Of a stretch of DNA of 64,000 nucleotides, positions 1 to 64,000 are shown piece after piece. Made by a program: the position numbers and the translations under genes. Each line of letters opens with the position of its first letter. Positions within the stretch are counted from its first letter, which is position 1. A model generated the notes under the pieces. That model made no database searches, was not told the origin of the DNA, and was given only the letters and a program-made list of their open reading frames with translations. Source of the DNA: Undaria pinnatifida (Eukaryota > Sar > Phaeophyceae > Laminariales > Alariaceae); NCBI GenBank assembly GCA_012845835.1, contig JABAKD010000030.1, positions 13,363,076 to 13,427,075 of the forward strand. Reading direction: 5' to 3'.

Positions 1-530
1 TCCCGATTAACATTCAATCAAACAGTTGAATTTTCTTGAACTATGGAGAAAGTCGTTCCGTGGTTTATTCACGAGATGAATCCCGACTTTCCCCAATACC
101 TTTACACAAGTGAGCTAAAATTGGTGGTCTGCGGGTGCTCCACCCGGAAATGACCACGGAGGCTCTCTGGATCAGCAAAAGCAATCGGCTATTCGGCGAC
201 ACGCACCTTTGATTATTCAGTATTAGCGCAAGAGCTTCTATCTGCTGTAGGAGTGCAGTGCAGAGGTCTGGTGCTTTCGATCCACGCTTTAGTTGGTAGA
301 ACCCCTGGCAGTGTGTGAGATGGGCGTTCGAAGAGCTTTAGGATCAAGTGCGCACCGCTCGACGCCTGATATCAGAAGATGCAGACCGCCAGATCTCCCT
401 CGTCGGTCTTCATTCGATCAATACAGGTGTGTGAGTGTGCCTATATCAAAAGCCTTTTTTCTTGGTAAAGAACGAAAAGAGATAGATCTTAACTATTACT
501 ATTTTTCAACTCGGGAAAAATATTTCAAGT

Positions 531-690
531 CTTACAACGGTAGCCCCCCCCAACTTTTCTTTGATGAAATCGCCGGTTTCAAAACCAGCGCCCGGTCGTA
601 TCTCCTGAAATACGGTGTCCCTCGACACCCCCGACGTCATCGATCTATACGCCTTTGCACACAAGAAAAGTTTGCATTAAACCAAGAGCA
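531..690 (+). mobile_element. MITE copy A, 5' part (TTCTACG family)
   Basis: About 140 bases beginning at an ACGGTAGCCCCCCC end match three other copies in the window (46570, 55609, 62029). The shared core runs through CGAAATCGCCGGTTTCAAAACC and a later CCCGACGTCATCGATC stretch, with each copy differing slightly. Here the right end of the family (GGGGCTATCGTAGAA) is missing, so this is a truncated copy. No coding capacity is seen. Apart from this and the repeat at 870-1155, bases 1-1580 hold a short ATC microsatellite near 1210 and no gene I can support. Confidence 0.6.
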
Positions 691-869
691 GAAGAGAGAT
701 CACTTCGGAACAGTAGCTCCACCGCGTGTTCCATCATGACTCGACAGCACTAACAACCCGAGCATCAGGCCTGGGCTGGACCTCCGCTGGCCTGCCACAT
801 AATATACAGGGAGTACACACAAGAACTTGCGTTGGAACCCGGTAGACCTAAGTAGCCCACTCCAAAAGT

Positions 870-1155
870 TAACCCACACCATAAACTTACTGTTTCATGC
901 ATACTGAATTCCGCAGAAAGATGTCTGGTTTTGTTCCCCTCAATGGGGTTTATACAGTTCCGTGCGCAGAACAAGGTTGAACGTCTTAGTCCTGTTGACT
1001 CTGGCAATAATAGCAGCGGAGTCACCGACCTGTATGTATCCTTCACGAGGGTACACACACCCCGTAACAGGCGCGATCGAAGTATCACACGCAGCGTGCA
1101 AAGCTGAGTTTTGATCAAAAAACCTTTTTGGTCGATCTCACAGCTGATTTTTGAA
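870..1155 (+). repeat. Dispersed repeat family B, copy 1
   Basis: This stretch is related to 3255-3545 and, over its right third, to about 34560-34625, 61430-61515 and 63090-63180. Shared landmarks are GCGCGATCGAA, a CTTGCAAAG-ATGAGTTT block and TCGATCTCACAGCT at the right edge. No terminal repeats or coding region are recognised, so the element class is unknown. Confidence 0.5.
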
Positions 1156-1439
1156 GTAAGTGTATTTTTTTCATGTTCAACTAATAGCTATTAGGTGTGC
1201 TCATCCTATTACCATCATCATCATCATCATTATTATTACTGTATTATTTTTGCCCTCCTCCGACAATGTAGCGTAGATGCCTTTCCGATATAAATCATCA
1301 TCAGCATACTGTAGTATAGTACCGCCAGGTACCACCAGGTACTGGTATATAGTAACACAGTTTTTTTCTTGTGCACAAATTGACTTGCGGGAAGCGTGAG
1401 AGCGTGAGTTAGCAAAACTCAATGAAAAATCGACGAGCA

Positions 1440-1600
1440 GCGGGACTGCTGAACCCTATGCGCGATCAAAATTGAAGGCAAGAACCGAGGGGGAGAAGGG
1501 ACGACACCTGAGACCACGGCTTGTCCAGAAGCTGAAAAGGAGGAAGTTTGAGAAAAAACAAACAAAAACAAAACACTGGAGTGTTAAGGTATTAGTGGAC
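1440..1600 (+). repeat. Dispersed repeat, paired with 47300-47450
   Basis: The stretch around 1490-1570 (AGAAGGGACGACACCTGAG, ACCACGGCTTGTCCAGAAG, then an A-rich AAAACAAACAAAAAC run) reappears at about 47325-47450. The A-rich right side suggests a retroposed tail, but no other SINE or LINE hallmark is visible. Confidence 0.4.
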
Positions 1601-1970
1601 TATTAGTCCGTTTGACCACTTACTTGCAAAAGGTTATAACCAAAAGCTTACCCAAACTAAGCCGTATAACACTCTCCCCCCCTGAAACGGTGGGATAGCA
1701 GGTCAGCCGGAGATACGGGCGGACCTGTTAATATGCAAACAGTTTCATTTCCTGGGGATACATGGGAGAGGATTTTTCAAGTTCGAGATGGGAAAAGTCT
1801 GAAAAGTTTATTATGTATGGTGGATGTGGGATTTGAACCCACGACCCAAAAAACCCATGGTCTGTCGACGACGCCCTTTGTTAAGGAAGTAGTGGGGTAG
1901 TTAGTCCGTTTGATCACTTGCAAAAAAAAGGTCAACCAATAGCTTACCCAAACTAAGCCTTGTAACAACA
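1582..1970 (-). mobile_element. TRIM-like miniature LTR element, family 1, copy 1
   Basis: Two direct repeats of about 90 bp lie at 1582-1671 and 1879-1970. Each begins TGTTAAGG and ends in a TAACA-type terminus, the TG...CA form of LTRs. Read on the minus strand, the sequence after the right repeat is a primer-binding-site-like stretch. A purine-rich stretch (GGGGGGGAGAG in the family) lies before the left repeat. GGAG flanks both ends and may be the target duplication. The internal part of about 200 bp is non-coding and includes a tRNA T-arm-like block near 1830-1850. Total size and parts fit terminal-repeat retrotransposons in miniature. This copy is diverged. Confidence 0.65.
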
Positions 1971-2455
1971 GGAGTCACAACTGTATTGGAGTTGATTATT
2001 CTTACTTTTCGATAGTTTCGATATTCGATAATTCGAATACGACCGAAAACAAAATAATAATGGTTTTGCGCAAACTCCCCTTAATCTTTTTTTTTTTTTT
2101 TTTTTCAGATCCTCCTGGAGATCCGGGTAAAAAAATCTTAACAAGCTCCATACACTTCCGTTTGTGTACCAGCTTTTGTCCATCTGCAAAACGCAGACTT
2201 GGTGCTACCCTCGCCGCTTCGGTTTAGTTAACACCTTGGTTGGACTTCCCGGCCTTCTCCGGCCGAACCCTCCTATAAGGTTAGGCCGAGAAGGTGAGAT
2301 GGCCACCCAAATTTATCCTGTGATCCTTGGAAGCATGTATTTTGGTGTAATACCAGGTACCACGGGTATGATGTATGTGTTACCTGGTACCTGGTATATG
2401 TTTACACCCATACATACCAGGTTAACACATGCATACCCCCCTCCCCTTCGAGCCC

Positions 2456-2826
2456 CTTATTAGTGGGGCATTAGTCCGTTTGACCACTTGCAAAAGGTTA
2501 TAACCAACCGCTTACCTAAACTAAGCCTTACAACACTCTCCCCCCCTGAAACGGCGGGATACCAGGTCGGCCGGATATACGGGCGGACGTGTCAATTATC
2601 CAAGCCGCTTCATTTCCTGGGTATACCGGGGAGAGTATTTTTCAAGTTCGACACGGGGAAAGTCTGAAAACATTTATTATGGTGGATGCGGGATTTGAAC
2701 CCACGACCCCCAAAAAATATGGTCCTGCCGACGACGCCATTTGTTAAGGTTATTAGTGGGGTATTAGTCCGTTTGACCACTTGCAAAAGGTGAACCAAAA
2801 GCTTACCCACACTAAGCCTTGTAACA
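2456..2826 (-). mobile_element. TRIM-like miniature LTR element, family 1, copy 2
   Basis: Same organisation as the copy at 1582: a left terminal repeat ending near 2535, a right one at 2742-2826, and a polypurine stretch on the minus strand beside the left repeat. Two bases inside the right repeat, the minus strand reads TGGCGTCGTCGGCAGGA (2721-2739), a good primer-binding site for a tRNA ending in CCA. About 35 bases further in, it reads GGGTTCAAATCC, which matches a tRNA B box. The left terminus is eroded. No protein is encoded. Confidence 0.65.
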
Positions 2827-3059
2827 TCCCCCCGCCGCCCCACCTAAAAACGAAATCTGCCAGACAGAGTAATAAACACTTCCAGACAGTTGATACCACC
2901 TCATTGCCTTTCTAGCATCCATACCGTACGTACCTCCAATTCATACCCCCCCCCCCACCTCCAACGCCCTCTCCTTCCCCACCACCCGCACCATCGCCTA
3001 GACCTAGCACCTGTTGGAAATCCCCCCCCCCCCCCCCCCCCCCCCGCTTCGAACACTCC

Positions 3060-3545
3060 GCCTTCTCCTCACCGATTGTACGACTTACAGGATATACATG
3101 ATAAACTGATGCATTCCTTCCACAACCGTCAGATTTGCCCCCATAAAGGATTTGTAGTTTCCGCGCACAGATTGAGTCCCCCCTCCCCCCCGCCCCCCCC
3201 GCCGCCCCCGGCTCCCTCTTGTTCAAACCCAGGCCCTCACGCCCTTAAAATATCCGCCCTCCCCTCACCGGCTGTACGACTTACAGAATATGCTTGATAA
3301 ACTGATGCATTTCCTTCCACAGCTGTCAGATTTTGTCCCCCTCAAAAACGGGTTTTATAGTTTCCGCGCACAGACTGACCAACATCACCCTGTTGACACT
3401 GGTACAAGCTACACTGTAGTTCCAAGGGGAGTCGCCGACCTATATCCTTAATGAGGACACACACCCAGTAATACGCGCGATCGGAGAGTCACACACAGCT
3501 TGCAAAGATGAGTTTCGACGAAACCTTCGATCTCACAGCTGGAGT
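3060..3545 (+). repeat. Repeat family B, copy 2, with partial tandem duplication
   Basis: A stretch of about 120 bp at 3060-3176 is repeated at 3255-3380 (both hold TGTACGACTTACAG and TTCCGCGCACAGA). The second copy continues into the family-B right end (CGCGCGATCGGA ... TCGATCTCACAGCT at about 3470-3545) seen also at 1070-1150. C-homopolymers (24 C at 3022-3045; more at 2946 and 3180) interrupt it. The long proline-rich and glycine-rich reading frames here are products of these C/G runs. Confidence 0.5.
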
Positions 3546-3982
3546 GTATTTTTATTTTTATAAAATTATACAAACAAGCAGTAGTAGCAGACATCCCCTA
3601 TAGAGTCGTACATAGTATAGATTAATCTATTAATAGTCCTCTGTGCAGAAAGCAGGTGAATCTTGTCAGCAGTAGTGGTAATTAACTTGTGAGATGTTTA
3701 ATGAAGAAGTTCCTCAATCCCATACATACTTGACTCCCATGCATGTTGTACGACGCCACAGCACAGCTACCAGTATACAGTAGCTACCAGTAGCTGTCAG
3801 GCGTCTCCCCTGCGGAGTAGTAACAACATGTTCTACTTTTTATATTTTCGGGGGTGGGGGGGTGGGCTGCTTTTAACTTCAGCAGGCTAAGCAGAGCTAA
3901 GCAGCCCACGCACATTTAAAAATATATGTATTCATACCCGCACAATAGACAACAAAAACAGAGAGAGGTGTCACAGGTGTTC

Positions 3983-4368
3983 GTCAAGGAATTAGTGGGG
4001 TATTAGTCCGTTCGACCACTTCCAGTCTACTAGTAACTGGTGCCTAGGTTGTGGGCGACAAACTAATTGACATCGTAGCGTCGTCGGGCGGTTTTTGCAG
4101 CGTCGAGCGAGCGGCTGACACCGCTTCATTCATCAGCCTCCAGTTCTTGTTTAAAATAATGAAAAATACACTTACTTCTGAAGCTGTGAGTAGTGTTGAG
4201 GTATTAGTGGGGTATGAGTCCGTTTGACCACTTACTGGCAAAAGGTCAACCAATAGCTTACCCAAACTAAGCCTTGTAACACCCCCCCCCCCCCTGAAAC
4301 AACGGGATACCAGGTCGGCCGGATACACGGGCGGACCTGTCAATATCCAAGCGATTTCATTTCCTCTC
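3983..4368 (-). mobile_element. TRIM-like family 1, partial copies
   Basis: A full terminal repeat lies at 4194-4281, followed by the C-tract/CTGAAAC junction and part of the family body up to about 4368, where similarity stops. A separate short piece of the same terminal repeat lies at about 3983-4025. There is no second intact repeat, so these are fragments. Confidence 0.5.
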
Positions 4369-4500
4369 ATCCTACATGTATACCATCAGTAGTATTAATA
4401 GTAGTACCGCCAGGTACCACCACCAGGTACCAGGGCATTTATTAGTGGTTCGGCGTCGTCTCTTGCGCGCAGCGCAACATGCGATGCAAGGCGTGTTGCG

Positions 4501-4790
4501 CGGAGGGCCACCGGAGGGCTGCCGGAGGCGAAAAAGTTGCTATATATGCGCGAATATACGCCTGAAAAATATGTAACGAACTGCGTTTAAACGCCTCCCG
4601 AACCTCGAAAAGGCGTGTTGTATCAGGGTGCCTTAGGATGTCGCCCCCGGAGGGCCGCCGGAGGCGAAAAAATTGCGATATATGCGCGAATGTACGCCTG
4701 AAAACCAGGTGAAAACGAACCGCGTTTAAACGCCTCGCGAACCTCGACAGGCGTGTGTCAGGATGCCTTGGGATTTCTCAAGGCAGAAAC
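4501..4790 (+). repeat. Two-copy tandem duplication, period about 136 bp
   Basis: The block holding GCCGGAGGCGAAAAA, TATATGCGCGAAT and GCGTTTAAACGCCTC occurs at about 4501-4640 and again at about 4641-4790 with moderate divergence. The inner TTTAAACGC-type palindrome is kept in both units. No coding function is apparent. Confidence 0.6.
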
Positions 4791-6500
4791 AGCCTGATCG
4801 CACGCAATGTTAGTACTAGTATTTGTATTATACTTACACGCCCGAAGTCAGGAACATCGCTGCACCCAGGTCAATAAAAAAAAAGAAGCATATCAATACT
4901 ACGAGTACAGTATATTCTTCGCCATTCGCCATTCATTCGTCATACATAGTCGGTGATCGGTGACGTTCCCAATGCTCAGTCTCTGGATGGTTTCCATGTC
5001 ACCGCTCGAGTAGCACATCAGCAGCAGCAGCAAACCCGAGGATAGGCCAGCAGTGTGGCCGAAGACGCCACACCAGAACGGTTTGAAAAAAAAAGACCCC
5101 CCCCCCCCCCTCCCTAGACCTTTACCTGTGCTGCACGCAATATCTGCTCTGCCTGGCCGGTGAAAACCGACATGGCAGGCTCTCTGCTCACAATTTTCCC
5201 TTTCCGGTACAAGGCCTGTTTCGCCCTATCGTGCATCAGTGCAGCGATACCACATAAATATGCCTGAACACGCCACAAAAAGCGTCGTCAAAGAACAAAG
5301 AAAGATGCCTGATACAAACAAAAAAAAACGCCTATTTCCGCCTTTTTTGTATTTATTTGTAATATATACCAGGTATTGTATTATCGCAAAAGTGTAAGAG
5401 TTGTCTCACAAAACCAAATCGACGACGACGGCGAATAGCAAAACAAAATAATTGAAACACCTACCAGGGTATCATACTACGGCGAACACCACAAAACGTG
5501 CCAAAATTTATACCAAAACATCAGGTATGGTGAATACCGAAAAAAGCCTTTTAGTTATTTTCGGCTGCTATAATACGGCGAATAGGAAAAGGTGCCAAAA
5601 AAAGAATAAAAGCCCACGGCGATTAGCAAAAAAAAGGTGCCTATTCATAGCGCCTAGTGCCTAGTGCCTATTAGTAATGCCTATTGCCTAGTGCCTACTA
5701 TTTTTTTTTTACTATGGCGAATAGGAAAATGGGCCTGAAAAATGTTCAACTACCCTACTCGTACGGCAGATTGGACAAGGAAGTGCTTCCGAAAAAAAAA
5801 CAGCCTCGTACGGCAATTTGGAAAAAAAACACCCCCTCGACAATAAAAAATGAACCCCTGCGGCGAAAAATTGGAGCAACAACTTTTTTTCGCGCAACAG
5901 CATTGTAATGGCCGGCAGTGTTTTATCTTTCAAGGAATATCATTTCTCGGTACTGCTGTGGTCCCCAGAGCTTCGACCATGCTTTTCTCTAGTACCTACC
6001 ATTGGTGTTCCTTTTTTTTTCTCGGTTGTTCAACGTCTCCAGAACTCTGTCGCCGTTGAGATGTCCTTATTTCTGCACAATATTGTGCTTCTCGTCGTGT
6101 CTAAAAGTTAGTTATGTGGACATTTTCCGACCCTCTTCACACTTGAGCGTCATGTCTGCAAGAGCAGGGGTCGCGGCGGCGGCCAGTCGCGGCCGTGGGA
6201 CTCGCGGCGGGGTTGTAACTCGCCTGGGAGGTTCGTTAAGGTCATCAATGAGGTGATCAAAGACTTGAAACAGGTGACAGCATATCTCGACGATGTCATT
6301 GTGTTCGATTCCGACCCGGCAGCGCATGTACATATAAGTAATTTATTTATTCATATTTATTTACTTCATTTTTTGTGAGTCTGGATTATTAGTTTTCGGC
6401 ACACACGTCGATGAATTCAAGATACCGTTCATTATCGTGCGGCGTGTATACGTACGAGACTGTTGTTTTCCTTCTTCTATGTGACGTCGAGACCCTGTTT
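4791..6500. other. Gene-free stretch with A-rich degenerate repeats
   Basis: No supported gene. Between about 5400 and 5900 a loose motif (ACGGCGAATAGSAAAA) recurs amid A-rich DNA, and GCCTAGTGCCTA repeats lie at 5655-5700. The reading frames here are short, lysine-rich and lack conservation clues. Confidence 0.4.
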
Positions 6501-9110
6501 ATATGTTGGTATATTTTGATGATTTCTACGGGAGAGTGGGAATGATGAGGACCAGAAGATTTTTTTTCTTTTCGTTGGGAACGTGTTGGGTGACGAATTT
6601 GATCCATAAGTTGCACCTATGCCCGTGCCCGCTCCCACTATTCCACAACATACCTCTTTCAGCGCGGCCTGCCCATGTTGCCGCATACCAGTACATCTTC
6701 TTCGTGTGCCCCCTTTCCTCCCCCTACGAGGTATCTCTACTGCCTCCCCTTCCTTCCCCGCTCCAGGACACGAGACACCTCCGTTATTTTCCACCCGCGC
6801 GGCACAGGCCCCCGTCAGCGCCCCCCCCCGAGTAAGATAACTCTACGATTACACCGTTTCGCGACGTGCAAGGGTCTTCGACTACACTTAGGGGTACGAG
6901 TTTTGCCATGGGCCTCGCTGCTGCCCATAAGGAGGACGCTTCCGACACTTGGAAGCTGTACCATAGGGTTGGACTACGTGGGCTGTGCATTATATTTGTT
7001 GCCGTTGCATGGCAGGCCCCCTCCCGGCACATCGGAGGTGTCACTGAATCTACGGCCCGCCCTTCCGCTCCAGGGTCTCGCCACGGAACGGCGGGGGGGC
7101 GCTGCCCCACCCCGAGCCCGGCACTCTCTCATTCTCTTTGTACCACCGCCGGCTCCACGGGCTCTACGTTATGGGATGCGCTCTTTTCGGCCTAGTCGTT
7201 TCCCAAACATGGCCAAATTTCCAGTGCTCTTTGCATATCGATAACGCCTCGCTCATGGCTACGTCCCTGTTTCCGGCCATCGCTCAACACTTTTTCTTCT
7301 GTGCCTGCTATCGTTTTCCCCTGCAGCCCGTCACCATGTCCACGGATGGCGCAAGCGCAGGGCTGGATTTCGAGGTGAACAACGAGCAAGAGGAGCACGA
7401 CGTAGGACGGGCGAAGGACGCCCCCGCCCATTGGACCACCATCTCTCGCGGCGAACAACAACGCCAGCGCCGCTCCCTCCAGGAGACACGGCCGCCGCGG
7501 CCTCAACTGCAAACATCATCGTACATCATGGGACACATTGACGAAGTGTCGGTCCGTTTTTTTTGTGTTGACTACCGCCACAGACCCCTCGACCACTTCC
7601 AGGAAGGGAAAGGGAGACAGTCGCCGCGGACTCGACAGAAAAATATCACGGTGAATCACGGCACAATGCGTCGGATTATCGAGCCGTTTACGTAGCAGGG
7701 GAGACACAGCCGCCGCGGCCTCGACCACAAACATCACGGCATATAATGCGGCAGACTTCGTCGACCCGTTTGTTTTTGCATTGACTACCGCCACAGGCCC
7801 CGCGACCACTTCCAAGAAGTGTGCCACTCCGACGACAACTCCAACAACACCCGCCGACACATCTCGGACTACCCACCGCCGCAACAACTCCGGAGGAAAC
7901 GGCTTTAGCAGCAACGCAGACAACTGGCCTGGCTCCCAACGGAGCCATCACACTTAGCGACAGCAGCCTCGCGTTGATTCATCACAACAACGGACCCATC
8001 CCCTTCTCCGCACGACCCCCCGGCGAACACCGCCTCTTCGACAGTCCTCGCCGTGCCCAACTCCGCGACCTTCTCGACCCCCGTACACGTGCGCCAGGGA
8101 CCGCCGCAGCACGGCGGCAACAACAACACGCACCAACGTCGCACCTTCCGCACACTTTGACAGGTTGATCGCGAAGACCCACTCACGACTCGGCCAGTAG
8201 AACCACACGCGACCCGTGCACGTATCCCCCGAGACGTGTGTACGTGTTTTTCCAGGCCATCCACACCCGCTTCTCCGTCCGACCTCTTGCGCCTTCCCAC
8301 CCCCCGCGCCCTGTTCTACCTTCAACATGAACCGCTCGACCAAGGGATGGTTCATTGTTCAAGCGGTGGGTTTGAGGTGTGGGCAGGAGGAGGCGGGCGC
8401 GTCGAGATCCACAATCAATAGGACGCTCCCCTCGGCGCCTCCAATCGATGCGTGACGCCGCACCCTGCCTATTACAGCCAACAATTCTATAGACCTTGCC
8501 AGCTTTGTAGAATACCCGGCGACGACGACGACTACCAACGGCCTCAACTGCCTCTTCGGCACCACAGCCTCTTCTCCAGGGCCATCGAATCCCGAATCCT
8601 CGTCGGCTTCCGTTCAACGATTCCGTCCGCGCACGCCCACCAGCATCCGCCGACCCCGATGAAAAACAGCAACTACTTCAACTTCCCGCAACACTGGACT
8701 TTCAGCTGACCGCCATGGTGACAACACCTCTCCCCCTGGGTTCAAGGGATTGTTTCCCTGCGGATTCCTCCGCGGGAGATTCGACCACGACGTCCCAAGA
8801 ACATGCCAGGAGCACCTGCCTTCAACGTCAGCTCGTTCGGGGTTGCGGACTACTGCAGGTACAGCATCTTCTTTGGAGTATATTCCTCCTTCTTCGCCGC
8901 GGTCGCGTGGCTTTAGCAGGAACCTGCAGGGTTCTCCGTCACGAGCTTCTTCGAACAGCGACCGACACCCCCTGGGGGCCTCGGCGCCGCCGAACATCCC
9001 CCATGCGAACTCGGGACCTGAAGCCACTGTTGAGCTGGCTTCCCCGGCTACGCCCATCGACATTTCACAGCACTGCCGCACCGTCTACCGCCACGTTGCC
9101 CCACCGTTAC
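6500..9110 (+). other. GC-rich, decayed coding-like region, unidentified
   Basis: Composition turns GC-rich with many overlapping Thr/Pro/Ser-rich frames on both strands and none that persists. A motif reading GDTAAAAST in one plus-strand frame occurs three times (near 7483, 7612 and 7700). The block GACTACCGCCACAG-CC with ACCACTTCCA occurs at 7565 and 7787. This could be the degraded repetitive N-terminal part of the NADAR-like copy just downstream, or an unrelated relic. I cannot assign a function. Confidence 0.3.
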
Positions 9111-9114
9111 CCCG

Positions 9115-9567
9115 TAGCAGACTGTTGTTTTTTAGGGACTCTTCTTCCCTTTTTCGGAGTGCTACCCTTCGGCGTTCACCATCGACAACGAGCACTACAA
9201 CAACGCGGAGCCGTATATTATTACGGAGAAAGCAAAGTTCTTCGGAGACATCGTGACTCGCCGGGGAATCATGGCCTCTTTTCGAACCCCGCGCGACAGA
9301 AGCGCCGCGGGTAATCCGTCTCCAACTTCAGCCAAGAGCTTTGGGAACAACATCACCGCGACATCGCTCCCCAGGGCAACCTCGCAAATTATATGTTCCC
9401 CGCCGCTTGCAGCAACTTGTGGACACCGGCGATCCCCGCATAAGTCAGCCCGTTCGACCTCGTTTGAGGCACCCACTTCAGAGAAGATGGTCCATGAGCC
9501 CTCCGACCTTCGACCTGGCCGGGACCCAACCTTTGGGGCAACATCTTGCTGAAGATCCGCCGGCAGC
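9115..9567 (+). pseudogene. NADAR-domain (YbiA/DUF1768-like) gene remnant
   Basis: Consecutive plus-strand segments read like a NADAR domain. First come FSECYPSAFTIDNEHYNNAE and EKAKFFGDIV (cf. the family's F..F.PSPF..dg..Y...E.y...KA..FgD). Then comes NFSQELWEQHHRDI with QGNLANYM. Near 9500-9555 comes GPNLWGNILLKIRRQLE, matching the family's G.NLLG..LM.vR..L. NADAR enzymes act on ADP-ribose-type metabolites or riboflavin intermediates. The segments do not share one open frame, and stop codons interrupt the second half, so this reads as a pseudogene. A TTTTTTTAG just before the first segment could be an old splice acceptor. A spliced gene is less likely. Confidence 0.55.
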
Positions 9568-12328
9568 TTGAGCCTCCAGCACACCGGTAGTTTTGTTGTT
9601 TGTGCACGATAACTCTTGGAGGTGAGGAGGCGCTCACTATTAGGATCTGTCCGCACGATTGTGTGATTAATCGCTGATGACCGTCAAGATCTGGCCGCAT
9701 CAGTTTGTTATTATTGATTCCCAACCGTCTCGACACCGGGCTTATCTAGAGTCTGGTGGTGAGTGAGAGCAACGAGGATACATTATACATATTCTACACA
9801 AACTTCAACACGATAAAGCTACGTTCGCACGGTGAGGGTCCCACAACATGTCCGACGAGACGCGTGCTACGATCGAGGTGTACCTAGTTTTTTCTGAGGC
9901 TTTCTCAATTTGGGAGCTTAAGACCCTTCCCAAAAACTAATTTGGAGAAAATGAAACTGATAGACCGGATGAACATCCGATGGCCTAGGTACACAGCGAG
10001 AATCATGCAAAAAAATGGCCTATTTTCGACGATACGGGGTTAAGAACAGACTTCATTCGGAAAGCCTCTCAGACGAAAAGTGCTGTCTCTATCGTAGCAC
10101 GCGCCAACAACACTAACAGAGGTCCCACGCTGCCAACGGAATGTCCGGGGACCACCCCACGCGGTCCAGCACCGCCCCTGTGACATCTTCTGAAGCGACC
10201 ACGACTACAGGGCATCCCATTGAGTGTCCCGTACGGTGTCCCACAGAAAAAAAAGTCCCATGGGATATTAAATGCGACAACCCATGGAGCAGCGCCAGCA
10301 GCACCCGTGCCACCCAATCACCAAGGGGTGCGAGAGGAGGCGAACCGGTCGCAAGGGGAAAACGAAGCCGGCCGAGCGGGCCGGAGAGGACGTCACGAGC
10401 AACTAGTGTTGAAGGAGGGGGCGGCATGAATCAGGAGCGAGCCCCGCAGAGAGGGAACTGCGCGCGATCCCCAGTCTCTGGCCCAACGGGAAGGCGGCAA
10501 CGGAGAGAGATAACCTCGTAGGGAGCGGGGAGAGAGCGAAAAAGGAGGCGCAGCGGAGGCCAGCGGGCCACGGACCGGCGAAGAGAGCGAGGCACACTGG
10601 GAGAACGGAGAGCCAAAGACGCGATGGTTAAGGGATCACAGAAACCGCGGGGGGGTTACGCTACTGGCCGGGGCGGTAACAGCTGGAGGATACCCACGGC
10701 GTCGGGGAAGTCGTTCGGGAACGCGACGCGACCCGACACCATCCTCGGCGGCATCTGAGGCGACGTGTCGTGCTAGCTTTGTATCGCACTGCTCGAATGA
10801 GGGCATCGCGCGGTACTTCACCACTTAGAATCGGACGCCACGTACTGCACTGCGCATTGCGCGCTGGAGTCCCTCGCGAGAGGGGCGGCCCTGGTACCGC
10901 TCTTCTGCCCGGTAGCCGGTTGCGGAGTACAGCACACGAGGCGGTACACATTGGCGTCCATGATTCAAGGGCACCCGGGTCTTCGTGGTCGAGCCGCGTG
11001 GATGGGAGGGGTGGTTACGGGCGAACCAGGCCTGCGCAGATTAGGATTTCGGTACGGTTGGGACCAGAATAGCCTGGGGGTTGGGCCACCACTCGTCTCC
11101 ATTTCCCTGGAAGTGTCTCCAGCAATGCTTCGCACTCGGAAAGGATGCACTGCGGCAGCTGGCTAGTGCACTCGAACGAATCGATATATTACGCGGGTAA
11201 CCAAGTTGTGGTGTCTTATGCCAGCCTTTCTCTATTCGCTAGACGGTCGATTCAAGAGGCGGCAGAGATTCGCATTAGTCGAGAGGGGCGACATAGTCCG
11301 CCTACCCCCGCGGCTGATTGTGAAGACCAGGCGAGGGGACGCAGGGTGAGGGGACGCAGGGTCGAGGAGGGCCGCCCAACAAGAAAGTTCGAAAAAAGGC
11401 TTAAGCACGATCGTGCGTCATCAGCGTATCGCTACGCCGGAGAAGTGAACGTCGCAGCACGCACCCTCCTGGAGGAATCGCGCTCGAGGGGCGACGTGGA
11501 GACCTGGGTCATCTTGTTAGCATAATTCCCACTCGAACACCACGACGCCGTCTCCGCGGCAGCGGCGGTGGGACTGCTGGCGAGTGGTGCTAAGGTACCA
11601 AGGGCAGTGCCCCGTCGTGACGTCCGGACAACGAGTCACGTCCCAGATGTGTTTCGGCAATATCGTCTCAAGCAGCGCGGCTCTATCGGACTCCGACAAT
11701 GACGGTCAACACTTCGTGCACGTCTAATCCGTCACCCACACCATCAGGGAAGATAAGTTCGGGAACGGGATGGGCATTTTCTATTAACTGCGGAGAATTG
11801 CAGGCAATCCTGGCGCGTGCCGGTGCTCACGCTGTTTGTGGCCGAGCGGTAGGTACGGCGAGAGACCAGCTGATGTGTTGTCTCGGATGGGTTCGAGGGA
11901 GCATCGAACGATGGCTTGCTCCACAGGAGTGGAACAAGGGAAACCATCGTTCCGAGCGTTGCTGCGTGCTGGTGTTGGCCCTTAGCTGATGCGCGCTGCT
12001 GCTGCTACGTTTTTTTTTGGTTGACGCTGGTGCTGCTGGAGTGTGTTTTGTTGGTTGGCGGTTGATGTTCGCTGTACCTTGTGTACGTCTTGTTTTCATT
12101 TTAAATTGCGTTTGCAGTGTTTATTCCAGCAGTATGATAGGAAGGACAAATTTCCATTAGACATATGTGGACTTTCCGCCATAGAGAACCCCAAGAAAAT
12201 GGGGGAAGTAAAAAAAAAAATGCCAAGTTGCTCAAGAAAAACAGTCTGTGCCTCCCGTCACAGTCAAGAAGGCATGAGCAGGTTCTGAACGAGTGGATTC
12301 CCCACGACGGTGCCACTCGAAGTCAACA
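9568..12328. other. Intergenic, with decayed coding-like stretch at about 10700-11520
   Basis: 9568-10650 shows no gene. From about 10700 to 11520, plus-strand frames contain protein-like pieces such as GGTHWRP, VFVVEPRGWEGWLRANQ, WGLGHHSSPFPW and VVVSYASLSLFARRSI, spread over more than one frame. This composition suggests an old protein-coding sequence, possibly from a mobile element, but I do not recognise the family. 11530-12328 holds nothing I can name. Confidence 0.3.
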
Positions 12329-14002
12329 TGTTGATTGTATGCTTGGATATGATGCGGATATGATGACGGTTGAGCATTGTAGGGGTTTCCAGTGATGAGT
12401 TGGCTACATCGTAGCGGTATATTGGGATGGTGGAATGATTTTGGGTATTTCGCCGTGTGCTTCTTCTACCGAGTGAGTCTTCTCCTCTCCACGCTGCGCC
12501 TTGGCTAGGAGCAACTTAATATATATTTGTACGTCTTACACTTGTCTTCATACCGGTGACTGCACTACCCCACTATTGTTAGCTCAACGGGTAAGCCCTC
12601 TACGCTTCATAGGGATCAACAAACACGATAATCCCCGCGTAATCAGTCTATGGTTTTCTAAACTAGCCCCGTAATGAGACCCAGCTGAGCCAAATCGTTT
12701 AGTTTTTGTTTTTTGGGACTTGGGGACGGCAACGTTTTTTGGTAAACTACCCGGGGTCATCCCTGCGTAATCAGTCTATGGTTACCTCAACTAGACCCGT
12801 AATGAGACCCAGCTGAGCCAAATCGTTTAGTTTTCATCCTGCAAGGAGGGGTCACGCCCACCTGTTGCCGCTTGCGCGGGGAAGGGTTCGCTTGACCACT
12901 TGAGAGGATTATGGGTCGTTAAGTAGGAAAAAGGTCTCAAACTCGACGAGTTCGATACGTCTGAACCCGAGGGCGACTAACTTTTTCGCGAGCTGATTTA
13001 ATTTGTTTCTTGACAGATTATTCTGCATATATTAGCTGGATTTTAGTACTTTTAAGAGTGCATGGTAGTTAGGGAGGCAAGTAACTGTTTCTTGACTTTT
13101 GAAATATTGCTTTTTCACGATTGCGTTGTCCAGTATGACATTATTTTGCTCTGGATTTGAGCATTTGGAATCTGAATGGATTTTTAGTATGTACCCAGCC
13201 GGGAGGCGTTTGTCTAATTCGAACGCAAGTTTTGAAACTGCTGTCCGATCACCCTTGTTGGCATCCCTATTATATGGAGCTGACAACAGTTTTATAAGGA
13301 AGGCTGGGTGCTGATCATAAGGCCGATGTTTGAGTTTTTGGATTTTGGGAATTTGGATTTCAGATTTGAGTTTTGGGTCTATGGATTTCGGATTTGAGTT
13401 TTTTGTTTTTGGACTCAAGATTTTACTACTTAGATCTTAGGCACGTGAAGATCGATGTTGGATACTGTCCCGCTGAATTGTATCTCTAGATTTATGGAGT
13501 GTTTTTCAAGGACGATGGTGCTGCAATCTTTCTTTCTTGTCACAGTAGCACTGAGAGGATATTGATTGACCGTATTTTTCATTGAATCGTTTTACCCTGA
13601 GGATATGACAATATAGCAACATACCGTATAATTTACGAAGCAGGAAGCCTGTTGATTGTATGCTTGGATATGATGCGGTTACGATGACGGTTGAGTATTG
13701 TAGGGGTTTCCAGTGATGAGTTGGCTACATCGTAGCGGTATATTGAGATGGTGGAATGTTTTTGGGTATTTCGCCGTCACTCCTCGTTGTGCCCCTTCTA
13801 CCGAGTGAGTCTTCTCTCCACGCTGCGCCTTGGCTAGGAGCAACTTGCTATATATATTATGAAAATATTTCAAGGACGTCAGCCGTGAGTTCGACGAATA
13901 TATTTGTACGTCTTACACTTGTCTTCATACCGGTGACTCCACTACCCCACTATTGTCAGCTCAACGGGTAAGCCCTCTACGCTTCATAGGGATCAACAAA
14001 CA
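12329..14002 (+). mobile_element. Short LTR retroelement (non-autonomous, TRIM/LARD size class)
   Basis: Direct repeats lie at 12329-12625 and 13650-14002. Both begin TGTTGATTGTATGC and end GATCAACAAACA, and both carry the same internal landmarks (GCTGCGCCTTGGCTAGGAGC, CATACCGGTGACT). The right copy has an extra stretch of about 55 bp. CAACA lies directly before the left repeat and directly after the right one, a 5-bp target duplication. The internal kilobase contains a small duplication (ATCAGTCTATGGTT blocks at 12640 and 12762) and one minus-strand frame of unknown origin. No reverse transcriptase or integrase is seen. Intact ends and target duplication suggest moderate age. Confidence 0.7.
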
Positions 14003-15424
14003 CAACATGAAGGTTTTAACGTGTCACGTATGTATCTTGGGCCATCGATAATAAGCCGACCTTCCACATGTTTCGTATTTGCGCCATGAAACTCGATTTG
14101 GGTGCCACAGAATGTGATTAATAATCGTACACTTCCAAGTACACGAGTACTGCTTGCAAGCGCACTTTTATGCTTGTTGGGCGTAATAGTCGTATGGGGT
14201 GCTATAGTGCAGACGACTATTAATATTGATATCTGTTGACACATACACCTGGTAAATTGTTGGGGGAAAACTGAATGACTGCGACTGTTATTGATAGACG
14301 GTGCAGTTCCATCAGAAGCTGCTCGTGTAGAGCCCGCTAGAGTGTTTCACCCATGTAAACTCGACCGGATGCTGCGCCCAGAGGTACACAACAATGTAGC
14401 ATGGCAAACGTGATAGTCCAAGATCATAACAAAATAATCTGCTCCGATTAATTCGTTTTGGGCGTCGGGCAAATAAATGCCAGTACCTACGAGACACGTT
14501 ATAATGATACAACGTGATTGTGAAGATCCCCGTACACAAGTCACCTCTCGCTACCAAAGTTATTGACTTACTGCAAATAATAGCTCTACCGTAGATGCAC
14601 ACACCAGGCAACAGTAAACAGGGTCCGATACAACACAGGCGCGGCTCGGGGGCTTATCGCAGCAACTCTCCCGAACCAGGAGCCACCGTGACACTGCACG
14701 GCAAGAGAAAACCGGTCGTCGAGGAGCAAGGTTCCCGTGAAAAAATACAAAAACACCCGCATTCACCCCACCCACCCACGGCAGACTGGTTCGCTCAAGT
14801 CGAAGAGCAACAAAATTAACGAACCCGTTTCGGCCTGGCTGTGACCAAAACAAAACGAACCTGCTCGACAAAACGCAACGGAAACGTGTCTATGGTACGA
14901 AATCGGCGGGAAAGGTGAGAGTGTATCGTACTATAAATAGTTTGGCTTTCAAACCCATTCATTTCAAAAATTGAAAAATTCAAAAAGCGACCAAAATCGA
15001 CAAGTCCCAAAGGCCGAGACGGCGGCATGAAGAAGTATAACCCTGTCAACCGTTTCGCTCCAAGTGTTATCATTTCGAGCATCGTCGGTGCTTACGTTGG
15101 CAAAATTCCACCCGCTGCGCTGCTACATCTACAACCTCAGCTATTAATAGTGAAGCTGTATATTCGTGGTAACATGTATGTATATACACATGTTGGTGTA
15201 TTCGCACCATTTTTTTAACGTATCATGTATTGGCCACAAATTGTTACCTGGTATGGGTCATCACTTTTACGTCCCATCTAAACCCACACGATATTTTGAA
15301 CTCGGTAAGCTTATGCTGTACTAGTTATTAAGTACAGTTCCACAGACGCTTGCTTTTTACGCCAATACACAGCACCTCCATCAATCAGGCGGTGGTCGGC
15401 CGAACGGAAGGGGTCAAGCGGGAC
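14003..15424. other. Intergenic, downstream of the transporter gene
   Basis: I see no supported gene or recognisable repeat. The reading frames are short, cross each other and have no coherent composition. The last few hundred bases may include the transporter's 3' untranslated region. Confidence 0.4.
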
Positions 15425-18400
15425 TCAAAACGGAAACAGCCTAGGCATTAACGTGCTTCCCACGACGAGGTAAATGAGAGACAGAGGCGTTCCGAGCTTA
15501 ATAAAATCGCTAAACTTGTAGCCGCCGGGGGCCCAGACCATGGTATTTGTCTGGTAGCCGATGGGCGTAATGAACGAGGAAGAGGCGGCCATCATCACCG
15601 TCAGCACAAACGGTTTGTAGCTTACCTGAACGCGAGGGGGAGAGAGGGAGGGGGGGAAGTGAGGGAGGGGGGGAGAGAGGGAGGGGGGGGGAGAGAGAGA
15701 GGGGGGGAGAGAGGGAGGGGGGGGGAGAGGGAGGGAAGGAGGGAGGGAGGGAGGGAGGGAGGGCGGGAGGGAGGGAGGTGGGCGGGATCGGAGAAACGGT
15801 TCATACAAGGGAGCACGTTCAGCGTGTATAGTACCTGGCACCTCACAACGCAAAGTAGCGTACCCTACAACCCAATACTAGCAGTATGTTGTGTGGTGCA
15901 CTGCCGAGCTACATCAGGCCGTCCACAGGAGGCTATCGCTGCCAGGCGGGGTCACCCGACTGGTTGCTGGGTGAGCGTCAGCTCCACACAGATGATGAAG
16001 GTAGTGGCGTTCCCAAGCCAGTCTTACGGGTTACCAGGTATTGACTTAGATGAAGAGAGGAGGGTGAGAACGTGCGCGAGAAGCGCGAATGATTGCACTT
16101 CACAAAACAGAAACAAAACGAACACGGGGACCCGCGAAACGCAGCGTGAGTTAGTTCGAGCGGTATTTGAGGCCCCACCGCATGAAACGTCCGAACTGAT
16201 ACTGCATTCCGAAACCGTCACGACGGCTCATTTCGCTCCTGCCGTGCTCTTCGAGCCTTTCGTTAGGTGACTGTGTTACCGACAGCGAATCGATAGGACT
16301 CATCCCTCCATAGTGCGGTAGGGGTTTCGTTTTTAGTTTTATGCCAAAAGTTTCTGACCTGTATAGTGCGGTTAAGCTCCCCAAGTGTGGAAGTATCGGT
16401 TAGTATGAAAACTTTACGAGTACGTTTGCTTTACGATTAACGACACACGACGTGTATGAAAATGCGTGGAAGTGGAAGTGTGGTGAGCTTAAGCTTTAGT
16501 TTTCCCCATCCGCCGGAGGATTAAAATAAAATAAAATAAAAATGAATAACGCACAGAAATGTTGACCCGGTTGCGCGAACGACCTATTCGTGTTCGAAGT
16601 CATGTTTCGGGTGATGATGATGGTGGATGATGATGGTGGATGATGATGGATGATGATGGATGATGATGGTATTGAGCTCATGTTAGGAGCTCAGAAAATT
16701 CTTAGAATCTGCTGCACCCCTGTGGTGGAATGACTTATAGGCCACATCACGTGCTACTGTTGTAGCGCATGCCTATGCCTAATACGACCCCCCAATGGAG
16801 AAAGAGTAGTCGCTGTATCGCGTTAACTTATCAACATAAACGTCGTGAAACTCAACTTGGTCCTAACCCATTCTTGGTTCATACTTACTGAATGTGTCAA
16901 CTGTAACCTATTCCGTCGAATTTTCTCGGAAATTTCCAACTGTCGTCGCCTGGTTTGTGTGCGTACTCGTATGTCCTTGTCTGCGAATTTACGTATGGAA
17001 TCCGGTCCTATGTCGCAAGCAGCTCGTCGCAAGTCGCAACAAAGCTTTGAAAATTATTTGCCGCATCGAAACAACATCAACCGTTCCTGTACGATTTTTA
17101 AGACAGGTGATCAACCCTTCTACAGCCAACGCAACAACTACAACGAATTACCTTGCAACGTAAACGTATACGACACTGCTGCTGTGATAGGTTCGAACCA
17201 TAGGCAAGCACGTAAATCAAAAACATATCACACACAACACCTTTGAACACACACGCGTCTCACATACACATTTCAGGCAAACGCCGCTATGGGCCGTAGG
17301 TTGTACTTCTGATGCATATCAGTCGGAAAGCAGCACCCTCAATTACCCTAGGGTCGCCTCCACAATACAACACAATCCACACCGCCATGGTGTTGTTGTG
17401 CGCAAAGGGTGGATATACACTTGGAAGGAAGATTTGTTTGATGTACGAGAGAGAGGTAACATGTGCTACAGTAAGTTCATAAATGAACCACAAAAAATGA
17501 ACTATTTTTTGAACCATCAGTCTGCTGGCGAAGAAACCACAGAATTTTTAGCAGCCTGGTTCTGCCCCCCCCGCACCCGGACAAAGAAGATAAGCGGTGC
17601 TAATAACCAGCAAATCTTGCCATCAAGCTGGTATGACCCCAGGCGATGCAAATATCCTCCCGGCGATGCAGATGACGATGGTGCAGCGACCCAGGAAGCA
17701 GTGTTCGTCCAGTCCCAAACGGCCATGATGTCCAGCGACCCCAGAGTCGATGTTCCAGCAGTTCTAAACGATCCACGAACGTGAGAGAATTTCAGAAGTC
17801 GCTCTCCGTGGAAATGCCACAAGAGGCCCGATCCCGAAAGACCCCTCTCCGGCGACCCCTCGTTGATGTTGCGGCGACTCTAAAAGCTCCGGTCACACGT
17901 CTTCCCGGCCACCCCGCGTTCATACGATGCTCCATCAGCCCATGACACTTTATCTCCGACGATCTCACACAGGTGGTGATCTGGCGGCTTAGTTTCACGA
18001 GCTATTTGGTAATAATGAAAACCCCGGTTGAAGTCGTCATCGATACAAATTGTTGGTTTCTCGTCGGCGTCAGTGGGGCGGGTTTGGGCGGTGATCACGG
18101 TCAGTCGCCGTGTATGCGCCACCCGTCTGTAGGCGCCGAGCTCCTCGGGTGTAGCACTCGGTGTTGCTGTGCGTGGTTTGTCTTATGCACAGTACACCGT
18201 TTTTCCCAGCGCCACCCCGCGATTCAGTCTTCTCTCCAGCGGGCTTGTTGCTTTTTGTCCGCAAGTATTACCAGGCAAGTTGCAGCCGCTCAGCTCGTGC
18301 CCGGCCTCACCACAGCTCTGTGGCACATGCTAACGTTGAGTTCTTGTGCTGGCTCCGCCATCATGGCCGTGCCAGGCCGCGCGGTAAGTCCGACCTTCCC

Positions 18401-21400
18401 ATTGTTGCGCGACAAGTCGTCCAAGTGCAAATGGGGCATGGTAGCCCGGATGTTTTGACAGGCTGAAAGTAAAGTGTTATGAATGTCGCCAGCTTGATGT
18501 CCGTGTCAACATTTCGGGTGGCCTTGAGCGATGATGTCTGTGAATTGCCGCTTGGTGACGTGCTCTTTCACAGAAGCCAGTCGGCTGCGCAGGCATGTTT
18601 TCTGACATCTGTGGTGGTGGAGGTCCTCGTTTGGTTCCGTGGCTGTAGCCGCACAGGCCGCCTATAGTCCACTGGTGGTCTCGTTTGTGACACTTAGGTA
18701 CTTGGACTTGAGTTCCTTCATCACCTTCTACCCGTCGCCGCTAATGTTACGTTCGCGGTAGGCGTGAGCGGCCACCAGGAGAGCCGTCCCAACAAGGCAT
18801 GGTGCCCAGGTATTTCAGAGTATGTACCCTACTGAATACAGCCTTGAGAATTTTGCAGTGTAAAACAAAAGGCCAAGATAATACAAAATGCTGGAAAAAA
18901 AATGAAACCTTACGTGTCTATCTGTGTACTCTCCGCAGCTAAAATCGTAACAGTCGAAAAAATACTGCGCCTGAATGACACCGCCCGTTTGCGCGATGCA
19001 TCCCAAGGCGCGTCTCGCGCAAAGCCGCGGCCGCTTCGCATTGCTTCGCATTGCTTCGCACAAATCGTCTTCCCCAAAGCGGCAGGATTGACGGCATTGC
19101 GGCGTTTGGGCTCTCACCTCGAGTTCCTTGGCTATGCTAAGGGCCACCGGTACTGCTAGCGCCGCCGCCGCATTGTTGGTGATGAGCTCCGTGCAAATCT
19201 GCGCCGAACGACAGAAGGAACACCAAACAAAGTGTCGAAATGCCAACATCACGATGTTGTTGCTTACTTTCTGTCCATACTTCATCCACTATACGTATCT
19301 TGTGTTCGAAGAACCATCAATTCTACAAAATCGACTCCGCAAATAGAGAAATAAAAACTACTAATGTGTCCAACATGTCCGAAGCACCATTAACCCCGAG
19401 AAAACAACGCTGCATGAAGAGAAGCCCCAATGGTTGCGTCCAAAACGCCTCGCCAACCATTTCGATATCGAAACCAGGGCTCTACATATCGCGTACCCTC
19501 GCAAACGAGCGGGACCAACAACACCGCATCCCCTTCCCCTCCCAGCAGAACGCGAACCCCATCCCCCCCAACAAAAACGGGCAAACGAAGTTCCTCCTTT
19601 ATCTCCTCGAAGACCTTTTGTACAGCCGCACGCAGCCAGCCAGCCCCCATATTTTTGTCCGAAAACAAACCAAAAAAGCCAAAACAAATATGAACGCGTC
19701 CACCTCCCCGACGCCCCGATGCCGTCCATACCATGGTAAACCCGTAGAGGACGTACAGGCTGGTCGAGGCGCTCATGCCGGACTCTCTGATGGCATTCCC
19801 TGCGTAGCTTGCCAGCCCGCTGTTGGATATCGCTTTGCTAAGCCCGAGGGCCGATCCCACCAGCAGGAGCAAAGCCCAGTCTACGTAACCCACGCTTTTT
19901 TTCGCATCCACCCAGCCCCCCACTATTAAAATCCCGGCTGCGGCGAACGCCGCCCGCACCTGGAGAGGACACGGCAGACCGAGGACGCATTGTTTAAAAA
20001 CCAGGACGAACGAATTCATACAAGCGGTAGTAGTGGAGGTGGTTCGCGCCGCCAAGGAAAACATAAACTACAGCATCAAACACCAATGGGACAATTTCGA
20101 TTTTCGGGTATGGTTACGTTCGTATTCGTATTCCCTAGAGCGTATGCTACGTAGAGGGCGAGCAAGATTTTGATGCAGTTTACAAATGAACGAAACGGCA
20201 CAAATCTTGCCGCTGCTCACACCGAAAAAGCGATCAAGGTTGATGTGGTATACAAACGAACGAACCGGAACAAATCTATCTACCCACTGTTCACACCAAA
20301 AAACACGTCGCGGTTGGTGTTACCAGGAGCAGCGCCGGTACCGTTCAGCACACACTTATACACGACAGCCAACCGTAAGAACCTTACACGGAGCGCCACG
20401 GCGCGTCGCCCCCCAGCCGCTCACCATAACAACGTCGGAGAACAGCACCCACCCCAGCATGCCTCCAAACACCAGGAGCGACAAATAATCGTAAGTTCGC
20501 ACAGGCTTCCGAACAGAGCCCACCAGAGTCACCAGATCAAAGTCCCGCGCATCCTTCCACTTCTTCACGAAACCCTCGTTCGTCAGAACCAACACAGTGT
20601 CCCCAGGGACCAAGACCCTCCGCGACGCGTCTACGCCACGCGAATACTCTCGCCCCGGGGCGTCCTCCGGCTCCTGTGTCACCGCGCCCAATTCCGGCGA
20701 CGCTCCTTCGCCTCGTAATGGTTGATCAGCGTCCTCTTCGCCCGGACCAACGGGGCCCAAATACGTGTCCGACATATTTCGACGAGAAACGCGAGTGTAT
20801 TCTCCCGACGCGGTCGACGGCTCGCCCGCTGTTTTTCCGCTGGTGAACGCAGTAGCAGCAGCAGGACGCGCAGGAGATGAACCAGCAGCAGCAGCAGCAG
20901 CAGCAGCTGCAGCAGCAGCGGCCGCAGCGGCATAAGCACCAGCGGTGGCCCAAGCTGCACCACCACCACCACCACCACCTGTGGCACAAGTCTCACCAGC
21001 AGTGGCATGACGTACGCCGACGATGCAGCAACCGTAGTAGCACGAGGACGAGCAGGTGGGGGGGGAGGATGAAAATGAGGCATTTTCGATCCCGGGTGGG
21101 CGTCGTCCCACGAAACGGTTGTTGTCCGACAGGACGAGCTCCGCGAAGAAGTTCCCTTGCACCGCCAGCTGTGAGACACTCGAGCCTAAAATCTTGACTC
21201 CTTCTACGCCGTCGCTGAGCAAAGACGCCTGAAAATCGACCATGGTTGATCTGGGGCAGCTGAGGACAAGGATATCTCCGTCGCGCACCGTTTCCAACGA
21301 AGATACGGGAAATATGTCAGAGTAGCTGCTTCGTTCACCCTGCTCGTTGTTGCCGCGGCTGCCGGTGACCGGCGTATCGGAGCATCGCCCAGGGCTCATA

Positions 21401-24400
21401 TCGACGTTAAGCGGAGCGCGGGTTTTTCGCTGATCTAACACAGACTGGGTCGAGAACGTCGCTCCTTCGTTGCACCCAAGGTCGCCGTCTGAGTCTCTCA
21501 GGCGGTGGATGGCGAAGGGGTAGACACCACTACGTTGCGCAGCAGCAGTAGCAGCAGCAGTATAATCAGAAGTGGCAGCAGCGGAAGAGGTAGCCTTAGC
21601 ACTAGCCGTGTCCCACCCCACTCCCAAACGCTTCCGGCAACCGAGCATACCGCTAGCAGCGGTCACATCCACGTCCACGTCCCTTTCCGACGGTGTCTTC
21701 TCCTCGTCCTCTATCCCCGCAGAATCATCACCGTCATCGCGGTGTTGATCGTACGGGTTTCCGGGAAGTAGCGTTTCATGCGGCCGAACTCTGCCTTCAG
21801 CCTCCAGCGGCAGCTTCCGCCTGATCTTGAACAGGGTTTTCGCTGGGAGACCGAGGCGTGCCAGAACGGGGGAGACCGCCTGTCCGATGAACGAAAAGGG
21901 ACGCGTCACCTGCATCTGGAGAACAGTAAAAGACAGCGGGAGCGGAGTCATCTCGCGGCGGGGGATGCTAGTTAGGGCCATAACTTTTTTGTCCTCTATA
22001 GTGCGGTTGAGATACTAGAGTGCGGAACCATTGGTTAGTATCATAATTTTACGAGTATATTTATTTCAGGACTGGCACGTAGAAATATTGTCCGGCTTGC
22101 GCGAACGAATGCCTTCGGACTCATGTTCGGCTGAAGTATCGATCTTCTTTTCACCTTAGGAGCTTAACATTGCGTTTCACCCCTAGCGTGAGATGACAAA
22201 GCGGTAGAAATTGTGGACATGGGGGGTGAGGTCGGCAAATGTTGCCATGACATGCCGCCTCAAAACGCCAATTGCAATGCCACCGATGAGCCAAATCAAT
22301 CAGCAGTGAGACGAGCCGGGTCGATATCCCCAACGTACACGGCTTGCGCTACGCACGGGATCACGTATGTACTAAGTACTATTTGACTGGTACCTCCGTC
22401 AGCATTTCGTCCCGCCTGTCTTGAGCGCCATCACCCTTAACGCTCCCGTCCCGAGCCCCCCGCGGAAGCACCCTCGGAGCCGCGGCAACGAGGTACAGCA
22501 TGCCCACCAGCCCCAAAGGCAGGCCGATGTAACCCGGCTCAAAGAACCCCAGTTCTTCGATGGTCGCGTCTTCTTTCCCCGCCTCTTTCACCAAGCCCTG
22601 GACAACGAGATTCGTCGACGTGCCGATGATTGTGACAAGGCCGCCAAAGATGCAGGCGAACGAAAGCGGCATCAGAAGCAGGGACGCCGAGAACCCTCGC
22701 GTTACCGCCCAGTCCTTGGTGATGGGAATGAGCAGGGCCACCACGGGCGTGTTATTAAGAAACGCCGAGAGAAAGAAAGCGAGGCCCATGAGCCGCAGCA
22801 ATGCGGTCGTGAAGCTGGTCCGGAGCCCGAAGACCTGCTTGGCAGCCCTGTCGGCGAGACGGGACCTCTCGACCCCCTTGATGACGACGAAGAGGGAGCC
22901 CACCGCGAGGACGCCGGTGTTGTTGAAGCCAGACAGAGCGTCGTCGGTGGAGACAATGCCGGCATTCCAGACCAGCACGAGAGCTAGGAATACCTGTGGA
23001 GGCATGTCCGAGCGTTTGGGGGGGGGGGAACGGGGGGGGTACTCAATTTGTGCATGCCCGTAGTCGTATGACTATAGACCCTCGCTTTGGGGGGGGGGGG
23101 GGGGTTACTAATTTGTTGCTTGCCTTAGGAGGGGGGGGGGGGGGGGGCGTACTCTTTTGTTGCTTGCCTTAGACATTTGACCATACCATTGACCATGCAT
23201 CCCTTTCGAGACGGAGCAGCATTCCTACTCCTAATAGAGACACCTCCAACGTTTGGGCGCTCACTACGCTTTTTCCATGTATGTACACGTATATTTGTCA
23301 TTTTTACCTCTGTTTTCGGTCATATCTCTTCGTGCTCGCACCTTTATCCGAAATGTCAGAGGGGGTGGGCATAATTCGAACCTTGGGGTCACGTTGCCCG
23401 AGGTTTGGGTACGATCCGTGCAGTGTGTCGCGCGTGGCAAGCCCTTTAGCTTTTCTGGCCTTGGGCATATTCAAGGCAAATCCCTGGGTTTCCGCATCCC
23501 CTATCCCCGTGTACGCATCCCCTGTCCCCGTTACGTTCCGTACGTACGGTTTTGATGCAAGCCCAAAAAATATGGGCAAATCATGCGCGCGTACCAGACT
23601 TTTTGCCCTCTCACGAACACAGCCATGAGCACAGCCATGAGCACAGCCAGCACGCAGAGAGCACAACGTGAAAACACTAGCGCCCAGCAGCACCAGCAGG
23701 TAACACCGTGCGTGTGTGTCACATCCATCTGCGCCGTACTGCTGTGGCTAGTTGATTTATTCGGGGCCTGCTTCGTATCTGTAACCGACGACCTGTCTTT
23801 CACTGCTGCTGTGGGCGGCATCTCGCCATTCTGGACAAAACTATTAGGACCGTTTGGATTTTCAGACTTTTGCATCAACGGCCCTTATCAATATGTTTCC
23901 GATGCTCAATTTGTGTGTTCTTCCACCGCGGGCACACCACCCTGCCATGTGTAGACAACAGCAGTGAACATGCAGATAACACAGACAACGCAAGAACCGT
24001 GCCCAGCAGCACAAGCAGCAGCAGGCAACGGCATGCGCGTGAGGCACATCAATACGTGGTGTACTGCTGTTGTGGCTATGTGCTACGTACAGCAGTACAG
24101 CAGTACGTGCAGCAGCAAACCGATGCGTTGGTTCGTACTCGAGCTTCGCTACTTCGCTATACGAGGCAAAGTAAAGTCGTCTCCTCGAGGGGACGATTTT
24201 GAACCGGACGACGATCAAAACAACCTAGCGCGATTTTTCCTGACTCTAGAAAGCAAATAGCAGTGGATATAGGGCTTCTCTGTCTCAGCCGACAATAGAC
24301 GCCCTACAGTTCCTCATTCCGTGCACTTTCTGCGACGAACTGGTGGTGAAGGGGGACAATTGCCCATCCTGGCGTGGATCACTCGTCGTGGAGTTCAAAA

Positions 24401-27400
24401 CCTGGTTCAACAAGACAAGAGGAAATGGCTGATTTCCATATGAAACAACAACAAAAACATAAAAACCACGACAAAAGACCGCGCACGGAACAACTCTGTT
24501 GCTTTTTTTTTTGCCTGTTGAAATTCCACCTTTCGTCCTTTTGTTTATTTTTTTACCACGCAAATCTTACTGCATAAGAGTCGCCCTTACAAAAAGTCCT
24601 CATCATACTCGTGCTGGACACGTGCTTATGGGATTACCGCTTCTTTACGGTTCTCCACGACGACGGGGAGAAAGCGAACCGCCCTCCCGAGGGCGCCTCC
24701 CCACCCCCCACTTCTCGAGCTCGGGACAAGAACATAGTTTTCACTACCACCAGGTACATCTTATTTGCCCAGGCAGTCCATACGTGGATTTCGGTCTTGC
24801 GCCACTCCCCTAGGCACTTCTCGGGGGGGAATCTTGTATTACATAAAACTGTTTGCTTATCTCTTCCCATTCCTATTTCGCCGTCTGTGGCCACCATCTA
24901 TCTCCTAGGATAGCGATCGTTTTCTCGCTACTCTCTAGTCTACCAAACTCCTCCATGTTAAATTCGTCTAATTTCCTCATCTCCTCGTCTACCACATCCC
25001 GTTCCTCCTTGTATGTTTCACATTCTCCTACTATGTGAGTCCTACTCTATCGTTGTGCCACACGGGCACATATATGCATCCACGTCCTCCTCCTCCCGAC
25101 TACTGGTACACATCTTTCTTCTTTCTGGTAGGTCCAGGTTCCCCACACGAAATCGCAGTTTCAGCTTTTTCGCGTAGTCCATTGGGCCGTGCAAATACGT
25201 TTTCATTCCAATATCTTCCCTCATCCCCCCGTATATATCTCAAGTGTTTCTCCTCCTTCACCTTATTTCTTAGCGCTAGCATTTCCCTGGCCTTCGTTAG
25301 GGGGGAGATAAAATGCGCTGTCGGTACAGCAGCGGTAGACTACATTATTCCTAGTCGGCTACATACAGAGTCGGCAACATGTTGGATATGAAGATCATTT
25401 TTACGTCACATGCTGTTTTCGATGAGTTCAATGGGGCGAGCACGAAAGCGACAGAGTAATGACTTGCTGCCGTACTTTCTTTTTCTCTTTTCTTTTCTTT
25501 TTTTTGTCTGCTCCCCTAGTTCCCTCCCCACCGGCCTTATGCCCGCATCTCCTTCCTCTTCTTCGTGTTGTTATTGTCCGTAAAACTGCAGTTATCTTCT
25601 TCGTGTTGTTTTGCCCGTGCAACAGCAGTTATATTCTTCGTGTTGTTTTGCCCGTGCAACAGGTATCTGTTCCTCTTCAGCACGTATGGTGTTCCCCTGG
25701 CAATTGCAGCCTTTCCTTTCCTTTTCGATCTTCTTGCATCACATTCTTCAGAACACCTGTCGTTTGTTTTGCTTTGTTTTCTTTTTTCTTTCCTTTTTTT
25801 TTGGTTTATTTTTTCCTTTTTCTCTCTTTTTTTATGGTCTGGCTTATTTTGTTGTGTTCTCGTGCTTTACCTTGATGACTTGCGACTGTTTGGTTTACTC
25901 TGTTTCACAGTCGTCTGTGACCACAAAAGTTGTATCTCAATGAATCAGCACGGGCTCTGGGTGTACTGATGTCGTTGGGTAGAAAAAAGGATATAATGTG
26001 TATACAACAACAAGTCAGATCATGCGGCAAGTCACTCGTTTCTTTCTGTGTTTTTCTTGTTTTAGTATAACTTTCACTTTTCAGCTTAACTCGAGCTTGC
26101 TTGTACACTCAACGACTCAAGCCGCGGTCACAGGTGGTGTGTTTTCTGTCTTTTCTTCTCCCCCCCCGGCGCATGCCTTCATTTCGTACCAGGCATACCT
26201 GGTACATGTACTCGTGCTGCTGCTGAACAGCTGTGTGTACGTACGTAGACAGGCCGGGCAGACGTCGGACACATGGTCAATATCGAGCCTTCTCGGGCAA
26301 GAGAAAAACTGGGTCTGGATCAGTGGCAACACTACAGCACTGGCCCTCTAATCAGAAACCGGGTTACTGGCCCAGCACTCCGCAGGCTAGATTTCTTACT
26401 TGAGAAAAGATGTGTTCCACCTTGGTTCCACAATAAGATAACACTAGGCGTACGCCGAACAATGCCAGTGGAGCGGATAATCCCGCGGGACAGAAATGCC
26501 AAAGGAGGTGGGATGGATGAAGACGCGACGAACTCAAGGAAAAACAAACGACCGAAAGAAATACTAACGACCCCGCAGGTCGCGCACATTGGTAGAATGT
26601 TCCGCACAATTTATGCATTATTAATTACAGGAGAGATGCGCACGAACACCATTGCACCAGGCAAAAGGAAGGAACTGTAAGGTGTTTAGAGCGAAACAAC
26701 CCAACCGAACCCATCCTAACCCAACCGTATCCCATCCAACCCAACGGAACCGAATCCGAAGGATTCGAACGAACTCAACCCCGCCTAACTCAATACAACA
26801 CAACGCAAAAAGCTAAAAGGTAGGAGGAAACGCGCGTGAAGTCCTTGGTCGCCGTTGCCCTGAGCCATCGAGTACCTCTTCGCAGACGGTGTTTGTGGTG
26901 CAGGTTCCTTGGGGACCGTCCGGTAGGGTACCCTGCACGGTGGCTATGGGCCCTGCAAGAAGCGAAGTGCTAAGCTCCTCGAAGTTATTCAACCGATGCC
27001 TGAGCTTCTCTTCCTCGGCGCTGTAGCAATAGATCTCGGCATACCGTGGGTGGCGCCCGGCCTGCGGCATAGGGCTGCTGAGGTAGTGGTGGAATGCCTC
27101 CTGTACAACGAATGTCGGCGGGCCGTGCGCGAACCCAACCTGGCGGAGCGGAACGCCAAGACTGGAACCGGTGGGAGTGAAGGAGAAAGGGGACTTGATT
27201 CGCCGAATGTTGGCGAGGAATGCTCTGGATTGTGCCGTGTCCCCCCGCACATAGTCGAGGAGAAGTGGATCCGGGCTCGCAGGAAGGGGCCACAGGCGAA
27301 CTTTACCGTTTTGGCAGCAGAGGGAAGGAGTTTCTCGACCATCTGAAAAGGGGCGAAGTAGGACGTCCAAGGCAGGATAGCTAGCGTGAAGTTCCGCAGG

Positions 27401-30400
27401 AAGTACGTACATGAATCAACTGAAATACGTAGAGCAGCGTAAGACAACGTAAAGTACTACTGTAAACAATAAGTACTGATGTAAGTATGTACGTATAGCA
27501 ATGATAATACGTACAGCAGTGTAAGACAATGTAAAGCACCGCTGCAAGGACGTAAACAATAAAGATAAATGAACTGCAATACGTACAGCAGCGTAAGACA
27601 ACGTAAAGTACTACTGTCAACAATAAGTACTGAAGCATGTACGCAAAGCAATGATATACATATAGCAGTGTAAGACAATGTAAAGCACCACTACAAGGAC
27701 GTAAACAACAAAGAGGGCAAAAAAACAGGAATAATACGTACAGCAGTATTAATAAGTATTGAGGTAAGTATGCACGTAAGGCAATGATAACAGGTACAGC
27801 ACTGTAAGGCAACGTAAAGCACTGCTGCAAGGACGTAAACAACAAAGAGGGCAAAAAAATAAATATAATATGCACAGCAAGTGCCGGTATAAGACAACGG
27901 AGAGAAGATAAATACGCACCACGTACAGCAGCAGTGTGAGACAAAGTAAAGTACTGCTGTAAGGACGCAAATGATTAGAGTAGCCAACGTGGAGTTTACT
28001 GCAGAGAAGTGCTACTGAAAATAATAAGAAGTATGTACTACGTAAAGCAATGATAATACGTATAGCAGTGTAAGACAATGTACAGCACCGCTGCAAGGAC
28101 GTAAACAATAAAGATGAATCAACTGCAATACGTACAGCAGCGTAAGACAACGTAAAGTACTACGTACAGCAACATAAGACAACGTAAAGCGCACCAGGTA
28201 CAACAGCAGTGTGAGACAACGTAAGGTACTGCTGTAAGGACGTAAATGATAAGAGTAGCCAACGTGGAATACTGCAGCTTGCGCTGCCGGGGTTGTAACG
28301 AGGACCACTGATAGGGTCAGCTCACGCTATCACTACAGTGGAATCCGAAGGGTGTGCCAGCTAGCGTTGGGTTGCGAAAGCAACTGAGTTAAATCGACAC
28401 ACGACGCGTATGAAAATACGTGGAAGTGTGGTGAGCTTAAGCTTTATTTCTCCCCATCCGCCGGAGGATTAAAAAAAAAAAAAAAATGCAGAGAAGTACT
28501 ACTGAAAATATTAAGTACTGAAGTTCGTACATGAAGCAATGATAATACGTACAGCAGTGTAAGACAACGAAGAGAAGTACGGGGTTGCTCTGTAAGTATG
28601 TACGAAGTCTTACCTGGACCTGCCAGACGAGAGCGTAGCAGGAAGGGCACTCGGTCCGCGCAGGGAGGATAAGTAGCCAACGTGGAGTACTGCAGAGAAG
28701 TACTACTGAAAATAATAAGTACTCAAGTACGTATATGAAGCAATGATAATACGTACAGCAATGTAAGACAACGGGGAGAAGTACGGGGTTGCTCTGCAAG
28801 TATGTACGAAGTCTTACCTGGACCTGCCAGAGGAGAGCGTAGCAGGAAGGGCACTCGGTCCGCGCAGGGAGGATGTGCCGGGGCCATTCTCCCTCGAAGA
28901 TGTCCTCGAGCGGAAGAGCACACATGGAGAAGCGTGAAGCAGGCACCCTATTTCTGCGCCGGGCGTTGTAGAGTTGCCGGTTCTGTCGATGCTGCGAGCG
29001 CCTGGCCTGGTTTTGGCAATCCCTATCTTGCTGACGGCGAGAGCGCCTGGTGTCGTTTTCGCGTTCTCGGTTCTGCTGATAGCGGGAGCGCCGGGTGTCG
29101 TTGTTGCGTTCTCGATTGCGCTGACGGCAAGAGCGCTGGGCATCGTTCTCGCGTTGCCGATTCTGCGCACGGCGAGAGCGCCGAGCGACGGCGACGGCTC
29201 GACGCTGCTGTGATTGGTCCTGGTGTTGTGCTTGCTGTTGACGCAGGCGCGTTTGTCGTCTCGTGTCCATGGCTCAAGTGGCCAAAAAGCAATTCGAAAG
29301 TTTAATTGTGAGGAAGTAGACTAAAAATCTTGCACAACCAATGCTACTCGAGTTATTTCCTTCTAAACTCGTTGTTTCACCACATTCTCCCCCACTAAGC
29401 CTGACATATTTCCCAGATTATGTCAGGAACCCCGATGAGATACCCAGTATCCAATGCGACTGTTGGGTATTGGAGTGACTTGCTATGATCCTATACATTG
29501 CTCTCATCGTTGTTTTTAAGTGGTTTGAGCTTTACAGGTTCTTGAACGTGAGAAATCCTTTTTTTTTCTTCTTTTTCTAGGAAAGACGGTGAGAATGGAA
29601 CCAGCGACCTCACTGTTCATAATCTCACATCCTGCCGTCGACGCCATTGAGAGGAAGTAGACTAAAATGTTGCACAACCATTTCTACTCGAGTTATTTCC
29701 TTCTAAACTCGTTTTTCCGCCACATAATATAGTTGGAGTTCGAAAAAAGAAAAAAAGGGGGCAGCGACGGAGAAAAAGCGGGGGGGGGCAAGCGAGCTGC
29801 CACCGCCCCCCCCGGGAGGGCGATTTCCACGCTCCCCCCTCGCCGAGGTGGTGCACCGACGGCCGTTCTTTCGCCGGCACGCACGGGAGGCCAAATGGAG
29901 CTCGGGAGTCGCAGCTTTTTGGGGGGGGTGTTACAACCAAGATATTTTCCAAAGGTCCATTTGGACGTCACTACCACGACGTTAGGCCATTTCTTACACA
30001 GTCGGATTCCGCCAGTCGAAAACGGCCCTTTTCGACTGGACTTTTTTTCGAGTGGAATCTTCTGGTCCTTCTTCTTATTGTCAATCGAGTCGATTTTATA
30101 GTTTTTGTGCTCTTCCTAGAGGCGGTTGGTGTGAGGGAGTACTGCTGTACAGCAGTCGAAACCGGTGGCAGCTCTGTGCTTCGCGCTTTGTCCGGGAGCA
30201 ACGGCTCGGCGAACCCTCGTCCCAGCGAGTTGGTGGCTTTCGGCGTAGCCGCCAAAGCTACGTTCGTGGAGTTGCACTCAGCCGAGAGCCGCCAAAGCTG
30301 CCGGCGCACCCTGTTGCTGGCAGCATGGGATCGATACCGCGCGCGGCTGCCGTCGTGTGATACACGCTGCTGGCGAGCGGGACTAGGAATGCGCCACGCT

Positions 30401-32961
30401 GACTTGCTGCGAGAAGCAACAGCAGTGATAGCCACGCCAGCGTCAGCGCCTTGTATGATACTGCAGTGTGGTACCTGGTATGGGTGTGTGGCCGTGTGGC
30501 CGTGTGGGTGTGTGTTTGGTGGTGGGATGAACGATGCGATCGGTTCAAAAAACACGTGTAAAACTTTTTCGACCGAGCTTTTCGACTGAAAAAAGTCGAG
30601 TTTTTCGACTGGATCCGCCAGTCGGAATTCTCAGTCGAAAAAAGCAGGGCTTTTCACGGGTCGGGTCAAATCTCGCGGGTCGGGTCGGGTCGGGTCGGGT
30701 CGGGTCAGCTGACCCGACCCGACCCGCGAGATTTTCGAGACGTCTTGACCCGACCCGACCCGACCCGCGAGATTTTGAAAACCTCTTGACCCGACCCGAC
30801 CCGACCCGCGAGATTTTCGAGACGTCTTGACCCGACCCGACCCGACCCGCGAGATTTTGAAATCGTCCTGACCCGACCCGACCCGACCCGCGACAATCCG
30901 GGTGACCCGCGAGATTCGGGTCGTCTGGCGGGTCACGTTAACTCGACCCGTGACATTTCTCACGGGTCAGAGTCAAAAAGTCACGGGTCAAAGCATGTAT
31001 ACCTCGGTCGGTTGGTTGGTCCTTGGTCCCTCGTACTTTTCCCAGTATGTCGTGTTCTCTGCGTTTTTTACCGGCATTGTTTGCAGCTGATGATTATGTC
31101 GCGAGAAGTAGGAAAGAAACCGCAACCCACGTGCATGGACATGCCCGTACCGTTAGACCACCGGGTCGACCCGACGAGCGACCCGACGAGCGAGTTAGTT
31201 ATAAGTTACAAGTGCAATCTCCGGCCCCGGCAAGCAGCCTAACTGAGCCGCCTTCGACAGCAAGCCCACAACTGGGGCGGTGGATCTGTCAGCAGGGGCT
31301 GCGATCCGCGAGGATGCGTTGTCTGCTGCTGGTGCTTGCTGCTGCCAGGGTGCTGCTGCCGCCGCTGCTGTGCTGCTGCTGCTGCTGCTGCTGCTTCGAC
31401 AACGGCTGCTCTTCTTGCTTGTTTACGTTTGGTCACATTTCGTACGAACTGGTATGATAATTTTCGAGCTAGCTACTACTACTACTGCTGTATCTATCTT
31501 CTATCTGTGCAGTCTCCAGCCCCGGCAAGCAGCCTAGCTGAGCCGCCTCCGGCAGCAAGCCCACAACTGGGGCGGTGGGTCTGTCAGCAGGGGCTGCGAT
31601 TCGCGAGAATCCGGGGTCTGCTGCTGGTGCTTGCTGCCGCCAGTGCTGCTGCTGCTGCTATTGGAGCTAACGAACAGCTGCTGCTTCGACGACGACTGCC
31701 CTTCCTTGCCTTTTTACGTTTGGTCACATTTCGTACTGGTATGACCGTAATATTACTGCTGTAACATGTTGTTACGGCTTCAGTAGGTACGGGATTCGCG
31801 TCACACTGCTGTATGCCTTGGTATGAGTAGCTAGGGGTACTGCCTGGTGATTGTTCTGCACGCTGTGATGACATATGATCGGAGCATCGGCACGAGGGAG
31901 GCAGGAAGCCGAAATGTTTGTATTTTATTGGCGGACCCGCGGGCCCGACCCGCGGGGCGCCTGCACAGTATCAACGTGGCTCTCAGCTGTAAGTTTGAAA
32001 AAGGCGGATCCGCCGGCTAGATCCGCGGGTTTGACCCGCGGGTCAGCCCAAAACAACTCACGGGTCATTATGGCTTGACCCGCGAAGTGACCCGTATCTC
32101 GCGGGTCATGACCCGACCCGACCCGCGAGATTTTGAAAACCTCTTGACCCGACCCGACCCGACCCGCGAGATTTTGAAGCCTTTTGACCCGATCCGACCC
32201 GACCCGCGAGATTTTGAAAACATCTTGACCCGACCCGACCCGACCCGTGAGATTTTAAAACGTAATGACCCGACCCGACCCGACCCGCGAGATTTTGAAA
32301 CCCCCTTGACCCGACCCGCGGGTCGGGTCATGACCCGTGAAAAGCCCTGGAAAAAAGTTGAGTCGAAAAAACCCTTTATCGACTGTGTAAGAAAGCCTGA
32401 TTTGGGCTTCAGTCGAAAGAGGCCGTTTTCGACTGACAAATCCGACTGTATAAGAAATGGCCTTAGCGTATTACCAGTATATAATAAGGATGGCACCACT
32501 GTTCATATCGGCTACCTGGTACCAGTTGACACCACTCCCGAATGTCCTATTCCCCCGCAAATCAGAGTTTCATGTGGGGCTTTTCCTTTTTTGAGAGCGC
32601 CAGTAGTGTATTGATACGAAGCACACTTGCGGTTCACACGCAGAGGCGGCTTGCACCCCTTTGCTGCTGGAGTAGACTATATAATCAGATACAGCTGCAG
32701 GGCTGCAGCACCCGATCTTCTGACACAGGAGTACGCGACAGGCGATAGGCTGTGTTGAGACAGGTGTTCAGGTGTATCGCATTATAATTTTAGTATAAAA
32801 AGTGCTTCCGTAAGAGGACACTGATGATGCCAACGTTTTGGTACTGTAGATCTCGGTACTGGGCCACTTACCACAACTTCGGGGGTCTTCCAGCCCACAA
32901 AGAGGAGGCTCAGCATCATCACCAGAACCATGGCCACGAAGGCGGCCTCTGCTGCTGCCAT
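15425..32961 (-). CDS. SLC13/DASS-family (SAC1-like) ion transporter, six exons, 896 aa
   Basis: Minus-strand exons are 32872-32961, 22394-22993, 20425-21915, 19732-19959, 19118-19198 and 15425-15625. All borders are GT/AG and all introns are phase 0. Exon 1 encodes an N-terminal membrane helix ending GWKTPEVV. Exon 2 continues VFLALVLVWNAG and holds the SLC13 half-site motifs LNNTPVV (about residue 110) and GTSTNLV (about 154). Exon 3 (497 aa) is the cytosolic insert with RCK_C/TrkA-C-like pieces, interrupted by Gly and Ala runs. Exons 4-6 return to membrane segments, with ITNNAAAALAVPVA (about 809) and TPIGYQTN (about 850) as the second half-site. The family carries sulfate or other divalent anions with Na+ or H+; algal SAC1/SLT members concern sulfate uptake or sensing. 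The substrate here is inferred only. The start is the ATG at 32961, and an upstream exon cannot be excluded. Confidence 0.92.
15626..15785 (-). repeat. Long polypyrimidine tract abutting the last splice acceptor
   Basis: On the minus strand about 140 of the 160 bases before the last exon of the SLC13-like gene are C/T in CCCTCC and CTCTCC arrays, ending CGCGTTCAG at the acceptor. It is a microsatellite that coincides with the splicing polypyrimidine tract. Confidence 0.75.
16358..16615 (+). repeat. Dispersed repeat carrying a retroposon insertion
   Basis: This matches 21991-22135: TATAGTGCGGTT near the left end, a GGTTAGTAT / TTTTACGAGTA block and a right end with TTGCGCGAACGA and TCATGTTTCGG. 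The present copy is longer because a short A-tailed element (16441-16541) sits inside it. It lies in intron 5 of the transporter gene. Its class is unknown. Confidence 0.55.
16441..16541 (+). mobile_element. Short A-tailed retroposon (SINE-like), copy 1
   Basis: A core of about 85 bp (CGACACACGACG ... GGTGAGCTTAAGCTTTA ... CCCCATCCGCCGGAGGATT) is followed by a TAAAA microsatellite tail. The same core plus A-rich tail occurs at 28395-28486 and, reversed, at about 56018-56096. GATTAAC before and GAATAAC after may be a target duplication. An A-rich tail, short length and independent insertion sites indicate retroposition. No tRNA or 7SL head is evident. Confidence 0.6.
16616..19117. other. Rest of transporter intron 5
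   Basis: A GATGATGG microsatellite lies at 16612-16670. A loose repeat occurs near 17700-17890 (GCGACCCC-containing units with GTTGATGTT / GTCGATGTT). Otherwise I see nothing recognisable up to the donor of exon 5. Confidence 0.4.
20865..20990 (-). repeat. Coding GCA/GGT microsatellites giving Ala and Gly runs
   Basis: Inside exon 3 of the SLC13-like gene, triplet repeats encode about 16 consecutive alanines preceded by about 7 glycines. They lie in the cytosolic insert between RCK_C-like segments. Frame is preserved, so it is a tolerated length-variable linker. Nearby runs at 21540-21565 encode a second Ala/Thr-rich stretch. Confidence 0.8.
21991..22135 (+). repeat. Dispersed repeat, empty-site counterpart of 16358-16615
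   Basis: This begins CTCTATAGTGCGGTTGAGA and ends near GGACTCATGTTCGG, aligning with both sides of 16358-16615 but without the A-tailed insertion. It lies in intron 2 of the transporter, just upstream of exon 3. Confidence 0.55.
22994..24829. other. 3' part of transporter intron 1, no gene
   Basis: G-homopolymers (23020-23035, 23089-23102, 23131-23147) lie close to the exon 2 acceptor. From 23160 to 24830 there are no supported genes. ATGAGCACAGCC is duplicated at 23625-23645, and related GCAGCACAAGCAGCAGGYAAC-type words occur near 23690 and 24010. Confidence 0.4.
24830..25290 (-). mobile_element. LINE (non-LTR retrotransposon) 3' fragment
   Basis: Minus-strand translations give a LINE-type C-terminal region: LDLPERRK, then a CPCG knuckle (25058-25072), then HIVGECETYKEERDVVDEEM and SEKTIAILGDRWWPQTAK. 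The CPCG...H...C arrangement is the terminal zinc knuckle found after the reverse transcriptase in many LINEs. At least one frame change and stop codons show it is dead, and the reverse transcriptase itself is not present. It lies in intron 1 of the transporter in the same orientation as the gene. The clade is not determined. Confidence 0.65.
25300..26810. other. Intron 1, pyrimidine-rich and AACCC-rich stretch
   Basis: 25450-25880 is strongly T/C-rich, which creates long Phe/Leu/Ser-rich frames with no family resemblance. Duplicated words (TTCTTCGTGTTGTTTTGCCC near 25600 and 25635) show local slippage. 26690-26800 carries degenerate AACCC/AACCG pentamers. No gene is supported. Confidence 0.4.
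27430..28780 (-). repeat. Irregular array of a GTAAGACAACGTAAAG motif
   Basis: About a dozen copies of GTAAGACAAYGTAAAG or close variants occur at intervals of about 25-400 bp (for example 27437, 27522, 27594, 27668, 27801, 28069, 28142, 28166, 28559). They are usually followed by GCAAGGACGTAAACAA or ACTACTG words. They fill the gap between the Helitron coding blocks and create the Leu/Tyr/Cys-rich frames seen there. Confidence 0.65.
28395..28486 (+). mobile_element. Short A-tailed retroposon (SINE-like), copy 2
   Basis: Same core as 16441-16541 (CGACACACGACG to CCGCCGGAGGATT) ending in a run of about 16 A. It is inserted in the Helitron remnant's repeat-rich interior, so it is younger than that element. 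Confidence 0.6.
29307..29724 (-). mobile_element. TRIM-like miniature LTR element, family 2
   Basis: Direct repeats of 77-78 bp lie at 29307-29384 and 29648-29724 (start TGWGAGGAAGTAGACTAAAA, end CGCCACA/CACCACA). TAAT flanks both ends as a short target duplication. On the minus strand the right repeat is followed by TGGCGTCGACGGCAGGATG (primer-binding site). GTGGGGGAGAA (polypurine tract) precedes the left repeat. A B-box-like GTCGCTGGTTCCATTCTC lies about 40 bases after the primer site. Internal DNA of about 260 bp encodes nothing. The repeats differ at several sites, so the copy is not recent. Confidence 0.7.
30655..30960 (+). repeat. Left subterminal GACCC array of the hAT-like element
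   Basis: A run of GGGTC is followed, around a TCAGCTGA centre at about 30709, by about five units of 41-43 bp. Each has three or four GACCC words, then GCGAGATTTT and a short variable spacer (CGAGACGTCTT or GAAAACCTCTT). A partner array at 32075-32330 carries the same units. Confidence 0.8.
31215..31745 (+). repeat. Two-copy tandem duplication inside the hAT-like element
   Basis: A block starting CAATCTCCGGCCCCGGCAAG at 31215 recurs at 31510, and both run to TTACGTTTGGTCACATTTCG. CTG repeats vary in length between copies. No protein family is recognised in either. Confidence 0.65.
32075..32330 (+). repeat. Right subterminal GACCC array of the hAT-like element
   Basis: Six units of GACCC clusters plus GCGAGATTTTGAAA-type spacers, about 40-43 bp each, lie in the same orientation as the left array. 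A 142-aa serine/arginine/glycine-rich frame on the minus strand is a by-product of the repeat. Confidence 0.8.
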
Positions 32962-34849
32962 TATTGGCGTCTGAGCTTGTCGTAGACGTTTTACGTTCAC
33001 ACGTGCGAGGTGAGGTTCGACTTGCAGGTTTCGTAGGCCTACCCGAGGCGTTCTACAAAAGGGGCTGTATAAAAAAATCAACATGAATCAAAAGTTGCCA
33101 GTTGCGCCGCCCAGCTAGTTGCGCCGCGGCGGCTGCCATCCGTCGCCAGTAGACTAGCCCAACCACGGGCAAGGCGGCAAGGTTCGACCGATGCTTGGTG
33201 AACTTGATGAAATATTGTAGACCACAGCACCCGCAAACATTGGGTGGAGTGCCCCGGTTGACATGCGACATGCACACACAAGCTCCTCCGTTCCCCTTGA
33301 CGCCTCGGTACGGCATGCTGCGAGGCGTGCCCTAGCAGGCTTGTAGCGAGTGGGGGGGGTCTTTCTGGCCCGGGTAAGGCCGGACTCACCCTCAAGGAGT
33401 GATACCTTCTTGCTGCTGCATGTGGCCGCGAGGCTTAGGCGTGGCGGTTGAGTTGGGTCGTACGTGATGCATTAGGCATTGTCACCTACGATTCGCGCGT
33501 CTTTTTAGGCAGCAACGGCGGAGCAGCAATGATGCTTAATCGGGATGATCGTGCGCGGAGGCAGGCGCCACCACGAGCCACACTACGGCGCAGTCTTGGT
33601 TTGAGTGGAGGGAACTGCGCCGGCAGAAGGCTGGATTCGACGACGAAGGAGGAGGGCGACTGAGCGTCGACGGGCGGGGAAGAGACGGATTGAGCTCTCC
33701 CTGAACGAGATATTTTGTTTTTCAGATCAGCACCGCGAGCTGCGAGGAGCATTTATTTTGTTTTTTGGGACGGGGGAGAAGGGGAACCGATTGGAATTGA
33801 GCGTCAACGAGAGCAAGTGCGAATGAGCGGGCCGAGTGAGCTAAGGCGATAAAGGCGATGAGGCGGCCATGGGAAACCACAGCAGGAGGATGGCACACGG
33901 AAACCCACGACCCGCACGCACACCATCACGAGAGCAGCGATCGTCTTTTTTCAGGGTTTTTTTACGAAGCAGTAGTACAACATGTTACTTACATCACTGA
34001 TTTTGTAGAGTTGGTACATGGGGAACGACCCCGCGCAATTTTCAATTTTCAGGCACGGCCGTCGTAGCTGCGCTGCAACCTGTCAGATAACCCGGGAAGA
34101 CGGGGTGACCATTGATATTTGTGTGGTGGTTTTTGGTTCGATTGCTCTTTTTGCACTGCATGCCCGCGGGTCGTCACTCTGACAGCACTCCAGACAGCAG
34201 ACGCGTTCGTCTGTGCTCACGATTACCGTGCGGTTCGTACGGTGCAGGCAGCCCAACCGCTGTAGTTTGTAGCCGCGAGTTGGTTAGTTGTGAGAACGGG
34301 GGAACTCTATGCCGTAGTTGAGTGGATACCCGTGGCCATGTGAGTTCAGTTTGCACATTGGATCATAACACTTGTGCGCCTTCTTCGTACCGTGCGTTTG
34401 TAGGCGGGAAAGCGTAGTATTTACCGGACGAATTTTGATTTAATTTGGTTTTTCGGATCTTCCTAGGGATCCAGCACCTTTGTGTGACCACGGACTCTAG
34501 ATGATGTTTGACACTAGAGTTAACATGAGAAAACAACAATAATTAGTGAAACATAGATGTACCACGCAGCTTGAAAAGTTGAGTTTCAATCATTCAATCG
34601 GTTGTACTCACAGCTGACGTTTTTCAAGATTTTGGTAAAACTATCTTCGATCGATACCACTTCCGTATCCTAAATCCCAACGGTATTAATTCCCGATCTT
34701 CTATTATTCTAAATAGCAATAGTCAACATTGGCGCCGATGACGACATCCCTGTTCGGGATAGCTCCGTAATCAGGGTCCAGGGTAGAAAAACGATAAATT
34801 ACGAGCCAAACGAGGTGGAAAGCAAGTCAAGGAGGAGGGTTGGATTTCC
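32962..34849. other. Upstream region of the transporter gene
   Basis: No gene is supported. Minus-strand frames at 33050-33400 are Cys-rich in part but match nothing I know. The promoter and 5' untranslated sequence of the SLC13-like gene should lie here. No TATA-like or other element stands out enough to call. Confidence 0.35.
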
Positions 34850-35076
34850 CGGTCGTTTCACCGGTCGGGCCATTTCTAAAGGGTAGGATCGGGTCAGGGT
34901 GACCCGACAAGTCTTAAGAGCTGGTTTGGAACAAACTCGACCGACTCGACCAAACTCGTGCGATTTCGAACACCATAATACTGACCCCGACCCGACCCCA
35001 TTCGACCCACTAGATTTTGAAACCGTCCGTACCCGAGCTGACCCGTCGGTCGGGTCATGACCCGTGAAAAGCCCTG
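34850..35076. mobile_element. Second, short hAT-like copy with decayed ends
   Basis: The right end reads GACCCGTGAAAAGCCCTG, identical in kind to the element at 30645-32349. The left end (CGGTCGTTTCACCGGTCGGG) is a diverged form of CAGGGCTTTTCACGGGTCGGG. The flanks GGATTTCC and GACTTTCC agree at 6 of 8 positions, suggesting an old 8-bp target duplication. Only a few GACCC units remain inside. Confidence 0.55.
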
Positions 35077-35849
35077 GACTTTCCAGACTGTATGTTCCAA
35101 CTCAGTTATCAATGCAATCCACAAACGATCGCCATATTGTGTCGTATGAACACCTTGTGACTTGGACGTGTGTTTTCTGCGCCGCAACCGGTAGGGTCAA
35201 TCCAGTGCATCTTTCGTGCGCAGAAGTCACGGCCACTCCACTTTCTACCCCCGTGGCAGAGTAGTTTTCCTTTATTCGCAGCGCGTTTCTGCGGTTCTGG
35301 GATTTTCTAGGCCGTTACAGTGCCCGTCGTGAATAAATGAAACTGTCACACTCTGCCACACTCTGCTGCGTGCTCTCACAGTCAGTCGTGGTGGCCATCG
35401 AGGAAGGTCAGATTCGCGCGTTAAAGCTCGTCTTGGGGTTGGGCGTAAACAAACGCGATGCTGGCGTGCAAGGTGTGTCCGGCGTTCCCTGGATGATATC
35501 GCTGCCAGGCACGGTATATTGCCCCGACATGATAGGCTTAGTTTGCACCTCTAGTGCCCTTAATCGTAGGGAACAATCTGGCTATCGTCCCCGCTTTGTT
35601 GCTTTCTATTCTAGCTCTTGCACAGCAAGAAACAGAGATAATGATAATATGGCAGATAATACGGCGGTCGCCCCGCTGTCTCCGCTGGCCCACGTACGGG
35701 AATATAGTCAAGAGCCGGACAATCTTATCAAGCACGTTCGTCGTGGTTCGGGCGAGGTGAACCCGCCTCCCTTCACTGGATACCTGTTGTGTGTCTCGCC
35801 ATCAACAGCAACGGACGGTGTCTCTTCATGCTGCAGGAAGTAGTGTAGT

Positions 35850-36540
35850 AAAGTGTAGTAGTAGTGGTAGTAATAGTAGTAGTAGTAGTAGTAGAAGAAG
35901 TATTAGTAGTAGTAGGTCACGTAATAGTAGTAGTAGTAGTGGTAGTAGTACAGCAGCAGTAGACTATAGTAGAAGTAGTTGTTGTTGTTGCCAGGGTATT
36001 GGGCGGGGACACAGGGTGTCCCCTGCAGGTCTGCCAATGGGGCAGGTCCTCGGAGAGTACTCACTTTCTTAGCCTTAGGAGAGACGTAGCTTTAGTGGGT
36101 TCCACCAGAGCCCTGGATGACTTCTGGGAACGGAGGCGCGTTCCTCCGTTCTATTTCTTGACCATCCAGAATATAAAAAACGCCAACCGTATCATACGAC
36201 AACCGGCCGAAATATCTCAATTCAAATAATTACAGGCCTTTCGAGGCCGTACCTTAACATAGTAGTAGTGGAGTAGTAATAGTAGTGGTAGTAGTAGTTG
36301 TAGTAGAAGTAGCAGTAGTAGTGTACAGTAGTACTAATAGTAGCAGTAGCAGTAGTAGTGCTGTGGTAGCAGTAGACTAGTAGCAGTAGTAATAGTAGCA
36401 TAATATAGTAGTGTTAGTAGTAGTGTTAGTGGTAGTAAAGTAGTAACTACAGTAGTAGCAGCAGTAGCAGTAGTAGTAGAAGTAGTTGGTAGTAGTAGTG
36501 TAGTAGTGGTGGTAGTAGTAATGGTAGTAGTAGCAGTCGT
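35850..36540 (+). repeat. AGT trinucleotide microsatellites around a solo LTR
   Basis: Imperfect AGT/AGC repeats occupy about 35850-35985 and 36256-36540 and are separated by the LTR-like block at 36004-36259. They give Ser- or Thr/Tyr-rich false frames. Confidence 0.75.
36004..36259 (-). mobile_element. Solo LTR-like block (family of 50395/51207)
   Basis: Reversed, this block runs from TGTTAAGGTACGGCC to GTGTCCCCG and aligns throughout with the 251-bp direct repeats at 50395-50645 and 51207-51457 (shared landmarks GACCTGC, GCAGGGGACAC, GGCCTG-AATTAT). No internal region is attached, so it is a solitary terminal repeat in the middle of the AGT microsatellite. Confidence 0.6.
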
Positions 36541-37973
36541 CGCCAGGAGTACTGCCTCCCGATATTGAGAGAACGCAAGCTGGGCAACCCTTGCTTGGCA
36601 TGGGAGAGGGATTCGCATAATAGCTTCCAGGCACATGTTAGTCGTTTTTGATCGGTTCTTTTTGTTTTAGCTCCCCTCAAATAAGTGGGCAGCGGCAGCA
36701 TGCAAGCGTCGACCACGAGGGTTGAACGCCACTCTGCCACTCTGGTGCCCCGAACTGATGCTTACTTTTTTGGACTAAGCAGAGTGCGGCAACAAGACGT
36801 GCCGACCAACTGAGCTGCAACAACTTGGGTGTTCAGTTCTACATCAATCTTTCTTGAACGACCCCCCGCCCCCCTGCCTTGGGATGGCTCAATGGCTCAC
36901 TGTGTATGTCTCAATCTTAGATTCTAGGAGACTGCATTCGAACCCGTTGGCTGACCGCCTCCCTTCACTAAACAAAGTTAATAACACTGAAGGGGACCAC
37001 GGTTTGGCCCCTTAAACGACCGGGCGCCCCCACACTAAAACTAGTGTGTCCAAGCCTAAGGCCACAAGAGGCCTTGACGCGTCCAAGAGCGCCGCTCTCG
37101 CTCAACATGCTTGTTCTCATTTCTTCATATGGACCAAAGGCTAAGGTATAGGGAAATCCCCCCGTTTTTCACTACTGAGTTTGAGTCACGCGCACGAGTG
37201 ACTCTCCAACTCACGGACAAATGTACTTCAGGCGATTTTTTTGGCGCAGCACATACAGCAGCTTACTCTTCCATTGCGGATTCCTATCGCAAAATTAAAA
37301 CAGCACGAAATCTTGGGACACGGAAAGGAACAGGACACGCGGGGTATGTCGGCGCTACAACGCAAGAGGAGCTGTACAATACACGCGCAGCGCGGTGATA
37401 CTTGGGCTGCTGTGCGCTCTTTTGCAGGCGTTTCATAGCATTGCCCTCGTCGTTTCCTTGGTCGCTATACACGGGTGCTCAAAAGGGTTTACAACATTCC
37501 AGGTGTATTAGAAGGTGCGCGATTGTGCTGTAATAGCAAGAGCACGTGGTGTGTGCTTGACGGAGCAAGACAAGATTTTCTCAGGCCGCGAGAAAAACAT
37601 TACTCGTGTCTACCATGTCAAGAAGGACCAAATACAATACCACTCTAGCGAGGCCAAACGATCCTCGCATGCCTTAACTAGCTTATCAATTCGATACCCC
37701 ACGAGGAACACAAGCGGACATCGCCTGAAAAACAAACGATCACTCACAAGACACAACACAGCACTCCCAAACGGCCAAAATGACAACATTATAATAGGTC
37801 CACCACCCACCTCCCCCCCCAAGACCAACATGAAACACAAGTTACAAGAACGTCCCCCCTCCCAAACAATGCCACTGTACGTTGCTCCAAACCTACCTAC
37901 AAACAACCCGCCACTGACAAAAAAAAACGCAGCACGGACCGGATCACTAGAAAAATATTCTGGGGTGTTTCTT
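36541..37973. other. Intergenic, downstream of URC4
   Basis: No supported gene or recognised repeat. Includes the presumed 3' flank of the Urc4-like gene. Confidence 0.35.
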
Positions 37974-43534
<5,561 letters not shown>

Positions 43535-44044
43535 CTCAAGGGATGGCGGAGGAGCGTGTGTGTTTGTGTCGTGGCTTGAGTGATCGTGGCTTACTATACT
43601 GCTGCTGTGTTGTGTTGTGCTTTGCTTCGTTGCGGAGGGTTTCCATAACATCAACATCGCCAGGTCTTGAAGGCGGAACATTGGGTGAGAGGGGATGAAC
43701 ATTTGAAAATAAGCAACCAACAACCAACTTAAGGTGGGAGATCTGATGCCTTTTGATCAAGTATCACTCACTGGATCGCAGCCGCAGCATATCTACTATC
43801 TAAAATCTATCCGACGTCTAGCTGGCGACACACCCACAGCAGTAGCTCCTTGCTCCTTTGCGCAAGGTGCCCGCTTGCACCGTGGCACCAATTTCGGGAA
43901 CCGACGCCAACAGATTCTCTGAAAAAAAAAAGATACACCCGGCAAAACGCGGCGGAAATACTTCAAACCCACAACGGACAACCGACCCCGCCCACACGCC
44001 TTTTCTGTACGGCTGGCGCAGGACACGCCTGACGTGCAGTGACA
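43535..44044. promoter_or_regulatory. Shared upstream region of a head-to-head gene pair
   Basis: 510 bp separate the start codons of the minus-strand Urc4-like gene and the plus-strand secreted-protein gene. Both promoters and 5' untranslated regions must fit here if neither gene has a further upstream exon. No TATA box or named binding site is convincing. Confidence 0.5.
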
Positions 44045-45863
44045 ATGGCGATGACCAGAGTGCTCGTGGCCGCCTTGTTCGCGTATCTCGCGATCGCGTC
44101 CATCAGCGGGAACGCTCAACCTTTGCCACCACCTGGTGACACTGGTTTGACGTCGTACGTGTTCTCGGTCGAGGTGTTGCTGGACGAATCCGCCGACCCC
44201 GTACTGCTGGGGATCCGCGACGGCCAAACGGTTGCTCAGGTAAAGAATACGCTATCATATATAGCGCGGGTAGGAGTGGTAGTAGATGTCGGCGGTACGA
44301 GCAAGGGGGCTTACCCACGGCATGCAGTACCGGCATAATAGTGTCCTCGTACATACCTGGTATCTGGTACATACATAGAGTTGTACACCAGGTACGTCCA
44401 GAAGCCGTAATATTGTGAAGGAAGAGTGTCCACGTTAATGACGGAGATCCGTCAGCCGATGCGTCCCAAAGATCCTACCGTTTTGAGGAGGGGAGAATGT
44501 TACACTCGCAAGGCTTACCCTGGGCTGGGTAATCGAACGACTTTCTACCCCCGGCTAGCGCGCACAGGTAACACCTTCACCACACAGTACGAGATTCCCC
44601 CAATTTGGCGGACTGAGTAGTGCGGGGTTTCCCGAGTCTAAATACTCGGCGGACAATCGCTTGGCGTGACAAAGGACTTGCATTCATAACCTGGAACGGC
44701 TGCAAGTAAGGCGGTCATTGTTTGCTCTCTGGCCCACCACCGCCTCACTCACTAGGCGACCCCAACTGCATCCAGAAGATGATTTTTTTTGTCTTAAAAC
44801 CTGGAACCTCTGACATCAAGTTTTGTCTAAATGCGCCACTTTTTTACCTGTTACACATTATTTACATACACATACCAGTATATTTTTGTGTGACCGTGTC
44901 CCCATTAATGACGCAGGCCGCTGAAAGGTTTTGCCTCGAGCATGGATTGGACGAGGCGATGCAGACTGTGCTGATGCCGCAGCTGATACAGGTACGCTAT
45001 GTATATATCTGGTACCAGGGTACGAAGTAATGCCTTGTCCTGGCTCATCGCCGAAAGTCTCGAGTAGAACCTCCGGTGACCCACCATCGGGTCGAGCAAC
45101 ATCACAGCATCGTTTTACTTTTCTATTTTATTCGCTTCCATCACCTTTATGTTCCACCTCAATTTGTAGGAGGTTATGCCCTCATCGACCTGCTGGACAA
45201 GTCGCGGTCACAGGTGCCATCCCTTCTCCCCCCCGATACGTGCTGCACAACATATTTGTCCAGATCACGACACAAAGATTTACGCAGTGCCAGAGGAGCG
45301 AGCCGTTGGTACATATCTTTGTGGATTCACCTAAGTCGCGTTGACACCGTGAGTCTGGACAAAAGCCTCACCCTGGTACTGTACGCGCATGTATTGGCAT
45401 TGCCTAGTTTTCTGTCCCCCGCTCTCCATGTACTCGTCAATATAGTCTATGTGTTATCCGCAATTATTTTCACAGAAAACAAAACGAAACGTTAGCTGTG
45501 AGATCGAGATATTCTTGGAAAGTCATGTTAATAAGCTGCGTGTGATACTCCGACCGCGCGTTCAATGATACGATGTATGGAGCAAAGGTTCTCGAGAATG
45601 GGATAGCCGAGGCAATCGGAGACACGAGCCGCGTCGGTGGCGAGTCGGCGTCCCTCAGTCAGGCCCCAGGCCGCGCCATCTCGGCTGCTACAAGCGACAC
45701 CAGGGTTGGTTCGTCTTCTTCCTTCGAACCCCTTATTACGTTGGGTATATCCTTGGATGGGAAGGAGGAGCGCACGTTCGCGTACTACACTGGCCAGGTT
45801 AGTTATAGCCCGCGCACAACACGGTCACGCGATCGCGCAAGGTTATTCTTACGTCGAGATCGC

Positions 45864-45897
<34 letters not shown>

Positions 45898-48800
45898 CGT
45901 CGTCTTCGTCGTTGTTGTTGCTGTCGTTGTTGTTTCTGTTGTTGTTCATCAGCTAACTCGTCGACACAATCTAGTCCGTGGTCACCGGACAGGATTGGAT
46001 CACTCGGGGAGTAGTGAAGCAATACCTCGGAAAACCAAAACAAAGCAGTACACACCTGAAGCATAGGTGTCGCAGCACAAGTCCGCAGCCGCGCAAAAAA
46101 AGGCAGGTATGAATAAGTACTGTAGAACAGCTCAACATCTTCAACACCATCTAAAACCACCTGCATAGACTTACGCGGCGATAAGTACTTGCGCCTACCT
46201 CTACGAAGAGGAGCACGAGACCACATGAAACGTAGACACAGAAAACGTACTTCCCCAATGCGGTGTCATGATAAACCGAAGCAAACCGGAAACGAGGGCC
46301 GAAGAACCGAAGGGAAAAAAAAACGGTTTTGCCCCGGATTTAGGCTTTTGACCGCAACCTTCAACTCAATAACTATGGTAAGGCTAGGGCCGAGGTTGAG
46401 ACACGCGCTATGCTAGGGGGTACAGTACCTTTTTTTTTTTCACCAGCCAACATATTTCTGACCGTCGGACCCCCTAAATTGATGGCCTGAAGAACTACGT
46501 ACTATCGTTGTAACGTCAGCTGTGCGTTACACAATAGGGCTCGCTGCAACGTTTAATGGGCTGAAGTCGTTCTGCGGCTGCCCCCCCAACTTTTCTTGAC
46601 GAAATCGCCGGTTTCAAAACCAGCTCCCGGTCGTATCTCCTAAAATACGTTGTCCCTCGACACCCTCCCCGACGTCATCGATCGATAGACCTTTTGCGCC
46701 ACACAAGAAAATATATGGATACTTTCTTCTTCTCAAATGGTATCCTTCCTTGTGTCGAGCAGCCGTGATACGTTCGTTCAAGAAAAATCGCTGGTTTAGG
46801 AGGGGGGGGCTATCGTAGAATCAGTCGCTGTGGGATTGTTAATGGGGCTAAGCATGTGATTCTTTCCAAAAATCAGGTATTGGGTGGGGTGTATACCTCC
46901 ACAGCCCGAGAAGCCGCAGACAACATAGTCGCCTCACCGCTACCGCAACACCCGTCTTGGTGCTTATTAGTAAATACCTGGCAGTGTCTTAGGTAGCGAG
47001 CCCTCTAGAATCTCCGCACTGAACGCACACAGCTGGAACTGTAGAGCGAGGAAACGACGACGACACGAGCTGGTGATTGACTGTAGCATTGGCCACAGGA
47101 AGTCCTGCTGGGCCAGAGGATGAAGACTTTGGTGCCCAACTCCAAGCAAAAGGGGTTGCATGGTACGACGCGCGCACAACGCGATACCACTCGTGCCACT
47201 AAGAGCTACTGCTATATATGGACGGTTAGTAAGACCGCATTTTTCGTTGTCGCGATCGCAATACCTGGTTCTCAAAGTGGCTACTAAGCATGGCACAGAA
47301 TGAGGGCACGTGCTTGGGGGGGGGGGGCAAGAAGGGGAGACACCTGTGACCACGGCTTGTCCAGAAGGTCGCTCAGGGTAAAAACAACTTACAAGCTGAG
47401 CTGGAAAGCAAAAAAAAAGGAAGACACAAAAAAGCAAAACAACAAAAACGGAGATGTGCGACACATGGTTAAATGTTTCCGGGTTGTTTTCAAGCCGCGT
47501 GCGCTGCGTTCGTCGTAGCGATTCTTGGCCGAGACAAATCTTGCTAACGGGGCGCCCCAAGTGAGGAAATAACCGGAATCGTCAAAATTCCCGTTGTGTG
47601 TGTGTTTTGCTATAAAATTAACTTTTTTTCATGTTTTTCTTTCATTTTGCCTACCCGACCTATGATCTTTGCATTTTTTCATTTATCTTTCTCCCTCTCT
47701 AGAGACATAACTCAAACCAGGGGTCACTGAACAGGCTCTTCGGCCCCTCCCCCACCACGGTACCCGACTTCGCTTTTTTCCGCGAGAATAGTTCAGCACT
47801 TTCTTCCCTCGTCGACTCTCGCCGAAGTGTGCTTACTCACGCCATAAAGCGCTCTCGACAATTGGTTTATCTAGAAAATGTATATCTCCGTTACAACCGA
47901 GATTCGAACCCCTGACTCGAACGTTAGCAGTGTTCAAAGGTCAACCACTACACACACCGGGGCGACCGGCTTTATCCAGTGCCATTTTTTTGTGAGCTAC
48001 CTAGGCCATGAGGTAATTAATCGAGTTGCGCTTTCACTCTGTCTCAACATCGGTTTTGAGTGGGGGATGGACCCAGCCCCTCCGAAAATTGAAGTGTAAC
48101 CCCGACAATAGCTGTGGTAGAGGTGGACCTTTTTTTTTTCATTCTGAGGGTAATCACTTGAGAATATCTCCAACTCACCCCCCCGCGAAACCGATTTCAG
48201 AGCAAAAAAAAAGTGCTTTTGTGATGAGCAAATCTTCCCATAGCCTAGGCACGCCAAATAAAACGTTTTGTTTGCAAAACAAGAATGCCGCAATTCCGAA
48301 CAATTTTCGGTTAAGGTGGCCTAAGGAGTCCCATCATTCAGAAAAAAAAAAGCCGAAAAGTGCCACCTGTACCCTAGCACGCGTCCCCTGCCCTAGCACG
48401 CGTCCCCTGCCCTAGCACGCGTCCCCTGCCCTAGCACGCGTCCCCTGCCCTAGCATGCGTGTCAGATGAGCAACGCTTTCTTCAACGTTGGTGGGGAGCC
48501 GTGAGTATTCCGTTTGGTCACAGCGGCAACCAGACCCTCCCCGCCCTCTTCTGCCAGACGACGATTCCTACTCTCCTGTGCCACTACCACGACGAATCAC
48601 CCAACGAGAAAAAAAAAAACATAAACTAACGCTGTTGAACAACAAACGCCATTGTCGAATTTGGCGCTTCTAAACTCGATTCCACCACACGCCACCTTTG
48701 GGTTGACAGGATCCAGGCGACGCGGCGTCGGCGTTTTGCGTGGAAAACCTTGACCCTTCGAGCCACTCCGAGGCCTTCACCCGGTGCTCAGAAACGCTCT

Positions 48801-51800
48801 CGGCTAGCATTATCCAACGGATCGGCGTTGCCAACAAGGTCGGTTCAAGCCACGACGCTCAGGCCACCCGTCCGCCGCAACCTCAGCCGTGGCAAGGGCA
48901 AGCATCTGCGCAAGGAGGCGAGGAAAAGCGAGGCATTGTCGGGGAGGGGGGCGGGGATGTTGTCCCGAAGCCTTTGCTGACGGTGCCGCTCAACATCAAC
49001 GGGATCGAGACGACGCTAAAGATGTACGAGGGGTCTGGGGCGGAGGGCGTGGCTTACGAATTCTGCCACCAAGAAGAGTTTGCCTTCAAAGGGCCGTCGC
49101 TAAACAGCTGCTACTCTCAGGTGGGTGAACACATGAGCTTCGATAAGGGGAGCACTTTTTGGCTGTTTTTTCCTGACCGACAGGGCTGTTCAACCAACAC
49201 TAACAATGGCATTACTGTTTCACAACATAATCGTTACATATAAAAGTACCAGTAATACTAATAATGGCAATAACGCCAATAAATTGGTCATAGGGTTACA
49301 CTTTCACCTTTGTTCAAAGCCAGTTTTCGGGCAAGGTATAATTGTAGAGTTTCTCGAGGGCGGAGTCTCACAAAATAAGTGCGTCTTAAGGGAGATTTTC
49401 CATGAGTTAGGAACCTAAGAAGAAAGAGGCACACCTAGTAAGCCCTCTGCCGAGACATGAGTCCAACGCTGAACCCCTCTATACTCTTCACACAGCAGAC
49501 AGATCGCGATCTAGATCATACAGATCGTATAGATTATATAGATTATATAGATCATATAGATCGTATATATGTTAGATTTATAGCCACGAACGTGGATAGG
49601 GCTATATAACTAACATGTCATGTGTATCATGCGGATCGTATAGATCATACAGATCCCACAGATCATGCAGGTCATTTAGATCATATAGACCATTGTATAG
49701 ATCATATATATGCTATATTTGCCGCTATAATATGCCATGCAAGGGTCGTACCATACAGATCCCACCCGGAAAGCACGTCCTCAGAAACAGATCCCGCCCG
49801 ACGAACATGTGCAAACAAGAGCCTTGCCAAACACATCCCACCTGGCAATAATTGTAGTGTAGATCGTACAAATAGTTCTACACCAGCGATTTACCCGCCC
49901 CCAACCACATATGTAAGAGACATATCTACCCCAAAACATCTAGATTATACTGAGAATAGAAATGACCTCTCTACAGCGGCGGTATGTGCACTATAGAGGG
50001 AACTACGGGCACCACAAGGCAGGTCATTTAGATCATGTAGACCATTGTATAGATCATATATATGCTGCATTTGCCGCTATAATATGCCATGCAAGGGTCG
50101 TACCATACAGATCCCACCCGGAAATCACGTCCTCAGAAACAGATCCCGCCCGGCAAACACGTGCACACAAGAGCCTTGCCAAACACACCCCACCTGGCAA
50201 TAATTGTAGTGTAGATCGTACAGATAGTTCTACACCAGCGATTTACCCGCCCCTAACCACATATGTAAGAGACATTTCTACCCCGAAACATCTAGATTAT
50301 ACTGAGAATAGAAATGGCCCCTCTATAGCGGCGGATGTGCACTATAGAGGGAACTACGGGCACCACAACGACAACAGGCATTACTCCACATACTTGTCAA
50401 GACGCGGCCTTGAAAGGCCTGCAATTATCTGGTTTGATAGGCCATCTACCGTTCTCGTATGATATCTTGGCGTCATCTTTTCGGGGGAGTCAGGAAAAGA
50501 AACCGAGGTATGCCCCTCGGTTCTCAGTTGCTATCCGGAGCTCTGTGGAAATAACAAAGCTGCCGCTCTACTACGGCTAAGAAAGTGAGTACTCACCGAG
50601 GACCTGCTCAACAGGCAGACCTGCAGGGGACACTCTGTGTCCCCACCAAAAAAGCTTGAGAAATGGTGTCGTCAGCAGGACACCGAGTCATCAAGCGTGG
50701 CTTTGGGTGTAGCCGCGGCAGTGACAATCTCGGCGGTACGCGCGCGGATCAAATCCGAAGAAATAGGCTTGGCGTGGTCACCCGACACAGTCAGTTTGCT
50801 CAGCCGTTCAGCGAAGGAAGCAATATCCACCAGGGAAGGAGTTACTTGCCTCTTGCCTGCCACCACGGTCACCCTTGTATTAGCGCCGGTGTTCCCCTCC
50901 CTTTCGACAAACATTTGCCTTGTCATATAGCGCCTCCTGTGGTTTCTTTGCCGTAGGGCCTCCCCCCGCCCCCCGCCACACCGGCGGTACGCTGACAGGT
51001 TTTTGACGGGTGGTTTGCCTTGTTGTAGGGTCTGCGTTTCCTTCAACTGCTTTTCTTCGCGTTTTCCTGGCGCCATAGCCAGGCCGTTAGAGGTGTGGGA
51101 GTGGGTTTTGAGGAGCCGCATCTTCGACTCATGGTCTAGTTCGTAAAACCGGAGTTTCCCCGAATCTCCCATATTTCTGCGTATGCGGCTCATCAGGATG
51201 GGCTAGTGTTGAGGCACGGCCTTGTAAGGCCTGCAATTATCTCATTTGATAGGTAATTGGCCGTTGTCGTATGATACGTTGGCGTTATATATTCGGGGTA
51301 GTCAGGAAATGAAACCGAGGCATGGACCTCGGTTCTCAGTTGCTATCCGGGGCTCTGTGGAGACAATGAAGCTGCTTCTCTGCTACGGCTAAGAAACTGA
51401 GTACTCACCGAGGACCTGCTCAATTGGCAGATCTGCAGGGGACACTCTGTGTCCCCACCCAAATAACTGAAGATACTGCCACAACTGGCTGTTCCCATGT
51501 GTGCGAATCTACCGCGGCTATAGCTGACAACCGGCACTATTCAACCGGCACTATAGCGGGACCACTTATCTACGTCTCAGATATATGTCTACCCCGAAAT
51601 ATCTAAAACATGGGATTATAACATGTCCGACGTGTACAAACTAAAACTTCGCTCCGTCTCGTCCCTTCCCGTCCCTGTTTCAGATTGTGGAAATCGCGAT
51701 TCGAGCCATTACGGTGTACAACTCGCAAAAAACCGGAGAAGTCAGCAGGCGGGCGGGGGCAGCAGACCCGTTCACGTTTAAAGTGCCTGTCACGCTCGCG

Positions 51801-54800
51801 GGTCTTTTGCTCCACGCTGAGTACAGGGTGAGTGTTTGTCGGCGATGCAGCAGTGGAGCATACAGTAGCTGCCGCTGATAAAAAGCTTGGGGGGTAGTGC
51901 AAACACAGAGCAATTGGATATCCCACAGCACAGGCGTTGAAGCTGCCTGTACTGACGGTTTCGTGTTCACGTAAACCCCCTTTCCCCGGCGGACAAGACC
52001 CAGTATCTTGCGCTCTTACCCTACACTATGCTAATATCCGGGCAAGTGTCACCCTGGAGCGTTTATTCTGAAGCTCCTCGGGTCGTGGGTAGCATTGGGG
52101 GGGTCATTTGTGGGGCCGCTGTTAGTAGCGTCTCGTGGTCACTCGCGCAAGTGACCCCCCGTTCCTTTTGCGGTCTTAATTTTTTGTGCTGTTTGTTGTT
52201 TGCCGTATGAAACTGCGATGGGATGGAGTGCTTCGCCGCGCCCAACAAACCGCCTGCAGTCTTTCTTTCGTTGAGGTACAGAGTCACTCGGACGAGTGGT
52301 AATTACCTAGCAGGGAAAAGGAGGTGTGATAGAGTATGATACTACAATCCCCTAGCCGTGGTCCTCGCTCGAGGAGCCCTCTGCCCCAACCATACGCTGA
52401 TTTTGAGAAAAAACGAAAATGCCAACCCGGTCAGCAACAAAACCGTGGCCCGGGTGCATAACGAACAACATCGAAAACACACACACTTGTTTTTTGGCTC
52501 ATCCCTGCTATTTTCTTCGCACTTTTCCTTTCTCCTTCTCCCTCCCTAGACGTAACTCAGGTCCAGGGCCACTACAGTATAAGCAGGCTCTTCTTCCCAC
52601 TCCCCACCACGGTGCACGCCTTCATATTTATCGCGAGGAGATTCCACCTGTTTCTTCCTTCGTCGACTTGCATCGAAAAAAAATCATACACTGAATTCCT
52701 AAAATGTCGGATGCCTCCTTCTCGAAGGATCTCGTTCGTCAGTGAGAAAATCTTTGGGCTAAAATGTTGCAACCACCACCATACCGCGGCTCTCGTACCA
52801 TACCCGACCGGTTGATATACAGTACGGGTGATCCCTCTATAGTGCCCGTATGTGCACTATAGAGGGGAATATCCCCACTACGGCGGCAACCGGCACTACT
52901 CCGATCACCGCCACTCCTGGTTGTTCCCTTCTGCGCGAAGCGATTTCGCAGGCACTCTAGCGGGCAACCGGCACTACTCAACCGGCACTACAGAGAGACC
53001 ACTGATGTACCGTCGTCAATAAGAGTGTTAGGAATTCTCTCCGCACCTCGTTTCACACGCAGATCCTCACTCTTGCGTGGCACTAGCTTCGTGTACCCGC
53101 CCGAAAATGAGGACGAAGTAGAACAGGTGCAGCAGATTACGAATCGAACCCGCCTGCCGCCTTCGCTATTGCGCATCCCGCCGCCGCTCCTAAATGACAC
53201 CAACCAGACTCAAACGAGTTGTCGGGGGTGACGATTCAGAACCCCGACACCCCGCCCTCGATTTTATTTCCGATCACCGCCGCCACCGCCGTTCTTTGAT
53301 CTGACACCTCCCAGACAAGCGAGACCCCGGCCGTCTCTGCGCTGCGGTTCTGCGGCCCGAACCTCCCGGCCATAGAGTCTGCTCTAGGCATCGACAACAC
53401 CGAGGAGATTGCAGGACACGATGACGACGTGGCGACGGAGGAAGACGTGGCGGCATCAGGAGGAAGAAGAGGAGGGGCAGCAGGAGGAGGTTCTCTGGCG
53501 GAGGGGAGGGAGAGCTTGAAAGAGGCGTGTGCGATGGTGGTGGAAGATGCGATTAACGCCGTGCTCCTCGGGCTCCGCGAAAGGGTGAGGGGTGGTTTTG
53601 GAAGGAATGACTCCGCCGGAATATGTCTTCCTTCATATATGTGACGATTCAGACTCCTGCCCCTCCCCCCCTCCGGAATGCTCCACTCAGGCGGTTCTTA
53701 ATGAGATGTAGCTCACCCTTTACGAGATTCGCCGAACACCTCACGGCGCTTCGTGCTTGATATCCACGAAGTAGATACTCGCCTACAGCAGTACGCATTG
53801 CAGTATGGTAGGAGCCCCCCGGTAGGGCGGTGGTATGATAGGCCAGAGCAATATGACCGCCTTATAGAGGGAAGCCGCCTTGTTCGTTTCAGGTTAGGAG
53901 AGCGGTTCCCAAGGCGCGCCAAGCGATTTTGACCGCCGTGTATCGGGATATCGCACTAATCAGACCGCCTTATTGGGGGAGCTCTTCTGTATATAGCATA
54001 CCTATCTAGTACCCACATTATAGTCTCTGGAAGAGGCCACATCGGCAAAACAAATAAAGCCATTCGGTGCTGTCACCCAAATGCAAGAAAGCACGACAAG
54101 GAGTGCCGAAGACCACCTCACAAGCGGTCCTTAGCAGGATGCAGCCAACCCTGCATGCGACTCCTCCAATATCTCGCGGCGCTTCGTGCTTGAAGCAAGC
54201 AATTTCTGCCTGGTCGATGAGAACCCGACGTACTCCCTCCCGACAATGTAGGGGTGTGAAGGGTTTACGGTGTACCAGACTGCGGCCATGCATGGTAACG
54301 ATTTCACTCCGCAGTCGTCGTCATCACTTCTCTCCTGAAACCCATACCCGAAACCCATTCAAAGTGCGAGTTTCATATCTCCCGCCCCCCCTTTCCCCCC
54401 CTCCTCCGCCCCCCCCCCCCCCTCGCCTTTTCGTCGAACCTCCTAGCCGATACCCGGTCCAAGATTTTGCTATTTATGTCACCCCGTCCCCTCCACCCGG
54501 CCGCCTCCCCCATTACCTCTTCCCGGAACTCCCTCCCCATAGTATCTTTCAACATTTAACGATTCAACTTCACCCCCCCCGTGCCCCCGCCCCCCCACAC
54601 CGCCGGCACCGCCGCCGCCATCGATTTTCGCCTGAACTGCCTTCCCGAAAAGCGCTCCCAGGGTGTAACGCCAAGGTGTAATGATTAAGATTTCCCAGGC
54701 TCCCGGACTACGGTCATGCATGCATGACATGACTACGCTACCCTCATCGCCTCTTGTTTGAAGCCCTAGCCGACGCCCCTTCCACCGTGCTATGATCCAA

Positions 54801-55414
54801 AATTCACGCTCTTGTGGCAAATCAAAAGCGAGTAGAGCTCGCATAACGGGAGAACGTGAAATTCACAAGGAGGAACGGGATGTGTTAGGGTAGAAGATTA
54901 ACAGAATTGACGAATGTGACACATGTAACAGATGTCTGGTACGCTAAATACTAGCGTGGAAACGATCGCTATCTAAGGGGACAGGTGGTGGCCACGGAAT
55001 GCGAGACAGGAAGGCGAAAATGTACGCAAAATGTTATAATGTAACATATATATAGAAAAAACGTAAAAAGCGCCCAAAATGTGGACGGTGTCTTTACTAG
55101 GAGTAGGAACGGTGTTCCATCCCCAAAATGGTGCGTGGTCAAAACTCAAATGACTAAGGCAAGCCACGAATGAGTACTCCCTCCTCTCCCCCCCACACCG
55201 CCGCCGCCATCGCCACGGCCACCGCCTCCGCGATCCCTCTGCCAAGGTTTTGGAGGCGGAAATAGCTCAGGCTAACGCCACAGAGTCCCTCTACAACGAT
55301 GACGAGTGGTCCAGAGAGCAGAGCATCGCAGCAGCAGTCGCGGGAGAAGGAGGATTGGATGGAGTACTGGCCTCGGTGGAAAGTACTACTGGTATTACAG
55401 ATGCCACAACGTAA
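44045..55414 (+). CDS. Predicted secreted four-module repeat protein, seven exons, about 490 aa
   Basis: Plus-strand exons are 44045-44239, 44917-44991, 45588-45797, 48710-49120, 51684-51827, 53315-53584 and 55247-55414, all GT/AG and phase 0. The first about 25 residues (MAMTRVLVAALFAYLAIAS) form a signal peptide. The rest is four diverged modules: a hydrophobic strand (VFSVEVLLD, LITLGISLDG, LLTVPLNING, FTFKVPVTLAG), an acidic/Gly turn, a helix with A-x-x-F-C (F70C71, F169C170, F278C279, F357C358), then an amphipathic helix (VLENGIAEAI, IVEIAIRAIT, VLEAEIAQAN). The shape recalls short beta-plus-helix domains such as PFU-like modules, but I cannot name a family or function. Exon 7 is the least certain and further exons are possible. 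ATG at 44045 is preferred because it begins the signal peptide. Introns are full of repeats. Confidence 0.7.
45798..46569. other. 5' part of intron 3 of the secreted-protein gene
   Basis: A TTG/TCG microsatellite lies at 45866-45950 directly after the donor. The rest is unremarkable. Confidence 0.4.
46570..46820 (+). mobile_element. MITE copy B (TTCTACG family)
   Basis: Left end TTCTGCGGCTGCCCCCC, right end GGGGGGGCTATCGTAGAA; the two are imperfect inverted repeats. The body (CGAAATCGCCGGTTTC ... GTCATCGATCGATAGACC ... GTGTCGAGCAGCC) matches copies at 55609 and 62029. About 250 bp, non-coding. Confidence 0.65.
47300..47450 (+). repeat. Dispersed repeat, partner of 1440-1600
   Basis: Shares GGGGAGACACCTG-GACCACGGC, TTGTCCAGAAG and a following A-rich tract with 1490-1570. 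Confidence 0.4.
47885..47970 (-). repeat. tRNA-like sequence (pseudogene or SINE head)
   Basis: On the minus strand, GTGTGTAGTGGTTGACC resembles a tRNA D-arm/A box. About 40 bases on, AGGGGTTCGAATCTC is a good B box with T-loop. The T stem pairs at only about three of five positions and the acceptor ends do not pair, so it is not a working tRNA gene. No second copy is evident in the window to prove a SINE. Confidence 0.45.
48371..48460 (+). repeat. 19-bp minisatellite
   Basis: Almost five copies of CCCTAGCACGCGTCCCCTG in tandem, the last diverging. It is in intron 3, about 250 bp upstream of exon 4. Confidence 0.85.
49671..50374 (+). repeat. 352-bp tandem duplication in intron 4
   Basis: Copy 1 (49671-50022) and copy 2 (50023-50374) are highly similar from GTCATTTAGATCAT to ACGGGCACCACAA. 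The block before them (49500-49690) is a run of TAGATC/ATATAGATC words. The frames that look like a repeated 120-aa protein here result from the duplication. Confidence 0.8.
50395..51457 (-). mobile_element. Short LTR-flanked retroelement remnant
   Basis: Direct repeats of 251 bp each lie at 50395-50645 and 51207-51457. Their ends read TGTYRAG...GTGTCCCCA on the plus strand (TG...CA). They enclose about 560 bp with a minus-strand coding-like stretch related to a retroelement remnant at about 58745-58890. No protease, reverse transcriptase or integrase is present, so the copy is internally deleted or non-autonomous. The two repeats differ clearly, implying an old insertion. A clean target duplication is not seen at these borders. 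A solitary copy of the repeat lies at 36004. Confidence 0.6.
52830..53010 (+). repeat. CGGCACTAC-rich degenerate repeat
   Basis: CCGGCACTACTCAACCGGCAC, GTGCACTATAGAGGG and AACCGGCACTACTCC recur here and in looser form at 51530-51560 and 62700-62935 (reverse complement). Intron 5 of the secreted-protein gene. Confidence 0.5.
53810..53985 (+). repeat. Dispersed repeat, paired with 61590-61750
   Basis: Both copies contain GGCCAGAGCA, ACCGCCTT/GGCCGCCTT with GGGAAGCCGCCTT, GCGAAGCAATTTTGG/GCCAAGCGATTTTGA and a closing TTGGGGGAGCTC/TTGGGGCACTCC. Class unknown. Confidence 0.5.
54850..55060 (+). mobile_element. LINE 3' fragment, second copy
   Basis: The plus strand shares CAAGGAGGAACGGGATGTG, AAACGATCGCTATC and GGTGGTGGCCACGG with the reverse of the LINE fragment at 24830-25290. 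Translation gives HKEERDVLG and GGGH with several stops. It is the same C-terminal region, more decayed, in intron 6 of the secreted-protein gene. Confidence 0.5.
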
Positions 55415-55608
55415 CGGCAGTGCTGTTGGCGTATAGCTCGTGCACTGGCGTACAGCCTCTAATAAGTGCACGTACATGGAGGCGCGGGGGGGCGGGGGGC
55501 GTGAGGGGGAGCGAACACCGCTATTCATAGCGAGACACTTCGAGCCGTGCTTGAGCTGCTTGCAGTCGGGTGTCGGGTGCGCGGTGTAGAGGTTTCAGTA
55601 GCGTGTCG

Positions 55609-55860
55609 TTCCACGGTAGCCCGCCCCCAACTTTTTTTTCACGAAATAATGGCCGGTTTTGAAACCAGCGCCCGGCCGTATCCCCTGAAGTATGTATGGT
55701 GTCCCTCGACACCCCCGACGTCATCGTTCGATAGTTGTTTGCAAACAGGAAACTGTGTGACGATGTGTTCTTCATAGCACCCTTCCTCGTGTCGAGCAGC
55801 CATCAAACGTTCGTTACACCAAAAATCGGTGGTTTTTTGGGAGGGGGGGCAATCGTAGAA
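55609..55860 (+). mobile_element. MITE copy C (TTCTACG family)
   Basis: Left end TTCCACGGTAGCCCGCCCCC, right end GGGGGGGCAATCGTAGAA, body as in copies at 46570 and 62029. About 250 bp, non-coding, just after the last exon of the secreted-protein gene. Confidence 0.65.
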
Positions 55861-56017
55861 TCAGTCTGGCCCCGAGTCCTTCGTACTCGGTGGATATTTT
55901 TGCTGTTTGTACTGGGTAGGGTTAACGGGCATGAGCAAGGTCAACGAATAGGGTGAACGGGTATAGCCCAACGATCCGATGGTGTAATCTAACGGCCCCA
56001 TGGCTTGCTTTTTTTAT

Positions 56018-56096
56018 TTCTATTTTTATTTTATCCTCCGGCGGATGGGGAAAAATAAAGCTTGAGCTCACCACACGTCACGTATTTTCATACATG
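56018..56096 (-). mobile_element. Short A-tailed retroposon (SINE-like), copy 3
   Basis: Reverse complement of the core at 16441 (ends TCCTCCGGCGGATGGGG; T-rich tail on the plus strand at 56009-56035). Confidence 0.6.
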
Positions 56097-56109
56097 TCCA
56101 TTTATAAGA

Positions 56110-56400
56110 TAGGGCCCTGGCAACAGGCACAGTTCACCCTGTTGCAGGCCTCTGTACTGCTATTAAAAGGGCAGGTTCCACGTTGTTAACTTGGTCATTC
56201 ATTTGTATTACAGAAGGTCTTGTATTAGGCCCACTAGCCGCGTATAGAACTGAGCGCTACCCGCGCTGCACATTCATGCAGCAATTGTATCATCCCCTTT
56301 TTCCCACACGCACATGCCAAAAAAAGGCATGTGAAGCTCTTTTTATACCGTATCCGCATCCTGGATCCTTTGTATTGTTAGGATCCTATGGAAATACCAT
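56110..56400 (+). repeat. Dispersed repeat, uninterrupted copy
   Basis: This aligns with 59645-60240. Shared landmarks are TTCACCCTGTTGCAGG/GTCACCCTGTTGCGGG, GGCAGGTTCCACGTTG and CACACGCACATGCCAAAAAA. The other copy carries a 287-bp insertion. Confidence 0.6.
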
Positions 56401-57589
56401 AACACTAGCCCACCCTGATGAGCCGTTTATGCAGATATATTATAGAAAACTCGGGGAAGTACCGGTTCCACGGTGTAGAACATGACCCGAAGATGCGGCT
56501 ATTCGAAACCCACTCCTACACCTCTAGCCTGCGAGGCAACGAAGCGTCAGGAAAAGTGTAAAGCAGAAAACCGAAAATGGAGAACGGAGAACGGAAAACG
56601 GAAAACGGAATACTGAAAAAACAGCGGTAATGGCGAAAATTTGGCAGGCGTGAGAGCCACAGCTTTCCTCGCGTTACGTGGGGAATCGTAACAAATGAAA
56701 CATAAAATGAAAACGGAGAACTACCGGGAAAAAAAAAGTAAGTGCGAAAAGGCTGGGGTCGAAGCCGGCACAGTCGCAAACCTCGTCAGAAAAACCCCGA
56801 GAGATCGCTAAAGCGTACCAGAAAGCTACGTACAAAACTCTGCTCACGCGCGGAGCGGAAATCTCGTACGTAATCCTGCGGGAACGACGTCGAAACCGAG
56901 GGGGGAACAACTGGACACTCCCCTCATGAAAACTTAAGTCAAAAGCCAAGAAAAACGAGTATCCCCCGAAGAACCAACACCCCAAACCCGGGAAAGCAGC
57001 ATTCAAATACTCAAGCGAAGTGGTGTCATGAACGTCAACAAGTCACGTCCGCGCCTCGAGGTCCATCTACGTTTCTTTGAATCCCGCGTGCAACTGATCT
57101 ACCCCGACGGAGTTGAAGGCATCAGGAACTTTGAAGCCCTCCTGTCGGGAAGTCGTGTAGCGAGCCGGAGAGAGCGGAAGCTTGATCGGTCCTGGGTCGT
57201 CTAGAAAACGTAGCAAAAGTTCCCCGTCGATGGTAGTACGAGCGCTGATTTTCCCTGACCACCACCAGCCGTCGATGGCTTTTTACCAAAAATGGCCCCC
57301 ATTGGGGAACACCGTGGTGCTGTAGCGGCGTACCCAGTCAGGCGCGGTACCCAGCCGTTAGCACGCGGAAGCTCCCGTTGTGCAGCCCTAATGCGCATCT
57401 GGCGGTATAGGCGGTTGGTTTGGCGGTGCTGTTTCGGAGTGCCAGCCCAGTAGAGCAAGATCTGTTGCCGTGAGAGCTGGAGGTCCATCTCCTGTTCCCA
57501 TGGTGTGCGAAAGAGCCCAGTCCAATGCGTCTCGTACATCACATCACCGCGATGACCTCACCCTTACCACGGATCGCTTGATGGCCATT
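56401..57589. other. Gene-free, with faint coding-like traces
   Basis: 56570-56620 is a run of GGAGAACGGAAAACGG words. Between 56750 and 57205 short plus-strand frames have protein-like composition but do not form a gene I can support. They may belong to the retroelement debris that follows. Confidence 0.3.
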
Positions 57590-58920
57590 GACGGCCATGC
57601 CGGTGATCCTTTCCACCTCTAGTCGTAGAGACGGCGGCCGCAGCCAAAGCGTTGCAGACGGCGATCACCGCCATCCGGCGCGCGGAGGAGGAAACGGCCA
57701 CGCCGGGCAGAAACACAGCCGCGATGGGAGGGCTTCTGCCGCTACAGCTGCTTCGGAGGCGCCTTATTTTCTCCGGGCGCTCCTGCTGCTGTTCCAGCGG
57801 GAGCCTCATCTAGGGCCGCTAGGTCGTACCCTGCCGCTGCTGCAGCGGTACCCCCCCCTATGGCCCACGCGCCGTTGTGGAGAGTCCTGCTACAGGCGCT
57901 GGGGCCCAATCCGCCTCCACGGCCGCGGAGGCCGTCAAGTACTTGGGCGCTCCCCCCGCCACCACTGGAGCCCCCAAGGCCAGGACCCAGCTCTTGTTGG
58001 CGATCCTGCCGCATCGGCGGCGGGAGAAAACACTGTTGCTCCCGTTGTGGCCAACGGATTGCTTGGGTACGTCATATACCCAAAAGCGCCTTCATGTATG
58101 GCAGCGTGGAGTGCGTGGTGGCGGAAACCCACGACCCGTTGCTTGCGGCGGACCAGGCGGCCGAAGTCGTGGAGGCGGCAACTGCCGTGCTCCGTCACCT
58201 GCGGGAGCCTCATCTGTCGGTCCGCCTCGCGACGAAGCGGACTTGTTGCGAGTCGTACCTGTCGCAGAAGATCGCGTTCGCCGTGACCGCCCACTGCGAC
58301 TCGCTTCGGCGCGCCAACCGGCCGCGACGGCCACCGTGCTCAGGCCGACCCCGGAGGACTATGAGGCACAGCTACCCGCGGAAAGGGCCCACGGCCGCTC
58401 TCGCGACGGCGGTGGCGGTAGCGGCGATGGCCGTGACCGTCGTGGAGGCGGCGTCGGTGGCGTCCACGACCACCGCGGAGGAGGCGAGGACTGCGACCGC
58501 CGCGCGGGTGGTTCTTGGGGGGACAACGGCGGTGGCCCCGGCCATAGCGGCGGCGATGGTGACAACGGGTGTCGCACGGGGACGACGCGCCGCGGCAAGG
58601 GAGGGGGGGACAGCAGGTATTCTGAAGGAAATTCGGGCCGCCAGCATTCGGCGAGACGTGCTGACAGCTCCGCCTTGGGCGCACCTTCCGACCGTTCCGA
58701 AGGAGAGGACATTGGTACGCTGCCCCTCGGGGCAAGGTAGTTCTCCTTTTAAGAGGCATGTTCCGTCCCTGGTCGGCGCAGTCTCTTCCACGGATAGGTT
58801 AAAACAACTGAGTGTTTCTGATAACCGCGCACAGCCGTTGTCTTCCGATCTCGCCCGCGTCAGGCAGGCCTCCGTAGACGCCGCATGCCGGCCATATCGA
58901 AGCCGCTCATACCGCCACTG
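57590..58920 (+). mobile_element. Retroelement gag-like remnant with Gly/Arg-rich tail
   Basis: GC-rich DNA with plus-strand coding character: an Ala-rich helical part, then a strongly Gly/Arg/Asp-rich (RGG-like) tail, then a short block (near 58745-58890) related to the coding-like part of the LTR-flanked element at 50395-51457. The arrangement resembles the nucleocapsid side of an LTR-retrotransposon gag. It is broken and no pol region follows. Family not determined. Confidence 0.4.
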
Positions 58921-59112
58921 TTAATCTGCGTGCGTCAATATCAATACGCGCAAGGTCGAGCGCATCACATATTTGCCCCCCACGGACCCCAACCAGCCTC
59001 TCGCTTCCCAATAATCCATGCGGTCGGTTAAACAAGCCCAAACCGACATCTTGATGGTTTGCGATCCGCGTTGTAGCCAAGACGGCTTATAAACCGTGGT
59101 TGGGGTTCCCGG

Positions 59113-59650
59113 ATGGGAACGCCCCCTTCGCAAATATTTCGGGCGTTCTATCGCCCCTGGTTTGAACCGTCAACCCGCACCCTCACCACCGTCATTGATG
59201 ATATTTCTGGCGAGGCCTCACGCGCTTGTGGCCGCGGAGGTTCAGGGCCGGCGGCTTTAGACTTTCTTCTCCAAGTGCTGCGCCGGCGATTCGACCACAG
59301 AGACGCGGCGTCTGCTCTTAACGAACTGCTGAATTTTGGTTTTCCAAACGGAACCCCTTACGCGGCTTACTATCTTGGTTTCCGGATGGTAGTTTTGGGG
59401 GCGACAGGCAGCGAGCGCGTGTTGACGCCGGGGGTTAGGCTAGTACTAGAGATATTTCGTCTGAGTGTACACGAGCAGTTCCCGCGGCTCATGCCTAACC
59501 TGTACCCTGGTGAGCTGACAACTTGTCCTCTTCTCATTGGGTCGATCGATGCTATGTGGTTAGCCTTGGGCGTCGTCGCAAACAGTAAGACATCTGTCTT
59601 AGAAGGCGAAACATTATTTTCGTCCTGCCGACGACGCCAATTTTTGTAAC
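59113..59650 (+). mobile_element. Retroelement gag-like fragment (capsid-type)
   Basis: A 178-aa frame contains RRFDHRDAASALNELLNFGF, NGTPYAAYYLGFR and LSVHEQFPRLMPNLYPG. This helix-rich pattern is like the capsid-proximal part of stramenopile LTR-retrotransposon gag proteins. No protease or reverse transcriptase follows. At its right edge the minus strand reads TGGCGTCGTCGGCAGGA, the primer-binding word of the TRIM-like elements. The assignment rests on overall character only. Confidence 0.4.
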
Positions 59651-59728
59651 ATACGGCCCTGATAGCAGACACAGGTCACCCTGTTGCGGGTCTCTCCACT
59701 AGGCAGGTTCCACGTTGGTCACCAGCAC

Positions 59729-60015
59729 ACCTAGCTTTTTGGCCCGCGCGGATCTTAAAGGGTACTTTTTACGCTCTCTCATTGGCCGAGGGCTATGTGG
59801 TGGTCCGAAGATCGGAATAATTCCAAGGAATTTCGAAAAGCGGCGCAGCCGCGTTTCTGGCCCGTTTTGGGTCCGGATTGGGATTAGGGTTAGGGTTAGG
59901 GTTAGGGTTAGCGGTTGGGTCCACGCCTGTACGTCGATCCCACCAGGAATTGCTTCCTAGCTCGCAACGCGAACAGCCCACCACCCCAAAGATCCGCGCG
60001 ACCAGATCGCTAGGT
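59729..60015. mobile_element. TIR-bounded insertion (MITE) carrying TTAGGG repeats
   Basis: The left end is ACCTAGCTTTTTGGCCCGCG and continues CGGATCTT. The right end, reversed, is ACCTAGCGATCTGGTCGCGC and continues GGATCTT. These inverted repeats are about 27 bp. Four exact TTAGGG units lie inside at 59884-59907. No ORF. The host repeat has an uninterrupted copy at 56110. Confidence 0.65.
59884..59907 (+). repeat. Interstitial telomere-type repeat (TTAGGG)4
   Basis: Four exact TTAGGG units followed by the variant TTAGCG. The motif matches the telomere repeat type common in stramenopiles. It is too short and internal to be a chromosome end. Confidence 0.85.
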
Positions 60016-60240
60016 AAGCTCTTGGTCACTCGCCTGTATTAGAGAAGCTCTTGCTTTAATCCCACTGGCCACACGCATAGAAACTGAGTGCTAGGCGCCC
60101 TGTGAGTTCATTAAGCAATTGCGTCATCCCCTTTCTCCTACACGCACATGCCAAAAAAAGGCACGCGGAATCTTTTTTATACGGCATACGCCTCCTAGAT
60201 CCTATGCCTCTTGCTAGGCTCCCAGGGCAATATCGCAGCG

Positions 60241-61379
60241 AGTATGGTAATCGAGTTTCACTTGTCGGTTTACTCGAAATGGCGAAATCAGTTTTCGGGT
60301 GAAGTTTAGAGCTCGTCAAGTGGTCACGACCCTCAGAAAACATGTGGTGCGTGCGCCTTCGACGTAGCATGCGCCGTGATGTCACCCACCCCTGGTAGGC
60401 AGTGCTTACAGCAGCAGTCATCGTGTGTGATGATTGCGAGCGCACCTCGAAGCCGACATTTCCATAACATAGCAGACTGCACGAACGAGTGGGAGGCACA
60501 CCCGTCCCTGTCAGGTTGTTATAGCAGCTGGCGCTGTTGTTGTTGTCCTATCCGGCTCTCCTGGGACCGGCGGTATCTGCTTGGTGACCCTGGGACAACT
60601 TGTATGCATCCCCGCGAAGCACTTACCACAGGTGGTAGCTGTGACAGTTTTATTCACACGTTGAACGGACCGCGATCTAGACAATGTACATCATCTAGAT
60701 CCTGCATCTCTTTCGATACGGTATGTCGTCCAGGATCTACACGTATGATATCTGTGCAGTACAGATCTAATCCAGGAGAAGTATGCGCTAGATCATGCAG
60801 ATCGTACGGCTCCCACCTGGCCGCATCATCTCCAGGACATTCAGATCATATCACACTATTAATAGTGTTATTATAAAGACTAGCGTTATAGAGAGCGCTC
60901 TACATAAATTGGTAGTCTATAGATTCGGTCCTGAGTTGGGGTGAAACCGGGTGATACCAGATGTCACTTTCCCGTCAAGGCCATCATAGATTGGCGAGAA
61001 AATAAGTGGCGTTGAGGGTCCAGGCAGGACACCCCACCTCGTCACTACCTGCTTTTGTCTATACCCGTTTCTTAGAGAATAATAACGATAATGTCAGCCT
61101 TGTTGTGTCTGATCAGCGAGCCAACGCGGGGATGAACAAAGACACCAAGAGTCACGAGGAGAGCGCTTCCCAACACCGACAACCCTGCGTCCCCTCTCGG
61201 GGATACTATGGCACTGCGAATAGGGATGTATTTGCCTGAATGGCATATATAGATTAATGTCATATAGATCACTAGTAATAGGGGTCTGGTCTGTTTACGC
61301 CATGTGTAATCCCATCAAATAATCTTATCATACTCCTGTCTTGATCCTATCGTAATCCGGTATATTATGTGGTGGTCCT
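60241..61379. other. Gene-free stretch with GATC-rich words
   Basis: 60670-60860 is rich in TAGATC/AGATCATGC words reminiscent of 49500-49690. Nothing else is recognised. Confidence 0.35.
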
Positions 61380-62520
61380 GTTGGGGGCGTTTGGCCTCTG
61401 CGGGCTGCCCTCCAATACACCGTGGCACGCGCGATCGAAGCATCACATACATGCAGCCGACACAGAAAGATGAGTGTAGACGAAATAATCGATCTCTCAC
61501 AGCCGAGGTGTGTGTGTGTCTTTCTTTCTGATTGCGACAAAAAAATGTAGCTGTGTGGTTCGCTGGTTGATATGATGCCATCACAGCAGCAATATATACC
61601 CGGTCTCCCAGTAAGGGGGCGATGTGCCAGAGCAGCGTGGCCGCCTTGTCGGGGGAAGCCGCCTTATTCATTCCATGTTATCAATAGTGCAGTGCCTCAG
61701 CCGTGCGAAGCAATTTTGGCCGCCTTTGTTGGGGCACTCCTACTCCACGCCTTATCTCAGGGGGACCCCTCTGCTGCGTATGACAGCACCGTTTTGATAA
61801 TAACTTGTACCGCAAACGCGTGCTTGCTGTAAGTAAACGCGTAGCAAGGGTAGACTATAGCAAGAAAATCGTAACACAAAATGGAAAGCACTTAATCCGT
61901 CTTCTTCGTGGATAAGAGAACAGCTGCGCAGCCCCCACCTCCCTCCAACCCAACGGCCAGATCCACACACAGAGTCATGATTCACGATACCTAAATATAG
62001 ACCATGTATGTATCGTGTATGGGAGTCGTTCTACGGTAGCCCCCCCCCAACTTTTCTTGACGAAATGGCCGGTTTCAAAACCAACGCCCGGTCGTATCTC
62101 CAGAAATACGGTGTCCCTCGACACCCCCGACGTCATCGATCGATAGACCTTTTGCACACGAGAAAACATATGGATACTTTCTTCTTCTCAAATGGCATCC
62201 TCCCTCGTGTCGAGCAGCCATGAAACGTTCGTTCAAGAAAAATCGCTGGTTCAGGGGGGGGGCTATCGTAGAATCAGTAATTATGGTATGCAGCCGTTAA
62301 ACAACGCAGGAATCGGCGCGTGTTGGGCCAGCTGCCTCTGGCCTCGAGGCGGGCTAGGTCCAACCACAACAGGACGTACCGATTGCCGGCGGAATACACT
62401 ATGCCCCTCAATTAACCCCTCCCCACCCCCCCTTCCCCAATGCAAAGCCGAAGCATGCCCTTCTATCATAAAACAGTTAAAATCAACTAACCCGCATGAG
62501 GTCACAATTGCCCTCGCGTA
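61380..62520 (+). repeat. Composite dispersed repeat, copy 1 (with insertions)
   Basis: The family-B end (61430-61515), an intervening insertion-like stretch (61560-61830, related to 53810-53985) and the blocks TCCGTCTTCTTC, GTTGGGCCAGC-GCCTCTGGCCTC and ATGCCCCTCAATTAACCCC recur in the same order at 62990-63690 without the intervening pieces. The MITE at 62029-62273 also interrupts this copy. Confidence 0.55.
62029..62273 (+). mobile_element. MITE copy D (TTCTACG family), best preserved
   Basis: Left end TTCTACGGTAGCCCCCCCCC, right end GGGGGGGGCTATCGTAGAA: good inverted repeats with C/G runs. 245 bp, non-coding. The flanks (GAGTCG / TCAGTA) show no obvious target duplication, so the true ends may lie a few bases further out. 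Confidence 0.7.
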
Positions 62521-62699
62521 GCTGCTAGGATGTTACGATAGCAGCTAAGAGCAGCTACTTTGTACCGCCGTTCGTTGCGCTGTTGATGTTTTCAGCTTGG
62601 TTTCCGTGTGACCGGAGGTACCTGCTTGGTGACCCTAGGACAACTTGTGCGCATTCCCAAGAAGCACTCACAAAAGTGCGGGTGTCCCTTGTTGTGTGC

Positions 62700-62935
62700 C
62701 GGTTAAATAGTGCATAATGCTCGTATAGTGCCGGTTGAATAGTGCATATTGCTGGTATAGTGCCGATTGAATATTGCCTATGGCTGGTATAGTGCCGGTG
62801 AAATCGATTGGCAAGACTGGAACCCACTATGATGCTAGTACCAGCATAGCTACCATATAATACCAAGTAGTGCTGGTGTCCGGTATAATGCCTTTATTGT
62901 TGGCTAGCCCGTACCGGCACTATACGTGGGGAGAC
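62700..62935 (+). repeat. TAGTGCCGGTTGAATAGTGC degenerate array
   Basis: Four or five loose copies of a unit of about 40 bp (GGTATAGTGCCGGTTGAATA). Related to the CGGCACTAC repeats at 52830-53010 in reverse complement. Confidence 0.6.
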
Positions 62936-62989
62936 CGCCACTGTACCCGGTACCAAGTTGCCGTAGCCGTTACACCGGTTTCGAATATT

Positions 62990-63690
62990 TACGTAGTCCA
63001 GCTCTGCCCTTTCGGGGGCGTTTCGCCTTTTTGAGACCGGCCCAAGTAATGAACGAATTCTACCGCCTCTTTTACCACGCCCCATGCATCGCGCGCGATT
63101 AAAGCGATCACACGCATCTTGCAAAGAAAGATGGGTTTGGACGAAACAATCGACCTCCGCACAGCCGAGGTGCCTTTCTAATCTACAAACTTTTTTTTTT
63201 GTTTGAGGTTGGTTGACGATGCCATTACGTACATATATTTCACAAGTTTTGGTTCCGAACGGCGGCACCGTGATCGAAGGACCTGAAAACACAGTTTGAA
63301 ACTAAACGCGTTACAAGTACCATATTACCATATAGCAAGTAAATCACAACACAAAAACCGCAAACAAAAACTCCGTCTTCTTCCGGAAAGAAGCAGCAGC
63401 TGCCCCCACCCCACTCCATGTGAACGGACAGATAGTATTGTGATGACCAAAAATAGGGGTATGCATGCAGCCGTTGAAAAACAGCGCATTAATCGGCGTG
63501 TGTTGGGCCAGCCGCCTCTGGCCTCAAGGCAGGCTAGGTCCAACGACAGGTACGCACCGATTGCCAACGGAATACACCATGCCCCTCAATTAACCCCGCC
63601 CCCCCTCGCCTCCCCCAAAGCAAAACCGAAACACGTCTTTCTCTCATAACAGTCGAAAAAACCTGACCCGCGCAAGGCCACAATGGCAGA
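62990..63690 (+). repeat. Composite dispersed repeat, copy 2
   Basis: Shorter counterpart of 61380-62520: family-B end at 63090-63180, then TCCGTCTTCTTCCGG, CCGCCTCTGGCCTCAAGGC and ATGCCCCTCAATTAACCCC. 63690-64000 is A/C-rich and holds no supported gene. Confidence 0.55.
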
Positions 63691-64000
63691 AGAATCTCCC
63701 AGGCCACACGTACATTCCAGGAATCCAGCTAATAATGATAACTCACTACAAAAAAAGTAACCACCCGCAAAAAAACACACACACAATCTTTTTCTCGCTA
63801 CGTATAATATCATCGCGCGATCGAGGTCGGCCTTTCTCATTGCCGAAGCTTTGAAAAAACACCCACACCCCCCTGTCAAACACAAACACGCAACACACAT
63901 ATACCCGCCAATCTCTCCCCCCCGCCCGCCCGTGCAGACCTTGTGAACCCAACCAAACACACACCCACACATCCCGCCAAAATCACCTCCCCCGCCCACC

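Follow-up and report, generated by a model that had tools for sequence, protein, structure and literature searches.

Gene model and genomic surroundings

We analysed a window of 64,000 nucleotides from the genome of the kelp Undaria pinnatifida (C38:13363076-13427075; genome of 511,146,479 bases in 68 contigs), with a G+C content of 47 to 59% in 4-kb steps. Joining seven exons on its plus strand (44045-55414) yields one open frame of 490 amino acids, interrupted by six introns of 677, 596, 2912, 2563, 1487 and 1662 bases (introns 1 to 6), all of which are bounded by GT-AG and lie in phase 0. The exons and the parts of the protein that they are predicted to encode are as follows, with coding scores in bits per codon:

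44045..44239, plus strand: exon 1, signal peptide and start of module 1 (beta hairpin); coding score 0.27; donor CAG/GTAAAG
44045..44116, plus strand: predicted signal peptide MAMTRVLVAALFAYLAIASISGNA, read from the sequence by eye
44917..44991, plus strand: exon 2, module 1 (helix 1, containing AAERFC, and start of helix 2); coding score 0.04
45588..45797, plus strand: exon 3, module 1 (remainder of helix 2), linker, module 2 (hairpin); coding score 0.15
48710..49120, plus strand: exon 4, module 2 (helices with FC...C), linker, module 3 (hairpin, helix 1 and first part of helix 2); coding score 0.11
48968..49120, plus strand: portion of module 3 in exon 4 (KPLLTVPLNINGIETTLKMYEGSGAEGVAYEFC...CYSQ), from translation; hairpin pLDDT about 75, C-terminal part low
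51684..51827, plus strand: exon 5, module 3 (remainder of helix 2), linker, module 4 (hairpin); coding score 0.27
53315..53584, plus strand: exon 6, module 4 (helix 1 with ALRFC, insertion rich in acidic residues and Gly, Cys-containing candidate helix 2); coding score 0.17
55247..55414, plus strand: exon 7, C-terminal tail and stop codon; coding score -0.02

With scores trained on 442 codons from two neighbouring Pfam-matching genes, the seven exons (-0.02 to 0.27) surpass all 346 open intron windows (overlapping, 150 bases each; maximum -0.05). The margin of exon 7 over the best of these is narrow (-0.02 versus -0.05), and the best reverse-strand frame of exon 6 scores 0.14, close to the 0.17 of its forward frame. 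That the predicted model fuses exons from two or more genes, or takes in non-coding pieces, is nevertheless highly improbable: six phase-0 GT-AG junctions hold one frame and a continuous module pattern, and every exon outscores the open intron windows, against which can be set the length and repeat content of introns 3 and 4 (2.9 and 2.6 kb), the narrow margin of exon 7, two acceptors (AAAG and CAAG) of less common types, and the fact that the structure is a prediction from sequence. The seven-exon, all-phase-0 model proposed in the first-pass annotation therefore stands, and, judged from its sequence, the locus is a real gene encoding a real, diverged repeat protein.

Querying the 511-Mb genome with the whole protein (E<=10) recovered only the gene's own seven exons and no close paralogue, in a search whose first look misses diverged copies. 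Searches for PHROGs, Rfam, tRNA and phage matches gave none, and the module 1 and consensus queries picked up 11 and 73 pattern stretches, respectively, in IMG/VR, with no confirmed relative among them.

Upstream of the module gene and on the opposite strand lies an exon of a DUF1688 gene (42881-43756, minus strand; Pfam E 2.4e-63), and exons of a CitMHS-type (citrate) transporter occupy 19390-23071, also on the minus strand (Pfam E 2.9e-33, and a second match of 3.1e-6 that is below the cut-off). Several repeats are present in the window. Intron 4 (49667-50368, 50405-51463) carries a 351-base near-tandem duplication with 95% identity and a 247-base repeat with 87%. A repeat of about 260 bases occurs at 46565-46825 (intron 3), 55605-55866 and 62024-62278, with a shorter piece at 545-669, the copies being 75 to 90% like that of intron 3. 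The stretch 52508-52668 is one copy of a dispersed repeat of high copy number (40 scored of 3148 first-look candidates), and 47660-47817 is 71% similar to that stretch.

Four modules and their cysteines

The protein had been described as consisting of four modules, and an FC motif is indeed found in all four (AAERFC, AASAFC, VAYEFC and SALRFC in modules 1 to 4, at residues 70, 169, 278 and 357). Over the 22 residues preceding FC, the summed pairwise similarity of the modules exceeds that of 20,000 out of 20,000 shuffles, while the six pairs taken singly give shuffle fractions of 0.011, 0.060, 0.032, 0.016, 0.030 and 0.16. In a leave-one-out profile test with FC held fixed, the real scores of modules 1, 2, 3 and 4 were reached by 0, 0, 476 and 2 of 3000 shuffles. 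On this sequence evidence, modules 1, 2 and 4 are clearly related to one another, whereas the kinship of module 3 by sequence alone is weak and, since 476 shuffles match its score, draws chiefly on its place in the protein, its hairpin pattern and its cysteine spacing. The four-module description thus holds for modules 1, 2 and 4 and less firmly for module 3. Of 1010 open segments in the window, six score at least 7.0 bits against the module profile and all six are the gene's own exons.

Seven cysteines are present in the protein, four of them within FC and the others at residues 186, 294 and 417, in the apparent helix 2 of modules 2, 3 and 4. This helix-2 column follows the FC cysteine at a distance of 16 residues in modules 1 and 2 and 15 in module 3; in module 4 the acidic/Gly-rich insertion extends the distance to 59, and the assignment of helix 2 in that module is uncertain. 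Module 1 has no cysteine at the helix-2 column, which was placed there by spacing. In our own alignment each of the seven cysteines agrees with the module pattern, which suggests a disulfide between alpha1 and alpha2.

Relationship to the PFU domain

The first-pass annotation recognised no known family in the modules, a statement partly overturned by a PFU-like signal in both Pfam and profile-profile comparison. At E<=1 the whole protein matches a single Pfam model, PFU (PF09070, PLAA family ubiquitin binding; E=0.0013). The PFU score of 19.3 bits for the whole protein, or 16.4 bits for module 1 alone, is below the gathering cut-off of 26.2, and the match spans profile positions 57-97 of 113 rather than the full-length domain. 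Modules 2, 3 and 4 taken singly (module 4 without its helix-2 part) have no PFU match at E<=1.

Aligned by hhalign to a PFU profile made from kelp PLAA, yeast Doa1 and human PLAA, the four-module profile (module 4 without its insertion) gives a probability of 79 and a P of 1.5e-5 over 35 columns, and an uncut profile of the hairpin plus helix 1 gives 62.5 and 7.3e-5. None of 600 column shuffles, 300 on each side, attains the former score (best 15.6 versus 28.5). The PFU core pattern of hairpin and helix 1 is accordingly found by profile-profile comparison, although module 3 and yeast Doa1 do not rise above shuffles when taken on their own. For the modules against kelp PLAA, shuffle fractions (20000 shuffles each) are 0.00035, 0.00125 and 0 for modules 1, 2 and 4, and 0.32 for module 3. 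With an ordinary HMM of the four modules the signal is less strong: shuffles score as high as kelp PLAA in 2 of 2000 cases and as human PLAA in 1 of 2000, and the PFU of yeast Doa1 does not stand out, its score being equalled by 50 of 2000 shuffles and by 58 segments of the window.

What the modules have in common with PFU is a hairpin followed by the pattern (Y)...(D)P..AA..F..(N).L. Modules 1, 2 and 4 align with kelp PLAA without gaps across hairpin strand 2 and helix 1, and modules 1 and 2 also align with the yeast and human PFU fragments. They differ from it in their sub-threshold score and partial coverage, in occurring as four tandem copies, and in the cysteine pair and signal peptide of the protein. 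PLAA/Doa1 proteins are cytosolic and have a WD40-PFU-PUL architecture. In contrast, Pfam detects neither WD40 nor PUL in the kelp protein, which has a signal peptide by eye. Going by sequence likeness, we regard the modules as related to PFU, yet not as PFU members by the Pfam standard.

Alternatively, the modules may be an independent small secreted fold of a lineage-specific extracellular protein without ubiquitin-type recognition, resembling PFU through a common hydrophobic pattern. Besides the sub-threshold Pfam score and the indistinct yeast Doa1, this reading draws on a weak match of the consensus query to another family, WNK CCTL2 (E 0.024), and on the structural comparisons: a sequence search with the whole protein found no solved structure, and the module profiles found only designed repeat proteins and unrelated chains in the PDB. 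AlphaFold2 without an alignment predicts the hairpin in the exon-4 part of module 3 (pLDDT near 75), followed by a third strand in the place expected for helix 1 and a remainder of low confidence; for the whole of exon 4 the result is worse than for the module 3 part, with a mean pLDDT of 65 and 48 for the incomplete modules. These low-confidence models of truncated modules give no support to the helical reading and, given the truncation, would be compatible with it. The profile-profile score, which far exceeds 600 column shuffles, argues against an independent fold, and we consider this alternative doubtful.

Ordinary PFU exons are found in the same genome on C18, and two PFU-like loci came to light through a consensus query written by hand:

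C19:556200-575900, minus strand: exons read by eye as WD40 repeats (L025/L027), then a PFU-like exon (L020)
C36:11367700-11377600, minus strand: one exon encoding a lone PFU-like module that has FC...C (L021/L026); consensus-query E 0.048

The C19 exon contains AAAFC (consensus-query E 0.0036; PFU E 0.0048) and, apart from the module gene's own exons, scores highest against the module profile, at 12.8 bits with none of 2000 shuffles reaching its score. It has A-A-A-F-C within a PFU-like stretch in common with the tandem-module gene, and differs in that one module is seen, preceded by WD40-like exons and not by a signal peptide; a Pfam scan of one segment upstream of this exon gave no match. 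Since FC also occurs in this WD40-like gene, FC alone is no marker of secretion. The C36 module resembles those of the tandem gene in its hairpin, FC and further C, with signal-peptide-like and Cys-rich open frames upstream (adjacency only) in which Pfam finds nothing above cut-off. It differs in being one module in a single exon with a low score against the four-module profile, attained by 50 of 2000 shuffles and 15 window segments, and without a PFU match in Pfam; as a genome query it returned itself and noise only. A further candidate, L024 (E 9.1), was rejected as noise.

Intron positions and the origin of the modules

The modules had been proposed to descend by tandem duplication from a unit with two introns, the first at a common site in modules 1, 2 and 4 and the second common to modules 1, 3 and 4. 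The first intron lies 4, 8 and 11 codons upstream of the F of FC in modules 1, 2 and 4, respectively, and a MAFFT alignment up to FC is gap-free across this stretch, with kelp PLAA fitting the identical register. The offsets of -4, -8 and -11 in a gap-free stretch therefore place these introns at three different sites in one loop, contrary to the proposal. The second intron lies 21, 20 and 79 codons downstream of the F in modules 1, 3 and 4. Those of modules 1 and 3 coincide when measured from the Cys column of helix 2 (assigned by spacing in module 1), and this part of the claim survives. In module 4 the intron falls past SLKEACAMVVEDAINAV, which matches helix 2 of module 3, and is displaced about 15 codons further on than in modules 1 and 3.

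Under random placement in a 100-codon unit, three sites would fall within 7 codons in 1.6% of cases and two at one codon in 1.0%; these post hoc figures are suggestive, though selected afterwards. Pairwise comparison of the introns revealed six short similar stretches, the longest of which (165 bases, introns 3 versus 5) we rejected as intron homology, as it is a dispersed repeat matched by all 40 that were scored of the 3148 first-look candidates.

Tandem duplication of the modules is supported by the leave-one-out tests, but a two-intron unit with two losses is borne out only through the second intron of modules 1 and 3. An ancestral two-intron unit is possible; the full scheme, in which one such unit was duplicated in tandem with both introns ancestral, two later losses and some border shifts, strikes us as rather unlikely. 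It would account for the uniform phase 0 of the six introns, for the coincidence in modules 1 and 3 and for first introns within 7 codons of each other. It is at odds with three different first-intron codons in a gap-free stretch, with the displaced second intron of module 4 and with the paucity of intron-intron similarity, and the remaining proposed matches require sliding of 9 to 12 bases or a 15-codon shift. Intron sliding is described in a mammalian study as very rare, if existing at all (PMC7730772). The intron pattern itself is thus less remarkable than first claimed.

A putative secreted PFU-like protein

The explanation to which we incline, at about even confidence, is a protein of the secretory pathway with four tandem modules related to the PFU core, serving as a multivalent extracellular or luminal binding scaffold. 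The exon structure, the repetition of the module, the PFU-like profile and the arrangement of the cysteines are the sequence-based parts of this explanation. The protein would enter the secretory pathway carrying four tandem beta-hairpin/helix/helix modules akin to the core of the PFU domain, and the small fold of modules 2 to 4 may be stabilised outside the cytosol by a disulfide that links the FC cysteine of helix 1 to the cysteine of helix 2. The modules probably derive from an old duplication, with one intron position common to modules 1 and 3 and the other introns being near-coincidences or independent. Four putative binding modules on flexible linkers would suggest multivalent binding, so that the protein might act as a multivalent scaffold in the secretory lumen or the cell wall. 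Because ubiquitin is a cytosolic modifier, a secreted PFU-like protein would, by analogy, most likely bind a partner other than ubiquitin, and the surface with which PFU contacts ubiquitin may have been reused for an extracellular one.

PFU is counted among the ubiquitin-binding domains (PMC7226360). It forms part of the Cdc48 cofactor Doa1, and a second paper reports that the Doa1 PFU also binds the N terminus of Wss1, with Wss1 and ubiquitin binding to Doa1 being mutually exclusive (PMC4559962). Among open-licence PMC articles, we found none combining "PFU domain" and "alga".

The interest of the locus lies in a possible secreted, disulfide-bearing PFU-like branch. Tentatively, a brown-algal branch of the PFU fold may have left the cytosol, gained a stabilising disulfide and multiplied in tandem, giving rise to a secreted protein with a multivalent recognition role in the lumen or cell wall. 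If true, the PFU fold would have been reused extracellularly in a lineage that became multicellular and evolved a cell wall of its own.
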